From Aureispira anguillae (GTDB lineage Bacteria; Bacteroidota; Bacteroidia; Chitinophagales; Saprospiraceae): a stretch of DNA of 64,000 nt. The stretch's first letter is position 1. Every line of letters begins with the position of its first letter. The notes under the pieces were generated by a model. That model was given only the letters and a program-made list of their open reading frames with translations. It had not been told where the DNA came from and made no database searches. The stretch is taken from positions 2,139,501 to 2,203,500 of the forward strand of contig NZ_AP026867.1 of the NCBI RefSeq assembly GCF_026000115.1. Direction: 5' to 3'. Shown piece after piece: positions 1 through 64,000 of this stretch. Both the position numbers and the translations under genes were made by a program.

Positions 1-2
1 GT

Positions 3-155
3 ATCGTAGATGCTTTGGAAGCTGACTTTGGAAAATTCTATAATGATAACAACAATGCAGCTGGTACTCGTGTACGTAAAGGTATGCAAGAATTGAAAAC
101 GCTTGCTCAAAATATCCGTCTTGAAGTTCAGGAAATCAAAAACAAAGCAAAATAA
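3..155 (+). CDS. Histone H1-like protein, 3' end only
   Basis: This is the C-terminal 50 codons of a gene that begins left of the window; the frame is open to the edge and stops with TAA at 153-155. The visible protein reads through ADFGKFYNDNNNAAGTRVRK and GMQELKTLAQNIR and ends KNKAK. This matches the short Hc1/histone H1-like proteins common in Bacteroidota, small basic nucleoid proteins whose conserved part contains an AGTRVRKGMQELK-type stretch. A strong hairpin terminator follows about 30 bp downstream. The family assignment comes from motif memory only and the N-terminus cannot be seen. Confidence 0.72.
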   Translation: MVDALEADFGKFYNDNNNAAGTRVRKGMQELKTLAQNIRLEVQEIKNKAK

Positions 156-185
156 GCTTCGTTTTATTACATATATTGTAATACC

Positions 186-229
186 AAAAAAAACAGTTTA
201 CAGCTCAATGCTGTAAACTGTTTTTTTTT
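186..229 (+). terminator. Intrinsic terminator after the histone-like gene
   Basis: AAACAGTTTACAG and CTGTAAACTGTTT form a perfect stem around a CTCAATG loop, flanked by an A-run on the left and a T-run on the right. It ends the histone-like transcript. The A/T symmetry means it can also serve the convergent fadH gene. Confidence 0.9.
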
Positions 230-246
230 GAATTTATCAAGCATTA

Positions 247-2271
<2,025 letters not shown>

Positions 2272-2294
2272 TTAAAGTTAAAAATTGATTGATG

Positions 2295-2324
2295 CAACAA
2301 TATAAATAATTTAGTTTAATCAAA
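2295..2324 (-). promoter_or_regulatory. Candidate fadH promoter
   Basis: On the minus strand the order is TTTG, 18 bases, then TATTGTTG, one mismatch from the Bacteroidota -7 consensus TAnnTTTG. It lies 27-56 bp upstream of the fadH start. The -33 box overlaps the palindrome at 2321-2334. Confidence 0.5.
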
Positions 2325-2334
2325 CGATTGTTTG
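2321..2334. promoter_or_regulatory. PsrA-like operator palindrome upstream of fadH
   Basis: CAAAC-GATT-GTTTG is a perfect 5-bp inverted repeat with a 4-bp spacer. It equals the published shape (G/C)AAAC-N2-4-GTTT(G/C) for PsrA, a TetR-family repressor of fatty-acid oxidation genes in Proteobacteria. It covers the candidate -33 box of fadH, so repression by a fatty-acyl-responsive TetR protein is a reasonable inference. Confidence 0.5.
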
Positions 2335-2856
2335 GTAAAAAAGATCCAACTACTTTTGGAAGTTATGGTGAATTCAAAGCGGTTTGAATAAATAATGGGC
2401 AAATCTGTTTAAGTGTTAACTGGTGAATAGATAATTAGTTTTAAATCAATTGAGTATTGAGAATATTAAGAATATGTTAGCATTTTTTGATATACTATTG
2501 TAAATTTATAAAAACAAGTCAAAAAAGATCTCATTTATAAAACCATTTTATTAAAGTTAAGACTCTGTGGTTTTGTTTTAAAAAGCTAAGCCAAAAAATA
2601 TTTTGTGTTTTTATGATTGTTAGTGAAGTTGTTTAAAAATGGAGTTTTGTTAATAATGAGTACTAATTTTTAGATAAACAAGGCAAAAATTAGCTTCGCT
2701 GCTACTTCGTGGTTTCTTCATAGCAGCGCTATGGAGCAAATTTTTAACGCAGAGTAGCTAGAAATTAGCTTTCATTAGTGATTTAAGGCTATTCTTAAAC
2801 AACTTCAGTTAGATGCAACGGAATTGCAGAGCGATAACAGTGCAAATTTTATTATT
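2335..2856. other. Intergenic region between fadH and the first T9SS protein
   Basis: About 520 bp of AT-rich DNA without a credible gene. Its only clear structure is the inverted-repeat element at 2625-2806. The plus-strand promoter of the downstream gene should lie near or inside that element, but no clean TAnnTTTG box was found. Confidence 0.6.
2625..2806. repeat. About 180-bp inverted-repeat element (MITE-like)
   Basis: The ends are perfect 12-bp inverted copies, GAAGTTGTTTAA at 2625-2636 and its complement at 2795-2806. Just inside them, TAATGAGTACTAATTTTTAG pairs imperfectly with the complement of the segment near 2758-2780. The centre is GC-richer and holds the palindrome CATAGC-AGC-GCTATG. 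No coding capacity is seen. It could be a non-autonomous mobile element or a large structured leader. No second copy was noticed in the window. Confidence 0.45.
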
Positions 2857-5025
2857 ATGAAAAAACAAGTATTGTTGCAATGTACAGCATTGCTCTTAGG
2901 TTTTTTATGGTCAACTCAAACTTTAAATGCACAAACAAAATTGTGGGGCGTAGGGGCTGCAAGTGGTCAAGCAGAAGCCGAATTCCAAACCAATTTTGTG
3001 CAATCGACTTCATCTAGTAACTATTCAGCTACCCAATGGACAGCATTATCAATCAATGAAAGCAGTGGAGCCGTTACCCCTGGAAATGCATTTTGGACAA
3101 GAAGCTTAACAGGGTTGTCGCAAGGAGGATACGCAGGCAGTATGTCTGTCGCTAATTCTCCAACACAGGCGAATGGTCTGGCTATTTTTGATTCTAATTT
3201 TTTGGATGATGGAGGCGTTGCAGGAGCAGGAGGAACGGGAACCTCGCCAGCTTACCACAAGGGCGAATTGATTTCACCTAGGATTGATTTGTCAGGAGCG
3301 ACAGATTCTGCTCTATTGGTGCGTTTCTATTCTTACAATAGATTAAAAAGTTCAGCCGACTTATCCATTTCTATCTCTGTTGATGATGGAGTGTCTTGGG
3401 CAACTACATTGGACATCAAAACGCTTCAGCCCACAGGATCTAGTTCGTCTATACAGGGAATGGTTACCGCAATGTTTCCCAATGCTACTGCTGGAATTGC
3501 AAACTTGACACAGTGTCGTCTTAAATTTACATTTGATGGACGGTACTATTATGCTATGATTGATGATATTACAATTGAGATGGCACCAGAGTACGATATT
3601 GCCATTGGGCTTCCAGATGCAGGAGGATCGACTTATTTTAGTGTTGGAAATATGGTGAGAATAGGGAATAATGCCCATAATCCACTGGTCAATTTGGATG
3701 CTACCAATTTAAATGAATGGCTTTGGGGAGCAAAAGTAGTGAATAATGGCTGGAAAGATATTTTGCCTGGAGATGCTCCAAGACTGAAATGTTCAATTGA
3801 TTATACACACCCAACGACTGGGGCACAGACTACAGGGGTATATCTGGATACAATTGTAGCTGTTACCGATTCTATTCCTGCAAATGATAATGAGGGGATT
3901 GGTTTGGTCGATTACCTACGAGATATTAATTTTATTATGACCCATGGTGTTGGGCGTTATGATGTTACTTATTGGGTAGAGCATAACAATATAGATGGCT
4001 CCCCAGAAAATGACACCATTAAACATACCTTTTTTATAACAGATGATGCTAATGGGACGACTTCGCATTACATTTCTAAAGCTAGAGTTTCTAGCTCAGA
4101 CGGTAGGGTATATGCTCGAAGTTCTATCTTTCCAGGCGGCTCTCCACATTCAGCTTTTGAGTATGGGTCTGTTTTCTATTTTCCCAAGGGGATGACCGAT
4201 TCAATCGGAATTGATTCAATTGATTTTCGTTATTATGTGCCTAGTAATTTTTCTGGAAATGCAAGTCAGACCTTATTTGCCAATGTTTATCACTATGTAG
4301 ATGGATCTAATGGAGGGGCAGCCAACGGAGCAGTAGTAGGTGATGAATTAACACAAGTAGGGATTGCACCACTTACCTTGACAGGTCTGGGGACAACTGT
4401 TGCCAATGGAAGTTATGGCTTGGCTACCTTCCGTAATTTTGTAGATGCTTCTACGGGTGGTACTATGCAGCCATTTGTAGATGGAGGCTTCTATTACATT
4501 TCTATTTTAAATCAACCGTCTTTATCAGGGGGACCCGCAACTTTTGGTTATAATGATGTGATTATTCATGGGGTGGATCGACTTAATTATGCAATGAACA
4601 TTGGAACTAGAACCAGTGCTGTTCCCGTTTCTCCTTCTGCAATGAGACGGATAGACGTAGGAGGAACAGATCATTGGTTTTCTGGTTTTACAGGATTTGA
4701 TGAGGTACCTTCTATTGGGGTGCATTTGAGTGCGTCTCCTTTGTATTCTGGATGGTCAACCATTTTGGAAGCGGATAATGCCGTACTAAGTATTTATCCT
4801 AATCCAGCTAATAATCATTTGAATATAGAGGTAGAATTTGATGGTCTTGTAGATGTTCAATATATTATTACTGATGTATCAGGACGAGTAGTGTATTTAA
4901 ATAAGAGCAAACAAGTAAGTGCAGAAATTCATACTGTAGATGTGAGTAACTTGTCGATGGGAGTATATTTTATTACAGCTGAAACAGCCCAAGGCGTTTC
5001 TACCAAACGTTTTATTAAACAATAG
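2857..5025 (+). CDS. Secreted protein with T9SS type A sorting domain
   Basis: The start at 2857 (MKKQVLL) is preferred over an in-frame ATG 33 bp upstream because it gives a clean signal peptide ending LNAQ. The mature part is about 700 residues. It has a jelly-roll-like region early on (about 20-250, with repeated short beta strands and ISVDDGVSW), then a region resembling MAM/cell-surface adhesin-like domains that I cannot assign. The last 80 residues are a type A T9SS sorting domain: SIYPNPANNHLNIE, then DVSGRVV, then LSMGVYFITAE and the basic end KRFIKQ. The protein is therefore inferred to be exported through the type IX system and attached to the surface or released. It is transcribed toward the next gene, which lies on the opposite strand. 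Confidence 0.8.
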   Translation: MKKQVLLQCTALLLGFLWSTQTLNAQTKLWGVGAASGQAEAEFQTNFVQSTSSSNYSATQWTALSINESSGAVTPGNAFWTRSLTGLSQGGYAGSMSVANSPTQANGLAIFDSNFLDDGGVAGAGGTGTSPAYHKGELISPRIDLSGATDSALLVRFYSYNRLKSSADLSISISVDDGVSWATTLDIKTLQPTGSSSSIQGMVTAMFPNATAGIANLTQCRLKFTFDGRYYYAMIDDITIEMAPEYDIAIGLPDAGGSTYFSVGNMVRIGNNAHNPLVNLDATNLNEWLWGAKVVNNGWKDILPGDAPRLKCSIDYTHPTTGAQTTGVYLDTIVAVTDSIPANDNEGIGLVDYLRDINFIMTHGVGRYDVTYWVEHNNIDGSPENDTIKHTFFITDDANGTTSHYISKARVSSSDGRVYARSSIFPGGSPHSAFEYGSVFYFPKGMTDSIGIDSIDFRYYVPSNFSGNASQTLFANVYHYVDGSNGGAANGAVVGDELTQVGIAPLTLTGLGTTVANGSYGLATFRNFVDASTGGTMQPFVDGGFYYISILNQPSLSGGPATFGYNDVIIHGVDRLNYAMNIGTRTSAVPVSPSAMRRIDVGGTDHWFSGFTGFDEVPSIGVHLSASPLYSGWSTILEADNAVLSIYPNPANNHLNIEVEFDGLVDVQYIITDVSGRVVYLNKSKQVSAEIHTVDVSNLSMGVYFITAETAQGVSTKRFIKQ

Positions 5026-5041
5026 AATTTTTTGCGTTAAA

Positions 5042-5086
5042 GATTTTAAAATTTGAAGATGTTACCCATCTTCAAATTTTAAAATC
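5042..5086. terminator. Bidirectional terminator between convergent T9SS genes
   Basis: A perfect 20-bp stem (left arm 5042-5061, GATTTTAAAATTTGAAGATG) encloses a 5-base TTACC loop. It lies exactly between the two convergent stop codons, and A- and T-rich arms allow termination in both directions. Confidence 0.85.
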
Positions 5087-5099
5087 AATTACTTATCGT

Positions 5100-7640
5100 T
5101 TAGCGAATAACTTGAATCCTGTTGTTATAAACTCCTCGATCCGTTTGTATAGACAAGAAATAAACACCAACAGCAAGTTGTTCTGTAGAGATCGAATTTT
5201 CATAAAAATCATCACTCTGAATAGTCTCAATCAGTTGTCCTGTTGCTGTAAATAAGCGGATGGTTGAGATTTTTGCCTGCTTACTTCTTATGTTTAGTAA
5301 CCCATCTGTAGGATTAGGATATAGGCGAATATCTAAGTTGTTGCTTAGTTTTGTAATGCTCAGTGGACGACTTACAGAAACGGTTCCCGTTTGAGGATTT
5401 GTTCCTACTTCAGTATTGTAATGCGTAATTAATCGAACATTTGAAATCGTAAATGAAGTAAGCACCGTGTCGGTATTAACAATTCTACCTATGAAAACAT
5501 CATCTTTGATGGTAAAAGAAACTGTTCCTAGTGCACCAAAACCATGTGCTGGAGTTTTATCCGTTCTAGAAAGTGCTACTTCCAGTCGCCCTGTACGATC
5601 AAAGTTTTTAGATATACTAATTAAATTATTTCCCAACCAAGAGTTGTTAAAGCTTGAAGCTACTGAACTAGCATCTATATAATCTGGGTTATAATTTATG
5701 GTAAAGGCAACTCCATAAGCATTATCAAGTGAATCCGTTACATCTCCCAATATAATGGGAGCAACAAGCGTATCACCAGGTTGCCCAACTGTGTTTTGTA
5801 CAAAGAAAGGAGTTGGTCCAATTAGAGAATTGGAAGCAGAACGGAAATAAGATTGACCATAATTTTGGCTAATTGGTAATATATCTGAAGAATCTATACT
5901 ACCATCTCCATTACAATCAATGTGTTTTCTATTCGGAAGCCCCAAAGCAGGTGAAGCCAACCAGTTTGGTCCTGTAACAGGTGCCCAATTGCTACTTGTT
6001 CCTGCTCTAGCAGGTCCCGTATCTCCATAGTATAAACCAATAGGAAGAAGGTCAAAATTATTGGCAATTGTGTTGTCATCTGCATCCCCTGGCCAAACAC
6101 AGCCATCAATGCCAATTACAATAATACTACTAACACTATTCCCCGCAGCATCGTCTACTGTGAAGGTATAACTTCCCGCACAGAGATTGGTTGGAGACGT
6201 TCCTAAGATAGTTGTATCACTCCAAGTTGTTGTATAAGGAGGAACACCACCTGTTATGTTTATATTGGCAGTACCAGTACAGCTAATCGAATCGCAGCTA
6301 GCACTTGGACTGGTCGTAACTACTAATGATATATTTCCTGAACTACAAGGACCTTGTGTCCAAGATGTGACACCATATTGATAAGCAGCTATACAGGCAT
6401 TGATGTAAGTAACGCTATCGCAACCACAAACAGGGGCATAAACAGAGGGACATAACAAGCTTGAGTCAATGGAATTGGAATCTATACAGCCCGTTCCTTG
6501 ACAACCCACTATGACCGTTGCGGTGTGGATATTCCCTGTACCATCACTAACTGAAAGCATGTAGTTTTGATTGGGGCAAAGATCGTTTCTGGTACTAAGC
6601 GTAGAACCATCACTCCAAAGGTAGGCGGTAGCAGGTCCTATTGCAGTGAGGCTATCTACAAACCATATAAAGGAATAGGAACCATCACAAGTGTTACAAC
6701 TAGAAGCATCTGCTGTATTGCCATGAAGCCCATTGGTGTTGCCAATAGAACCATTACACGTACCTGTACTGTCCATTACTTGAATCAAAACAGAGCAAGT
6801 ATCTGGTATTTGTTGTGCTGAATCGATGAATAGCAAGGTTAAATAATGATAGCCCAAATCTTGACAGTTGAATTGATAGGAACTAGAAAAGTTGTTAAAT
6901 TGATCAATAATATAGGCTTGTGTCTTAGTAGAATCAATCGGTGCATTGCTCAAATCTTGAGGAAAAACTGTCGCAAGACCATTGTTATCTAAATATACAT
7001 CCAAAGATTGAAAACAAGAAGCTACTTGAGGAGGAGTAGCACCTGTACAACCTATATTAAGGCTAATAGAATTGCTGAGCCCAGAAAGGGTATCCGTTAC
7101 GACTACGGTATAAATACCAGGGCAGAGATTGGTTCTTTGGTGTCTGCTACTGTCTATTCCTGTGACACCATCACTCCAATTGAAGGTATAAGCCGAACTA
7201 TTGGGGTTACTAACTTCTACATAGGCAGCTCCGTCGCAGCTATCGCAACTAGATGGCGTTTGAAAAGTTGAATCAATCAGCACAAAAGTAGCTACATTAG
7301 CTACTTTTCCACAAGTTATATTAATGGTATTACTGTAAGTGTTTTGGCTGCCATCAAGTACCTGAATGACATGGATGCCATTGGTTAAACTGGAGGCATT
7401 AAAACTAACTGACCCTAGAGAATTGTTGTTGAAGTTAAGCCCTCCAACAGAAAAAAGATAGGGAGGATTAAGGCTGGTAATATTGTTTAAGCTATCGTAT
7501 AGGCTAATTGTTAGCGTACAATTGCTGTCAACACTAGAGGTTACAGATAGGGTTTGCGCTTGGATAGGGGACCAAAGTCCAACCCAGAGGAAGGAGACAA
7601 ATGTTAAATATAGGATTCGTAAACTGATATTTTTTGTCAT
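5100..7640 (-). CDS. Secreted T9SS protein with Kazal-type and cohesin/dockerin-like domains
   Basis: The start at 7640 (MTKNISLRIL) gives a normal signal peptide ending PIQAQ; the longer frame to 7718 adds an unlikely extra hydrophobic stretch. The N-terminal half carries several SprB/PKD-like repeats marked by W-S-D-G and LCPG/LCAGSYT motifs. Mid-protein there is a Kazal-like module, CPSVYAPVCGCDSVTYINAC with later cysteines, a fold known from serine-protease inhibitors. Next comes a dockerin-like Asp/Asn-rich stretch (GDADDN and DCNGDGSIDSSD), then a cohesin-like beta domain (NTVGQPGDTLVAPI, VAFTINYNPDYID). The protein ends in a T9SS sorting domain (YPNPTDGLLNIRS, AVGVYFLSIQT). The role is probably adhesion or protection against host or prey proteases, as an inference. 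Confidence 0.78.
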   Translation of the reverse strand: MTKNISLRILYLTFVSFLWVGLWSPIQAQTLSVTSSVDSNCTLTISLYDSLNNITSLNPPYLFSVGGLNFNNNSLGSVSFNASSLTNGIHVIQVLDGSQNTYSNTINITCGKVANVATFVLIDSTFQTPSSCDSCDGAAYVEVSNPNSSAYTFNWSDGVTGIDSSRHQRTNLCPGIYTVVVTDTLSGLSNSISLNIGCTGATPPQVASCFQSLDVYLDNNGLATVFPQDLSNAPIDSTKTQAYIIDQFNNFSSSYQFNCQDLGYHYLTLLFIDSAQQIPDTCSVLIQVMDSTGTCNGSIGNTNGLHGNTADASSCNTCDGSYSFIWFVDSLTAIGPATAYLWSDGSTLSTRNDLCPNQNYMLSVSDGTGNIHTATVIVGCQGTGCIDSNSIDSSLLCPSVYAPVCGCDSVTYINACIAAYQYGVTSWTQGPCSSGNISLVVTTSPSASCDSISCTGTANINITGGVPPYTTTWSDTTILGTSPTNLCAGSYTFTVDDAAGNSVSSIIVIGIDGCVWPGDADDNTIANNFDLLPIGLYYGDTGPARAGTSSNWAPVTGPNWLASPALGLPNRKHIDCNGDGSIDSSDILPISQNYGQSYFRSASNSLIGPTPFFVQNTVGQPGDTLVAPIILGDVTDSLDNAYGVAFTINYNPDYIDASSVASSFNNSWLGNNLISISKNFDRTGRLEVALSRTDKTPAHGFGALGTVSFTIKDDVFIGRIVNTDTVLTSFTISNVRLITHYNTEVGTNPQTGTVSVSRPLSITKLSNNLDIRLYPNPTDGLLNIRSKQAKISTIRLFTATGQLIETIQSDDFYENSISTEQLAVGVYFLSIQTDRGVYNNRIQVIR

Positions 7641-8333
7641 TGTAATGTAGGTTTCTACTATGTATTTTGAAATGGTGTGAATAAAGATAATTATTAGATA
7701 AATGTTTCTATAAACCAAAAAATAATTAACCTAGAAAAAACATAGAATTCTTATTTATAAATTGAAGTATTTTTTTCTGCAAACGTTTTAGTCCTTCTTA
7801 GATAACCAAAAGCTTTAAATAATTTTAGCTCTAATTTTATTGGGCTTTGGAATACTACAAATATGCAATGAGTTTATATTTTATTCAAGTACAAAAAAAA
7901 GCTTTTCTTTGTTGAATGGTGTTTTATTATATTTGTAAAGTTCTTTTTGTGAGGTGATTTTGTTTTGATTTGTGTTGTAGAACTTTTTTGTTATTTGCGA
8001 AGTGTTTCACGTTAATGCTTGCTTTTTTTTATTTAAAAAAGGAGAGAATCGATTAATATTACTGAAATCGTAATATTTTTTAATGAACATGTAATAATTG
8101 ATTTGCTTATTTAGTTAGAGTTATGTTCTATCGATAAAATTAATACAAATTAGCAAATTTGACAGGACTATCTACAGAAAAATAGTTATCACAAGAAAAG
8201 ATTAAGTAATTGCGAAGTTGATAACAATCTTTAGAAGATGTTTTTATTTTTTAGGCAAGAATCTTGGATTGCAAAAAGTATTTTTAGATCTTGTTTTCAA
8301 CAAAAAACAGAGACAGCTTCTAATGGTATAAAA
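7641..8333. other. AT-rich intergenic region
   Basis: Nearly 700 bp between divergent genes. I see no convincing gene. A small inverted repeat, AATATTAC-TGAAATC-GTAATATT at 8055-8077, is followed by a short T-run. The region should contain the two divergent promoters, but no complete -33/-7 pair stood out. Confidence 0.55.
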
Positions 8334-8606
8334 ATGACAGAACTACTTTATATATGGCTTTGGGTTGGTATTTTATCGTTATATACCTTTCTTAGGATGG
8401 GTTGGGACAAACGACAAGCAGGACAGGGGGCTTGGCGGACTTCTGAAATGCATTTTTTTGTAACCGCAATATTGGGAGGAAGTGTGGGTATTTTGTTAGG
8501 AATGCAAATTTGGCGACACAAAACACAAAAATGGAACTTTAAAATTCCTATTTATATCATTATTTCCATTCAGTTGAGTTTACTGTATTGGTATTGGTTT
8601 ACCTAG
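8334..8606 (+). CDS. DUF1294 family small membrane protein
   Basis: About 90 residues when started at 8334 (MTELLYIW); an ATG at 8238 would add 32 residues that do not resemble the family. The protein has an N-terminal membrane segment, then a short loop with DKRQAGQGAWRTSE and a second segment with GGSVGILLGMQIWRHKT, then a C-terminal hydrophobic stretch. DK..A....WR..E followed by GG..G...GM...RHKT is the DUF1294 signature. The function of the family is unknown; some members are fused to cold-shock domains. Its stop codon directly abuts the convergent stop of the next gene. Confidence 0.82.
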   Translation: MTELLYIWLWVGILSLYTFLRMGWDKRQAGQGAWRTSEMHFFVTAILGGSVGILLGMQIWRHKTQKWNFKIPIYIIISIQLSLLYWYWFT

Positions 8607-9539
8607 TTACTTAAATACATCTAAGATTTCGCAGGTAGCTCTTATCATTTCAGAACGATCTTTTAAACAAGATTTCTTAATTTTTTTAGAAGTGGTTGTA
8701 TTTACCTCAGTGCAAACACAGAAACGTATGGCTTCTAGATCGGCTGCCAATAAATCAAGCATTTGTTTATCAGAAATGGGAAGCAAGGCAATCAGGGCTC
8801 CTAAGCGTATATGTACAGGTTTTTGTTGGTTGTTATAAACCTCTTTTGCTTCTAGGTGTTGTTTGGCCAATTGGCGGTCTATGTCGTGATCTTCTAAGTT
8901 AAACTTAATGTCGATTGTTGCTTTAGAATTATTATAGCTACATTTCCAAAGTTCGTAAGTGCCCTTATATTGTCGATTAGCAACATGTAGATTTTGCCCT
9001 TTATCATTAAGAATGTTTTTAATAATAAGTTGCTGTTCTGTAATGGTCTTTATGGTATACTCTGGATGAAGTTGGGTACTGCTTAAGTATTTGGAGTTGA
9101 ATTTAAGGTGATTGACAAAATAAGACCAAAGACAAACCTCTTTAAATTCCTCTATCAAAACCTGATTCCCTGGATATTTTTGCATGGCATCCCAAGCAAC
9201 CGCATAGGCTGTTTCAAAATCTAACTGACGCAAATGAGCTCGAATTAATTTGTCCCAAGCAGCCAATTGTGGTTTAGAGCTATTCTTGATGCAAGTTTGA
9301 TAATAAAAAATGGCAGAATCTCTTTTTTCTTCCAAATCATAAGCTAATGCTAGCCAATAGCAGCAAAGAGGGCGAGGCATTTCAGAATAAACAGCAAGCA
9401 AATAAGGTTTAGCCTCTAGATATAGATTTTTATTGCAAAGTTCCTTAGCCTGATTCCATGCTGTTCGAGTGGCATCACTTTGGGCATTGGAACAGAACAT
9501 ATAAAATAGTAAAAAAAAACAAGCTAAAAATATTCTCAT
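8607..9539 (-). CDS. Exported TPR-like protein of unknown function
   Basis: 310 residues with a signal peptide (hydrophobic residues 4-15, SNAQ cleavage). Residues about 25-130 form tetratricopeptide-like helices (AKELCNKNLYLEAKPYLLAV, YWLALAYDLEEKRDSAIFYY). The rest is mixed and ends in a lysine- and cysteine-containing tail. It probably works as a periplasmic scaffold, but no partner is evident. It stands between a convergent DUF1294 gene and a co-oriented TetR regulator 27 bp upstream, with which it may be co-transcribed. Confidence 0.6.
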   Translation of the reverse strand: MRIFLACFFLLFYMFCSNAQSDATRTAWNQAKELCNKNLYLEAKPYLLAVYSEMPRPLCCYWLALAYDLEEKRDSAIFYYQTCIKNSSKPQLAAWDKLIRAHLRQLDFETAYAVAWDAMQKYPGNQVLIEEFKEVCLWSYFVNHLKFNSKYLSSTQLHPEYTIKTITEQQLIIKNILNDKGQNLHVANRQYKGTYELWKCSYNNSKATIDIKFNLEDHDIDRQLAKQHLEAKEVYNNQQKPVHIRLGALIALLPISDKQMLDLLAADLEAIRFCVCTEVNTTTSKKIKKSCLKDRSEMIRATCEILDVFK

Positions 9540-9566
9540 TATCTATATGATTTATAGCTAAAAGAA

Positions 9567-10253
9567 TCAATGATTCTGAACATTAGCAATAGAAGAAAAA
9601 GCGAAGTGTTCTAATAAGCGCTTGATATCTTCTAAATCTCCTTGATTGATTTTAACATCTGTTAGAGCAGGCAAATGCTGCGCAAAATAAATATTATTGT
9701 TCGCCATTTCAATGAGTGTTGACGAAAGGGCTTTGGGATAAGGGTAAGCAGGGTTTTTTTCAAGAATAATTTTGGCAATACATTCACAAAGGACCTTGTA
9801 GTTGGCAAAATAGCCATCTTTGTTTTCCTTGTCAACCAATTTGGTGTGATAAGCCTTGCTGGACTCAGCAACAACGATGCTGTGGAGTAAATTTTCATCA
9901 ACATACCCGATTGCAGGGTTTTTTTGAGAAGATTCTACCAGAACAGAAAGTGCAATTTTGAGTCGTTTATCTACATCCTCGATATTCATGGTATTAAAAT
10001 CAATCTGGAATTTCATCCACTCCCAATACCAAGATACCAAATAAATGAGGAGTTTGTGTTTGTTTTTGAAGTATCTGTAAATAGAAGCTTCCGTTGAGTC
10101 AATTTGTGTTGCTAATTTTTTGAACGTAAATTTTTCAAAACCAAGGTCATCAATGAGAATTATGCTATGCTCAATAATTCTTTTGCCCAATTTTGTTTCT
10201 TGAGGATCTCTAAGATAGAGATTTGGATTTAGTTGGATTTGTATAGCAATCAT
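9567..10253 (-). CDS. TetR/AcrR family transcriptional regulator
   Basis: 228 residues. The N-terminal DNA-binding part shows the TetR helix-turn-helix (GFEKFTFKKLATQIDSTEAS then IYRYFKNKHKLLIYL at about 37-72). The C-terminal helical ligand domain is not assignable. The start codon sits inside a perfect 12-bp palindrome, which suggests autoregulation. The downstream TPR-like gene is the only candidate operon partner. The inducer and targets are unknown. Confidence 0.82.
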   Translation of the reverse strand: MIAIQIQLNPNLYLRDPQETKLGKRIIEHSIILIDDLGFEKFTFKKLATQIDSTEASIYRYFKNKHKLLIYLVSWYWEWMKFQIDFNTMNIEDVDKRLKIALSVLVESSQKNPAIGYVDENLLHSIVVAESSKAYHTKLVDKENKDGYFANYKVLCECIAKIILEKNPAYPYPKALSSTLIEMANNNIYFAQHLPALTDVKINQGDLEDIKRLLEHFAFSSIANVQNH

Positions 10254-10262
10254 AAATTTATG
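10251..10262. promoter_or_regulatory. Palindrome over the TetR start codon
   Basis: CATAAATTTATG is a perfect 12-bp palindrome that includes the start codon of the TetR gene. It is a possible autoregulatory operator. AT-rich palindromes of this length arise by chance, so support is weak. Confidence 0.25.
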
Positions 10263-10423
10263 TGGAAATTTCTTTAAACAGACGAAACTACATTTTGTGT
10301 TTATCCAAAAACAGAATTTGATATTCTTTGTTAATAAAAGCCAAAGATAGTAAAAAAAAGGAAAAACAATTAAATACTGAGATAGTGACTTATCCTATTA
10401 ATAAGGATAAAATGCTATAAACT

Positions 10424-11047
10424 TTATTTTCTACCAAAATCTGCAGGAATTTCTCCCCAGGCTTTGGTTTCCCATTTCAGGATTTCCGTTTCAAAACTAT
10501 TATTTTTGAGCCATTTTTCAGCACGAGCAATTAAGGTAAAAATAGGCGCATTGGCTTTGGTCTTGGCTACTTTAGTACGGCATTTTTTGGCTTTGATCCA
10601 CCCCATAGCAATTTTAGAGTCGGTATAAATGGGCAAATTGCTCTTGTGTTGTTGAAGAAAAGCTAGCCCATGTACCAGCGCCAAGAATTCTCCAATATTA
10701 TTGGTTCCTTGTTGGAGTGGACCAAGGTGAAATAAGCGTTTTCCAGTGCTAGTGTCTACCCCTTGATATTCCATTAGTCCAGGGTTGCCACTACAGGCAG
10801 CATCAACAGCGATGCTTTTCCAAGTAGGAGTACCTGCTAGACTCGGATCTATTTTTTTCTTTTTGGTTGGTGTAATTGCATCAAAATAATTGCCTGCAAA
10901 AGCATCTTCAGCCTCTCTTAAAGAGGCAAAGGATTTGTATTTAGCCCCAGCATAACCTTTGATGTGTTTTTGACACTCTTTCCAGGTTTTAAAAATACCC
11001 GTTTCATTTCCTTCCCAAATAACGTAAAACTTTGTTTTTTTTGCCAT
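10424..11047 (-). CDS. rnhA: Ribonuclease H1 with N-terminal hybrid-binding (viroplasmin-like) domain
   Basis: 207 residues. Residues 5-50 match the caulimovirus-viroplasmin/RNase H1 hybrid-binding domain (KFYVIWEGNETGIFKTWKEC, then YKSFASLREAEDAF). The catalytic domain starts near 77. The acidic residues expected for two-metal catalysis are visible: Asp82 in AVDAACSGNPG, Glu120 in NNIGEFLAL, Asp143 in IYTDSKIA and Asp204 near the end. The enzyme cuts RNA in RNA-DNA hybrids, removing R-loops and primers. A perfect -7 box TATCTTTG lies about 40 bp upstream. It appears monocistronic. Confidence 0.9.
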   Translation of the reverse strand: MAKKTKFYVIWEGNETGIFKTWKECQKHIKGYAGAKYKSFASLREAEDAFAGNYFDAITPTKKKKIDPSLAGTPTWKSIAVDAACSGNPGLMEYQGVDTSTGKRLFHLGPLQQGTNNIGEFLALVHGLAFLQQHKSNLPIYTDSKIAMGWIKAKKCRTKVAKTKANAPIFTLIARAEKWLKNNSFETEILKWETKAWGEIPADFGRK

Positions 11048-11087
11048 TGCTTTTTTGCTATTACTTTTGATGATTGGATCGATGTCT

Positions 11088-11095
11088 CAAAGATA
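11088..11095 (-). promoter_or_regulatory. -7 box upstream of the RNase H gene
   Basis: On the minus strand TATCTTTG, a perfect match to TAnnTTTG, lies 41-48 bp before the start codon. No good TTTG was found at the usual distance upstream. Confidence 0.4.
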
Positions 11096-11162
11096 TTTAT
11101 TTTTGATGAAAAAAACTTGGGATGGACTAGGAGTTGTTGTTTACATGAAGGATAAGTATTGC

Positions 11163-12569
11163 TTATCCAGTTGTGATTTTTGCAATTTGTTTTAAAAACC
11201 AGTCTCGTTCTGTTAAGGGAGTTAAGGTTTCGATTTCTTTTTTTAGAAGCTCCTGCGCTTTTTTGTCATAAGAGGGGGTGTCAATCATCTTTTGGATTAA
11301 ATAAATTATATTCTGATATACTTTTTTGTGATAAGCTATAATTGAATTGCGTTGCAAATAACGTGTAAAACTGCCCAATAAAGCTTCTAAAGCATCAATG
11401 CTTTTTTCTTCGTAATAAATTTCTAATAACATAGTTTTGGCATCTAAGTTTAGAAAAATATCATCGTATTCTATTTGTTGCAATAGCTGTTGGGCTTCAT
11501 AATATTTCTTTTTATTAAAATATAATTTTGCAGTTGTGTAATGAACATAATTGGCTTTGTAGGCTGTCGGCAAATAGTTGGCGTAGTTTTTTATAAATTG
11601 GGCAACCCAATCAAATTCTTTTAATTTTAATCCTGCTGAAGTAATGTTTAAATAAGTAAAGCGACTGAGCTTTTTATGGTAGAGTAAGGCTCCTTGCTCT
11701 AAGCCCCACTTATACCATTCAAATACCTTTAGTTGGTATGCCTTTGCATCCATGTTGATTCGTTTAATGCAATAATTAATTAAAATTAATAACATTCCCC
11801 GTTTTTCAGAAGCGTTTAATTTATCATTGTTGACGAGAAACAACTGCTCTGCTTTTTGAAAGTAAGCTTCTTTATCTAACTGTATGAGTGCTTGGTAGGC
11901 GTTGTAATATAATTGTACAATAGGATGCTTGTTTTCTTGAGCGTGAATTAGCAAGCTGTCAAGCATAGGAATGCTATATTCTTGTTGCCGAACATTTCGA
12001 TGCGTCATTGCAATGCAAGCATATTTTAAGGTTGCAATACTATAAAAATCGGTTAGGTGTTCAAATAATATTGGCAAATTAGTTTGAATGGTTCTTTGTT
12101 GGGTTCCGACCAACTCAAAAGCTTCTTTTTCTAATAGAAAATACTGTAAGGTTTCTTCTGCATTACTAAGTGGACTGTTTGCTTTTGTTGCTTTTAATTT
12201 TTGAAGTTCTTGAGTAGCCATTTGATCCAGTTGCCGATTCTTTAGGCTTTCAATGGTGCTCTTATTTAAATTAAATCCTTCTAAAACCAACAAATTATAG
12301 CCAATAAATTCTTTAAGAGATTTTAAAGCATAACTCATTAGTATATTTTGTTTTGCTTCATGATATAGTTCGTTGGGATATACAGCATTGAATACCCGTT
12401 TTTTTAGAACAGTAACTTTGGTTATTTTTCGTCTACTAGACAGGTAATCAAATAGTTTAACTACTTCTTGGTTTTGGTTGTGGATAGGAGAGTTTATCCA
12501 GCGTTTTAGCTGCCTTAGTTCAGCTTTATTAAGCGTTAAGTAGAGTTGAATGAGTCGGCTTTGTATCAT
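11163..12569 (-). CDS. Unrecognised helical-repeat protein
   Basis: About 468 residues from MIQSRLIQLY at 12569; an ATG 15 bp upstream is also in frame. There is no signal peptide or membrane segment. The protein is rich in Leu, Lys, Gln and Tyr and looks all-helical. TPR-like pairs appear toward the C-terminus (AKLYFNKKKYYEAQQLLQQI near 345-365). The N-terminus, with LNKAELRQLKRWINSPIHNQN, resembles a family I have the impression is common in Saprospirales genomes without known function. I cannot assign a role. The neighbours (RNase H and a T9SS propeller protein) do not help. Confidence 0.6.
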   Translation of the reverse strand: MIQSRLIQLYLTLNKAELRQLKRWINSPIHNQNQEVVKLFDYLSSRRKITKVTVLKKRVFNAVYPNELYHEAKQNILMSYALKSLKEFIGYNLLVLEGFNLNKSTIESLKNRQLDQMATQELQKLKATKANSPLSNAEETLQYFLLEKEAFELVGTQQRTIQTNLPILFEHLTDFYSIATLKYACIAMTHRNVRQQEYSIPMLDSLLIHAQENKHPIVQLYYNAYQALIQLDKEAYFQKAEQLFLVNNDKLNASEKRGMLLILINYCIKRINMDAKAYQLKVFEWYKWGLEQGALLYHKKLSRFTYLNITSAGLKLKEFDWVAQFIKNYANYLPTAYKANYVHYTTAKLYFNKKKYYEAQQLLQQIEYDDIFLNLDAKTMLLEIYYEEKSIDALEALLGSFTRYLQRNSIIAYHKKVYQNIIYLIQKMIDTPSYDKKAQELLKKEIETLTPLTERDWFLKQIAKITTG

Positions 12570-12622
12570 GTTACAATAATACAAAACTTACCATAAAATC
12601 CCAATATTTTTTATTTTTTGTC

Positions 12623-12654
12623 GTTGTTCTTGCTATTCTATTATAGTATGTTTG
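12623..12654 (+). promoter_or_regulatory. Candidate promoter of the SBBP protein
   Basis: GTTG, 20 bases, then TATGTTTG (a perfect TAnnTTTG -7 element). The start codon is about 118 bp downstream, giving a long leader. Confidence 0.45.
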
Positions 12655-12771
12655 TAATAGACAGTATCAGAAAAAGATGTTTTAGTAGGCATAGCATTTC
12701 ATGAACTGTGTTTTGTGATAATGCCTATTAATTAATGATTGATCGAACAACCTTATTCCATAAAAATAAAG

Positions 12772-15700
12772 ATGATGAAAGACATACTTAGGTTAATATT
12801 TAGTTTATGCATATTAGTTACTGGAAATTATCTATATGCCCAAGATATAGAGTGGGTTGCCCAATTTGGAGGTTCTTCCTATGACAAAGGCAATTCGATT
12901 GCTATGGATACTTTGGGAAATGTGTACACTGTAGGTTATTTTCGTGGAACAGTAGACTTTGATCCTAGTGCAGGAGTGCATAATCTTTCGGCTTTGGGAA
13001 ACACCAGTGATATTTTTATTCAAAAATTAGACCCTTCTGGAAACCTAATTTGGGTAAAATCAATAGGAGGAAACCATGCAGATAGAGGATTGTCTATAGC
13101 AATTGACGCAGTAGGCGATGTGTATTTAACAGGTTTTGTAAGGGGAGCGGTAGATTTTGATCCAGGACCAGGTACAACAATACTTCCTGCTAGTAATTTA
13201 GTGGATTATTTTGTGCTAAAGCTAAATAGTAATGGCGATTTTTTATGGGCGAAATCAGCCGCTGCTCCATCTAGCAAGAGAGGGAATGACTTAACAATAG
13301 ATCAAGATAACAATGTATTAATTACAGGGTATTTTCACGATACGGTAGACTTTAGTTTTGGAGCTGCTCCACTAGATTTGATTTCCAATGGCTCTGCGGA
13401 TGTTTTTATCCAAAAAATAGACCCTAGTGGTCATGTGATTTGGGCGAAATCGTTTGGAGGAACTTATTTAGATTATACCTTCTCTATAACAACAGATACT
13501 TTAGGGAATGTATATACAACAGGTTATTTTAACGATACGGTAGATTTTGATCCAGGTCTAGGTACGGCAATAGATGCAGGAAAAGATGATATTTTTATTC
13601 AGAAATTGGATTCTGCGGGCAATTTTCTTTGGGTAAAAACAATGAAAAGGGCTTCGATAGGAGGGGTAACGAATATTGGTAAATCTATTGTTATAGATCA
13701 GGGAGGAAATATTTACAGCACTGGATTTTTTAGTGATACGGTAGATTTTGATCCAGGGGCAGGAATCACCAATATTCCAACACAAATTCAAGGAAAACTT
13801 TATGTTCAAAAATTGGACCCTTCTGGTAACTTGGCTTGGGTAAAAACATTAGAAGATGTGCCTAATTCTGGAGAAAGAGCGGAAGCTATTGCCGTTAATG
13901 AGTTAGGAGATGTTTATGTAACGGGGCATTTTTATGGCACCTCAGATTTTGACCCTGGATTTGGAATTCATGAATTAACCAGCAATGGTAGTGTGAATAT
14001 TTTTGTATTAAAATTAGATGCTAGCGGTAATTTTCTTTGGACAAATTCTTTTGGCGGGCCTTTGCCCAATTCATCGATAGAAGGTGTTGATCTGTTAGTG
14101 GCTCCCACCAATCACCTTTATCTTACAGGAGAGGCCTCTTCGGTTGTATATTGGGAAACAGATACCTTAACTTCTAATGGATTATCGGACGCTTTTGTAT
14201 TAAAGCTAAAAGATTTTACGAGCTATATTAAGGGCAATGTTTATTATGATACCAATCTTAACTGTAGCAAAAATATAGGCGAGCAAGAAATGGGTGGTTT
14301 TTTAATAGTAGCCACCAATACAAGCAGTAATTTAACCTATTATGGTACGACAGATGCCATGGGAAATTACTCCATTGCAGTAGACACAGGCAATTATACT
14401 GTTAATGCAGTTTTCTCTAATCCCTATTGGGGAGCCTGTAATAACCCTAGTTCTTTATTTGTGGATAGTCTCTATAGAAATTATGCCTTGGATTTTGGTT
14501 TGGAGGCCTTGATTGCTTGCCCAATGTTGCAAGTTGATATTGCAGCGCCTTTTTTGCGAAATACATCTTTTGGGAGTTTTTATAGTGTTTCTTATTGTAA
14601 TAATGGAACTGTAGATGCTCTTAATGGGAGGGTTGAAGTAGAAATCGATACTTTATTGCAGGTATTGAGTACTAGTATACCCATTGCTAGTCAAAATGGC
14701 AATATTTATACCTTTGATTTGGACACGATTCCTTTTAATACCTGCGATGCTTTTCAAATACAAGTTTTAGCTGATTCTTCGGTCACTTTTGATCAAACGA
14801 TTTGCTCTAAGGTTCATATCTATCCAGATTCAATATGTATTCCCAATTACTGGAATGGAGCGGTGATTTCTCCTGTTGCAGTTTGTGAAAATGACACGGT
14901 CTTTTTTAAACTATTTAATACAGGATTAGCTCCTTTTGGCGCAAAAGATTATTATGTTTTTGAAGATCATATTATTATGGATGTGGATAATAGTGGCGTT
15001 ATTAATAATGGGGATTCTCTAGTTATTGCTGTTGCAGCAGATACAGGCAAAACTTATCGAATTATGATTCCGCAAGAATCGGGTTTTCCTGCTTTGCTTG
15101 GAGATAGCATCGCAACGATTGCAATAGAGGGCTGTGTTCCAGACTCAATGGGAATGTTTAGTACCAATTTTATGACACAATTTTCAAATGGAAGTAGCGT
15201 CCCTTTTACAGCAATTGATTGTCAACCAGCGATTGGGTCTTTTGATCCTAATGATAAATCTGCTCAACCAGTAGGTTATGGAACGCAGCATTATATTGAA
15301 CAATATACCGCATTAGATTTTAAGATTAGATTTCAGAATACAGGAACAGATACGGCATTTAATGTCGTTATTAGAGATACTATTTCTGATTATTTAGATA
15401 TAGAGCATATTCAAATGGGGGCGAGTAGTCATCCCTATTCTTGGAGAATTTATGGGCAAGGCATTTTGGAAATAACCTTTAGTAACATCGAACTCCCAGA
15501 TAGCAATGTTAATGAATTGGCTTCCCACGGTTTTGTTCGGTATCGTATTGAGCAAAAAGCAGGCAATCCAATTGGTAGCATCATAAATAATACAGCGAGT
15601 ATTTATTTTGATTACAATCTACCCATTGTAACCAATACAACTTGGCATGTTGTCGGTCAAGATTTTGTGCCGATTACGATTGCCATTGATAAAATATACC

Positions 15701-15948
15701 ATTCGGAAATTGAAGTGAAGGTTTTTCCCAACCCCTTTAAGGCACAAAGTCAAATTTTTGTTGGTCAACATTTTGAAGCGCTTGAAATTTCGGTGTTTGA
15801 TGTAATGGGACGAAACGTTCAGACAACAAAGGGAAGGGGGAACCAATTAATATTGCGCAGAGATAATTTGGAAGAAGGTCTTTACTTCTATCGTTTAGAA
15901 GGAGATGGAAAACGGATAACCACAGGGCGAATAATTATACATAATTAG
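12772..15948 (+). CDS. Large secreted SBBP beta-propeller protein with DUF7619-like and T9SS domains
   Basis: The start at 12772 (MMKDILRLIF) gives a signal peptide ending YLYAQ. The first ~480 residues hold about seven SBBP-type repeats of some 60-70 residues (units such as DTLGNVYTVGYFRGTVDFDP and IFIQKLDPSGNLIWVKS), expected to fold as a beta-propeller. A SdrD/CNA-like beta module follows (GNVYYDTNLNC, TDAMGNYSIAVDTGNYTV). Near 830-990 lies a conserved domain beginning DPNDKSAQPVGYG and ending NTASIYFDYNLPI, which matches DUF7619 of Bacteroidota surface proteins. The last ~80 residues are a T9SS sorting domain (KVFPNPFKAQSQIFV, LEEGLYFYRLEG). It is probably a surface-exposed protein; the ligand is unknown. 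Confidence 0.8.
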   Translation: MMKDILRLIFSLCILVTGNYLYAQDIEWVAQFGGSSYDKGNSIAMDTLGNVYTVGYFRGTVDFDPSAGVHNLSALGNTSDIFIQKLDPSGNLIWVKSIGGNHADRGLSIAIDAVGDVYLTGFVRGAVDFDPGPGTTILPASNLVDYFVLKLNSNGDFLWAKSAAAPSSKRGNDLTIDQDNNVLITGYFHDTVDFSFGAAPLDLISNGSADVFIQKIDPSGHVIWAKSFGGTYLDYTFSITTDTLGNVYTTGYFNDTVDFDPGLGTAIDAGKDDIFIQKLDSAGNFLWVKTMKRASIGGVTNIGKSIVIDQGGNIYSTGFFSDTVDFDPGAGITNIPTQIQGKLYVQKLDPSGNLAWVKTLEDVPNSGERAEAIAVNELGDVYVTGHFYGTSDFDPGFGIHELTSNGSVNIFVLKLDASGNFLWTNSFGGPLPNSSIEGVDLLVAPTNHLYLTGEASSVVYWETDTLTSNGLSDAFVLKLKDFTSYIKGNVYYDTNLNCSKNIGEQEMGGFLIVATNTSSNLTYYGTTDAMGNYSIAVDTGNYTVNAVFSNPYWGACNNPSSLFVDSLYRNYALDFGLEALIACPMLQVDIAAPFLRNTSFGSFYSVSYCNNGTVDALNGRVEVEIDTLLQVLSTSIPIASQNGNIYTFDLDTIPFNTCDAFQIQVLADSSVTFDQTICSKVHIYPDSICIPNYWNGAVISPVAVCENDTVFFKLFNTGLAPFGAKDYYVFEDHIIMDVDNSGVINNGDSLVIAVAADTGKTYRIMIPQESGFPALLGDSIATIAIEGCVPDSMGMFSTNFMTQFSNGSSVPFTAIDCQPAIGSFDPNDKSAQPVGYGTQHYIEQYTALDFKIRFQNTGTDTAFNVVIRDTISDYLDIEHIQMGASSHPYSWRIYGQGILEITFSNIELPDSNVNELASHGFVRYRIEQKAGNPIGSIINNTASIYFDYNLPIVTNTTWHVVGQDFVPITIAIDKIYHSEIEVKVFPNPFKAQSQIFVGQHFEALEISVFDVMGRNVQTTKGRGNQLILRRDNLEEGLYFYRLEGDGKRITTGRIIIHN

Positions 15949-16036
15949 TGAATTTTAGACCAATACATATAATTGAGTTCTTAGGGTAGAATTTTTATAA
16001 AAAAACCTCCATTTTATCAAAAACAAAGCCCAAAAA

Positions 16037-16065
16037 GGCTGTCAGAAATTGTTATTCTGGCAGCC
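16037..16065 (-). terminator. Terminator of the 16.1-16.7 kb lipoprotein gene
   Basis: Arms GGCTGTCAGAA (16037-16047) and TTCTGGCAGCC (16055-16065) pair over 11 bp with one G-U. Read on the minus strand, TTTTT follows the stem. It fits the end of the minus-strand lipoprotein gene and lies in a convergent gap. Confidence 0.75.
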
Positions 16066-16105
16066 TACTTAAAATATCCCTTATCCTGAATGGAGTGCTG
16101 TTGCT

Positions 16106-16726
16106 TTACTGTTTTTGAAATACAAAACGCTGGACATATTCTACAGGAATGGGACTGTAGCTTTGAGCGTCCCAACCAACAGCATAGCTATCTAGGATGA
16201 TTTCATCCGATTTTAAACTAACTATTTTTAAACGGGAATATTGTGGCCCTCCACACCTTGCTGAAGGAGGGACAGGAGTAGAACAGTAAAGCTGTCCAAT
16301 GTCCAAAAAGCGAGTTTGGCAATTAACCTTATACATTGCATGATAACATTCATGGGGAGTATTAGGGGTGTAATCTAGCAGATTAAACCCTGTAGGATCA
16401 ACCCAATCTAATCGGATTTTTTCTTGAGTAAACCGTAGACTATCTGGCAGATATAAATACAACATATTAGGCGTTGTTGGATTGCCTTGAGCATCCAAAA
16501 TAGAGGAAACTAGCCATGTTCCTTGTAATTTAAGATGGCATAAATTATCCTCCTCAGCTATCTGAGATAAACCATCTGTTGTGGTCAAGGCTAATTTGGA
16601 ATGAAGAGGAGCTTGGTCTATTGTAGGGCTGTCATCATTTTTAGGGGTAAGAATTTCATTCGGTTGACAGCTAATCAGTGTGAATAAAATTGCAACTGTG
16701 CTGAAAAAATTAAATTTCCGTTTCAT
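16106..16726 (-). CDS. Lipoprotein of unknown function
   Basis: 206 residues with an SPII signal and lipobox ending at Cys20 (FTLISC). The mature part resembles lipocalin-like small Bacteroidota lipoproteins: LQGTWLVSSILDAQGNPTTP near 70-90, with alternating beta strands. Four or more cysteines are present in the mature part (CHL, CYHAMYKVNC, YCSTPVPPSARC), so disulfides are possible. I cannot name the family. It has its own terminator and no operon partners. Confidence 0.6.
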   Translation of the reverse strand: MKRKFNFFSTVAILFTLISCQPNEILTPKNDDSPTIDQAPLHSKLALTTTDGLSQIAEEDNLCHLKLQGTWLVSSILDAQGNPTTPNMLYLYLPDSLRFTQEKIRLDWVDPTGFNLLDYTPNTPHECYHAMYKVNCQTRFLDIGQLYCSTPVPPSARCGGPQYSRLKIVSLKSDEIILDSYAVGWDAQSYSPIPVEYVQRFVFQKQ

Positions 16727-16921
16727 AAAAATTGTACTGTTTAAACGTTTAGAATAGATTACCGTACAAAGTTATGTGATTAGCAGGTTGTTGTAAATGC
16801 AAAAAGTTAGAATAGAGTTGCAAAAATAAAACTTATTAAGTTGACTGTTAGGTGTTTAGTGTTTTGATTTTTGCTTTACTTTCTTGTGTTTTTGTTTTAC
16901 TCATTTAATGTTTTTGTGGGT

Positions 16922-17734
16922 TTAATATCTGAATTCTGACCTAAATTTACTAGGAGTACCTCCTAGATGTTTCTTAAAGAAGTTAGAAAAATGGGCAGGT
17001 TCTAAAAAGTCCAACTGATAAGCAATTTCCTTGACAGACATTTCACTGTGAACAATAAGTCGTTTGGCTTCTAGCAGCACTCGATTGATTAGGAATTTTT
17101 TAACAGACATTCCAGTTCGTTCTCGAACGATAGCATTTAGTTTGTTTAGAGAAATATTCATAGTCTGGGTATAATAATCCGCACTTTTTTCAATTAAATA
17201 ATTCTTTTCTGCTAGTGTTAGAAAGGTATTAAAATGCTCATTATTGGGGTTGTTTTCGGATTGGCTGTCTATACGTTGGTGCTTTTTGAGGATGGATATA
17301 TATAAATTTAGAACTGACAAAGCCGCAAATAACGAATCGTTTGAATTCGTGTTTTTATAAGATTCTAAAAACAAATAACTATTGGTTAATAAGGCTGCTT
17401 CCTCTTGGTTAATGGTAACTCCAACTTCAAAGTGTTGGTTATACTGAATAAAATTAAAGAAATTACTTAATAGCGGGTTGGAAGCAATTAGAAGCGGTTG
17501 AATCTTGATGACATAACCTTGAGAATCTTTAGAATGCTTGACTTGATGCAATTGGTGTGGAGCCACTAGCTGGATACTTGGTGGTTGTATATTGAATTCT
17601 TTAAAGTCAATTAGATGGGTGCCACTGCCAGCAAAAAAAAGAAATAATTCATAGTAAGTATGACGGTGGGGATCTAAATTACGTTCTTCTTTGCTTGTTT
17701 TTATCCGTACGATTTCGTAATGCTTAAACTCCAA
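16922..17734 (-). CDS. AraC family transcriptional regulator
   Basis: 270 residues. The N-terminal half is a cupin-like sensing domain (DPHRHTYYELFLFFAGSGTH near 22-41). The C-terminal ~100 residues carry two AraC helix-turn-helix motifs (SLNKLNAIVRERTGMSVKKF and SVKEIAYQLDFLEPAHFSNF, then FKKHLGGTPSKFR). Such proteins are usually activators that respond to a small molecule. It is a lone gene and the target is unclear; the divergent gene across a 417-bp gap is a VWA lipoprotein. Confidence 0.88.
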   Translation of the reverse strand: MEFKHYEIVRIKTSKEERNLDPHRHTYYELFLFFAGSGTHLIDFKEFNIQPPSIQLVAPHQLHQVKHSKDSQGYVIKIQPLLIASNPLLSNFFNFIQYNQHFEVGVTINQEEAALLTNSYLFLESYKNTNSNDSLFAALSVLNLYISILKKHQRIDSQSENNPNNEHFNTFLTLAEKNYLIEKSADYYTQTMNISLNKLNAIVRERTGMSVKKFLINRVLLEAKRLIVHSEMSVKEIAYQLDFLEPAHFSNFFKKHLGGTPSKFRSEFRY

Positions 17735-18151
17735 AAGGTTATTGATTTAAAAGTTAATTAAGTGGAACATTTTATGAGTTGGGGGAGGTGAAGAAAAGTT
17801 TTTTTTAAGTTGTTAATGGCAAGTGTTGAAAAGTAAAGAATTACAGAAATAGTTATTTAATATGGATGTATTTTTGTAAGTTTATTCTCTGTTGGCATGA
17901 ACCATAAAGTTTGCTTAACAACCCAAATTAGTTCTCACTAAGGTATAATAGTTTAGGAACAATTTTGTTGTAAAAAAAGCAAAAAAGCTTGCAAAAAAAT
18001 ATTAAAAAGCTTTTTAGTAAATCTAGAGGTAACATTTGCCAATTTAGAGTCATAGAGAGTTACCCAAACTATATTCTTTATTTTTACTTACTTATATATA
18101 AAGGTGTTAATAATAATTATCACGCTCCCATAAATAAACAATCATATCCTT
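17735..18151. other. Divergent intergenic region
   Basis: 417 bp between the AraC regulator and the VWA lipoprotein. It is AT-rich, with A- and T-tracts. A 71-codon frame starting from TTG (17989-18204) looks random. I see no clear promoter boxes or repeats. Confidence 0.5.
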
Positions 18152-19393
18152 ATGAAAAGAATACACTACTTTGTATGTGGCATTGCTTTTTTTTCTTTAG
18201 CTAGTTGTTCTAGTTTTGAAATGCCAAATAATGAAATGGTCAACGATACTTATGAAATTACAACCTTAGTAGCCCGTGGGGATGGAGAAATTTCTATCGG
18301 AAACGACAATAATGGAGCTTCTATTTCACAAGAACATTTAGGGGCAGAAGCAGGGACACTTACAGCAGGAGAATGGAATGATCTAAGCAATTGGAACTTC
18401 TGGGAATCTTTGATGCAGAAAGAAATGTTTTTTGAGTATCAAAGTTATTGGCAGTTTTTTCCTACTCAGCGTTATTCTATTTTGATAGAAGATAAAGGTG
18501 GTTTGCCTGTTGCCGATTGTATGGTTAAGTTGTTGGGAGAAAATCAAGACATATTATGGGAGGCAAAAACTAGTAATGTCGGGGTTGCTGAATTATGGGC
18601 GCAGCCTTTTTCGGAAGAAAAAAATCTAAAAAACACAATTGTTATCTCTTACAACGGAAAAGAATATTCGCTGGATAAGCCAACGACTTATACAAGAGGA
18701 GTTAATAATTTTAAATTGCCCATTCGGGCTTCTATCCCTCAAAATAATGCAGATATTATGTTTGTGGTAGATGCAACGGGTTCAATGGAGGATGAAATTG
18801 CTTATCTAAAAAAAGAATTAGAGGATGTTGTGGCGCAAGTAAAAATAAACCAGCCCGATTTAACGCTACAAATAGGTTCTGTTTTTTATAGAGATCAAGG
18901 AGATGAATACATCACTAGATCGACAGATTTATCTGCAAATACAGACCTTGCAATTGATTTTATTAACCAACAATCAGCTGACGGTGGAGGAGATTACCCT
19001 GAAGCGGTTGATGCTGCGTTGATAGAAGCAATTGATGAACAGAAGTGGTCTAAATCAGCGAAAACTCGTATTGTGTTTTTGATGTTGGATGCACCTCCTC
19101 ATCATGACAACAAAAGCCTTCGAAAATTACAAAAGATGATTCGAAAATCGGCAGCAAATGGTATTAAATTAATTCCTATTGCTTCTAGTGGAATTGACAA
19201 GGATACAGAATTTTTGATGCGTTTCTTTGCTTTGGCAACCAATGGGTCTTATGTTTTTATGACCGATCATAGTGGGGTCGGAAATGGGCATGTTGAACCT
19301 ACAGTAGGAGAGTATAAAGTAGAATATTTGAATGAATTGTTGACTCGTATTATAACTCAATCGATTCAATCTCCTGGAGATTGGGTTGAATAG
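18152..19393 (+). CDS. VWA-domain lipoprotein
   Basis: 413 residues with an SPII signal and lipobox SLASC at Cys19. Residues about 100-190 form a beta module resembling a carboxypeptidase-regulatory-like fold (GGLPVADCMVKLLGENQDI). Residues 200-390 are a von Willebrand factor A domain with a MIDAS motif DATGS (207-211) and the later DGGGDYPEAVD region that commonly supplies the Thr/Asp ligands. The likely role is metal-dependent protein or ligand binding in the envelope. A strong terminator follows. Confidence 0.85.
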   Translation: MKRIHYFVCGIAFFSLASCSSFEMPNNEMVNDTYEITTLVARGDGEISIGNDNNGASISQEHLGAEAGTLTAGEWNDLSNWNFWESLMQKEMFFEYQSYWQFFPTQRYSILIEDKGGLPVADCMVKLLGENQDILWEAKTSNVGVAELWAQPFSEEKNLKNTIVISYNGKEYSLDKPTTYTRGVNNFKLPIRASIPQNNADIMFVVDATGSMEDEIAYLKKELEDVVAQVKINQPDLTLQIGSVFYRDQGDEYITRSTDLSANTDLAIDFINQQSADGGGDYPEAVDAALIEAIDEQKWSKSAKTRIVFLMLDAPPHHDNKSLRKLQKMIRKSAANGIKLIPIASSGIDKDTEFLMRFFALATNGSYVFMTDHSGVGNGHVEPTVGEYKVEYLNELLTRIITQSIQSPGDWVE

Positions 19394-19425
19394 AAATACT
19401 ATGAGTTTTTATATAAGTTTTTATA

Positions 19426-19470
19426 AAAAGAACAAATGTGTTAAGACAAGACGCATTTGTTCTTTTTTTT
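19426..19470 (+). terminator. Terminator of the VWA lipoprotein gene
   Basis: AAAAGAACAAATGTG pairs with CGCATTTGTTCTTTT around a short loop and is followed by a T8 run. It is a textbook intrinsic terminator about 35 bp after the stop codon. Confidence 0.92.
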
Positions 19471-19634
19471 ACCATAAGGGCATAAATTGGGGAAAAGTAA
19501 TGCTGTGATTTAAAGTGTTAAGGGGTTGTTATCCATATTGTTAAGTAAGTGTTATTTCGTGTGGCTAATAAATGAAAATTTCAAATAGAAGCGTAAATTA
19601 AATGTTTTGAGAATTAACCTATGAACAATAATTT

Positions 19635-20852
19635 ATGATGAAAACTAAAATTAACCTAATTCAATCCATCACAGTTGTACTTATTTTGTTCTTGCTGATT
19701 GGATGTAATGCCGATGACCGTTCTTCTTCTGATAGAATTGCCCGCTTGGAGAGAGAAAAAGAAGATGGACCACAGAAGGATAACAAGCTTTCTGATGGCT
19801 TGCGAAATTCTATTGATTTCCTCAGTGAATTAACTTTTAAAAACCCTATTAATTACAAAAATCTGCAAATATTTATGATTAGTGGCACAACAACTGCCGA
19901 TAACATAAACTATGTATCTCTAAAACTTGCCATGGAGAAGAAGTGGGTAGAAGTTTTAGAAACTTCGGATGTGAACGAACTAAAAATAACGAACCACTCT
20001 AATAAAACAATTTTTATTAATGCAGGAGATATTGTAAAAGGAGGAAAACAGGATAGGACTTTAACCTATGACATGGTAATTGCGCCAAAGGCAAAGGAAG
20101 AGAAACTGTCTAGTTTTTGTGTTGAATCTGGACGATGGAGCAAGAGAGGGCAAGAGGACGTCGCTGGTTTTGAATCGAATAATAAAATGCTAACTTCTCG
20201 AAAGTTAAAAATTGCTTCAAAAAAATACAACAACCAAAGTCGAGTATGGTCAGAAGTTGCAGAGCAACAAGAAAAGCTGAATTACAACATTAGTCAACAT
20301 TACAGTACCAATGTTGATGTCAAAGCAAATGAATCGGCAAGTAGCCTTGAATTGACACTGGACAACAAGGAATTGAAGAGAATGAAAGAGAGTTATAAAG
20401 CACATTTTAGTAACTTGTTGGAGGAACAAAACATTGGACTTGCTTATGCCATTAATGGAGAATTGTATACCCTAGATATCTATAATAATAAGCAACTTTT
20501 TGTGGATCTATTTGAAAAACTGATGGATGCTTGCATTGTTGAGGCAATTACAGATTTGGATAGCCAACAAAAAAAATACAATTATTTATCGGTTCAAGAT
20601 TTGAAAAATTTATTAACCATTGATGCTACTGCAAAGGAAAATGCAAAAGATTTGAATGCTAGAACTCGTTGGATTTCAAAAGAGGATAAAGAAAAGATAA
20701 TTTTTACTTCCTTAGACAAAGAGAATAACCTAAAGTGGATACATAGAAACATCATCGTAAAAGATGATACCAATACCTCTATTATTCCTAACCACCAAAT
20801 TCAAAACGACAATGTAGAGGAAGCCACAGAAGAGGTTATGGACGAATATTAG
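19635..20852 (+). CDS. ARPP-1 domain lipoprotein
   Basis: 405 residues with a lipobox at Cys24 (LLIGC). Residues about 60-300 match the ARPP-1 domain (ARG and rhodanese-phosphatase superfamily-associated protein): NLQIFMISGTT, then LKLAMEKKWVEVLETSDVNE, INAGDIVKGGKQDRTLTYD and SSFCVESGRWSKRG. The G-x-x-x-x-G-G-K-Q-[DN]-R core and the CVE.GRW motif are typical. The biochemical function of ARPP-1 is unknown. The C-terminal tail is acidic. A strong terminator follows, so it is probably a single-gene transcript despite its VWA lipoprotein neighbour. Confidence 0.8.
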   Translation: MMKTKINLIQSITVVLILFLLIGCNADDRSSSDRIARLEREKEDGPQKDNKLSDGLRNSIDFLSELTFKNPINYKNLQIFMISGTTTADNINYVSLKLAMEKKWVEVLETSDVNELKITNHSNKTIFINAGDIVKGGKQDRTLTYDMVIAPKAKEEKLSSFCVESGRWSKRGQEDVAGFESNNKMLTSRKLKIASKKYNNQSRVWSEVAEQQEKLNYNISQHYSTNVDVKANESASSLELTLDNKELKRMKESYKAHFSNLLEEQNIGLAYAINGELYTLDIYNNKQLFVDLFEKLMDACIVEAITDLDSQQKKYNYLSVQDLKNLLTIDATAKENAKDLNARTRWISKEDKEKIIFTSLDKENNLKWIHRNIIVKDDTNTSIIPNHQIQNDNVEEATEEVMDEY

Positions 20853-20910
20853 TTTTTAATTGTTTATTTGTCAGTTGATTATACTTTTAGGTAGAGTGCT
20901 AAATCATGCT

Positions 20911-20959
20911 AGGGCTCAAAAAAAATAGAATTAGTCTATCTTTTTTGAGTCCTTTTTTC
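20911..20959 (+). terminator. Terminator of the ARPP-1 lipoprotein gene
   Basis: AGGGCTCAAAAAAAATAGA pairs with TCTATCTTTTTTGAGTCCT with one or two imperfect pairs, then TTTTTCTTTTT. It lies about 60 bp after the stop. Confidence 0.85.
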
Positions 20960-21090
20960 TTTTTGATTCGTATAAAATGTAGTACATTATGCTTACTCCA
21001 ATAAAAAACGACCTTTAATCAAAGGTTTAACTCTAATAAGAAAGAACATATCAACGGTCAAAGCAGTCTAAAGAACACTATTTGGAAGTT

Positions 21091-21120
21091 TTTGAAACCA
21101 ATAGAATCTTTGTATCTTTG
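21091..21120 (+). promoter_or_regulatory. dusB promoter
   Basis: TTTG at 21091-21094, 18 bases, then TATCTTTG at 21113-21120. Both boxes match the Bacteroidota sigma-ABfr consensus. The start codon is about 45 bp after the -7 box. Confidence 0.75.
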
Positions 21121-21164
21121 TGCGCTACGTTATTATCTTTTTATACAAACAGGACTTATAATTT

Positions 21165-22142
21165 ATGGTTAAAATTGGAGATGTAGAATTAGGTGAATTT
21201 CCATTGCTTTTGGCACCTATGGAAGATGTTAGTGATCCCCCTTTTCGTGCTTTATGCAAGAAGGCAGGTTGTGATATGATGTATTCTGAATTTATTTCTG
21301 TAGAGGGGTTGATTCGGGATGCAACAAAAAGTGTTGAAAAGCTGGATATTTTTGATTACGAACGACCAATTGGAATTCAGATTTTTGGCTCTAATATGGA
21401 TTCTATGATTCGAGCAACTGAAATTGTAGAGGAAGCCAATCCTGAGGTAATTGATATTAATTTTGGTTGTCCTGTAAAAAAGGTGGTTAATAAAATGGCT
21501 GGTGCAGGAATTCTTCAGGATATTCCAAGAATGGTAAAATTGACCGAAGCGGTAGTAAAAGCTACCAAAAAGCCTGTAACAGTAAAAACACGTTTAGGTT
21601 GGGACGACAATTCAATTTTTATAGAAGAAGTAGCTGAACGCTTACAAGACGTAGGGATTCAAGCGTTGTCTATCCATGGGCGTACCCGAAAACAAATGTA
21701 TAAAGGGGAGGCAGATTGGACTAAAATAGGCAATATCAAAGCGAATCCTAGAATTAAGATTCCGATTTTTGGTAATGGAGATATTAATACTCCTGAAAAA
21801 GCAGCATTATATAGGGATAGATATGGTGTTGATGGGATTATGATTGGTCGTGCTGCTATTGGTTATCCTTGGATTTTTAGAGAAATTAAGCACTTTTTTA
21901 AAACAGGAGAACATTTGCCACCTCCAACAATTCAAGAGCGTGTAGCTGCTGCTAAAGAGCATTTAGAAAAATCAGTAGCTTGGAAAGGCGAAAAGCTTGG
22001 CATTTTAGAAATGCGCCGACATTATACCAATTATTTTAAGGGCTTAAAAGGGGTTAAAGCCTACCGTGCCCAACTTGTTCAGGCTTCAAAAACCGAAATG
22101 GTATTAGATTTGTTGAGTGAAGTAGAAGAAGTATATGGTTAA
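21165..22142 (+). CDS. dusB: tRNA-dihydrouridine synthase
   Basis: 325 residues, typical of DusB. The FMN-binding TIM barrel begins LLLAPMEDVSDPPFR (14-28). The catalytic Cys102 lies in INFGCPVKKVV. HGRTRKQMYKGEADW near 183-197 and NGDINTPEKA and MIGRAAIGYPWIF are the usual FMN-phosphate and tRNA-facing motifs. It reduces uridines in the tRNA D-loop using NADPH. A strong promoter lies directly upstream. It appears monocistronic. Confidence 0.95.
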   Translation: MVKIGDVELGEFPLLLAPMEDVSDPPFRALCKKAGCDMMYSEFISVEGLIRDATKSVEKLDIFDYERPIGIQIFGSNMDSMIRATEIVEEANPEVIDINFGCPVKKVVNKMAGAGILQDIPRMVKLTEAVVKATKKPVTVKTRLGWDDNSIFIEEVAERLQDVGIQALSIHGRTRKQMYKGEADWTKIGNIKANPRIKIPIFGNGDINTPEKAALYRDRYGVDGIMIGRAAIGYPWIFREIKHFFKTGEHLPPPTIQERVAAAKEHLEKSVAWKGEKLGILEMRRHYTNYFKGLKGVKAYRAQLVQASKTEMVLDLLSEVEEVYG

Positions 22143-22553
22143 CAGCACATTATTGGGCTAATATTTTTTCTATGGTAACGGTGAATATAAAAAAATCATA
22201 AACTATTAACCTACGAAATAGTTTGTATTTAATTAATATATTATATATTGTAAAATATTTATTTAACATTTAAGGCTTAAATGAGCCAAATTAAACTCTT
22301 TTTATCAACTTTTATTTTGATGCACTGCCCATTGTGCTACTATTATAGTTTATACGCTTACGAACTATAATTGTGATCGCTTCGCTTTGATCCAGATTCT
22401 GTTATTGCTAGCCAACTCATCAGTTAGTTGGTTGTTGTGTGTTGTCCTATAGTTTTTCTTGAAAAGGTTAAATAATAGGCGTTTTGGATTTTATAAAAAA
22501 TGAACTATAAGTAATCTTAACACTTGCTTGTGGTACACTAATAATAATCAGTT
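22143..22553. other. Intergenic region with two small hairpins
   Basis: 411 bp without a gene. ATTATAGTT (22342-22350) pairs with AACTATAAT (22363-22371), and CCAACT (22412-22417) pairs with AGTTGG (22426-22431). Neither has a T-run, so they are not clear terminators. The stretch between them, GATCGCTTCGCTTTGATC, is also partly self-complementary. Confidence 0.5.
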
Positions 22554-24821
22554 ATGAAGCAGATTCTATACATTTTTTTATTATTGTCTTTTTATAGTAC
22601 ACTATTAGCACAGTCCATAAATTCAGACTTTGAAGTCAAAAATATTCAGCTAGACGAAGATATTTATGCCTTAGATCATGGGACAAGAGGCTTGCTATTG
22701 GTTTTTGAGTATAAGTATTCAACTCCTCTAAAGCGACTGGCTACCGTTGTCCCTCGAGTTACACTGAAGAAAAACGGGATGGGCATTTATTTGGATGAAA
22801 AAACAATCTTGGTGCTTGAAACCAACAAGTGGGCAAAAGCTCAGATCTTTTTGCCTTATCGAAATATTAATTTGTTAAAGGGAAAGCATGAAGAGATTGA
22901 GTTAAATTTATTTGCTCCTAAATTGCTTAATTATACCACTACTTTTAATTACGATCAACCATTGCGTTACGAAGTAGAAATGTATCTAAAGGATGGTAGT
23001 GTAAAAAAGCAGTTAAGCCAATATGATAAAAGCTCGAACCCCAAGGAATGGTTGCCTGATCCATACTATATCTTTACAACAAACGGCGGTACAGAACCCT
23101 TGTTTCAATCAAAGGTAGTGTCCAATAGCTATAAGTTTAAACCTCAGAAAATACAGTTTTATATCTTAGAAGGCGAGCAATTAGCTTGGTCTTTTTATGA
23201 TAGAGATGGAGGGGAGGATTTAAAATTGGGGACTTATACCAAAATAAATCCTAGAGGAGAGTACATTGATAATGTTTATGGGCAAATGTTTGGAAATATT
23301 CGAAATCTTGAATTTACGTATGCCCAACGTGCCCAATCCCATCAGGCCATCTCTATTTATAGTGATCCTGATTATTTGCACAACGGAAAAAAAGGCGTAG
23401 CAATTACCATAGAATACGACTTAGCAAAGGCTTATGTTGGAAAAAAAGCCCAAATTCATTTGGATTGTTATACCCAAAATGGGGTTAAATTAAAACAGCC
23501 AATTTTGCATCCTATTGAGGAAACTCCCGAAATGGGATCTTGGATGGATTTGGAAGTAAAAGGCCAACTTAAATACTTTATACCATTTTATGCTTGGGAG
23601 AATAGATGCAGAGATATTGAGTTTTACTTTGAACTTGGGAATAAACAGCAAGTTAATGCAGCCCGACATACCTTACACAGCCCAATTGAATTTGACGAAT
23701 GGGTTATTGATGCAGGAGTAGATGTAGCGGAAAATTTTGTTTTTCAGGGGGCTAGAGGAGTACGACTTGGATTCCACTACGAATTATTTAATAATCATGG
23801 AAATGCTCCTTTGCATGTAAACTTCTATCAGGAGGATGGGAGCAAGGTACCTTTTTCAGTTTACAACATTATTGGAAATGAATTAGCCGTAGATGTCCAA
23901 GGAAAACACATTACAAATAACCCAAGATTAGCGGATCACTTATACTATTTTATCCCTTATGCGAATTTAAACAACGAAGTAATTGTTGTTCAAGCGGATT
24001 TGGTGCCCGATATTGCTATGAATATTATACGCAAAAAGACTCAACCCTTGTCTAGAATACTTCCTAAAGATGATATTTTCCTAGATTTGGTGGCTGCAGA
24101 GGGACGATTCAGAGCAGATAACTATGGGCAAGTTTTAGAAATGAAATTAGAGGTTCCTAAATTCTTTTTAGATAAAACAAAGTTTGAACTTGATGTCCGA
24201 AAAAATGGAAGGCACTCTACGGCTTTTTTGATGGGTGGGATACTAAAGAGTAGCGATAAAGATTATATACTTCGGGAAGATAGTGGTCGAGTATACATTG
24301 TTTTTCCGCATAGAAATATTGTGGCAGGAACAAGATTTAGCTTAGTGGCTTTTGTTTCCAATATTGCTGATAATAAGGGAATGAGTGATACCATTCGTTG
24401 GGAATGGAAAGCCCCAAAAGATTTGTTTAATAGAAAGGTTGAAGTGGCTTTGACGGCTTGTAAATTCAGCAAAAGAATTATGCAAGATACACTCTTAGAT
24501 CGTGCTTTCCCTTGGAGTTATATTGTAGAAGCAGGTGGAGAAACGCTTGTTCAAGAGCCTTTGACAAAACGAATGGGAAGCAAAAAAATGAAAGAGCAAT
24601 TTAGGCAGGAGGTATTGGTCAATCGAGAAGATAATATTGTTGTAAAATTGCTGAATACTAAAAATAAACATACTGTTGTGCTTTGGAAAGGAGATTTAGG
24701 CAAGTGGGAACAAAATGCTTTTAAAGCGGAGTTAGCCAATAAGTATCCTGCAAAAATGATTCGAGTATTGGCAAAAGTGGATAAAGATTATAAAAAGAAT
24801 AGCGATAATGGAATGCTTTGA
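22554..24821 (+). CDS. Secreted protein of four repeated beta units, family unknown
   Basis: 755 residues with a signal peptide ending TLLAQ. There is no recognisable catalytic motif and no T9SS tail. I see four related units of about 150-180 residues. Each opens with a G-x-x-hydrophobic strand (RGLLLVFEYKYS, KKGVAITIEYDL, RGVRLGFHYELF, NYGQVLEMKLEV). Each then has an N-G or D-G turn (LKKNGMG, YTQNGVKL, QEDGSKV, RKNGRHS) and closes with a [FI]xPYxNIN-like strand (IFLPYRNIN, YFIPFYAWEN, YFIPYANLN, VFPHRNIV). The final ~120 residues are different and lysine-rich. It is probably a periplasmic or surface beta-sandwich array. No function can be assigned. Confidence 0.65.
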   Translation: MKQILYIFLLLSFYSTLLAQSINSDFEVKNIQLDEDIYALDHGTRGLLLVFEYKYSTPLKRLATVVPRVTLKKNGMGIYLDEKTILVLETNKWAKAQIFLPYRNINLLKGKHEEIELNLFAPKLLNYTTTFNYDQPLRYEVEMYLKDGSVKKQLSQYDKSSNPKEWLPDPYYIFTTNGGTEPLFQSKVVSNSYKFKPQKIQFYILEGEQLAWSFYDRDGGEDLKLGTYTKINPRGEYIDNVYGQMFGNIRNLEFTYAQRAQSHQAISIYSDPDYLHNGKKGVAITIEYDLAKAYVGKKAQIHLDCYTQNGVKLKQPILHPIEETPEMGSWMDLEVKGQLKYFIPFYAWENRCRDIEFYFELGNKQQVNAARHTLHSPIEFDEWVIDAGVDVAENFVFQGARGVRLGFHYELFNNHGNAPLHVNFYQEDGSKVPFSVYNIIGNELAVDVQGKHITNNPRLADHLYYFIPYANLNNEVIVVQADLVPDIAMNIIRKKTQPLSRILPKDDIFLDLVAAEGRFRADNYGQVLEMKLEVPKFFLDKTKFELDVRKNGRHSTAFLMGGILKSSDKDYILREDSGRVYIVFPHRNIVAGTRFSLVAFVSNIADNKGMSDTIRWEWKAPKDLFNRKVEVALTACKFSKRIMQDTLLDRAFPWSYIVEAGGETLVQEPLTKRMGSKKMKEQFRQEVLVNREDNIVVKLLNTKNKHTVVLWKGDLGKWEQNAFKAELANKYPAKMIRVLAKVDKDYKKNSDNGML

Positions 24822-24866
24822 GGCCTACCATACCATTGAAAACAATAAATAATCCACAGCATATTA

Positions 24867-24911
24867 AAACAATAAGAGGTCAGCTATATTATAGCTGACC
24901 TCTTATTGTTT
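24867..24911. terminator. Bidirectional terminator
   Basis: AAACAATAAGAGGTCAGCTA and its exact complement form a stem of at least 20 bp around a 5-base loop. It lies between the convergent ends of the four-unit protein gene and the 25.0-26.2 kb lipoprotein gene. Confidence 0.88.
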
Positions 24912-25038
24912 AGAAACTTGTCGATAATTGCATGTCCCTAATTTATGCGTTTGTTTGATGCCCTTGTTGCTAAAATTAACGTCTATTAGACCCCAAATCT
25001 AACTCAGTAGGCAACTAGGAACTTTCTATTTTTGCTTT

Positions 25039-26214
25039 TTAGTTTGGAGAAATCAAAAAAGGAAAATCCCTTGCCATTATAGCCTGCCACAAACAAAGCG
25101 TTCCTGGTGCAAAATTATAGATTAGATAATTATCTTTTATTTCAGTATCAATATAAGTTAGGTAACTTCTGTTCCAAGCTTTAGTTGTTAGGAAAGAAGG
25201 AGCTTCTAAAATAAGAAATTCTCTGGTTTTTTGATCTTTCTTGGGCTGCCTAATATCATTGTAAACAGCTACAATTTTGGCAGATTGATATGCGGCAGAA
25301 ACACCCATAATATTGAGTGGAATTTCATTTAATTCTTTTAACTCTTTGTAGGATATTTTTAATAAGTTTTTGCAAAGCGTGTCAATATCTGCTTCATCTT
25401 TTTGAGAAGTTATATGACTTTTAATGGAAGGTTGTCGATTAGAAAAAAGAAGGGAATAATGGTCTTTAAAAGTTTGGTCTATAAATTGGAAATTTAAGGT
25501 TGCTAAGTGAGGGGGAATAGCTTTTGACAAGTGGGTTTTGACAGCAGAAAGCATTGTCTTAGAAGAATTTCCGACAACAACAATTCCCTGTTTTCTATTA
25601 AAGTATAGATTAGGAAGCTTATATAAATTATTTTTTGAAATACTTGGGGCTGATTGGGGCTGATGATTTTGTCTAAGGCTATTTTTTAAGCGTTCTAACC
25701 TTGTGCCCTGATGGTAATATGAAATTCCGTCTTCAGTTAATTTAGTGAATCCAGTTTTTTGAAGGAAAACTTCTAATTTGTCAAAATTAGCATTAGAAGA
25801 TACTTTTATAATCGTTGTTTCATTGTCGATTGCTAATTCCCATTGCAAATCCAAAAAACTGATGCCAAGTTGTTCTTTGCCAACGTCTATAAACTCGTCG
25901 TCGTTGTTTAGCTCAATTAATAAAAGCCTAATATTATTTATTGTAAAAGGACAAGCGTTGAAATGAAGCCCATAATAGTCTGTCCAAAAATCAAAATCAA
26001 GATAATTGGTTTCATCGATTTTTGCCTGCTCTCTCCATATATCCCAGCGGGTTATTTTGATTAATTGTTCATTCTGGGGTGACGTAGCATAAACCCATGA
26101 CAAAGGTTCTTTGCATGAAAAGTCTTCTGGAGGAAAGGAGCAACTCTGTAATGATACTATAATAAGAACAGCTAAAATTTGAAGTAATATAGCGTTTATG
26201 TTAATACGTAGCAT
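25039..26214 (-). CDS. Lipoprotein of unknown function
   Basis: About 391 residues when started at 26214 (MLRININAIL), which gives an SPII signal and lipobox SLQSC at Cys25; the longer frame to 26265 adds an improbable leader. The mature part is mixed alpha/beta. Visible stretches are DFDFWTDYYGLHFNACPFTI, LYFNRKQGIVVVGNS and a C-terminal ILEAPSFLTTKAWNRSYL. I do not recognise the family. It is a lone gene bordered by a terminator downstream and a divergent TetR-ABC operon upstream. Confidence 0.6.
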   Translation of the reverse strand: MLRININAILLQILAVLIIVSLQSCSFPPEDFSCKEPLSWVYATSPQNEQLIKITRWDIWREQAKIDETNYLDFDFWTDYYGLHFNACPFTINNIRLLLIELNNDDEFIDVGKEQLGISFLDLQWELAIDNETTIIKVSSNANFDKLEVFLQKTGFTKLTEDGISYYHQGTRLERLKNSLRQNHQPQSAPSISKNNLYKLPNLYFNRKQGIVVVGNSSKTMLSAVKTHLSKAIPPHLATLNFQFIDQTFKDHYSLLFSNRQPSIKSHITSQKDEADIDTLCKNLLKISYKELKELNEIPLNIMGVSAAYQSAKIVAVYNDIRQPKKDQKTREFLILEAPSFLTTKAWNRSYLTYIDTEIKDNYLIYNFAPGTLCLWQAIMARDFPFLISPN

Positions 26215-26378
26215 AATTAAGAATATTTGTTTAAATATACTGTAACATAACTTGATAAAATACAAGAAATTGATCTGTTACTTAGCCTGTCAAGAACGTA
26301 AAAATAACTAGAGAAAAGGAATAATTGAGCGATTTTTTATCAAAAACTTGCTTTTGCAAAGTGAATACACTACTATTG

Positions 26379-26408
26379 TGACTAGGTAGTCATGTGACTG
26401 GATGGTCA
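26379..26408. promoter_or_regulatory. Tandem TetR-type operator upstream of the ABC exporter operon
   Basis: Two palindromes, TGACTAGGTAGTCA (26379-26392) and TGACTGGATGGTCA (26395-26408), are repeats of the 16-bp unit GTGACTRGRTRGTCAT. They end 31 bp before the start of the TetR gene. This size and layout are typical of operators bound by two TetR dimers, and autorepression of the downstream operon is inferred. Confidence 0.75.
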
Positions 26409-26439
26409 TGAGGTTTGATGATTTGAAAATAAATATAAA

Positions 26440-27099
26440 ATGCCAAAAGAAACATTTGATAAATTACCAGAAGAAAAGAGGGAAGCTTTCATCAAAGCTT
26501 TCTTGGAAGAATTTGCAACCAAGAATTACGACAAAGCATCTATTTCTGTAGTGGTAAAAAAACTAAAAATTGCCAAGGGGTCTGTTTATCAGTATTTTGA
26601 AAATAAACTGGACCTGTATTTATACCTAAAATCTCTTTGCGAAGGGATCAAGATGAATTACGTGCTAAAAATAGATAGAGCGGATTATCCTGATTTTTGG
26701 GATTATTATCGGGCACAGTACGAGGCAGGGATTCAATTTGACTTGGCGCATCCTTTAGAGAGTCAGTTTTTGTATAGAATAGGAGAGAAGGAGACCTCAG
26801 AAATTCTAAAAGGCTTTATGAAAGAATGGAAACAAAAAGCCATTCAGGCCTATCGTTTTATTATTCAAGCAGAGATTGATAAAGGCTACTTTAGAAATGA
26901 TATTTCGGCGGAGACGATGACTTATTTTCTAGTTTCAGTTAGCATGGGAATTGGAGATGTTTTGAGGGCACATTATCAGATTGATTTTGACAAAAACATC
27001 GAAGAAGGAAAGCCTGTTTTTGCCTTGGATAAAACGGCTTTGATGAAAGCTGTGGAAGATCATATTCTTTTGCTAAAAGGTGCATTAAATAAGCAATAA
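26440..27099 (+). CDS. TetR/AcrR family repressor of the ABC exporter operon
   Basis: 219 residues. The N-terminal helix-turn-helix is clear (FIKAFLEEFATKNYDKASIS, VVVKKLKIAKGSVYQYFENK at about 12-59). The C-terminal domain is helical and probably binds a hydrophobic effector. It is the first gene of an apparent operon: the ABC ATPase begins 21 bp later. The tandem palindromes just upstream are its probable binding sites. The arrangement is that of a drug- or lipid-responsive self-regulated exporter. Confidence 0.88.
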   Translation: MPKETFDKLPEEKREAFIKAFLEEFATKNYDKASISVVVKKLKIAKGSVYQYFENKLDLYLYLKSLCEGIKMNYVLKIDRADYPDFWDYYRAQYEAGIQFDLAHPLESQFLYRIGEKETSEILKGFMKEWKQKAIQAYRFIIQAEIDKGYFRNDISAETMTYFLVSVSMGIGDVLRAHYQIDFDKNIEEGKPVFALDKTALMKAVEDHILLLKGALNKQ

Positions 27100-27120
27100 A
27101 CTAATTTCAATTTTTATACT

Positions 27121-27972
27121 ATGATAACCGTAAAAAACCTGAGTTACAGTTACCCTAAAAGCAAGACGTTTGCTCTAGAATCGCTTAACTTTTCAATAGC
27201 AGATGGTGAAATTTTTGGTTTCCTTGGTCCTTCTGGTGCTGGTAAAAGTACAACGCAAAAAATTCTGTACAAAATCCTCACAGGCTATCAAGGAGAAATC
27301 CTCATTGATGGAAAACCATTGGAAAGCCTAGGCAAGACCTATTACTCTAGAATTGGGGTTGGCTTTGAATTGCCAAATCATTATTTAAAACTAACCGCTC
27401 GAGAAAACTTAAATCTATTTGGTTCTTTTTATCCCAAAGAGAAGTTGCAAAATTTAGAAATGCTTTTTGAGTCCGTTGGGATGGCAGAGCATATAGATAA
27501 ACGAGTAGAAGACTATTCTAAAGGCATGAAAATGCGCCTCAATTTTATTCGGTCTATTATGCACGACCCTGATATTATCTTTTTTGATGAACCTACCTCT
27601 GGTTTAGATCCCATCAATGGGCACAAGGTTAAAACGCTGATCAAAGAGTTAAAACAAAAGGGAAAAACAATTTTTATCACGACACACGATATGTCAACGG
27701 CTGACGAACTCTGCGATCGGGTTTCTTTTATTGTAGATGGCAAAATTGTTTTGACCGAAACGCCTACGATTCTAAAACACCAACATGGAAAGGAGTGCAT
27801 CCAAGTAACGACCAAGGATTTTAGTAAAACAGAATTTCCAGTTGACGGAATTGGCTACAACAAAGCATTTTTGGATTTGATCAAACAGGATAACTTGATG
27901 AAAATAGAGACCTTGGAGGCTAGTTTGGAGGAGGTTTTTATCAAAGTTACAGGCAAAAACCTAAAACATTAA
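27121..27972 (+). CDS. ABC transporter ATP-binding protein (drug-export type)
   Basis: 283 residues with all the nucleotide-binding motifs: Walker A GPSGAGKST near 37-45, signature YSKGMKMRLN near 138, Walker B IIFFDEPTSGLDP near 155-168, and H-loop ITTHDMS. It resembles the ATPases of three-gene ABC-2 exporters (one ATPase, two short permeases), such as the mycobacterial fluoroquinolone exporter type. It powers the two permeases encoded immediately downstream (gaps of 4 and 30 bp). The substrate is unknown. Confidence 0.9.
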   Translation: MITVKNLSYSYPKSKTFALESLNFSIADGEIFGFLGPSGAGKSTTQKILYKILTGYQGEILIDGKPLESLGKTYYSRIGVGFELPNHYLKLTARENLNLFGSFYPKEKLQNLEMLFESVGMAEHIDKRVEDYSKGMKMRLNFIRSIMHDPDIIFFDEPTSGLDPINGHKVKTLIKELKQKGKTIFITTHDMSTADELCDRVSFIVDGKIVLTETPTILKHQHGKECIQVTTKDFSKTEFPVDGIGYNKAFLDLIKQDNLMKIETLEASLEEVFIKVTGKNLKH

Positions 27973-27976
27973 GACA

Positions 27977-28681
27977 ATGGAAAACCTAAAACATTTAGCA
28001 GACCAAATCAAATGGCAGTTTATCATTTTGAAGCGCAATAACCTAATTAATATCAGTGTTGGAGTAACCGCTATCTATGCACTTATTTTTTATGTTTTTA
28101 AGGATTTTCCTTATATGGAAAAAGCATTGACCCTATTGGTTTATAATGACCCAAGTCTAATCGGGCTGTTGTTTTTTGGATTAGCAGTAATTTTGGAAGC
28201 CAATCAGCGTGTTTTGCCTGCTTTTTTGGTTACGCCAATGAGTGTACACCATTATTTGTTGGCTCGGACGTTAGCTTTATCAATTCTGGGATGGCTTTGT
28301 GCGTTGGGAATGGTCATTGCAGCCGTAGGCTTTTCATTCCACTGGTTGCATTTTTCAGCAGGTGTTTTGGCCATCTGTTTTATCTTTAGTTTAGCAGGTG
28401 TTTTCCTGATTAGTTATACCAGCGAATTTTTGAATTACATGCTTTTGTCCATTCCTATTATGGCGGTGTTGAGTTTGCCGTTGCTAAATTATTATGGATT
28501 AACCGATCTGTTTTGGTTTAAACTAGTGCCAACTCAGGGCGCAACAGATTTATTGGTTAGTTCTTATGAATTGCCGCTTAGTTTATCGGAGTTAGGGGGG
28601 GCTTATGGAACAACAATAGTTTGGATTGTGATACTCTATTGGGCAGCCTTTAAAATCTTTTATCGATCTGTTCGCAACTAA
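27977..28681 (+). CDS. ABC-2 type permease, first subunit
   Basis: 234 residues with about six hydrophobic segments (about 25-45, 60-80, 100-125, 130-150, 155-175, 205-225). It starts 4 bp after the ATPase gene, which shows tight coupling. The family is the short ABC-2 permeases that work as heterodimers. It has no signal peptide or extra domain. Confidence 0.8.
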   Translation: MENLKHLADQIKWQFIILKRNNLINISVGVTAIYALIFYVFKDFPYMEKALTLLVYNDPSLIGLLFFGLAVILEANQRVLPAFLVTPMSVHHYLLARTLALSILGWLCALGMVIAAVGFSFHWLHFSAGVLAICFIFSLAGVFLISYTSEFLNYMLLSIPIMAVLSLPLLNYYGLTDLFWFKLVPTQGATDLLVSSYELPLSLSELGGAYGTTIVWIVILYWAAFKIFYRSVRN

Positions 28682-28711
28682 TACATTTTCTCAAGCAAAA
28701 AAACAATCATT

Positions 28712-29419
28712 ATGTTGACCTATATAAAAACAGCAACCAACGATTTTAAGCTTATTTTTAGGGACCCTTCCTTACGTGTCTTTTTAGCAATGCCAATCTT
28801 AATTTTATTGATTGTTTGTTATTTTTTCCCATACTTAGAAACAACTTATCCCACAACAAGTGACTACATTATTTATCTTGTCATAATGTCTTGTACCCAA
28901 GCTGCGACCATGTATGGATTTATCTACAGCATTGTCTTTTTGGACGAACGAGATACAGAAGTTGCTAAAATGTATGGAATCTTACCCATTTCTAAAAGTG
29001 GTTTTATTGTCAACCGTTTGGTAACGCCTTATGGACTTTCAACCTTAACAACATTTGTTATTTTGCTCCTTCAGCCTTTGTATAGTTTAACAATTGTAGG
29101 AACCTTTATTTTTGCGGCTTTATTTGGTTTGTTAGCTCCAGTTTTAGCTTTGGCGGTAGCAAGCCTAGCGAATAATAAAATGGAAGGCATGACTTGGTTC
29201 AAGGGGCTGAATTTAGTATTGAGCCTGCCTTTGGCGGCATTTTTTCTGCCAGATTATGCTTATTTTTTTTCCATTATACCTACTTTTTGGGCTTATCAGG
29301 GAATGCATGATTTTATTCTTCAACAGGGATATTTTATAGAATTGGTGATAGGTTTTATTGTTACTTTATTAACTTTGGTTCTTTTGACAATCTTTTTTGT
29401 TAAGCGTCACTTTGCTTAA
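28712..29419 (+). CDS. ABC-2 type permease, second subunit
   Basis: 235 residues with about six hydrophobic segments. The N-terminal FKLIFRDPSLRVFLAMPI is typical of ABC-2 permeases, in which a conserved RDP precedes the first membrane helix. It pairs with the preceding permease to make the membrane channel of the exporter. Confidence 0.82.
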   Translation: MLTYIKTATNDFKLIFRDPSLRVFLAMPILILLIVCYFFPYLETTYPTTSDYIIYLVIMSCTQAATMYGFIYSIVFLDERDTEVAKMYGILPISKSGFIVNRLVTPYGLSTLTTFVILLLQPLYSLTIVGTFIFAALFGLLAPVLALAVASLANNKMEGMTWFKGLNLVLSLPLAAFFLPDYAYFFSIIPTFWAYQGMHDFILQQGYFIELVIGFIVTLLTLVLLTIFFVKRHFA

Positions 29420-29443
29420 TTGTCACTTAAAATCACCAAAAAT

Positions 29444-29908
29444 ATGAACCTAACAGCAATAATCAATGAATTGGAAACTTGGATTCCCAAGCGAGAACTG
29501 TTTAATAAAGAAGTTACCAATTCTTCTATTGGCTGGCAAATTAGTCACTCGTTAAAGGTTATCAATGGAGTTGCCAAATTGTTGCCTAAGTCAAACCCTG
29601 CGGATTACAAATGGCAGTTTAATTTTGCTAGAATACTTATTCTTACAACAGGAAATATTCCTAGAGGAAGGGCTAAAGCCCCCAAAATCGTTCAACCTAA
29701 GGAAGACGAAATGACGGAAGATAACTTGCAAGAGTTATTCGCAGAAACCAAAAAAAACTTGGCAATTGCACTTAAAACACCACCCAAAGCGCACTTTGAT
29801 CATCCTTATTTTGGTCTACTCAAACGAGATAAAGCATTTCGTTTTTTGGCTATTCATACTAGGCATCATCTGAAAATTATTGAAGACGTTGCTAAGCGCA
29901 TGAATTAA
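29444..29908 (+). CDS. DinB-like (DUF1569-type) protein
   Basis: About 154 residues from the ATG at 29444 (MNLTAIINELE); a TTG 24 bp upstream could also be used. The fold signature of the DinB/YfiT-like four-helix bundles is present: a first histidine in IGWQISHSLKVI and the final motif IHTRHHLKIIEDV. These His residues usually bind a metal ion. The family may act as thiol S-transferases. It lies 24 bp after the exporter permease and is probably the last gene of that operon, perhaps for detoxification. Confidence 0.7.
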   Translation: MNLTAIINELETWIPKRELFNKEVTNSSIGWQISHSLKVINGVAKLLPKSNPADYKWQFNFARILILTTGNIPRGRAKAPKIVQPKEDEMTEDNLQELFAETKKNLAIALKTPPKAHFDHPYFGLLKRDKAFRFLAIHTRHHLKIIEDVAKRMN

Positions 29909-29953
29909 TGATTTCCATACGTGGCAAAAGAGCCATACTTCTTGTTTTATAGC

Positions 29954-30007
29954 CCATTTGGAAAGTTGATTATGAACCATCAATGTTATTGTCAACTTTC
30001 CAAATGG
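29954..30007. terminator. Hairpin between convergent genes
   Basis: CCATTTGGAAAGTTGA (29954-29969) and its exact complement (29992-30007) form a 16-bp stem with a 22-base loop. It ends both the exporter operon and the convergent lipoprotein gene. Confidence 0.75.
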
Positions 30008-30017
30008 ATAAAAATCC

Positions 30018-31208
30018 TTATAGATTGATCGTTTGATCGGTAAATTGAAGTTTTTCTATAAGTTGAAGCGTATTAACGCCATCTCTGTTGGTGGTATTGT
30101 CATTAACCGTTGTAATATTATTGGCGGTACTAACGCTATATTCGGAGTAGCTGCCCGAAAATACAACGGTATTGCTGCCTGAATTTCCTGTTATATCATT
30201 GTTCAACTCATTAACAATTACAGATACATCATTGCTCCCCAATAAAGTCACATCTTTTAAATATCGGGCATGTTCCGTATAAGGTTTAGAAGGATCGTAT
30301 TTTAATGAAAATGATCCTGTCAAGGAGGCATCTATACGAGCATTATAAGTGAGGTAAGGATGAAAAAACTTATTGTTTAGTAAGTTGTTTCCAGTAGGAT
30401 CTTCTGTTGCAATTTCACTTCTATTTTTAGCAGTATATCCACCCCACATACTATGCGTAGCATTTTCTGTCCAAGCCCCCCACAAACCATAATAAGCATC
30501 AATCAAAGCTGCTAAATACTCCTGTGTCAAACTATTTTCTGCACGAAGTTCAGCAATCCAACTCGCACTTCCTATGCCCCATAAGTTGTTGGTTAATGCA
30601 TTTTGTTGTGCTGCTCTGATTTCTGCCTGATAGTTGGGCAAAGCACCTGGCATTCCTCCTGTGCCATCTACTCCAATTCCATTGTCGTGAACAAAGTGCA
30701 ATATTTCTTCATAGGCGGCATCTCTGTGCGTATAATCTTGATTCATGTACCAAGAATGCCCCTCTACCTGAATTTCATGTTGGTATAAAGGTTGTCCAGT
30801 TACTTGATTGCTAATCGGATTTTGACCATTGTCGCTACCATTTAATAAGGCTAAAATAGCATTGTTATCGGCTATTTTATTAGCAACAGCAGTTTTGTCA
30901 TTTCCATATTGAGAGCCAGGATAATTTTTTAAGTAATGTTCTAAAATACTTCGACATCGAACAATCTGTTCCTCTGTAATATCACTTTGAACAACAATAT
31001 GAATGGCTTTGCCATTAGGGGCTGTTACCTTAGTGTATCGATTAAAATTGGTGCTATAAAAATTACCCAAATTGGAAGGGATTACGTTTTCTATTCCTAA
31101 ACTAGGGTTGGCATTGCCAGAAGGCAGGGGGTTGGTTGCTTTGGTGCAACTCATAGCGTTGAGGATTAAAAAGATCAGTAGACCTTTTAAAAACAATACT
31201 TTGTTCAT
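30018..31208 (-). CDS. Lipoprotein with His-rich core and RTX-like C-terminal strand
   Basis: 396 residues with a lipobox at Cys21 (NAMSC). The central part (about 140-300) is rich in His, Trp and Asn and holds AAYEEILHFVHDNGIG (Glu167, Glu168, His171, His174), which could bind a metal as in some gluzincin-like proteases, although the classical HExxH is absent. The final ~60 residues (NNITTVNDNTTNRDGVNTL, LIEKLQFTDQTINL) match the end motif of haemolysin-type calcium-binding (RTX) proteins, in which a domain closes with ..IE.LqFaD.ti.L. I know no family with exactly this architecture. It appears monocistronic. Confidence 0.6.
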   Translation of the reverse strand: MNKVLFLKGLLIFLILNAMSCTKATNPLPSGNANPSLGIENVIPSNLGNFYSTNFNRYTKVTAPNGKAIHIVVQSDITEEQIVRCRSILEHYLKNYPGSQYGNDKTAVANKIADNNAILALLNGSDNGQNPISNQVTGQPLYQHEIQVEGHSWYMNQDYTHRDAAYEEILHFVHDNGIGVDGTGGMPGALPNYQAEIRAAQQNALTNNLWGIGSASWIAELRAENSLTQEYLAALIDAYYGLWGAWTENATHSMWGGYTAKNRSEIATEDPTGNNLLNNKFFHPYLTYNARIDASLTGSFSLKYDPSKPYTEHARYLKDVTLLGSNDVSVIVNELNNDITGNSGSNTVVFSGSYSEYSVSTANNITTVNDNTTNRDGVNTLQLIEKLQFTDQTINL

Positions 31209-31311
31209 AATAATGATAATTTATAAATAGTAGAAAATGAAATTTCCCTTGGTTTTAAACCGCCAAGAGTTTTTATCTAGGAGAGCTGTGGTGCAGACGT
31301 ATAGATGCGTA

Positions 31312-32370
31312 CTAATTTTTTAGTTGGATAGAAACCCCAAATTGCCCCTTGGTTTTATCAAGTTCTAATCTATGTTTTTGAGGATAAAGAATGTCTAAAC
31401 GATCTTTTAAGTTTTGGATGCCAATTTTATGAGAAGCAACCTTTTTATCATTGATAATATTATTTTTAGAAGCAAATATAATCTCATGCTCTGTGACATT
31501 AAGTTCAAAAGAAATGGGGGCATATTCTTTGAAGCTTACGCCATATTTAAAGGCATTTTCAACCAATGAAATTAAAGTCAGTGGTGCTATAAAACAAGCA
31601 TCTACTTTGCCTTGCTTTTTAAAAAATACAGGATAATTTTCTCCCAATCGGATTTGTTGAAAACCAATGTATTGTTCTATAAAAGTAATTTCATCTTGTA
31701 AGGGAACCAATTTGTTATTTCCTTGCTGCATGGTGTATCGCAAAATTTCAGAAAGTTTTAACGTAGCTTCTGTTGTTTGAGGAGCATTTTCAGCAATAGC
31801 AGCAGCATAAATGCTATTTAGTGCATTGTATAAAAAGTGGGCATTTAATTGGTGATCTAAATAGTTTAGTTTTGTGGCCTTTTGCAATTGTTCTATCTTC
31901 TTTTTTTCTCTTTCTTCTTTTTGAGCAATCCTAGAAATACCCAAACTAGAAGAGATTCCCAAGACAATAAAATGTATCAGCATCGAGAAATCAAAAAAAT
32001 GCACCACATCATCCATTTGAGAGGCATAACCAACGTCCAAAAAATACTGAAAAATTAATGTTCCTATTCCTAAAATAAAAAGAAAAAGGGCGCTCAACAT
32101 AAAAAGGTATCTCCACTTTTGGCTGCTGAAAAATTTAGGCGTGAGATACCAGCTATTTAAATAAAAAAATAAAAGGGCAGTAGGGAAGATTAAAAAAAAT
32201 TCATCAATATACCTTTGACCACTATAAAGCCGCAAAAAAGAATCTACTAATCCTTGAATATTAAAAATTAAGTGCAATGCCAATACCCAAAAAAAGATAT
32301 GGGCAAGAACTGTTTTATAAACAGGTTTTAAAAATTTTATTCTTGGCATAACTAACCGCTTTTCTAGCAT
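31312..32370 (-). CDS. LytS/YehU-type sensor histidine kinase
   Basis: 352 residues. Four hydrophobic segments lie in the first ~145 residues, then a short coiled linker (KEEREKKKIEQLQKATKL). The His_kinase motif LNAHFLYNALNSIY has His178 as the likely phosphorylated residue; the usual Pro before the His is Ala here. The ATPase N-box is VENAFKYGV near 265. A downstream in-frame start at 32349 (MPRIKF) is possible. It is co-oriented with the LytTR regulator 182 bp upstream, so the two form a pair in which the regulator gene comes first. Confidence 0.88.
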   Translation of the reverse strand: MLEKRLVMPRIKFLKPVYKTVLAHIFFWVLALHLIFNIQGLVDSFLRLYSGQRYIDEFFLIFPTALLFFYLNSWYLTPKFFSSQKWRYLFMLSALFLFILGIGTLIFQYFLDVGYASQMDDVVHFFDFSMLIHFIVLGISSSLGISRIAQKEEREKKKIEQLQKATKLNYLDHQLNAHFLYNALNSIYAAAIAENAPQTTEATLKLSEILRYTMQQGNNKLVPLQDEITFIEQYIGFQQIRLGENYPVFFKKQGKVDACFIAPLTLISLVENAFKYGVSFKEYAPISFELNVTEHEIIFASKNNIINDKKVASHKIGIQNLKDRLDILYPQKHRLELDKTKGQFGVSIQLKN

Positions 32371-32413
32371 TTACTTTATTATCTATTTCAACATTAGTCC
32401 GTTGAAAACCCGA

Positions 32414-32430
32414 ACCCAGCTATGCTGGCT
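32414..32430. repeat. Short dispersed hairpin, copy 1
   Basis: ACCCAGCTATGCTGGCT contains the hairpin CCAGC-TAT-GCTGG, lying in the gap between the response regulator and kinase genes. A variant copy lies at 58461-58477 on the other strand. Just after it GCTCAC and GTGAG can form a second small stem. Confidence 0.4.
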
Positions 32431-32552
32431 CACGAGGGACGAGTGAGTAACAAGGCTCACATTTCAAAAGTAGGCTATTTTGTTTTGACAAAAAAAAATA
32501 AGATACCAAGAAGCAAAATGTGTAGACTAAGTCCTAGCTTAGATCTGCTTTT

Positions 32553-33230
32553 TTACTTAAAATAGCCCAAAAACTGTTCTTGAAAGGAGGCACCAAGTGG
32601 TATGCTGATTGTATCAATAAAGATTTGCCCTTTTTGGAAAGAAGTAACTTGATGAATTGCTACAACATAAGAACGATGCACTCTTACAAAAAGAGAAGAG
32701 GGAAGTTTGTTGGTTATATTTTTTAAATTTAAACGAGTCAAATACATGGCTTTGGTCGTAAAAACTTTTACGTAATCCTTTAATCCTTCAATATATAAAA
32801 TATCTTGAAATAAAACTTTAACCGTTTTATAATCTACCTTAAGCAATAGATAATCTTTATTATAATTGTTATGCTGTAACTTAAATAATTTGTGGGCCTT
32901 ATTGACTCCTTTGAGAAAACGATCAAATCGGATTGGTTTTAGAATATAATCTACCAAATCTAATTCATAGCCTTTCAGGGCATAATTGTCATAAGCAGTC
33001 GTCAGAATTACAAGCGGTGGGTTTTCTAGCGCATTTAATAATTCTAAACCTGTGATGTCGGGCATTTCCACATCCAACAACAACAAATCAATTTTTGTAC
33101 TGTTTAGAAGGTCCAAGGCCTCAAATGCATTGGTGGTCGCCAATTTCAGGTCAATAAATGGAATTTTTTTAGCAAAGGAACTAAGAATTTCTATTGCAGG
33201 GAATTCATCATCAATTATTACTGTATTCAT
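32553..33230 (-). CDS. LytTR response regulator
   Basis: 225 residues. The receiver domain occupies 1-115 with acidic pocket IDDE (6-9), phosphoacceptor Asp53 in LLLLDVEMPD, Thr in VILTTAYDN and Lys in YILKPIRFDRF. Residues 125-225 are a LytTR DNA-binding domain (DILYIEGLKDYVKVFT, LFVRVHRSYVV). It is the partner of the histidine kinase encoded next. Targets are unknown. Confidence 0.92.
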   Translation of the reverse strand: MNTVIIDDEFPAIEILSSFAKKIPFIDLKLATTNAFEALDLLNSTKIDLLLLDVEMPDITGLELLNALENPPLVILTTAYDNYALKGYELDLVDYILKPIRFDRFLKGVNKAHKLFKLQHNNYNKDYLLLKVDYKTVKVLFQDILYIEGLKDYVKVFTTKAMYLTRLNLKNITNKLPSSLFVRVHRSYVVAIHQVTSFQKGQIFIDTISIPLGASFQEQFLGYFK

Positions 33231-33323
33231 ATCTTTTGCGCAAACAATTGGTGTAAGGTAGAACTACAAAAGTAGAATTATATTTTTGCTTGAACAAATG
33301 AGCGTTAAAAAGTCAGAGCCAAT

Positions 33324-34136
33324 TTAACTCCAATAGTGGGTTCGATATTTGCGTTTTTTCTGATACGTTCTTCCTGCTCGATAAGGATGGTAGATAATTC
33401 CTATGCTTATTCCAAGCATGAGGTTCCAACTTTGAGCCCGAATCAAAGAAAACCCTTTTGCATGAATACTTTGCAAAGAGGCAGGGAAGTAAGCAAGTGC
33501 AGCACTACCTTCTGTATTGGTAAACGAGGTTTCGAAATGACCGAGCAAGAGTAAACCAATTTGGTCGGTAAATTTTATCTTTGTACCCAATTCTAGAGAA
33601 AACCCCAACACAAAGCTCCTGAAAATATCCAAAGGTTCTTCTTTTTTGTTGTATTTCGTTCTATAATTAATGGTTTGATTGGGGAGCCCAGATAGGGGCG
33701 GATGCTGATGGGTACTGCTTGCTGTTAGTAAAATATCAAGATGCAGCCCTGCACGCATGAAAAAGCTAAATTTGTTGCTAGGGTTAGAGCTAATACGGAC
33801 TAAAAGCGGTAAACGAATATAACTAAGTTCTCGATAAACTTTGTGTTGTAAGGCTTTTATTTGGTTTGCAGTTTTGCGCTTGATGTAGTTTTGGCGGATA
33901 TAAACAAACCCCAGGCCTGTTCCTAAACCAACAGTTGGTGTAAAATTATGCCCAATAGTGAAGTTGGCATAACTCCCCAAACTGGGTCTAGCATCCTCAG
34001 AGGAATCGCTTAGGTCATCATTGTTTAGAATAAATGAAAAATTGGGGCTAAGACTAGCTGTCCATTCCAATCCCTGCTGTGCTGTAGCCGAACTCGCCAG
34101 CAACAAAAGGGAAAATAGTAAGGTGAGTAATTGCAT
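33324..34136 (-). CDS. Outer-membrane beta-barrel protein
   Basis: 270 residues with a signal peptide ending SATAQQ. The mature part alternates polar and hydrophobic residues as in small porin-like barrels of the PorT/OMP_b-brl family (YANFTIGHNFTPTVGLGTGLGFVYI, FMRAGLHLDILL, GFSLELGTKIKFTDQIGLLLLG). It ends in a basic tail (RTYQKKRKYRTHYWS) instead of a terminal aromatic, which is unusual for a barrel and may reflect an extra C-terminal extension. It is a separate transcript behind the pfa operon terminator. Confidence 0.72.
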   Translation of the reverse strand: MQLLTLLFSLLLLASSATAQQGLEWTASLSPNFSFILNNDDLSDSSEDARPSLGSYANFTIGHNFTPTVGLGTGLGFVYIRQNYIKRKTANQIKALQHKVYRELSYIRLPLLVRISSNPSNKFSFFMRAGLHLDILLTASSTHQHPPLSGLPNQTINYRTKYNKKEEPLDIFRSFVLGFSLELGTKIKFTDQIGLLLLGHFETSFTNTEGSAALAYFPASLQSIHAKGFSLIRAQSWNLMLGISIGIIYHPYRAGRTYQKKRKYRTHYWS

Positions 34137-34233
34137 AGGATGTTGTTTAATGGATCTAAGTATTCAAATTTGTGTTTTTAGAATTTAAACCAATCCAACA
34201 ACAGATGCAATATCAAAAAAGTCACTTTATCAA

Positions 34234-34318
34234 AAAAAATAGCGCTGTTTTTGAGTAGAAATGTCTTAATAACCTAGTTTTAGGAAATTAAAATCTCAAA
34301 AAAACAACGCTATTTTTT
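34234..34318 (-). terminator. Terminator of the pfa operon
   Basis: AAAAAATAGCGCTGTTTTTG and CAAAAAAACAACGCTATTTTTT pair over about 20 bp with a small bulge and enclose a 39-base loop. On the minus strand it ends in T6. It follows the pfaD stop codon by about 30 bp. Confidence 0.8.
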
Positions 34319-34349
34319 AGTTCAAAAAGAACCGTAAAACAACAATAAA

Positions 34350-35972
34350 TTAAACCAAAGAAGGGCTATACTGCTCTTTTGGGGTATAACTAGCCCATTC
34401 AGAAGGCAAGTTGATCCCTTGCGTTTTTAGGGCTTGAACACGGTACAAATAAGCTGCGCCATCCATGATATGCCCTGCAATATCAGCAGCTACACGATTT
34501 TCGTAAGCTTCCAAATAAGTGCCTTTCGCCCAATCGTTGAATGCGCCCATTGCAGGACCGCACCAAATTTGCATATCGGTAACACGCTCTTTGACACCTG
34601 CATTAGCCCAATTAGAAGACAAGCCTAGATACCAACGGAAAATCAACGCCATTTTTCGTTTGGGGTTATTGAGTGCTCGTTCGATTTGGTGTGGGTCTCG
34701 CTCTTGGAAAAACTCAATACAACCTTGCCAAATCTCTTCCAACGGTTTTTTAAAGGTTTGCTTTTCTAATTTTTCTCGTTCTGCTTGAGGGATTTCATCA
34801 ATAGAATTGTACTGCGTATAGAACTCATAAAGTTTTTTGGCTCTAGGACCAAACAAGGTGCCTCTTTTGAGTACCTGTAGCTCTACGCCCATCTCAAACA
34901 TATCTGAGGCAGGAGCCATCATAACATCTGTTTGTGATACATTGGCCAACAATTTTCGAACATGCTCTGAGGTTCCTGCTTCAACACAAGCTTGATTGAC
35001 AGAACCCGTAACGATATAGGCAGCTCCCATCATAAAGGCAGAAAGAGCCGATTCAGGAGTAGAAATTCCTCCTGCTGCGCCAATTCTAATAGGCGTTTCA
35101 AATTGGTGAACTTCTTGCAATTCATCTCTTAGGCGAATGATAGAAGGCAACAAAGCAACCAAAGGACGATTGTCGGTGTGTCCTCCAGAGTCTGCTTCTA
35201 CTGTAATATCATCTGCCATTGGCACTTTGGCAGCTAGCTGTGCTTGTAAAGCCGTAATTTTTCCATCTGCCAACAGTTGATCTAAATATTTTTTAGGAGC
35301 GGGCTGCATAAAATGGCTAGCAACTTCCTTGCGAGAAATCTTGGCAATCACTCGATTATTGATTTGTACATTTCCTGCTGCATCTTGGCTCAACCCTGCT
35401 ACTCTATAATGAACAATATTGATGGTCAAGCTTAAAAAAGCAGAAGCTTCAACAACACGTACTCCTCTACTCAAAAAGTGTTTTACAGCACCTTCCTCTA
35501 GTGCAGGCTCATTGGGACTGTGGATAAGGTTAAAGGCATAAGATTCTGTTTTTAGAGCATCTTGAATGGTATTAATGGCTTGTTCTACTCTATTAGGAAC
35601 CAAACCTGCTGCTCCAAATGAACCCAATAAACCAGCTTTCCCCATTGCAATTACCAACGCTTCAGAGGCAATTCCATTGGCCATTGCGCCTGTTTTGTAA
35701 GCGTGTTTCAATTGGTAATCTCTTCTGAAGGTAGGATCACCAAGTTGTTCAGCGGTCATAGGAGCAACCATACCCAATAACTGCAAACCATTGCCATTGG
35801 TATTTAATTCGCCTGCATTGGCAACTCCAATTCTACCTGCATGGTCCAAAACAACAAAACAGTTGTCGGCTGTGTTTTTTAATTTGCTTAATTGCCCTGC
35901 TTCATCCCAAGAAATTGAACGAGGAGAGCCCACCCAGTATAAATTCTGTTTTGTTCCTGTGAAAGTAATCAT
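34350..35972 (-). CDS. pfaD: PUFA synthase enoyl reductase PfaD
   Basis: 540 residues, the usual PfaD size. It is an FMN-dependent TIM-barrel enoyl reductase related to nitronate monooxygenase. Visible features are a barrel start with VVLDHAGRIGVANAG, GSFGAAGLVPNRVEQAI near 112-130, DSGGHTDNRPLVALLP near 264-279, AAGGISTPESALSAFMMGAA near 300-320 and MAPASDMFEMGVELQV near 355-370. It reduces the trans-2-enoyl-ACP intermediate in cycles where a saturated bond is wanted. It is the last gene of the operon, 23 bp after the acyltransferase. Confidence 0.95.
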   Translation of the reverse strand: MITFTGTKQNLYWVGSPRSISWDEAGQLSKLKNTADNCFVVLDHAGRIGVANAGELNTNGNGLQLLGMVAPMTAEQLGDPTFRRDYQLKHAYKTGAMANGIASEALVIAMGKAGLLGSFGAAGLVPNRVEQAINTIQDALKTESYAFNLIHSPNEPALEEGAVKHFLSRGVRVVEASAFLSLTINIVHYRVAGLSQDAAGNVQINNRVIAKISRKEVASHFMQPAPKKYLDQLLADGKITALQAQLAAKVPMADDITVEADSGGHTDNRPLVALLPSIIRLRDELQEVHQFETPIRIGAAGGISTPESALSAFMMGAAYIVTGSVNQACVEAGTSEHVRKLLANVSQTDVMMAPASDMFEMGVELQVLKRGTLFGPRAKKLYEFYTQYNSIDEIPQAEREKLEKQTFKKPLEEIWQGCIEFFQERDPHQIERALNNPKRKMALIFRWYLGLSSNWANAGVKERVTDMQIWCGPAMGAFNDWAKGTYLEAYENRVAADIAGHIMDGAAYLYRVQALKTQGINLPSEWASYTPKEQYSPSLV

Positions 35973-35995
35973 ATTTTCATAATTTGGTTGACTAG

Positions 35996-37324
35996 TTAAG
36001 ATTGAAGTTGTAATTGCTTAATAGACAACTGTTTTTTTAATAATCTTTTGAATGTTTGGACATATTGTTTCATATCACTTTCTGATATAACCTTAGCATC
36101 ATAACAAATACCAATTCTCAATTGTCCTTTATAGGTGTAAATGCTAATATATTTTTCGATCGTCATGGCAGAAGAAACAACAACAGGCAGATAGTGTGCT
36201 ATTTGGTATGAACCAGAAATATTAGGCTGCATAACGCCATAATTGGTCAAAATAAGCTCTGTATTTACCTTTGTTAAATCAAACTGCTTGATGAGTTTCT
36301 GAATGAGCCAATCTTTTCTCAGACCATACTTATTTAGATTAGCGGCATCCATTACAGAAGCCTTAATATCCAATAAGGTTAATAGACTCAATGGCTCCAT
36401 AGAATCAAACCACTCACTAACCTTTTGTTGCAATGCTTGTGCATAGACCTCTATCGGTTGCTCGTAGTGCTTAGGCAAATCTAATTTGATAGAATTGACG
36501 TAACAGCCCATCGCTTGCTTGGTATCTTTTAGTAGTTTTGGTCTAAGATTAGCCGTGATCATAAAATTTTTAATCGTGGGCTTTTTGTATACCTCAGCAG
36601 CTTGTCGAGCGTATAAAAATAACGTTCCCAAAAATGTATTGACAGAATAAGGCTTTGTTTTGCAATGCGCTATAATTGCCGTTGTCATTTCTGAACTAAA
36701 ATCTTCGATCAAAACCTTAGTCGCTCTATTGTCCCAATAGTTTTTATAAACTTGGTTAATCATAGGCTGCGTTAAGATCAGATCTTTTTTCTGCCAAAGC
36801 TTATTCACCAATTTAATCAGCATATTCTGACTCCAAGAATCTTGAAGGGCAGGAGCTAGTGCTTCAATAGGCTGATAATCGGGAATGGGCGGTAGTTCTT
36901 GACCATTTAATACCTGAATGATGTGTTTCAGTAAATTATTTAAGGACATACCATCACAAATGGCATGGTTGGCAACAACCATTAAATCAGTATGGGCTTC
37001 TCGTTGATTTAAAACAAAATGAATCAGTGGCTTTTGGTTGAGTTGATGGACAACTTGTAGCTCCTGATGTGCCAAAACATCGTAAGCAACATCCTGATAT
37101 TCTTTGACAAGAATCGTTAAGTCTGGCTTTAATAGTAGATAAGCATCATTATTTTCATCAATAATTGGAACCATCCGAAGAAAACAATGCTGTTGAGCTA
37201 CTTTATTTAACGCTTGTTCTATTGCCTCTTTAGAAACAATAGCATTCAAAGCCACTCCTGTTACAATATTGGTATTAGGAGAAGAGATAAAAAAACGTAA
37301 AATGCCAGATAACTTAATTTTCAT
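35996..37324 (-). CDS. HxxxD-type acyltransferase (condensation-domain-like)
   Basis: 442 residues without a signal peptide. The catalytic motif HAICDG (His120, Asp124) and the C-terminal strand pattern KYISIYTYKGQLRIGICYD near 400 match the condensation/PapA/WES superfamily. This superfamily transfers acyl chains from carrier proteins or CoA to an amine or alcohol. There is no adenylation or carrier domain, so it stands alone. Its place between pfaC and pfaD suggests it takes the finished PUFA from the ACPs of PfaA and transfers it to an alcohol or amine acceptor. Myxobacterial PUFA synthases fuse an acylglycerol-phosphate acyltransferase to the end of Pfa3 for a similar step; this protein may replace it. 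Function is inferred. Confidence 0.75.
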   Translation of the reverse strand: MKIKLSGILRFFISSPNTNIVTGVALNAIVSKEAIEQALNKVAQQHCFLRMVPIIDENNDAYLLLKPDLTILVKEYQDVAYDVLAHQELQVVHQLNQKPLIHFVLNQREAHTDLMVVANHAICDGMSLNNLLKHIIQVLNGQELPPIPDYQPIEALAPALQDSWSQNMLIKLVNKLWQKKDLILTQPMINQVYKNYWDNRATKVLIEDFSSEMTTAIIAHCKTKPYSVNTFLGTLFLYARQAAEVYKKPTIKNFMITANLRPKLLKDTKQAMGCYVNSIKLDLPKHYEQPIEVYAQALQQKVSEWFDSMEPLSLLTLLDIKASVMDAANLNKYGLRKDWLIQKLIKQFDLTKVNTELILTNYGVMQPNISGSYQIAHYLPVVVSSAMTIEKYISIYTYKGQLRIGICYDAKVISESDMKQYVQTFKRLLKKQLSIKQLQLQS

Positions 37325-37395
37325 TCAACAATTGACTTAAGGTAGTGTAAAAAATGCGGATTGCGCTGCTTTAAAAAGTTGCAATATAGCATTTT

Positions 37396-37836
37396 TTACA
37401 CGTCCTTGCTTAATTTATTTTTATAATAAAACAGTCCTTTTAAGAGGCCATATAGCGTAAAGGCTAACGGTCCAAAAAATATGCAAATAAACAAGATAGG
37501 CGCTACCCACCAATGGCTAATTTCTTCCTTTTTATAATCTAAAAATATCCATCTGCCAACAAATAAATCAAAAGCTCCTGCATAAGCCCAAAACAAGGTT
37601 GCTCCCCAAGGTTTCCCCATTAAAAGAGCAACGCTCTGAGCCGTAGGATCTTGAAAAACCAAAACAGAAGTTGCTAAATTAGGCAGTAGTGCCATCAAAT
37701 AACAAACTGTAGGAGGCATGATAATCCAAGGCGATTGAATGATCTTATTGCAAATCTTTACATTGGGAAAAGCAATCATCATCAACCAAAAAGGCATGAC
37801 AGACATAGCCGAAAGATGAAATAGAAATTCTATCAT
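37396..37836 (-). CDS. ABA4-like (DUF4281) membrane protein in the pfa operon
   Basis: 146 residues with four predicted membrane segments. It starts 6 bp after the pfaC stop, so it is tightly coupled to it. Residues MPFWLMMIAFPN near 14-25, AFDLFVGRWIFLDY near 88-101 and the ending FFGPLAFTLYGLLKG match the ABA4-like family. ABA4 proteins in plants are needed for neoxanthin formation. Bacterial members are often carotenoid- or lipid-associated, but their reaction is not established. In this operon it could be a membrane partner or an isomerase-like step for PUFA or carotenoid products. That role is an inference. Confidence 0.7.
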   Translation of the reverse strand: MIEFLFHLSAMSVMPFWLMMIAFPNVKICNKIIQSPWIIMPPTVCYLMALLPNLATSVLVFQDPTAQSVALLMGKPWGATLFWAYAGAFDLFVGRWIFLDYKKEEISHWWVAPILFICIFFGPLAFTLYGLLKGLFYYKNKLSKDV

Positions 37837-37842
37837 GTTCGT

Positions 37843-40800
37843 TTAAGCTTCCTCGATTCCCAAGGCTAAATCAGTTACTTGATAGATGCGTGTCCCTTCA
37901 TTCCAAAGGTAGGCATCTCCAATAATTGCCAATTTGTCTCCTCGTTTTTCGATGGTTTTAAAATGTACTTCACAGTGCATATTTTCTACCCCCAATAGGA
38001 TCTGACCACGGTATTTCCAAACGGTTTTGTGGTTGTCTAATTGTACAAATTTAGGCGATTTAAAATCTTTGCCCAAGTTTTGTTGTAAGGCAAATGTTTG
38101 CATGGCTTGTAATATCGCCTCTACTCCCAAAGAACCAGGCATTACAGGATCTTGGTAGAAGTGGCAAGTAAAGAACCAATCGTACGTGTTAATTTTTTTA
38201 CTTGCGTGGATATAACCTTTGCCATGTTCACCACCATCTTTTACAATTTTTAGCGTATCCAATAATAACAATTGGTCTCCTGCTAAGCGATAATGAGGTT
38301 GGTCGGCAGGAGCTTTGAATAGCTTCATTTTGCCATATAACGAGTCCAGATTTATTTGTGTATAATCTTTAGGACTTAAGTTTTGGCTGATGTACCAAGC
38401 AGGAACTTCTGTTCCATTATCCAAACCAACCTGTTGTGCCAAGGCTTCGCCAGGGAAAAATCCAAAAGAAGATTTTCCTTTGTAGAATAAGTGCCCATCT
38501 ACTGTTAGTTCAAAGGTATAATTTTGAAGCACTGTGCCGCCTAGGGCTACAGAAGAAACCAATACAGATTTGTTGTGAATCGTTTTGCCTCTCAAATCTG
38601 TTCCGAAAGGTAAATCAAACATTTCGCCTGTTCCATCTAGGTTACGGAAGAACAAGTTTTTATCAGAAAATGGCAGAGTAGAACCCAAATAAGCCCCCAA
38701 TAAACCACAAGGCTGCAAGGCAATTTCCATTAGAACAGAATAAGGAATCGTAACATTAGAGTTTTGTTGGTAATACCAAGCATCAACAGGTACATCATAT
38801 TCTGCATAAATCGTAGAAGGCTTTTTGAAATTTAAGCGTTCTCCATCTACTTTTAATACCCTTGAAATTAATTGCAAATCGGTATTGGGCTGACGAGAAA
38901 CCGTTCTACCATCGTAACAAGCAAAGTCAGGACCAAAACATTTGGATAAGTTGTCTAGCGCAAAGGTAGTGATGTCTTTTTCATTGAGCAAAGCCCCTGC
39001 TGAACGAGGAGAAACCTTAACTCCTGCTTCTTTTTCTAAATATTTAGGATTGTCTTTTTCACGCAATTGCAAACCTAAGTTCTCAAAATGAACGGTAATA
39101 ACATCGTTAGAGATGATTTCTAGATCAGCAATAACATAAGGATTAGGAACCAAGCCGATCTCCTTAACTTCTAACTTGTAAATCAATTTCGTATCCTTGT
39201 GCGGAACAACTTGCTTGCGGCAACGTACCTTTTGAGGCAAGTCAAAAATAGGCTGATAACGAGCATCTTTGGTTAAACGTTGCAAACCTAACATTAACAT
39301 AAGGAATCGCAGTAGATTTCCGCCACCCTCTGCTTGCAAGGAACCCGCCAATACTTCATCATCTCGGAAGTGACTAGGGAAGTACCAATCATTTGGGTTC
39401 AAATCTTTTTCGGCTACGATATACCCCAAGCCATAAGCACCACCTTGTAGGTCAACAGAAGTAATGCGATCAAGCATCAAAATTTGCTCAGGAGGCAAGC
39501 ACAAAGACTTATTGCGCCCATTGGCATAATAAGAAATATTGCCAAAACATTTTTCTATATCGCCATTGATCAGATGGTGCAAATCTTCTTTAGAAAACGA
39601 CGTTTTAGTAGTATTTAATAAAGGCGTAAATTTAGGCTTTTTAGCATTTATTTTAGCGTCTAATTCTTCTTTGCTATAAACAACCCCAAGTCCTTCTTCC
39701 AGTTGTTCATCGGTAAAGAATCCAGCACAACCGTTGCGCATTTTTAAAACCAAACGATCTTCTACATAGCAGTTGTAGCTAAAGAAAAACAATAAGTTAT
39801 CTCCATTTCGAACAAAAGAATTGATTGAAATATCATATCGTAAGGTTTGCCCTTCAAAGGGTAGGTCATCTACAAAAGTAAGGGTGCAATCTAACAAGCG
39901 GTACACCAAATTCCCTTTGTTTTCAAAGTCAATTCCCAAGTAAGAAATCAACAGCAAGTCGCACTGTCCAGATTCTACAGAAACCGCCCAAGGAATTTGA
40001 CCATCAGTCGTAAACCAAGCATTGTACGGAATATCGTATTCGGTTTGCATGGTAGAAGGTTTGTATTCTCCTTTTTTACCGTTTAAGCCAGTTACACGAC
40101 TAACCAAAAGATAAGGATCCATTGGCAGCATTACCCGACGGCTATAACTGTCGATAATATCATATTCAGGACCAAATACTTTTCCGATTTTTCCCGTTGC
40201 AAACTCTTGTAAATCTTCTTGTGAGAAGATAATTGTTTTGCCTTTTAATTGTTCTCCAGATTCAAAATCTTGGAGTCGTAGACCATTTTCACCAATGTTT
40301 TGATTGGTGGCATTTTTGTTAACCGTTTCCATTGTTTTTGTTTCCAAGGTGACGACTGATTTTTGTGTTCCCGAAAAAGTATGAGAACTGGCTATTGAAA
40401 TATTTTTTTGATTGCTATCAGATGATTTTAGGGGGGCAGCACTAACCGAAGAGCTTACTGCTGCTACAGCTAATGCAGGCTCTTTTTTAGCTACTTTTTT
40501 TCTGGGTAAGTTGGCAAATTTAGCTTTGTTATTTTCATTTAACAAGGCATCAAAGATGCGTTGCCCACCTGTGATAATTTTCTTTTTGAACGAACGAGCC
40601 TCGGCTTCTTGAGAAATATTTTTGTATAAAATATCCAAATCCAATTGAAGACCATGACTGAGCAATTGAGCGATCACCTCAATGATGTTTTGGGCATCTG
40701 CTTTGCCCTTTTTGTTCATGCTAACGGCTAAGTGTTCTTTGGCTCCTAAGTTGGTTTTGATCCAGTTGGTACAAGTGGCATTGGCTCCCAATTCTACAAA

Positions 40801-43800
40801 AATTCTAGCTCCTTCTTGATAAAGGCTGTCAACCGTTTGAGGAAAATCAACCGTTCTACAGCAAACAGTGGTCGAATTTTCGGCTATTTGCTGACTATCA
40901 AGCGGTAATTTACTAGCACTAATACTAGAATAAAAATCGATGTTAGGTTGTATCTGGAGCGGAAATTTGTGCATTTCTATTAATTCATCGTATGCCGCTT
41001 GGCAGAAATTGTGATGAATAACATTTTGGAAAGGCACTTCAACGGAAGGGCAATTGAGTTCTTTTACAATTGCCAAACAAGTTGATTTTTCGCCAGAAAT
41101 TACCAGTTCATTATTGGTGTTTATAAAACTGACGTAGGTGTTTTCATGGCGAGCCACCAAGGCTTTAACTTGATCCTTTGGAGCCAGTACAACCAAACTA
41201 ATCCAACGCTTTTGGGCATCTTGAGGGGTTGTATTCCATACTTTTGCAAGCAGATTTAGATCACCAGATAATTCGGTTAAAAATAAATTAGAATTTCTAA
41301 AAATAGCGGTGCGTTCAGGACTCCAAACATCTAGTGAATACCACATACCCGCAGTTTCTCCCATGCTATAACCAAATGCCATTTGAGGTTCCAATTTGAG
41401 GTAGGAACGTAAAATATGGGTATAAATAGCAGAAGAGAAAACACCTGCGGACATCATAGCGATGGCATCTTTATGAATATTTGGAGTTGGTGCATCCTGC
41501 TGTTGCGTCTTGGGGTATAGATAGTCACAACCGACAAAATCTGCCATATCTGGCACTTTGTCTTCAAAATGGCTGTGCAACTGAGGAAAGAGTTGAAAAA
41601 CATCTTGCCCCAAGCCTGTATACGCAGTTGCAGAACCTGGATAGACAAAGGCTACTTTTCCTTTTTTAGCCAAGGGGTTTCCTGTAAAATAAGAACCTTT
41701 AGGGGTTTTTATTTCTTTGTTTTGAGCAATCGCACTACTCAACCCAAATTGGATGAATTTTAATTCTTGTGCTAGGCTTTTTTTATTGTTAGCAACAACA
41801 GAAATACAATACGTACTTTGTAGCGCTTTGCTATTGGTATAAAACTGCGCTGCAATTTGTGGCAACGTTTTTTTACTAGCTGCGGCCGTTTCTAAAGCTG
41901 CAATTTGTTGCTCTAGTTCTGCTTCTGTATTGCCTTTTAATAGAATAATATTGGCGATTCTACCATGGCTTAAAGGAGTGTCTTTAGCTTGATAAACACT
42001 TGCTTCAGTAAGTTGGATTTGTAACCCTTCTAGACCATTAATAGCAGCTTTTCGTTGACGTTGATTGCCATTTAACAACCAAGGACGAGACTGAGCAGGA
42101 AAATAATAATTACTTGCTGCAAATTCGTTCGCAGATTTAGGGGCTTTCCAGTTTGGAATACCAGGAATAAAGCGATGGTGCAGACACAAAGCGGTTTTGA
42201 TCAGACTAGCAATGCCCGAAGCTGCACAAGTATTTCCGATATTCGTCTTTATAGAACCTAGCGCCACGGCTTGCTGCTGTTCGGTCTGTAACAATTGGGC
42301 AATTTCCGCTTGATCTTGTTCTGGAATACCACTAGCAACGACCTCTTGGTAACCAATATCAAGCGATTTTTGAGCCTTGCCAATGTTATCAATGGTCGCA
42401 TAAACTTTATCCTCTAAGGCATCCTTACTGCGCTTTAAAACAACAGCACCAGCTCCTTCTCCAACCAACCAACCTTTGTCATCTTGGTTGAAACTCAAAC
42501 TAGGGTTCTCAGCAGTATTCGCAGGCGATTTTTGATTGCGCAGCAAGACATTTTCTAAGCCACCACAAAAATCAACTCCTCCAACTACTACGGCATCTAC
42601 TTCGCCCAATGAAAGCATGTTTTGAGCAACTTCCAAGGCCTTAAATACAGAATTTTCACCGCAAGAAACCGTAAAGGCTGGTCCAGAAAAATCCCAAAGT
42701 GCTGCAATTCGGCTGGCCATAATGTTTCCTACAAAACTAGTATGTTGGCTTGGGGTTTGTCCGCCATCTCTAAAGTATAAGGCATTTTTGCATTGTTCCT
42801 CCAACTCTTTTTCTTTTTCCTCATCTAGTATTATCCCGCTTTTCTTGATCGCATTTTTAATTTGCCAACTACTATCCCAACGAGAAAGGTAATGATGGAT
42901 GGCCAATTCCGATTCCATGGCAATTAACACCGCAATATTTTGACTTTCATGGATGCCTGCATCTTGCAGAGCTTTATCCGCAACACTCAAAATCAAAGCC
43001 TGTTGCGGTTCCAGTGTTTCGGCTTCTTTGGGTTGTATTTTATAGCGGAGCAAGTCAATTTCGAAGCTGTCAATATAAGCACCTTTAGGAGCATTCCCAT
43101 CTTCAAAACCATATTCTTTTAATAGCGTTTCATTGGCATCAAAACCTTTCCAGCGTTCAGCAGGCAAGGCTCTAAAATGTTGTTTGCCATTATAAATAGA
43201 AGCATAAAAATCTTCCAAATTGGTACAATCTCCAAAATAAGCCTCCATCCCTACAATAGACATAGGGAGAAGCGGAGTGGAAGGGTTCGGTTCTACGGCT
43301 TCATTTTCATAAGTTTGAATGACCATGTGTGCATTGGTCCCACCAAAACCAAAGGAATTAATCCCTGCTTGTTTCCCGTTCCAAGCCGTTTTTTTGCTGA
43401 TAATATGTTTGTCCTGCATCCATTGATTGTCCGCTTGTACGGCTTCTGTTAGATTGATGTTAGGAGGGATAAATCCCTTTTTCATAGACAAGAGCACCTT
43501 GAATAATCCCGTCATACCTGCCGCAGTGAGCAAGTGTCCCATATTCGATTTGACAGAACCCAAAAGAGGGTGTGTATTGTGTTGCTGAAAGAAATCAGAA
43601 ATCGAATTCATTTCCGTCACATCGCCCAAAGGAGTTCCCGTTGCATGGCATTCTAAATACGTTGTATTTTGTGGCAATACATCATCTAATAGATAAGCTC
43701 GTTCAAACGCTAATTTTTGCCCCTTGGGGTTAGGACTTAATAGAAATTTGCCTCGACCATCGTTAGACAAACCAATTCCACCAATAACGCCCAATATATT

Positions 43801-44637
43801 GTCGCCATCCCGTTGAGCGTCTTCTAGTCGCTTAAGCACTACAATTCCTGCTCCTTCGGAGGAAACCAACCCGCCAGAATTACTATCTAATGGTGCAAAT
43901 TTCTGATCGTGCGGCGCATAGGCATGAAAAATGGAAAAGCCCATGTGAATAAACAATTGATCAGAACCACAAACAGCCCCTGCCAACATCAAATCAGTTT
44001 TGCCAGTCATCAGATCATCACAAGCCAATTTGATTGCATAAAGAGAAGTTGCACAAGCGGCATCTAATGCATAGTGACCGCCCCCTAAGCCCAAGCCTTT
44101 TACCACCATTTCGGATGGGGTATAGGTCAATACTTCATTTTCTGGTTGCGGGTAATTATGCGCTTGGATTTTAAAGTTCTTATCTTGAAGTAATTCTTGC
44201 AATACTTGCTCTGTCGTTTGGGTATAAACACTAGACAGTAACTTATGAGAAGAACCTGTTGGAAAAGAAAGGTTGCCCAAGATAAGGCCACATTTTTCCA
44301 AAACAGCTTCGTTGTTATAATAACCGCTATCTTTGAGTGCTTCTTTGGCAACATACAAAGACCATTGGTACAATTTATCTTGTTTTGCCACAAAATCTTC
44401 AGCCAATTGATAGCCGCTAGGATCGAAATCAAAATTGCGAATGTAACCACCTCGCAAGGAATAACATTTGTCTACCAAGCCTTTGCCTGGCTCATAAAAA
44501 TGATTTGGATCTACTCCAAAATCTTCTTTGTTGGCAAACTCAATTAAATTTTTCTCACCCACTAGGTTGTCCCAGAATTCTTCGTTGGTCGAAGAACCTG
44601 GAAACAAACCTGACATTCCTATGATTGCTATTTTCAT
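37843..44637 (-). CDS. pfaC: PUFA synthase PfaC with fused AT: KS-CLF-AT-DH-DH
   Basis: 2,264 residues. Domain order: ketosynthase (1-450; Cys195 in DAACATS, His331 in CHATGT, His368 in GHLL); chain-length factor (455-850), which has lost the catalytic set (SCGENS for the Cys region, GNTCAASG with Asn for the second His, no HGTGT); acyltransferase (about 990-1330; Ser1091 in GYSMGE); a Ser/Thr/Lys-rich linker (1370-1450); and two FabA-like double-hotdog dehydratases (about 1465-1880 and 1890-2260). Their catalytic histidines are His1756 in HFRDDEVLAGS and His2159 in HFYQDPVMPGS. The fused AT does the work of the separate PfaB of Shewanella and Moritella. This layout is that of the myxobacterial Pfa3 and thraustochytrid OrfB types. 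The dehydratases introduce and isomerise double bonds. Confidence 0.95.
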   Translation of the reverse strand: MKIAIIGMSGLFPGSSTNEEFWDNLVGEKNLIEFANKEDFGVDPNHFYEPGKGLVDKCYSLRGGYIRNFDFDPSGYQLAEDFVAKQDKLYQWSLYVAKEALKDSGYYNNEAVLEKCGLILGNLSFPTGSSHKLLSSVYTQTTEQVLQELLQDKNFKIQAHNYPQPENEVLTYTPSEMVVKGLGLGGGHYALDAACATSLYAIKLACDDLMTGKTDLMLAGAVCGSDQLFIHMGFSIFHAYAPHDQKFAPLDSNSGGLVSSEGAGIVVLKRLEDAQRDGDNILGVIGGIGLSNDGRGKFLLSPNPKGQKLAFERAYLLDDVLPQNTTYLECHATGTPLGDVTEMNSISDFFQQHNTHPLLGSVKSNMGHLLTAAGMTGLFKVLLSMKKGFIPPNINLTEAVQADNQWMQDKHIISKKTAWNGKQAGINSFGFGGTNAHMVIQTYENEAVEPNPSTPLLPMSIVGMEAYFGDCTNLEDFYASIYNGKQHFRALPAERWKGFDANETLLKEYGFEDGNAPKGAYIDSFEIDLLRYKIQPKEAETLEPQQALILSVADKALQDAGIHESQNIAVLIAMESELAIHHYLSRWDSSWQIKNAIKKSGIILDEEKEKELEEQCKNALYFRDGGQTPSQHTSFVGNIMASRIAALWDFSGPAFTVSCGENSVFKALEVAQNMLSLGEVDAVVVGGVDFCGGLENVLLRNQKSPANTAENPSLSFNQDDKGWLVGEGAGAVVLKRSKDALEDKVYATIDNIGKAQKSLDIGYQEVVASGIPEQDQAEIAQLLQTEQQQAVALGSIKTNIGNTCAASGIASLIKTALCLHHRFIPGIPNWKAPKSANEFAASNYYFPAQSRPWLLNGNQRQRKAAINGLEGLQIQLTEASVYQAKDTPLSHGRIANIILLKGNTEAELEQQIAALETAAASKKTLPQIAAQFYTNSKALQSTYCISVVANNKKSLAQELKFIQFGLSSAIAQNKEIKTPKGSYFTGNPLAKKGKVAFVYPGSATAYTGLGQDVFQLFPQLHSHFEDKVPDMADFVGCDYLYPKTQQQDAPTPNIHKDAIAMMSAGVFSSAIYTHILRSYLKLEPQMAFGYSMGETAGMWYSLDVWSPERTAIFRNSNLFLTELSGDLNLLAKVWNTTPQDAQKRWISLVVLAPKDQVKALVARHENTYVSFINTNNELVISGEKSTCLAIVKELNCPSVEVPFQNVIHHNFCQAAYDELIEMHKFPLQIQPNIDFYSSISASKLPLDSQQIAENSTTVCCRTVDFPQTVDSLYQEGARIFVELGANATCTNWIKTNLGAKEHLAVSMNKKGKADAQNIIEVIAQLLSHGLQLDLDILYKNISQEAEARSFKKKIITGGQRIFDALLNENNKAKFANLPRKKVAKKEPALAVAAVSSSVSAAPLKSSDSNQKNISIASSHTFSGTQKSVVTLETKTMETVNKNATNQNIGENGLRLQDFESGEQLKGKTIIFSQEDLQEFATGKIGKVFGPEYDIIDSYSRRVMLPMDPYLLVSRVTGLNGKKGEYKPSTMQTEYDIPYNAWFTTDGQIPWAVSVESGQCDLLLISYLGIDFENKGNLVYRLLDCTLTFVDDLPFEGQTLRYDISINSFVRNGDNLLFFFSYNCYVEDRLVLKMRNGCAGFFTDEQLEEGLGVVYSKEELDAKINAKKPKFTPLLNTTKTSFSKEDLHHLINGDIEKCFGNISYYANGRNKSLCLPPEQILMLDRITSVDLQGGAYGLGYIVAEKDLNPNDWYFPSHFRDDEVLAGSLQAEGGGNLLRFLMLMLGLQRLTKDARYQPIFDLPQKVRCRKQVVPHKDTKLIYKLEVKEIGLVPNPYVIADLEIISNDVITVHFENLGLQLREKDNPKYLEKEAGVKVSPRSAGALLNEKDITTFALDNLSKCFGPDFACYDGRTVSRQPNTDLQLISRVLKVDGERLNFKKPSTIYAEYDVPVDAWYYQQNSNVTIPYSVLMEIALQPCGLLGAYLGSTLPFSDKNLFFRNLDGTGEMFDLPFGTDLRGKTIHNKSVLVSSVALGGTVLQNYTFELTVDGHLFYKGKSSFGFFPGEALAQQVGLDNGTEVPAWYISQNLSPKDYTQINLDSLYGKMKLFKAPADQPHYRLAGDQLLLLDTLKIVKDGGEHGKGYIHASKKINTYDWFFTCHFYQDPVMPGSLGVEAILQAMQTFALQQNLGKDFKSPKFVQLDNHKTVWKYRGQILLGVENMHCEVHFKTIEKRGDKLAIIGDAYLWNEGTRIYQVTDLALGIEEA

Positions 44638-44682
44638 ATATTATTTAATCGTCTATTTTTGTGTTCTTGAAGATCCTAATTT

Positions 44683-47184
44683 TTACCACTCCAATTCTTT
44701 CGAAACGGTTACCGCTGCATTCTTAGTAAATAGATAAACCTCGCCATTCTCATCGTAAGTCGTACAATTGGCCACCATTTTAAATTCATTGCTTTCGACA
44801 ATTTCTATATGAACGAACAATTCTTTGCCAAAAGGAACAGGTTTGTAAACCGTTGCGGACTCAGTAGACAAAGGCAATGATTTAGCACCATTGTTATAGC
44901 GTTGAACCCAGATCACCATTCCTTGATATTGAATGTCTGAAAAGAAGGTATTCACGCCAAGAACAGGAAATTGCCCTTGATCTTTTTGAGGAACTTCAGG
45001 AGCTTTGCATTTTAAGACGATTTGATTTTCTGTCCAGTCCAAAACTTGTTCAATTCCTCGAAAATACTCCCCATGAAACAAAGAACCATCTTGATACAAG
45101 GTTTCGCCATTGGTGGGAGTATAAGTATTGCTTACTTGGTGCTGAAAAGTAGGAATGTCCAACTTATTTTTCTTAGCAACTAAGGTAATATTTGCTTTGT
45201 AGTGATAGGTTGGTAACTTAGCAGTAGGAGCTTGACTCAATACTGTTGTTTCAATAATGATGGTATCCGAATCTTTCTGAATTTCTTTTAGCTCTACAAT
45301 ATAATTAGTGGGAGCAGTTCCATCAAAAACCAACCCTTTGAACAATTTGGCATCTTTGACAATATGCACGGCAAAATCGGGAAATACTTGTTCGCAAGTA
45401 TTGGCCATCCATCCCACAGCGTTAACAACAGGCAATACAGCATTACCTTGGATCACGTGATGCATCAAAAAAGGATTATCTTTTAACGTCATGCTTCTGT
45501 GAATTCGATGGGTTTCTAGTGCTCCCTCTGTATAACTAATGCCAGCAGGTAAAGTCCCTCCAATGATTACTTGCGGTTGATCTGCATAAGCAATGTTCAT
45601 TTCGTTGACCATCATAGCAGGACCTCCTTCGCTATTGACCAAAACAACGCCCATTTCTTCGAATTTTTTCTTTAAGGCATCGCTAACCATTCCAGCATCC
45701 CAAGCACCCCAGTTGATTGCTGATACTTGTGTATTCGGATGATTGGTTCTAAAGAGATGCGCAGCCTTGCTTAAGATTTCATTGGCAATAGCATAATCGG
45801 TTTGTCCTACATTACCATAAAAACCAGCAACAGAAGAAAAGAGTACCAAATGCTCCAATTTGTGAATGTTTACACATTGCAATAGCGTTAATAAACCATC
45901 TAGTTTTACCGTTAGAACATTTAAAAAATCTTGCTCGGCTTTGTCTTGAATGTATTTATCGGCCAAACGCCCTGCACCGTGAATGATTCCTGTGATATTG
46001 CCCCATCTTTTGGTGATGGCAAGCAATTGTGGTTTGACAGTAGTAACATCCGTTACATCCCCTTTAATATAAACCGCTTGACCACCATTTTGCTTGATGG
46101 CTTGGATTGTTTGGTCAATTTCTTTTTTGGCAACAATGCTATTAAAAATCTTCTTGACCTCTGCTAAATTAGGTTTTTGACCCTTGTTTTTCATATCGGT
46201 CATAATCAAGCGTTTTAAGGCTCCATCATCCGACTCATTTTTAGCATATTCAGGAATTTCAAAGGCATAGTTAGAGCGTCCCAAGAGGATAAACTTAGAT
46301 TGGAAAGCTTTAGCCATTTCGATTACACAGTTGGCCGTTACGCCACGAGCGCCACCACTTACCAAAAACACAGCATTTTCATTCACTGCGGTTTCAATTT
46401 GTTTATTTTCATAAACGTTTACCTTTTTAGCGGCTAGCATTGCTCTACCATCTTCGCTAATTGCAGTTTCTATAACCGAACGATTAGGGTCGTGTAATTC
46501 GGTTAGAATATGATTCGCAATTGTAGTTGTTGTTAATTCTGGTTGAATATCAACGGCACGACAATAAACTTGTGACCATTCTAAATTTAAACATTTAACA
46601 AGCCCATTTAGTCCACCTCCAACAATAGACGTATTGCCTCGTTTGCCCAAGCCAGATTTACCATCTAGGCGAGTAACCGTCATAAAGTTGGCTCTATTGG
46701 TTTTACCCAATTCATTTAAAGAAGGTTGGATGTGTTTGGCGATTAAGAAGACCGCTTTGGTTAAGTCTCGTTCTATGGCAAAGTGCTGTGCAAAGTTGCC
46801 ATTTTGAAACTCAAAATGAGGATGCAAATGGATGAAGGTTCCTATTTGCCCGTATTGATTTTGAATGGTTTCAATAGCTGTTTTAATTGCTTGGTCGGTA
46901 TTAGAAGAGAGGCTAACAGCATTGGAAGTGATGGGGTTTTTCACTTGATGAAGGTTCAGAACGACTACTTTGTTCCCTTTTTGCTCTAAGGCTTGAAGAA
47001 CCTGTAAACTTAGTTCTGAACCATCATTAGTGATGAGTGCAACGTGTGTATCAGGAAGTGTGAACTCCAAATAATCAGGTTTAGGTAAGTATTTTAAACC
47101 GATCTCATTGCGTTCAACACCATGAAAGGAAGATGTTGTTGTAAAGTTTTTTGGGTAAGCTTTTACGGTAACATCTTCCCCCAC
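44683..47184 (-). CDS. pfaA: KR-DH protein: C-terminal part of PfaA, on its own frame
   Basis: 833 residues from a GTG start. Residues 40-260 form a Rossmann-like structural half. Residues 268-530 are the active ketoreductase (SGGARGV near 276-282, Ser450/451 in LFSSVAGFYG, Tyr464 in QTDYAIAN). Residues 565-833 are a polyketide-type dehydratase hotdog (NPFLMHHVIQGNAVLP). In Shewanella, Moritella and myxobacterial PfaA these modules lie in one chain behind the ACPs. Here the frame is open upstream to the A9 run at the end of the KS-AT-ACP gene, with no ATG. A -1 shift would add SPSVIDTTKAT and join the two. The GTG could start a separate subunit by translational coupling (20-bp gap). Confidence 0.9.
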   Translation of the reverse strand: MGEDVTVKAYPKNFTTTSSFHGVERNEIGLKYLPKPDYLEFTLPDTHVALITNDGSELSLQVLQALEQKGNKVVVLNLHQVKNPITSNAVSLSSNTDQAIKTAIETIQNQYGQIGTFIHLHPHFEFQNGNFAQHFAIERDLTKAVFLIAKHIQPSLNELGKTNRANFMTVTRLDGKSGLGKRGNTSIVGGGLNGLVKCLNLEWSQVYCRAVDIQPELTTTTIANHILTELHDPNRSVIETAISEDGRAMLAAKKVNVYENKQIETAVNENAVFLVSGGARGVTANCVIEMAKAFQSKFILLGRSNYAFEIPEYAKNESDDGALKRLIMTDMKNKGQKPNLAEVKKIFNSIVAKKEIDQTIQAIKQNGGQAVYIKGDVTDVTTVKPQLLAITKRWGNITGIIHGAGRLADKYIQDKAEQDFLNVLTVKLDGLLTLLQCVNIHKLEHLVLFSSVAGFYGNVGQTDYAIANEILSKAAHLFRTNHPNTQVSAINWGAWDAGMVSDALKKKFEEMGVVLVNSEGGPAMMVNEMNIAYADQPQVIIGGTLPAGISYTEGALETHRIHRSMTLKDNPFLMHHVIQGNAVLPVVNAVGWMANTCEQVFPDFAVHIVKDAKLFKGLVFDGTAPTNYIVELKEIQKDSDTIIIETTVLSQAPTAKLPTYHYKANITLVAKKNKLDIPTFQHQVSNTYTPTNGETLYQDGSLFHGEYFRGIEQVLDWTENQIVLKCKAPEVPQKDQGQFPVLGVNTFFSDIQYQGMVIWVQRYNNGAKSLPLSTESATVYKPVPFGKELFVHIEIVESNEFKMVANCTTYDENGEVYLFTKNAAVTVSKELEW

Positions 47185-47204
47185 AGTTGCTTTTGTTGTA
47201 TCTA

Positions 47205-50200
47205 TTACGCTAGGACTTTTTTTTTACTTCCTGCTTTTTCAGCTAAGTAATCAACAATTTGTCCAAGGGTACGCAATTCTGTTAATTCTTGAGGATTGAC
47301 ACCAGAAACCTCAGGGTAATCTTCAGTCATAGCGCCAAAGATTTCTACTCTTTTGATCGAGTCAATACCAAGGTCAGCTTCCATGTCCATGTCCAATTCC
47401 AACATTTCAGTAGGATAACCTGTTTTTTCACTGATAACGGTCAATAGAATTTCTTCTAATTTTTGCGTGCTTAAACCACCAGCGTTAGCAGTTGGCGCAG
47501 CAGGAGTAACAGGCGTTGTAGTAGCTGTAGTTGCGGTTGCAGAAGCACCAGCTTTGCCAGCTAAGTAATCAACAATCTGCCCAAGGGTACGCAATTCCGT
47601 TAATTCTTGAGGATTAACACCAGAAACCTCAGGGTAATCTTCAGTCATAGCGCCAAAGATTTCTACTCTTTTGATGGAGTCAATACCAAGGTCAGCTTCC
47701 ATATCCATGTCCAATTCTAACATTTCAGTAGGATAACCCGTTTTTTCACTGATAACAGTCAATAGAATTTCTTCTAATTTTTGCGTGCTTAAACCGCCAG
47801 TGTTAGCAGTTGGCGCAGCAGGAGTAACAGGTGTTGCCGTTGGAGCGGGCGTTGTAGTAGCTGTAGTAGTGGTTGCAGAAGCACCAGCTTTACCAGCCAA
47901 GTAATCAACAATCTGCCCAAGGGTACGCAATTCTGTTAATTCTTGAGGATTGACACCAGAAACCTCAGGGTAATCTTCAGTCATAGCGCCAAAGATTTCT
48001 ACTCTTTTGATCGAGTCAATACCAAGGTCAGCTTCCATATCCATGTCCAATTCTAACATTTCAGTAGGATAACCCGTTTTTTCACTGATAACAGTTAATA
48101 GAATTTCTTCTAATTTTTGCGTGCTTAAACCGCCAGTGTTAGCCGTTGGCGCAGCAGGAGTAACAGGCGTTGCCGTTGGAGCAGGAGTTGTAGTAGCTGT
48201 CGTTGCGGTTGCAGAAGCACCAGCTTTACCAGCCAAGTAATCAACAATCTGCCCAAGGGTACGCAATTCTGTTAATTCTTGAGGATTGACACCAGAAACC
48301 TCAGGGTAATCTTCAGTCATAGCGCCAAAGATTTCTACTCTTTTGATCGAGTCAATCCCAAGGTCAGCTTCCATATCCATGTCCAATTCCAACATTTCAG
48401 TAGGATAACCCGTTTTTTCACTGATAACAGTTAATAGAATTTCTTCTAATTTTTGCGTGCTTAAACCACCAGTGTTAGCAGTTGGCGCAGCAGGAGTAAC
48501 AGGCGTTGTCGTTGGAGCAGGCGTTGTAGTAGCTGTCGTTGCGGTTGCAGAAGCACCAGCTTTACCAGCCAAGTAATCAACAATCTGCCCAAGGGTACGC
48601 AATTCTGTTAATTCTTGAGGATTGACACCAGAAACCTCAGGGTAATCTTCAGTCATAGCGCCAAAGATTTCTACTCTTTTGATCGAGTCAATACCAAGGT
48701 CAGCTTCCATATCCATGTCCAATTCCAACATTTCAGTAGGATAACCCGTTTTTTCACTGATAACAGTCAATAGAATTTCTTCTAATTTTTGCGTGCTTAA
48801 ACCGCCAGTGTTAGCAGTTGGCGCAGCAGGAGTAACAGGCGTTGCAGTCGGTGCAGGAGTAATGATTGGCTCGTTGCTAGCTACTGCTGGTTGAAAAGAT
48901 GGCGCTGCAATTTTTTCTACTTTTGCTTCTTGTAGAGAAGCTTGAACAGTAGCTTGTAAAGCAGGTTGATTTGCCAAATTAAGTTGCTGAGTCATCATTT
49001 GCAGCAACAATTGGGATTGTTTATTTTGTTCGCTAAGGAAGTTTTGAAATAACTCCAATGATTTGTTTTGCTGAGAGGTTACCATCTCAACAGTTGCTTT
49101 TAGCGTTTCAATCAATTCTTTATTCATTTCTTCGTCTTCTTCTATATTAATATTATTAGAATGAACTACCTTTTCAACAGGAACCTCAATAATTTTTTCG
49201 ACAATCTTTTCAACAGGTACTTCTTTGATAACTTCAACCACTTTTTCAACTACTTGACCTCCTCCCTTAACTTGATAACCGTCGTTTAAGGCATCGTAAT
49301 AAGCCTTTTGGGTAGGTTTGCTGACATAGTTATGTCCTCCCATATTGATGGTCATTTTAGTTTTTGGAGCTGGTTTTGTGCTAGGAGCTTTAAAAGGATC
49401 TAGTTCATGGAGTGCTAAACCTAAAACTCTTAGTTGGAGTACTGCTTGACGGAATTGCAAGTCGCTATCCTTTTTAGCATTGCCATTCATAGCCAAAGCA
49501 ATAAAATCTTTCCCTTTTAGGATGTCTTTTACCAAGTTAGACAAGACACCTTTGGGACCAAATTCTATAAAAATACGACCACCTGCTTGGTGAATATTCT
49601 CAATTTGGTTTTTGAATAAAACAGGCTTTAATATTTGCCCTTGCAAAATTTCTTTAATAGAAGCAGGGGCAGTAGGATATGGATTAGAAGTGGTATTGGA
49701 ATAAACAGGAACCTTAGGTGCTTGGAAATTTTGACGAGCAACAAAGTCGGCAAAAGGTTTTTGAGCATGTCCTACAAATTCGGTATGAAAGGCAGCAGAA
49801 ACAGGCAATGGAATAACTGCAAAGCCTTGATTTTTTAATGTTTCTTGTGCTGTTGCAATTGCAGGTTTACTTCCACCAAGGATTACTTGATTATTGGAAT
49901 TTACATTTGCAATTTTTACCCCTTGCAAGTTTTGAATCGCAGCATTTACTTTGTTATAATCTGCTTTTACAGCTAGCATTGTCCCTGCATCTGCATTTGG
50001 ACTTTGAGCAGCCATTGCTTCGCCTCTTGCTTTTGCTAAGGCTAAAAATGTAGCATCATCATAAACACCAGCAGCCCACAAAGCCGTTAATTCACCAAAA
50101 CTGTGTCCCGCAACAAAGTCTGCCTTAAATCCAGCATCTTGAATGGTTTTGTACATTCCCATACTCAAGGCACCAATGGCAGGTTGAGCATTTTGTGTTT

Positions 50201-52148
50201 GCGTTAGCGCTTGCAATTGAGTTGCAGCATCTTCCTTGTTAAAAACAGGGATTGGATACATTGTTTCAGATAGAGCAGGGCGGTTAGCCTGTGTAAATAA
50301 GCGATCTTGTTGGTCAATAACCGTGCGTAATTGCGGAAAAGCATTAACCAATTGTCTACCCATTCCAACATATTGAGAACCTTGACCAGAAAACAATGCT
50401 ACTACTTTACCTTGGGCATCCATGCCATTCGGACGGAAGTAGATGCCTTTAGGGTGTTCCCAAGCATTATTGCTAGTAGATAATTTTTGAATGGCTAGCG
50501 TTAGCACTTCTTTAGCGGATGCTATATCGGTCGTCATGAAACCAAGACGAGCTGCATTCGCTGGAATATTTTGAGTTTGGTGATTTACCAATTCCCAAAA
50601 AGCAATTTCTTGATCTGCGGTATTTAACTGTTCTAATTTATTTTGGCAGAGTTGAGCCAAGTCAGCAACAGTATTGGCTTGTAATACGACTGCTTTGTAA
50701 GGCTCGTGAATTCTATAATCTTTTTCTACAGGTTGAGCTTGGTATTCTTCTAAAGCAATGTGAACATTAATTCCACCAAAACCAAACGCACTAACACTGG
50801 CACGACGAGGCTCGTTGTTGTTGAACCAAGGGCGAGCTTCTGTATTGATATACAAAGGAGAATCTTTTAAATCTACCTTTTCTGTAGGTTGATCTACATT
50901 GATGGTTGGAGGCAATACTTTATGATGCAAAGCAAGAACTGCTTTTAGCAAGCCCGCAGCACCAGCAGCGGCTTTGGTATGACCTACTTGAGATTTGACA
51001 GTACCAAGAGCAATATGTGATTTTTGATCGTTATTGGCACTAAAAACCATTCCCATAGAAGTCAATTCGCAAGCATCACCAGCATTGGTTCCTGTTCCAT
51101 GTGCTTCGATTAAGCCAACGGTTTTGGCTTCAAAGCCAGCTTCTTCATAAGCTCTATTCATTGCCGAGGCTTGACCAGAAGGTCGAGGAGCATAAACCGA
51201 TTTAAAACGCCCATCACTTGATGTTCCAACGCCTTTGATGACAGCATAAATTGTATCACCATCTCGTTCAGCATCTTCTAGACGTTTTAGAACAACCATA
51301 CCCAAACCTTCACCGATCAACATGCCATCTGCTTTATCGCTAAATGGGCTGATAACATTAGATTTAGAGAAAGCAGGAGTCTTAGAGAAAGACATATACA
51401 TAAAAGGAGAGTTGTCGGTATCTACTCCACCTGTTAGCATCATATCTGCACGTCCTTCAACCAATTCGCTTAGTGCCATTTTTACCGCACTCAAAGAAGC
51501 AGCACAAGCAGCATCTACAACCGAGTTAATTCCACCTAAGTCAAAGCGATTGGTAATTCGTCCAGAAATAACATTACCCAACATACCTGGGAAAGAATTT
51601 TCATTCCAACCAATGTAGGCTTTTTTCATTTTATCAACAATGTGAGGAATGTCTGTTTCTGCGATACCACAAGAACGCAGTGCTTTTTCCCAAATAGGAT
51701 ATTGCAAACGCCCTGTAAGCGGAGTAATCAATTTTTGACCTCCACCAACGCCTAGAAGAACGCCTGTTTTAGCTTTTACCTCTGCTGTGAATTTCTCTGA
51801 TTTTTTGCCATAGCCAGCATGTGCAAATGCATCACGAGCAGCAATCAACGCCAATAATTGAGAAGCATCTGTAACTTCTAAGATATTGGGTGGTAATCCA
51901 AATTCCATTGGATTGAAATCAATATTAGGCAAGAAACCACCACGTTTACAATATGTTTTGTCTGGAACGGTTGGGTCTGGATCATAATAATCCTCTATGC
52001 GCCAACGGTTCTCAGGAACATCTGTGATGCTATCTCTAGCTTGGACAATATTATTCCAGAATTCTTCAATATTTTTTGCATCTGCAAATAAAGAAGACAT
52101 ACCGATAACGGCAACTGGAGTTTTACGTAGCGAATTGTTTAAGTTCAT
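47205..52148 (-). CDS. pfaA: PUFA synthase PfaA, N-terminal part: KS-AT-five tandem ACPs
   Basis: 1,647 residues. The ketosynthase occupies 8-470 with Cys215 (DAACAAS), His350 (EAHGTGT) and His390 (GHTKAA). The malonyl-CoA acyltransferase spans about 580-890 with Ser683 (GHSFGE) and His788 (SAAFHTE). A hinge with a VEKIVEKIIEVPVEKVV repeat (about 965-1000) precedes five acyl carrier proteins. Each has its phosphopantetheine serine in LGIDSIKR: Ser1155, Ser1267, Ser1379, Ser1491, Ser1597. The ACPs are separated by Ala/Thr/Pro-rich linkers. The protein ends GSKKKVLA in a run of nine A residues. More ACPs usually mean more product. It loads malonyl units, condenses them and carries the growing PUFA chain. 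Confidence 0.95.
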   Translation of the reverse strand: MNLNNSLRKTPVAVIGMSSLFADAKNIEEFWNNIVQARDSITDVPENRWRIEDYYDPDPTVPDKTYCKRGGFLPNIDFNPMEFGLPPNILEVTDASQLLALIAARDAFAHAGYGKKSEKFTAEVKAKTGVLLGVGGGQKLITPLTGRLQYPIWEKALRSCGIAETDIPHIVDKMKKAYIGWNENSFPGMLGNVISGRITNRFDLGGINSVVDAACAASLSAVKMALSELVEGRADMMLTGGVDTDNSPFMYMSFSKTPAFSKSNVISPFSDKADGMLIGEGLGMVVLKRLEDAERDGDTIYAVIKGVGTSSDGRFKSVYAPRPSGQASAMNRAYEEAGFEAKTVGLIEAHGTGTNAGDACELTSMGMVFSANNDQKSHIALGTVKSQVGHTKAAAGAAGLLKAVLALHHKVLPPTINVDQPTEKVDLKDSPLYINTEARPWFNNNEPRRASVSAFGFGGINVHIALEEYQAQPVEKDYRIHEPYKAVVLQANTVADLAQLCQNKLEQLNTADQEIAFWELVNHQTQNIPANAARLGFMTTDIASAKEVLTLAIQKLSTSNNAWEHPKGIYFRPNGMDAQGKVVALFSGQGSQYVGMGRQLVNAFPQLRTVIDQQDRLFTQANRPALSETMYPIPVFNKEDAATQLQALTQTQNAQPAIGALSMGMYKTIQDAGFKADFVAGHSFGELTALWAAGVYDDATFLALAKARGEAMAAQSPNADAGTMLAVKADYNKVNAAIQNLQGVKIANVNSNNQVILGGSKPAIATAQETLKNQGFAVIPLPVSAAFHTEFVGHAQKPFADFVARQNFQAPKVPVYSNTTSNPYPTAPASIKEILQGQILKPVLFKNQIENIHQAGGRIFIEFGPKGVLSNLVKDILKGKDFIALAMNGNAKKDSDLQFRQAVLQLRVLGLALHELDPFKAPSTKPAPKTKMTINMGGHNYVSKPTQKAYYDALNDGYQVKGGGQVVEKVVEVIKEVPVEKIVEKIIEVPVEKVVHSNNINIEEDEEMNKELIETLKATVEMVTSQQNKSLELFQNFLSEQNKQSQLLLQMMTQQLNLANQPALQATVQASLQEAKVEKIAAPSFQPAVASNEPIITPAPTATPVTPAAPTANTGGLSTQKLEEILLTVISEKTGYPTEMLELDMDMEADLGIDSIKRVEIFGAMTEDYPEVSGVNPQELTELRTLGQIVDYLAGKAGASATATTATTTPAPTTTPVTPAAPTANTGGLSTQKLEEILLTVISEKTGYPTEMLELDMDMEADLGIDSIKRVEIFGAMTEDYPEVSGVNPQELTELRTLGQIVDYLAGKAGASATATTATTTPAPTATPVTPAAPTANTGGLSTQKLEEILLTVISEKTGYPTEMLELDMDMEADLGIDSIKRVEIFGAMTEDYPEVSGVNPQELTELRTLGQIVDYLAGKAGASATTTTATTTPAPTATPVTPAAPTANTGGLSTQKLEEILLTVISEKTGYPTEMLELDMDMEADLGIDSIKRVEIFGAMTEDYPEVSGVNPQELTELRTLGQIVDYLAGKAGASATATTATTTPVTPAAPTANAGGLSTQKLEEILLTVISEKTGYPTEMLELDMDMEADLGIDSIKRVEIFGAMTEDYPEVSGVNPQELTELRTLGQIVDYLAEKAGSKKKVLA
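47217..47225 (-). other. A9 run at the end of pfaA: candidate -1 slippage site
   Basis: The plus strand shows T9, so the mRNA reads AGT followed by nine A residues then GTC. The zero frame reaches tandem stops TAA-TAG after three more codons. The -1 frame passes through AGT CCT AGC GTA without stops straight into the KR-DH reading frame. AGGA lies 3-7 bases upstream of the run. Transcript slippage, ribosomal frameshifting or an indel error are all possible. Confidence 0.6.
47241..48806 (-). repeat. Five tandem ACP repeats in pfaA (336-bp period)
   Basis: Five copies of an 80-residue ACP core, separated by 26-32-residue linkers. The spacing is 336 bp for three steps and 318 bp for the last step (a 6-residue deletion in the linker). 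The protein cores are identical in all five copies apart from the last residue or two. The DNA copies differ only at scattered third positions, which points to recent duplication or gene conversion. Confidence 0.95.
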
Positions 52149-52186
52149 TGATTGTCTATTCTTAGTTGTTGATTTTAATGTTAGGC

Positions 52187-52804
52187 TTATAACATAACTT
52201 TAAAAAGTTCTTCTTGCATTTTTAGTTGTTCTACGCCTTTTTCTGTACAAACGCCTCTTAAGTAAGGAATCATAATACCAAAGGTCAGGCGTTCTTTGCT
52301 AAATTCAGAAACAGGAAAACGATTGGTATCTTTTAGCATTTCCAATAGTGCTAAAACCGTCTTGCTCGTAACTTGAATATCTATGTCTTCTCTAAATAAA
52401 CCATCTTTGATTCCCCATTTAGCCAATTGCTCTAGTTCTGAATGGGCGAAATTGCCCATGTTTCTATAGGACTGTTGCAACAAACCAGGGTAGTAGTGTA
52501 AGATGTCATTAAAGAAGTTTGGATTGGTCTGACTAGCTCTGAAAATGATACGCTGGTGTAAGTATCCCATTGCTTGGATTGCATTTTCAGCGGCACGTAT
52601 AATGTCATCATTTTCTTTGCGAATACCTTTATGATAGGTAGCCAAGCAAGCTTCTAGCAAAGCTGTTTTGTCTTCAAAATGTTTGTAAATGGTTCTCTTG
52701 GAAGTGTGAAGTTGTTTGACAATACGGTCTATTGTAATGGTCTTGACACCATGTTCTACAAAAAGCAAAGAAGCAACTTCGATTATTTTCTCTCTAGAAA
52801 CCAT
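52187..52804 (-). CDS. TetR regulator heading the pfa operon
   Basis: About 205 residues from the ATG at 52804 (MVSREKIIEVA); a GTG at 52858 would add a leader that overlaps the promoter. The TetR helix-turn-helix is clear (VEHGVKTITIDRIVKQLHTS then KRTIYKHFEDKTALLEA). The C-terminal domain is helical with a hydrophobic core and is inferred to sense acyl-CoA or a lipid. It lies 38 bp upstream of pfaA on the same strand, so it is co-transcribed with the synthase and probably autoregulates it. TetR-type regulators are also near some pfa loci, while PfaR of Shewanella is of a different type. Confidence 0.85.
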   Translation of the reverse strand: MVSREKIIEVASLLFVEHGVKTITIDRIVKQLHTSKRTIYKHFEDKTALLEACLATYHKGIRKENDDIIRAAENAIQAMGYLHQRIIFRASQTNPNFFNDILHYYPGLLQQSYRNMGNFAHSELEQLAKWGIKDGLFREDIDIQVTSKTVLALLEMLKDTNRFPVSEFSKERLTFGIMIPYLRGVCTEKGVEQLKMQEELFKVML

Positions 52805-53139
52805 AAATTTTTTGTGTTTAAAGAACCAGTGGTAATTTTTTTGTCTCGTCAGTACCACAAAGGAATGAAAGAAATTTTACATCTCCAATTTTGTAGGATT
52901 TTAAATGCTAAATTTTACAAAAAATTAACGATTCAAGGAGAATTTGTTAATTTGCTAGACAAAAATTTAAATTAAGCAAGAGATAAAAAGAGCAGATGTG
53001 GATTTATAGTTTAGTTTCTTTTTATGTTTTGATTAGCAATTGTTTGTGTCTGTTGGTTTAGTGCTGAATACCAATGTTGGATTTGCTTTTTGATTTGGAT
53101 TAATGGAAGAAAAAGCTTTTTTTGTAAAAAAACTTTACG
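52805..53139. other. Divergent region between the pfa operon and the LRR-BRCT gene
   Basis: 335 bp. It holds the candidate pfa promoter at 52858-52889 and two direct copies of AAATTTTACA (52872-52881 and 52910-52919). The plus-strand promoter of the LRR gene was not identified. No gene is credible here. Confidence 0.5.
52858..52889 (-). promoter_or_regulatory. Candidate promoter of the pfa operon
   Basis: On the minus strand ATTG, 20 bases, then TTCCTTTG, one mismatch from each consensus box (TTTG and TAnnTTTG). It lies about 54 bp before the TetR start codon. Confidence 0.4.
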
Positions 53140-55056
53140 ATGCACATTACTACTCCAGAAGATATAGAAGCAAACATAGATAACATTAAATCGATAGGTT
53201 TAAAGAAGGTAGCTTCCTTACCAATGGCTATTTTTTCCTGCTCTAAATTGACGACTTTGAGCTTACGAGGGTGTAATGTAAAACGATTGCCTGTTGAATT
53301 GCTTCATCTTGAATCCTTAGAAAAATTAATCATTATTGATTGTGGCTTGGAAGAATTGCCAGCATGGTTAGCCAATCTAAAAAGTTTGAGGAGTTTAACG
53401 GTTTCACATAATAAATTGGAAGAGCTTCCACCCGATCTTGCTTTTGGGGCCAATGAATTAGGATTAAATGTTGATTTTAATGCGTTAACAAGGATTCCAG
53501 TTGACTATTTTTTGCCCCAATCCCGTATCGTTGCTTTAAATCTTAATAACAATCAACTAAAAGCATTACCTGAACTAAAAAAAGATTGTCATAGCTTGAG
53601 AAATTTAAGCTTTAGGAACAATAGAATTGCTTTTATCCCATCCCAATGGTTCAAAAACTTACCCAGCTTAACTTTAGTAGATATTCGAGACAATCCTTAT
53701 ACAAGACTACCGTTAGCCATTTTTAGTTTAGTTAGCTTAAAATATTTATCGGCAGGGGGAACAGGTTTGGATGAAAATTTTTTAAACACAAATGCTCATT
53801 TTGAAATTTTTAAGGCATTTAATGCTATTGATTTAGGAATAGAAGCTAGGGAACTAGTTTATCAATTGCTTTATGCTCCTTCTACTATAACTAGAGCAAG
53901 TGTTCAAGATTTATTAGATTGCTTATGTTTGCCTTATCCTCCTGTTTGGAAAGTAGCTTTGGCTTTTTTATTGGAAAAGAAAAAAGCGCTTCTAAAAAAG
54001 AACCCGCTAAATAAAAATAGCGAAATTGCGGTTTTTGGAAAAACCATTATGCCCAATAGAATGTTGCGAGCAAAGATAAAAGATAAGGGAGCTCGTTACA
54101 ATATTAAGATAAAAGATAGCACAACACATGTTGTTATTGCGCCGAAGCTCAAAAAGTATGAGGGGTACGACAAAAAAGATTTGGTTTTTATTAGTGAGGA
54201 AGACTTGTTGAGCTTTTTGGGCGTAGAGCAAGAGCGTTTTTTAAAAAAGGTAGATCCTGGAGAAAGTGAACTTCAACACCTAAAAGACCTACTTTATCAC
54301 CCAGAAGAAGAGAACCGAGCGATCGCTTTAAATATAATGCTAGGAGGCGGTGTCCCTAAGCCCCTGATGACTGATTTGTTTTTGATTTGGCGAAATACCT
54401 CAATAGAGGCTTCTTTCCGAAAGAAAATACTAAAGCTACTGAAGTTAAACGCTTCAACAGAATTAAAAAGTAGGTTATCCCAAGCTAAGCCAATTATGAG
54501 AGAGAGCCTAGATGAGTATACACTTGATGAAAATCTACGGCATTATACAGAGGGTACAGAATTGGATGCTTGGAAGATAGGGCGTTATGTTTTTAAGCAT
54601 TATAAAAATGGATTGCGATTTTGGTTGCGTCATCTTTCTAAAGAAGAAGAGAGAACACTGCTTAATTTTTTAATCGAGAAACGCCCACAATTTAAGCTTT
54701 GTAATAGTTATTTTCAGCAATTAGAGGACTTGTTTGAATACACCAATGCAAAATGGGTTGTCATTGAAAATGCCAACTTAAAATGCTTTCCGAAACAATT
54801 GTTAGCCTTTAAAAAAATGTGGAATTTATCGTTGGGGCATAATAAGCTAGTTGAACTACCTAAGGCGTTTGTAGGTCTTGAGAAGTTACGTACATTAAAT
54901 ATAAAGTACAATAACTTCAAGGTTTTCCCTCCTGTACTGTTAGATATGATTTCGCTTAAGGTTATTGTCGTGGCCTATAGTACTTTTACATGGAATAAAA
55001 CCCCTGTTGATTTGGAGCGATTTTATTATGATGGCATTACTGCAAAAAGAAAATAG
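53140..55056 (+). CDS. Leucine-rich repeat protein with a BRCT-like insert
   Basis: 638 residues, no signal peptide. Residues about 20-225 are leucine-rich repeats of 22-24 residues (LTTLSLRGCNVKRLPVELLH, LRSLTVSHNKLEELPPDL). Residues about 285-370 resemble a BRCT module (IAVFGKTIMPNRMLRAKIKD, KDSTTHVVIAPKLKKY, LVFISEEDLLSFL): the THVV-type strand and the terminal Phe-Ile-x-x-x-x-Leu are its usual marks. Residues 380-500 are HEAT-like helices, and two to three more LRRs close the protein (MWNLSLGHNKLVELPKAF). A cytoplasmic scaffold is likely. LRR plus BRCT is an unusual combination. It is a lone gene. Confidence 0.7.
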   Translation: MHITTPEDIEANIDNIKSIGLKKVASLPMAIFSCSKLTTLSLRGCNVKRLPVELLHLESLEKLIIIDCGLEELPAWLANLKSLRSLTVSHNKLEELPPDLAFGANELGLNVDFNALTRIPVDYFLPQSRIVALNLNNNQLKALPELKKDCHSLRNLSFRNNRIAFIPSQWFKNLPSLTLVDIRDNPYTRLPLAIFSLVSLKYLSAGGTGLDENFLNTNAHFEIFKAFNAIDLGIEARELVYQLLYAPSTITRASVQDLLDCLCLPYPPVWKVALAFLLEKKKALLKKNPLNKNSEIAVFGKTIMPNRMLRAKIKDKGARYNIKIKDSTTHVVIAPKLKKYEGYDKKDLVFISEEDLLSFLGVEQERFLKKVDPGESELQHLKDLLYHPEEENRAIALNIMLGGGVPKPLMTDLFLIWRNTSIEASFRKKILKLLKLNASTELKSRLSQAKPIMRESLDEYTLDENLRHYTEGTELDAWKIGRYVFKHYKNGLRFWLRHLSKEEERTLLNFLIEKRPQFKLCNSYFQQLEDLFEYTNAKWVVIENANLKCFPKQLLAFKKMWNLSLGHNKLVELPKAFVGLEKLRTLNIKYNNFKVFPPVLLDMISLKVIVVAYSTFTWNKTPVDLERFYYDGITAKRK

Positions 55057-55063
55057 AGAAAAA

Positions 55064-55101
55064 TTATAGATCGTAAGCCTGACAATACTTACGACCTATA
55101 A
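55064..55101. terminator. Bidirectional terminator
   Basis: TTATAGATCGTAAG (55064-55077) pairs with CTTACGACCTATAA (55088-55101) over 14 bp with one mismatch. It lies between the convergent ends of the LRR gene and the GH92 gene. Confidence 0.7.
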
Positions 55102-55115
55102 TAACCAAATTAAGC

Positions 55116-57452
55116 TTAATTATTAGCTGGACGAGCACTCATTTCAAAAATAAGTTCCCCTCCATGGGTAATGGCATCATGGGTAAGAAATGTACCCTCT
55201 AACTTTTCTCCATTTAATAAAATTTGATGGACGTAAACATTTTCTTTGCTTTGGTTTTTTGTGCTGATTTTAAATGTTTTACCATTTTCTAAGCGTAAGG
55301 TAGCTTCTTTGACCAAAGGGCTTCCAATCGCATACAGGTCGGAGCCAGGAGTAACAGGGTAAAAACCTAAACTACTAAAAATATACCAAGCACTCATTTG
55401 CCCTGCGTCATCGTTTCCACACAAGCCATCAACCGCAGGACCGTACATGGTATTCATAATCATGCGGACCCGTTGTTGGGTCTTATGGGCATCGCCAGTC
55501 CAGTTGTATAAATAGGGAATGTGATGCCCTGGTTCGTTTCCGTGTACATAATTGCCTATGATGCCATCTCTAGTTATGTCCTCGTGTTTTTCAATGAATT
55601 TATCGTCCAATTCCATGGTAAACAAAGAATCTAAATGAGCACTAAAAGCAGACTTGCCGCCCATCATATCAATCATCTTATCCAATTGATGAGGTACATA
55701 AAGCCCATAGTTCCACGCATTTCCCTCTATAAAGCCTTGCCCATGTGTGTCCATTGGGTCAAAATCTTTTCGAAAATTCCCATTGGATAATTTAGGACGC
55801 ATGTACCCAATACTAGGATCATAGACCTGTTGGTAGTATTCTGAACGTTTGATAAATTCAGCTTTAGTTTTGTTGTCATTAGTTCGTTGAGCGATTTGAG
55901 CAATGCACCAATCGTTATAAGCTAATTCAAGGGTTTTAGAAACAGAAGAATGGCTTTTGTCGTCAGGAACGTATTGATAATCTATGTAATCGCCTAAGCC
56001 ATCAAAATATCTTACATTAGCAGTATTTACAGCGGCATTTAAGGCTCGTTTTGGATCAAAGTCGCCTACCTTTTTTGCCATTGCATCTGCAATAACAGAC
56101 GTAGCATGATAACCAATCATGCACCAGTTTTCATTGGCATAATGACTCCAAATAGGGAGCATGTGATGTACGCTCTCATCGTGATGCGCTAGCATTGATT
56201 TGATCATGTCATTGTTGCGCTTAGGTTGGGTGATGTTGAATAAGGGGTGTAAGGCTCGATAGGTGTCCCAAAGAGAAAAAATACTGTAATTGGTGAATGC
56301 TTTAGATTGGTGAATGTTCTGATCTAAACCACGATATTGGCCGTCTACATCTTCGTATAGAATTGGACTTAACATGGTATGGTATAATGCAGAATAAAAG
56401 GTGGTTTTATCTGCTTTGTCAATGGATTTAATTTCAATTTTTGAAAGCTCTTGATTCCATTTTTCTTGGGTGGCTGCTGCTGTTGCTGCAAAATCCCAAT
56501 GGGGAATTTCGGCTTTTAGATTCTTTAAAGCACCAGCCGTGCTAACTGCTGACAGGGCGAATTTGATGTTAATTTTTTCCTGCTCTTGGGTTTCAAAATC
56601 AAAATAAACCCGAATGTCTTTGCCTGCTATTTCTGGGAAGTTTTCACTTTCGTTAAAACGACCATAAAAACCATTGTATCCTTTTGAGTCGTATTTTTTG
56701 TGCCCATAATGTTTAAATGGTTTTGAAAATTGCATGGCAAAAAATACCTTTTTGGTTCTTGCCCAACCTTTGGTCTGTCGATAGCCTGTGATTAGCGAAT
56801 CATTTTCTACTCGAATAAAGGTCCATACGTTTTTATCATCGTGATGATAAACATTATAAACCATGTCTAAAATAATATGGGAACTATCTGATTTCGGAAA
56901 GGTGTATTGATGAAAACCAACTCGTTCGCTTGCTGTTAACTCGGCTAGGATATTATAATCTTCAAGCTGTACTTTGTAATAACCTGGAGAGGCAGCCTCC
57001 TTGTTGTGAGAGAACTTAGAATAGAACCCTTTTTTTCCACTACTGGTTTGGATAGGATCAAGGATTAAGGCTCCTGTGGTTGGCATGACTAGAAAATCTC
57101 CTAGGTCAGCATGTCCTGTGCCACTAAAATTAGTGTGGGAAAATCCAATTATAATGGAGTCTCTGTACTGGTAGCCGCCACAGTATTCATAAGTTTTAGA
57201 ATTATAGTTTCCCGCTTGGTCAAACATTACTTCGAAGTTAGTTTGAGGACTTAATTGAACCATGCCAAAGGGAGCTGTTGCTCCAGGAAACGTATGCCCC
57301 ATTTTGCTAGTACCTATAAAAGGGTTGACATATTGTGTGTAATCTGTTTTGGTGATTGATGGGTTGTTTTTGGATTTACTTTTAGGATTTTTTTTCTCGC
57401 AAGAATTTAAAAACAACAACAGTGGAACTATTGCGATTAGGACTTTTTTCAT
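55116..57452 (-). CDS. GH92 family alpha-mannosidase lipoprotein
   Basis: 778 residues with a lipobox at Cys18 (FLNSC). Near 40-70 comes the conserved start of GH92 catalytic domains: YVNPFIGTSKMGHTFPGA followed by PFGMVQLSPQ. The sequence GFSHTNFSGTGHADLGD near 108-124 and the C-terminal CGNDDAGQMSAWYIFSSLGF and YPVTPGSDLYAIGSP are also diagnostic. GH92 enzymes are calcium-dependent exo-acting alpha-mannosidases (alpha-1,2, -1,3, -1,4 or -1,6 types). The lipid anchor implies surface or periplasmic display for glycan breakdown. It is not in a polysaccharide-utilisation cluster: no SusC/SusD gene is near. Confidence 0.92.
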   Translation of the reverse strand: MKKVLIAIVPLLLFLNSCEKKNPKSKSKNNPSITKTDYTQYVNPFIGTSKMGHTFPGATAPFGMVQLSPQTNFEVMFDQAGNYNSKTYEYCGGYQYRDSIIIGFSHTNFSGTGHADLGDFLVMPTTGALILDPIQTSSGKKGFYSKFSHNKEAASPGYYKVQLEDYNILAELTASERVGFHQYTFPKSDSSHIILDMVYNVYHHDDKNVWTFIRVENDSLITGYRQTKGWARTKKVFFAMQFSKPFKHYGHKKYDSKGYNGFYGRFNESENFPEIAGKDIRVYFDFETQEQEKINIKFALSAVSTAGALKNLKAEIPHWDFAATAAATQEKWNQELSKIEIKSIDKADKTTFYSALYHTMLSPILYEDVDGQYRGLDQNIHQSKAFTNYSIFSLWDTYRALHPLFNITQPKRNNDMIKSMLAHHDESVHHMLPIWSHYANENWCMIGYHATSVIADAMAKKVGDFDPKRALNAAVNTANVRYFDGLGDYIDYQYVPDDKSHSSVSKTLELAYNDWCIAQIAQRTNDNKTKAEFIKRSEYYQQVYDPSIGYMRPKLSNGNFRKDFDPMDTHGQGFIEGNAWNYGLYVPHQLDKMIDMMGGKSAFSAHLDSLFTMELDDKFIEKHEDITRDGIIGNYVHGNEPGHHIPYLYNWTGDAHKTQQRVRMIMNTMYGPAVDGLCGNDDAGQMSAWYIFSSLGFYPVTPGSDLYAIGSPLVKEATLRLENGKTFKISTKNQSKENVYVHQILLNGEKLEGTFLTHDAITHGGELIFEMSARPANN

Positions 57453-57776
57453 TTTTTTTTAAAATTAGGTGAACTAAACGATTTTATTCAGATTGATGTG
57501 GTTGGTCAATAAAAAAAAATTGTAGTTTGGGCTCGCTTATTGAATAAAAGTCTTGATTGGGAATAATAAGGCATCTATAATTGGTGGTGTACAAAATGAA
57601 GTTATCAGTCCATCTTTGGGGTAGAGAATTATTTCGACAAATAGAACCATTTTATAGATAGAAAAAAATAAACTATTTAAGAGTGAAAAGGCTTTTTTAG
57701 CTGTATTTTTATATTTAAATGTTTGATAATAAGTAGGGTGAGTTGTTTTTAGTCGTTAAAAATTAGAAGAGTTAAC
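57453..57776. other. Divergent promoter region of GH92 and PPTase genes
   Basis: 324 bp between divergent genes. I see no gene, no strong palindrome and no clean -7 box; CATCTTTG near 57610-57620 is a weak -7 candidate for the PPTase. Confidence 0.45.
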
Positions 57777-58427
57777 ATGTTAACAATTTATTACATCAAT
57801 TCATTAGATGTTCAAAAAGAAATTGCGTTAGATCTATTGTTGGGGTATTTGCCCATGTCGTTTAAAGAGCGTGCACTTCGATACCGTTCTAAGCAAGATG
57901 CCTATAATTTTGTTATAGGGCGTTTGTTTCTAAAAAAGGCATTGCAAGAATCCAATTTGCCATTGGGGGGATTGGAAACGATATATTATAATGAAGAAGA
58001 AAAACCCCTAATGGAAGGGCTTTCTTTTAGCATTTCGCATTCTAATGATTTGGTTGCTTGTGCTTTTGCTTCAGGGGGAAATATTGGTTTGGATGTTGAA
58101 TTTCCAAGAGCGATCAATCGGAAGCATTTTAGGCATTGTTTTAACGAAAAGGAGTGGCGTAAAATTCAGGAAGACACAACGATGCATACTTTTTATACCT
58201 ATTGGACACAGAAAGAGGCTATTTTGAAGGCAAATGGTCTAGGTTTGGGGCATTTATTGGACATTCAAATTGAGAGTGATGTTCTGGCTTATATGAACAA
58301 TAGCTCTACCAACTGGCATTTAAAATCAATCCGTTTTGAAGGAGAAGAGGCTTATGGTTGCCTTTGTACAGACCTAGTAGGAGAGATTACCACCCAAAAA
58401 ATGGAGTTAGAAGAGCTATTGTTTTAA
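57777..58427 (+). CDS. pfaE: Sfp-type 4'-phosphopantetheinyl transferase (PfaE candidate)
   Basis: 216 residues, the size of Sfp-type PPTases. The metal and CoA motifs are present: SISHSN near 85-90, GLDVEFP with Asp106 and Glu108, FNEKEW near 122, and WTQKEAILKANG with Trp143, Lys146 and Glu147. It moves phosphopantetheine from CoA to the serine of carrier proteins. The five ACPs of PfaA need such an enzyme, and no other PPTase is in the window, so it is the probable PfaE, although it lies 5 kb from the operon on the other strand. A role for other carrier proteins (NRPS/PKS or FAS ACP) is also possible. Confidence 0.85.
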   Translation: MLTIYYINSLDVQKEIALDLLLGYLPMSFKERALRYRSKQDAYNFVIGRLFLKKALQESNLPLGGLETIYYNEEEKPLMEGLSFSISHSNDLVACAFASGGNIGLDVEFPRAINRKHFRHCFNEKEWRKIQEDTTMHTFYTYWTQKEAILKANGLGLGHLLDIQIESDVLAYMNNSSTNWHLKSIRFEGEEAYGCLCTDLVGEITTQKMELEELLF

Positions 58428-58460
58428 ACGATCTTTAGGTTTTATAATGCGATCTGAGCC

Positions 58461-58477
58461 AGCCAGTATAACTGGGT
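58461..58477. repeat. Short dispersed hairpin, copy 2
   Basis: AGCCAGTATAACTGGGT, the reverse complement of ACCCAGTTATACTGGCT, contains the hairpin CCAGT-ATA-ACTGG. It differs from copy 1 (32414-32430) only at two positions that pair with each other, a compensatory change. It lies just after the PPTase stop and may end that transcript. Confidence 0.4.
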
Positions 58478-58483
58478 GCGGTT

Positions 58484-59476
58484 CTAGTGGAGTAATAATA
58501 CTCTTGAATAAAATTGGTTGAGTTTTTCAATTGCTTGATTAACATAGATTTCTTGATCGTATAGGTCAAAATGCGTCGCATTAGGAATTCTAACTAATTC
58601 TTTGTCTCCTTTTGCCCGTTTGACAGCAACTTCACTGAAATAAGCGGACAAGGCTTGTGCTCCAACAATTGCGAGAAAAGGTCTATTGGCCATTAATTTC
58701 ATTTGTTCAGAAGGATTGAAAGCATAACGACTATCCAGTGACATAGCTGCTCGCATTGGGCTATAGGTAGAGAATTGCCCCCCACGTTCAGGGTTGCGAT
58801 AGTAGTCTGCTGCTCTATCCCAAAAAGTGCCCATTTGGGCACCAATAGGAGGGATGCCATCAATCAAAAGAACCTCACCTGTTTCATAATAAATTTGACG
58901 AGCTTCATTGCCCCAAGCAATTTGTTGCTGAAATTGTTCTATTGGATTTCCTTCTAGTTTGTCGAGGTATTGTGTAGCTTCCCCTAGACCATAATCAATA
59001 AAATCAACAAAACCGCTTACTGTTGCCACGGCTTTTATGCGTTGGTCAAAAATAGCACTTTGAATAGAGTAGCCAGCGCCAGAACAAATGCCTAATGCTG
59101 CTATTTGCATTTTATTTACACTAGGAACAGTACCAATAAAACTGATTGCATTTTTTATGTCTTCTACCTTCATGGGAGCATTTTCCATTCCTCTTGGGGT
59201 ACCTCCACTTTCGCCATAAGTTCTATGGTCGAATGCTAGAGTAATATAACCTTGTTTTGCCATTTTTTTTGCATAAATTCCTGCGGTTTGTTCTTTAATG
59301 CCACTTGCAGGCGTAACGACAACGATAGCTGGAAATGTTTTGTCGTTTGAGTATGACGGAGGCAAAAAGAGATGCCCAGCAATTCGAGTGTTTTCGCTTA
59401 AAAAGCTAATCTTGTTTTTTCCTGGTTTTAATTGATTCTTATACGTTATTCCAAAATCTTTAAGAAAAGTTTGCAT
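58484..59476 (-). CDS. Alpha/beta hydrolase (dienelactone hydrolase/acyl-peptidase-like)
   Basis: 330 residues, no signal peptide. The nucleophile elbow is GICSGAGYS with Ser132. The lid and oxyanion region is VVTPASGIKEQTAG near 53-66. A YGESGG motif lies near 88-92. The probable catalytic His is in ATHFDLYD near 303-310. The enzyme acts on an ester or peptide-like bond; the substrate is unknown. It is divergent from a LysR regulator, and a LysR box lies inside its promoter, so it is very likely the regulator's target. Confidence 0.8.
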   Translation of the reverse strand: MQTFLKDFGITYKNQLKPGKNKISFLSENTRIAGHLFLPPSYSNDKTFPAIVVVTPASGIKEQTAGIYAKKMAKQGYITLAFDHRTYGESGGTPRGMENAPMKVEDIKNAISFIGTVPSVNKMQIAALGICSGAGYSIQSAIFDQRIKAVATVSGFVDFIDYGLGEATQYLDKLEGNPIEQFQQQIAWGNEARQIYYETGEVLLIDGIPPIGAQMGTFWDRAADYYRNPERGGQFSTYSPMRAAMSLDSRYAFNPSEQMKLMANRPFLAIVGAQALSAYFSEVAVKRAKGDKELVRIPNATHFDLYDQEIYVNQAIEKLNQFYSRVLLLH

Positions 59477-59545
59477 TATTTTATTTGTTTTGTTATAATT
59501 ATTATAAATGATAGAAATAGTTTTATTGCTGTTTTATTTGTTTTG

Positions 59546-59576
59546 CAAAGGTATGCGGAATTAAAATACCGTCAAA
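59546..59576 (-). promoter_or_regulatory. Promoter of the alpha/beta hydrolase gene
   Basis: On the minus strand TTTG, 19 bases, then TACCTTTG: exact consensus for both boxes and spacing. About 70 bp lie between the -7 box and the start codon. Confidence 0.78.
59550..59570. promoter_or_regulatory. LysR-type box in the hydrolase promoter
   Basis: GGTAT-N11-ATACC is a perfect inverted repeat of the T-N11-A type recognised by LysR regulators. It sits between and over the -33 and -7 boxes of the hydrolase promoter and ends 41 bp before the LysR start codon. A second AT-rich palindrome, TTATAA-TTA-TTATAA, lies at 59493-59507. Confidence 0.72.
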
Positions 59577-59611
59577 ATACTATTTTTTTATGCTTATTAT
59601 AAGTTTAAGTT

Positions 59612-60481
59612 ATGGATGTAAGGTTGCTGAAATTTTTTATTGCTGCTTATGAACAAAAGAATTTAACTAGAGCTGCAAAACAGTGTTTTGTCTCTCAACC
59701 CAATATTTCGAATGGAATCAGACAGTTGGAAGAAGCGATAGGAAAAACACTTTTTGAGCGCCATAAGAGAGGTATTAAAGTAAGGGCAGAGGCAGATTAT
59801 CTTTATCCTATTGCAAAGCGTATTTTGGGAGAAATAGAGGGATTGCCGAACTTGTTTCAAGAACAAAAATTTAAAAATAAAGTGAAAATTGGGGTAGCAG
59901 ATAGTTTACCTCAAGAACACAAACAGCAATTTTTTAGAAGAGCAAATGATTTGTGTGATTCTGTTCAATGGACTGTCGAGCCAATCAGTCGTGATTGCGA
60001 ACTCAATCTTTTAGTGAGAGAATGGAAATATGAAGAAGATTTGTTTTTACCGCTTTGGAAAGAAGATTATGTATTGTGTGTGCCAACTGGACATCATTTG
60101 ATAAAAAAGGAAGTGATAGACCTACAAGATTTAAAAGGAGAAGCATTTATTCATTGCCCCCCTTGCGAAGCGCACCAACAGTGTTTGTCTATTTTAAATA
60201 GTGAGTATAGCCAATTAAGAACGGTTGCTAATTGTTCTACCAAAATGGAAACCTTAACTTTTTTAATGGCTGGACTAGGAATTACTTTTTTGCCTGCTTC
60301 CTTTGTAGATGGTTGGTATGGTTTTGAAGTTAAGAAATATAACGGACCAAGATATTTTAGGGAAGTGGGGCTTTCTTATGCCCGAAGTAGTTTACAAAAC
60401 CCTGTAGTAGCAAAAATTATAGCTTATTTTTCTAAGCATGAATTAACCGTTAATCAGTTTGCTGTATTTGATGAAAAATGA
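59612..60481 (+). CDS. LysR family regulator divergent from the hydrolase
   Basis: 289 residues. The N-terminal winged helix-turn-helix is typical (LLKFFIAAYEQKNLTRAAKQ, CFVSQPNISNGIRQLEEAIG, then LFERHKRGIKV). The C-terminal periplasmic-binding-like effector domain follows from about 85. Three closely placed Cys residues in FIHCPPCEAHQQC could form a redox or metal site. It probably senses a small molecule or oxidant and controls the divergent hydrolase. Confidence 0.9.
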   Translation: MDVRLLKFFIAAYEQKNLTRAAKQCFVSQPNISNGIRQLEEAIGKTLFERHKRGIKVRAEADYLYPIAKRILGEIEGLPNLFQEQKFKNKVKIGVADSLPQEHKQQFFRRANDLCDSVQWTVEPISRDCELNLLVREWKYEEDLFLPLWKEDYVLCVPTGHHLIKKEVIDLQDLKGEAFIHCPPCEAHQQCLSILNSEYSQLRTVANCSTKMETLTFLMAGLGITFLPASFVDGWYGFEVKKYNGPRYFREVGLSYARSSLQNPVVAKIIAYFSKHELTVNQFAVFDEK

Positions 60482-60487
60482 TTCTTC

Positions 60488-61753
60488 TTAAGCATCGCTA
60501 TTGGATTTTAGTTCTTCTTCAAAATCTAAATTTCTCATCTTTTTCGAAAAAATGCCCGTTAAAGTAACGGTTGCTAAGGTCATTGTCCCTCCAAAAACGA
60601 CTGCGGTAACGGTACCCATTAATTTAGCAGTAAAGCCGCTTTCAAATGCTCCCAGTTCATTCGATGACCCTACAAACATCGAGTTAACGGAAGATACCCT
60701 GCCTCGCATATTATCAGGGGTATAAAGTTGTAGTATAGTCTGTCGAATCACCATAGAAATACCATCTGTTATACCAGACATAAACAAGGCAAATACAGAT
60801 AACCAAAAGCTGGTTGATAAGCCAAAGACAATGATACAGAGACCAAATCCGAAAATAGAAGCTAATAATTTTAATCCTGCATTTTTGTTAATGGGGAAAT
60901 AAGCAACAGCAAACATAATAATAAAGGAACCAACAGCAGGCGCTGCTCTAAGTATACCAAAACCTTTGGCTCCAACGCCCAATATATCGGTTGCAAAGAT
61001 TGGCAATAGGGCAATAGCGCCACCAAACAAAACTGCAATCATATCTAGTGTGATGGCTCCTAAGATAATCTTGGTCTGATAAACAAATTTAATCCCTTCT
61101 TTCAAACTTTGAAAAACGGGCTCTCCAATCTTGGGATTAAGGATGGGTTTAGGGGCTATTTGTAGTAATAGAATAAAAGCAATGAGAATAAATCCCACGA
61201 TCAGAAACATAGAGCCATAAGTCCCCATCCAAAATATGGTAAATCCGGCTAGGGCAGGCCCTAATACTGCGCTCATTTGCCAAGCCGAACTGCTCCAGGT
61301 CGCTGCATTGGGGTAGAGCTCTTTGGGGACAATTAAGGACATCAGTGTGAATAGAGTTGGCCCAATAAATGTACGCACAATACCACCAATAAAAACTAGG
61401 CTATAAATGAAATACAAGATGTTGTTGTGACTGAGTTGTTGTTGCGTGCTAGGGGCTGTGGCGTAAAGTAAGCCAGCACTCAATCCCAAAAAGGCAAGGA
61501 TGCACAACAATAATAAATTGCGCTTTTCTTTTTGATCGACAATATGTCCAGCAAAAAGTGCTAATGAAACAGCAGGCACGACTTCCATTAGCCCTATAAT
61601 TCCTAAGGATAAAGGATCTTTGGTCAGGCGATAAACTTCCCATTCTATGACCACAAATTGCATAGACCAAGCGAAGACAAGCGCAAATCGAACCAATAAA
61701 AATAGCCTAAACTCTGAATATCGTAATGCTGCGTATGGATCGTTCTTTTTCAT
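60488..61753 (-). CDS. MFS exporter, EntS-like
   Basis: About 421 residues from the ATG at 61753 (MKKNDPYAALRYSEFRLF), the usual start of EntS-like members; a frame to 61780 adds 9 residues. Twelve hydrophobic segments are visible. The loop motif between helices 2 and 3 is GHIVDQKEKRN, the family's typical D/R/K-rich loop. NMRGRVSSVNSMFVGSS near 345-360 is the marker of the EntS/MFS_3 group. It probably exports a small hydrophobic compound or drug. It starts about 110 bp from the neighbouring PorE-like gene's end; substrate unknown. Confidence 0.85.
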   Translation of the reverse strand: MKKNDPYAALRYSEFRLFLLVRFALVFAWSMQFVVIEWEVYRLTKDPLSLGIIGLMEVVPAVSLALFAGHIVDQKEKRNLLLLCILAFLGLSAGLLYATAPSTQQQLSHNNILYFIYSLVFIGGIVRTFIGPTLFTLMSLIVPKELYPNAATWSSSAWQMSAVLGPALAGFTIFWMGTYGSMFLIVGFILIAFILLLQIAPKPILNPKIGEPVFQSLKEGIKFVYQTKIILGAITLDMIAVLFGGAIALLPIFATDILGVGAKGFGILRAAPAVGSFIIMFAVAYFPINKNAGLKLLASIFGFGLCIIVFGLSTSFWLSVFALFMSGITDGISMVIRQTILQLYTPDNMRGRVSSVNSMFVGSSNELGAFESGFTAKLMGTVTAVVFGGTMTLATVTLTGIFSKKMRNLDFEEELKSNSDA

Positions 61754-61862
61754 GGTGTTTGGATATTCAAAATCTCCCACAAATAGTTTTATTGGTGGTT
61801 GTTTTGTGTTGAAGTTGTTAATAGGGGTTTCAACGGAGTAATGTAAAGAGTATTTAGCAAAA

Positions 61863-64000
61863 TTAATTGGAACGGTATTCCAAGAGTTGCTTTAAATCAG
61901 GATATTCTGTAAATAGAACTTGGGCTTCATCTTCTGTAATTCTAATGCCATTAATATAAGGTATGATTTCAGCGTCAGGGAAACCCTTTTGGATGACTTG
62001 ATCTAAGGTGCGTTTGATGGCAACAAAGGAATTTTCTAAGCCAATCATGTATTTAACATTGACATCTTTGGGATGCTTTTCTGTGGTAGCATGTTGAAAT
62101 TCTTTGAATATAGAGTGATTAAATAAGGTTGCCGTTTCAGTCACTTGAACCTTGTAAGTTAGCCCCTTTAATTGTTTTTGGTAACGGGTGTAAGCTAAGT
62201 TTTGCATGACAGAGCTTACTTTTGGTGCTATAATGTTAATACTCATTTCATCTTTTAAATGAGCAATATTATAAACATCTACATTGATGCGTCTGTTCAT
62301 TTTTTCACCAATATGATTGGGGGATCCGTCAAAATTTTGATTGTTGGCTATTGGGTAGTTTTGCCCACAGCCTCGAATCCAAATCTGTTTGTTTTGACTA
62401 TTGTTTTCGATTAGTTCGTTAGAAAGTTCTTCTGCTTGTTTGATGGTTAGATAAAGGTCATTGATAGAATTCCCTGAATGATCGGTATGCCCAGAAAGAA
62501 CGATCATTGCTTCTGAATGTCGTGCAAGTAATTTTTTAAGTGCGAGGATGGTATTTCTGGCCCCTTCTATTTTTCCTGTTTGTGCATTGTAATAAATAGG
62601 ACTAATGTTGTAGACCGTTTTGGCTCCTGAAGTAGTGGTGGGATCAACAGTTGCTGTTGGGGTTAGTTTTTTGACCGTGTGCGAGATGGGAGTGTTGTCA
62701 ACTAAGCTAGTAATATTGGTTAAGACTGCTACAAAATGATTGGGCGTTTGGGCTTGCAACTGTTCTTGTTGGCGTGTTCTAAAATAAGCAGAATACAGAT
62801 CAAAACCTCCTAGTCCGCCAATTCTATTGGACGAAAAATAAGCTTTGAGACCATCTTTATCCAAAAAGAAATTCTTATCGTCTGCTGATGAATTAATGGG
62901 AACGCCAAGGTTCTGGCGTGGTTTCCATGTTCGGGTTGAGTCGTCAAATATAGCTTTGTAAATGTCATAACCGCCCATTGATAGGGGATGATCAGAGCTA
63001 AAATATAGATGCCTTCCATTTTTTGCTAAAAAAGGGGCATCTTCATCATACTCTGTGTTGATTTTAGGCCCTAAATTGACTGGTATTTGCCATTGTCCAT
63101 TGGTTTGAATAGAGTAATACAAATCCCTACCACCATAGCCACCTGGGCGATTGCTCGAAAATAACATAAGGCTATCAGAGACAAAAAAATGATCCCCATC
63201 CCAATGGTGTGAACTGGCATTAAGTGCAAAAGGAAGAATAACCTCAATAGAATCATCGTCATAATTTTCCTTTACAATCTCTTTGTGTCCATCTGCAAAA
63301 CCTTTTAGTAACAGCATTTGATAGCCATTATCAAAAAAACTAATGATATCCTCACTCATATTGGTATTGTAACGGCTAGAGAGCGGGGTGGCATCCATCC
63401 AACTTCCTTGGTTTAGAGTCGATTTGTAAATGTCAGATCGATAATGACCATTGATTGGATCGGGGATGTTGTTCTGGTTTAGTTTGCCCCCTGTAGCTGT
63501 GTTTCTCGTAGACGAAAAGAAAATTGTATTGGCTACTCTAGGATTGAAGCATATTCGATAATCATCAGCATTGCTATTGATTTTAGTACCCAATGTTGCT
63601 ACAATTGCTCCTGAATTAATTTGCTCTACTTTAGGACCATTAGTGCACTGAATAATTAGGCGTTTTAGTCGTTCTCGTTCTGGAGCATTAGAAGCAAGGG
63701 TTCTTAGGTGATTTTTGTAGTAATGTACGGCTGTTCTAAAATTATTTTGATGGTGATAGGCTCTAGCTATATAGTAATTGGTTAGGGGGGCTAACTTAGG
63801 GGAGTTTTGGCTGTAAAATTTTAAGTATATAATGGCTTCGTCCATATTGTTGGTATAGAAATAGCAAACTCCTATCTTATACTTTATATCAATATCTTTT
63901 GTGTACTTATTTTTTATTTTATTGTACTCATTTAAAGATTTCTCGTAATTTTTAGAAGCAAATAATTGATCTGCTTCTTTTTTAATCTTATTGGGCGACT
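61863..64000 (-). CDS. PorE-like protein: TPR, PD40 repeats, OmpA domain, C-terminal SPOR-like part (5' end off window)
   Basis: The frame is open past the right edge, so the start is missing; the visible part is about 711 residues. The N-terminal part is TPR-like (DQLFASKNYEKSLNEYNKIK, then KIGVCYFYTNNMDEAIIYLK). Several WD40-like PD40 units follow (FFSSTRNT, LYFSSDHPLSMGGYDIYKAI, YFSSNRIGGLGGFDLYSAY). An OmpA-like peptidoglycan-binding domain follows (MIVLSGHTDHSGNS and NRRINVDVYN). The last ~130 residues contain a SPOR-like stretch (LTYKVQVTETATLF). This order is that of PorE, a T9SS-associated protein of Bacteroidota. It fits the T9SS cargo proteins at the left of the window. Confidence 0.8.
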   Translation of the reverse strand, partial: SPNKIKKEADQLFASKNYEKSLNEYNKIKNKYTKDIDIKYKIGVCYFYTNNMDEAIIYLKFYSQNSPKLAPLTNYYIARAYHHQNNFRTAVHYYKNHLRTLASNAPERERLKRLIIQCTNGPKVEQINSGAIVATLGTKINSNADDYRICFNPRVANTIFFSSTRNTATGGKLNQNNIPDPINGHYRSDIYKSTLNQGSWMDATPLSSRYNTNMSEDIISFFDNGYQMLLLKGFADGHKEIVKENYDDDSIEVILPFALNASSHHWDGDHFFVSDSLMLFSSNRPGGYGGRDLYYSIQTNGQWQIPVNLGPKINTEYDEDAPFLAKNGRHLYFSSDHPLSMGGYDIYKAIFDDSTRTWKPRQNLGVPINSSADDKNFFLDKDGLKAYFSSNRIGGLGGFDLYSAYFRTRQQEQLQAQTPNHFVAVLTNITSLVDNTPISHTVKKLTPTATVDPTTTSGAKTVYNISPIYYNAQTGKIEGARNTILALKKLLARHSEAMIVLSGHTDHSGNSINDLYLTIKQAEELSNELIENNSQNKQIWIRGCGQNYPIANNQNFDGSPNHIGEKMNRRINVDVYNIAHLKDEMSINIIAPKVSSVMQNLAYTRYQKQLKGLTYKVQVTETATLFNHSIFKEFQHATTEKHPKDVNVKYMIGLENSFVAIKRTLDQVIQKGFPDAEIIPYINGIRITEDEAQVLFTEYPDLKQLLEYRSN

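Follow-up and report, generated by a model that had tools for sequence, protein, structure and literature searches.

Heptamers of the X_XXY_YYZ type are the standard ribosomal slip motif. In genes of the E. coli dnaX type, -1 frameshifting takes place at the heptamer A_AAA_AAG with the aid of a hairpin, and the shift leads quickly to a stop codon and a shorter product. In the IS3-family and other transposases, a -1 shift at A-rich motifs makes a longer product from overlapping frames. Stimulators of -1 frameshifting generally start 5–8 nt downstream (PMC4066793, whose reference list includes the paper on the dnaX stem-loop), and transcriptional slippage in dnaX of Thermus thermophilus is mentioned in PMC1088944.

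The polyunsaturated fatty acid (PUFA) synthases have been described in other terms. The pfaA genes of Psychroflexus torquis and Ulvibacter appear in print as split into pfaA1 and pfaA2 (PMC3098273), the KR region of Aureispira marina was described as 'separate from the pfaA gene' (PMC4882568), and KR was called 'a stand-alone enzyme' (PMC12964715). The original prediction had assumed that KR follows the ACPs in one chain in every PfaA; in the passages of these three papers, the group in question is known as the split 'Type D' pfaA, in which, moreover, pfaB is fused to pfaC (PMC3098273). A 2026 paper describes a split pfaA from Cyanobacteria whose parts are separated by another gene (PMC13291983). 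A full-text literature search, judged by titles, beginnings of abstracts and passages, found no report of frameshifting in a PUFA synthase, and the main text of a survey of prokaryotic frame transitions (PMC3711429) contains none of the terms 'ketoacyl', 'fatty acid' and 'acyl carrier', and a single 'polyketide', which refers to a cyclase.

The interrupted pfaA gene of Aureispira anguillae

The window analyzed here is a stretch of 64,000 nt from the genome of A. anguillae (NZ_AP026867.1, positions 2,139,501–2,203,500), whose minus strand encodes a PUFA synthase cluster. It comprises a TetR-family regulator recognized by a domain match (52187–52858) directly upstream of pfaA, pfaA itself, a pfaC-type subunit with two KS-like and two FabA-like stretches (37843–44637) and pfaD with the PfaD_N and NMO domains (34350–35972), the last two identified by domain searches. 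A condensation-domain-like protein is encoded at 35996–37324, between the pfaC-type gene and pfaD. The 0-frame of pfaA (47205–52148, 1647 aa, ending in GSKKKVLA) covers KS, AT and five ACPs (Pfam: ketoacyl-synt, Acyl_transf_1 and five PP-binding stretches). The KR-DH part occupies a second frame (44683–47223), open from inside the A-run, with a KR domain (PF08659), a PKS_DH_N match slightly below the cut-off and a PS-DH match slightly above it. Such composition corresponds to the Type D layout, with KS-AT-tandem ACP, KR in another frame, and adjoining pfaC-type and pfaD genes; the AT of the published Type D, sought in the pfaC-type protein of the window, gave no Pfam match. The same domain order, separate KR frame and adjacent pfaC-type and pfaD genes characterize P. 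torquis and A. marina (AB980240), which were compared by their published descriptions; they have been presented as having two genes, whereas we read the KR frame as a -1 extension of pfaA.

The original prediction placed the split of pfaA at a run of nine A residues and proposed that slippage by -1 joins the two frames into a protein of 2,488 residues, and the arrangement described is confirmed by the sequence. The run lies at 47217–47225 of the minus strand (AGT AAA AAA AAA GTC; T9 on the plus strand), in the 0-frame context GGA AGT AAA AAA AAA GTC CTA GCG TAA TAG, with the TAA stop (47205–47207) three codons past the run and TAG immediately after it (47202–47204). The tail between the run and the stop (47208–47216) encodes VLA. 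The KR-DH frame stands at -1 relative to the KS-AT-5ACP frame and is open from about 47223 to 44683; translation with the shift gives 2,488 aa, with the peptide KKKSPSVIDTTK across the junction. This frame was predicted to have GTG as its sole start and no ATG, and indeed GTG at 47182–47184 is its first start-type codon and the only ATG, GTG or TTG between the slip site and the conserved FHGVER motif. The same GTG, which falls inside the 5' arm of a predicted linker stem, is also present in close Aureispira relatives.

The A9 contains an in-phase A_AAA_AAA and has the length of about nine or more A/T residues associated with transcriptional slippage. It is the only sense-strand A9 in the 37 ORFs of at least 150 aa in the window (57,150 nt), which contain five sense-strand A8 runs. 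In-phase A_AAA_AAA or A_AAA_AAG is common in the same ORFs (23 cases), so the motif alone proves nothing, and A9 is not rare genome-wide either (455 matches to the pattern on one strand and 493 on the other, overlapping ones included and irrespective of coding status). A chance A-run was considered as an explanation of the junction and rejected.

We consider it very probable, given the sequence of the junction and its counterparts in relatives, that the A9 run serves programmed -1 recoding, which would yield both a truncated KS-AT-ACP protein and the full 2,488-residue PfaA. Part of the synthesis would keep to the 0-frame and terminate no more than three codons past the run, so that the truncated PfaA comprises KS, AT and five ACPs; another part would slip by -1 at the A-run, enter the KR-DH frame and give the complete protein. 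Both products would be expected in the cell in a certain ratio, and the truncated one may serve the enzyme complex as an extra ACP protein devoid of KR. A similar arrangement is found in the IS3-family transposases, where two overlapping frames are likewise joined at A-rich motifs by a shift that yields the longer product, but pfaA encodes a chromosomal biosynthetic megasynthase and is not part of a mobile element. With the Thermus dnaX, pfaA would share the slip at an A-run within the coding region and products that differ at the C-terminus; in Thermus, however, it is the shorter protein that is novel.

Slip motifs in relatives

The first survey, of 40 genomes, revealed KR-DH open frames of 835–872 aa in all nine close matches with an intact start, and no fused frame of 2,400 aa; a scan of the contigs of genomes yielded 28 loci. 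Matches were then recorded in 14 of 396 genomes of the order survey, in 61 of 398 genomes (26 of 112 genera) of the family survey and in 68 of 340 genomes of an order-wide survey centred on the Nostoc genome that carries L051, and in a phylum-wide sample of 395 genomes at E <= 1e-60 the window's own genome was the sole match. Two other families of the class contain paralogues of about 30% identity with frames of about 2,340–2,400 aa (7 of 207 and 13 of 211 genomes), and the interruption of pfaA was found in relatives down to about 40–44% identity. The junction was read in 74 interrupted loci, including the window and many metagenome assemblies; 12 loci sharing identical junction DNA were merged, which left 62 distinct junctions. 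These loci share ancestry, so the counts given below are comparative evidence and do not represent independent events.

Weak partial matches to KR alone (L011–L030) were left out, as were second copies (L002, L003, L005, L006, L007, L009, L038, L052, L054, L060, L066), L008/L043 (contig begins within KR), the distant and fused L065, and family-survey matches starting deep in the protein (G1231, G1225, G1217, G1163 and the second place in G1315). In the set L121–L161, both parts are present in 40 of 41 loci, L135 having no ACP in reach. Manual assignment was used for L125 (stop within the last ACP) and for L132 and L133, which lack an A-run, and the Nostoc-order survey contributed 30 listed loci and 20 paralogue stretches.

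A comparison of the run in relatives had been proposed along with the original prediction, and it strongly supports slippage by -1: a slip motif occupies the same place in every one of the 74 interrupted loci (62/62 distinct junctions), and the KR frame is at -1 in 61 of the 62 and at +1 in one. Among the 54 distinct sites from Bacteroidota, 22 are A10, 19 are A9 (plus L137, the +1 case), ten are A_AAA_AAG and two are G_GGA_AAG; the eight from Cyanobacteria are A9 (6), A10 (1) and A8 (1). The A9 or A10 homopolymer is thus present in 48 of the 61 distinct -1 loci and absent from the 12 heptamer loci and the one with A8. The X_XXY_YYZ motif is in phase with the 0-frame in all 34 shifted loci analyzed for it, and the junction codons of the loci added later are also in phase with the slip motif; the shift in L137 is +1. 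In L132 and L133 the frame reads GTG GGA AAG followed by TAG or TAA, with no homopolymer at all. For 58 of 60 distinct loci, a stop closes the 0-frame within five codons after the slip motif. Runs of at least eight A occur in 28 of 34 shifted linkers (the remaining six have an in-phase A_AAA_AAG) and in 5 of 32 fused linkers, and number 11 in 284.5 kb of background coding sequence from 66 pfaA-type loci. The count of Lys codons within the runs was discarded as support, since it is circular for loci chosen by their A-run.

Several junctions show peculiarities of their own. In L137, A9 is followed by CGTAGG, and one more A in the run would restore -1; both a miscounted run and a real deviation are possible, and for single loci such as this one an assembly error may be the cause. 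L125 has an in-frame TAG within the last ACP, upstream of an otherwise ordinary A9 junction. The cyanobacterial L075 and L076, which have a -1 slip site, contain further stops within the KR-DH part and are possibly decaying genes. The 0-frame tails after the slip site often end in a hydrophobic residue followed by Ala (VLA, ILA, LVA, MMA; also HLA); such endings may act as a degradation tail, or may simply result from the overlap of the two frames.

Fused relatives are found in both phyla. Among Bacteroidota they are the close relative L044 and the 31% identical L065. L044 has A11 at the same point, which encodes in frame the junction K-K-K-N-P-S, identical to the peptide read from the -1 frame of A10 loci (L041, for example). 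Most of the fetched relatives from the Nostoc order are fused, mostly with no run of seven or more A, and one clade of that order (five tree rows) has GAA AAA AAA AC with KR at -1; the A8 locus L082 is placed within a fused clade. Three changes between the fused and the shifted state are needed on a quick tree of 62 rows, which leaves out the short rows L070, L071, L075 and L076 and predates L121–L161. An in-frame run of 9–11 A at the ACP-KR boundary was also observed in the fused L068, L070, L071, L078 and L044, where a slip would lead to a shortened by-product.

RNA structure downstream of the slip site

In the 12 heptamer loci, the first base pair within the 36 nt downstream of the slip site is at +7 in eight and at +8 in one, i.e. 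the hairpin begins after 6–7 nt; in L059, L159 and L161 it begins elsewhere. Folding z-values below -2 were obtained for 6 of the 12, as compared with 5% of control segments, and both features coincide in 5 of 12, with the reservation that the 36-nt length was chosen after the hairpins had been inspected and so the z-values favour the heptamer class. L132 and L133 possess a 9-bp hairpin 6 nt past G_GGA_AAG. This organization resembles that of the E. coli-type dnaX, with the same heptamer in phase, a close stop and a hairpin 6–7 nt downstream (9 of 12 heptamer pfaA loci); the difference, apart from the gene, is that in pfaA termination comes with standard decoding and the longer product requires the shift. 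The slip in the heptamer loci is most likely ribosomal, as A_AAA_AAG or G_GGA_AAG is mostly followed by a hairpin after 6–7 nt, and polymerase slippage on a run offers no explanation for L132 and L133, which have no homopolymer. The hairpin spacing fits the published range of 5–8 nt (PMC4066793).

The A9/A10 loci (42, including L137) have z < -2 in the proximal 36 nt in only two cases. Over the whole linker, z < -2 was obtained for 21 of 42, as compared with 6% of controls. With a codon-preserving null, p <= 0.05 was reached in 16 of 34 loci. No structure was detected by dinucleotide shuffling in the eight shifted linkers from Cyanobacteria, and Rfam searches of seven loci returned no family at threshold. 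Covariation in the hairpin of the A_AAA_AAG clade (four sequences) is not significant (259 of 500 shuffles); sliding of the helix destroys the signal. In the window, no proximal structure follows the slip site, and the predicted linker stem of 21 bp, with arms at 47170–47191 (5') and 47116–47137 (3'), is borderline (linker z -2.0, p 0.045; codon-preserving p 0.063). Strong linker hairpins beyond the slip site were seen in the window (47116–47191) and in L041, L042, L047, L050, L061, L063, L035 and L010. The linker hairpins of A9/A10 loci are unrelated in sequence across clades and mostly too distant for standard stimulators. At the A9/A10 sites, including the one in the window, slippage of either the ribosome or RNA polymerase is possible.

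Alternative explanations and significance

The published reading for P. torquis and A. marina (PMC3098273, PMC4882568, PMC12964715) is a gene fission, with pfaA1 (KS-AT-ACP) and pfaA2 (KR-DH) as separate genes and KR-DH translated from an internal codon, either independently or through translational coupling. In the window, GTG at 47184 could be used as such a start, and it recurs in close Aureispira relatives. Across the group, however, a start codon of this kind upstream of the conserved domain is not the rule: between the slip site and the conserved domain, 33 of the 61 distinct -1 loci have no ATG, GTG or TTG and 53 of 61 have no ATG. Over the same interval, measured to the first conserved residue (the FHGVER region, placed by tblastn alignment), the KR frame contains 0 stops in 1601 codons, as opposed to 155 in 1643 and 144 in 1657 for the other two frames; in 61/61 loci it remains open all the way from the slip site. 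A fission would not call for the nearly uniform -1 direction either, nor for a slip motif that is kept or replaced by another slip motif. A true fission looks different, as exemplified by a cyanobacterial paralogue (which we take to be probably a heterocyst glycolipid synthase), where slip sites were sought at the split and ordinary fission was found instead: in 22 loci (21 distinct) the KR half is in mixed frames (13 at -1, 9 at +1), the halves are 37–1121 nt apart in 20 loci and overlap by 25 nt in two, and an ATG is found near the start of the match in 22/22. In this paralogue (L101–L120, L070, L071) the split lies further downstream and separates the KR core from the N-terminal portion, with repeat-like intergenic DNA. 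As for function, passages of PMC5067506 report that pfaA-E of A. marina gave some arachidonic acid in E. coli, in agreement with separate genes, and that the yield rose 48-fold once its PfaA had been exchanged for that of Shewanella, a protein with a KR of its own; this is consistent with a requirement for covalently linked KR, although other causes are possible. Altogether, we regard the fission as quite improbable. Errors of sequencing or assembly, like gene decay, can practically be dismissed: homopolymers are error-prone, and the original prediction allowed for a lost A in the assembly, but that proposal is untenable, as the same junction is found in dozens of separate assemblies (in three contigs for G000 and two for G003), and also with two heptamer types that have no run of nine.

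Two further alternatives accept the slip itself. In one of them RNA polymerase slips at the A9/A10 sites, including the window, and some mRNAs with an extra A are translated normally into the full-length protein. According to a passage of PMC1088944, selection against sequences prone to slippage becomes apparent at a run length of nine in a large proportion of bacterial genomes; proximal stimulatory hairpins are nearly missing from these loci, as described above, and among the six A/T 9-runs of the window only that of pfaA is a sense-strand A-run of a listed ORF. On the other hand, a homopolymer is missing from the two G_GGA_AAG loci, and no more than six A are available in the ten with A_AAA_AAG, so one solution present in the family looks ribosomal; A9 and A10 also contain A_AAA_AAA, itself slippery for the ribosome, and polymerase slippage would allow +1 designs, of which L137 is the only one. 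We give slippage by the polymerase at these sites somewhat less than an even chance. In the other alternative, the truncated protein is a mere by-product, and the motif is kept only for the sake of the indispensable full-length PfaA. It could be speculated that the hydrophobic and Ala tails mark the truncated product for degradation, and fused relatives with no run at all, chiefly in Cyanobacteria, indicate that this product is not always needed. Yet the interruption is retained at 54 distinct junctions from Bacteroidota, and a single close relative (L044) was seen to be fused, although one base would suffice to remove the interruption; this suggests a use for the short product. According to PMC5067506, moreover, the yield of PUFA synthases is controlled by the number of ACPs. 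We consider the by-product explanation less probable than not.

Returning to the programmed -1 recoding at the A-run, its role could be that of a stoichiometric dial, which sets the proportion of the ACP-rich protein devoid of KR to the complete PfaA. Such a device would have had no fewer than two origins, one in Bacteroidota and one in Cyanobacteria, with exchanges between the homopolymer and the heptamer-plus-hairpin, and Type D would be largely a class of frameshifted genes; we give this broader view about an even chance. If true, one class of PUFA synthases has been misread as split genes, and heterologous expression from separately cloned pfaA and KR genes would miss the native linked enzyme, which is a testable reason for the poor yields of arachidonic acid. 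The family would also offer a natural series for studying the replacement of homopolymer by heptamer slip sites and vice versa, and recoding would set the domain ratio of a multidomain synthase of the fatty-acid/polyketide type.
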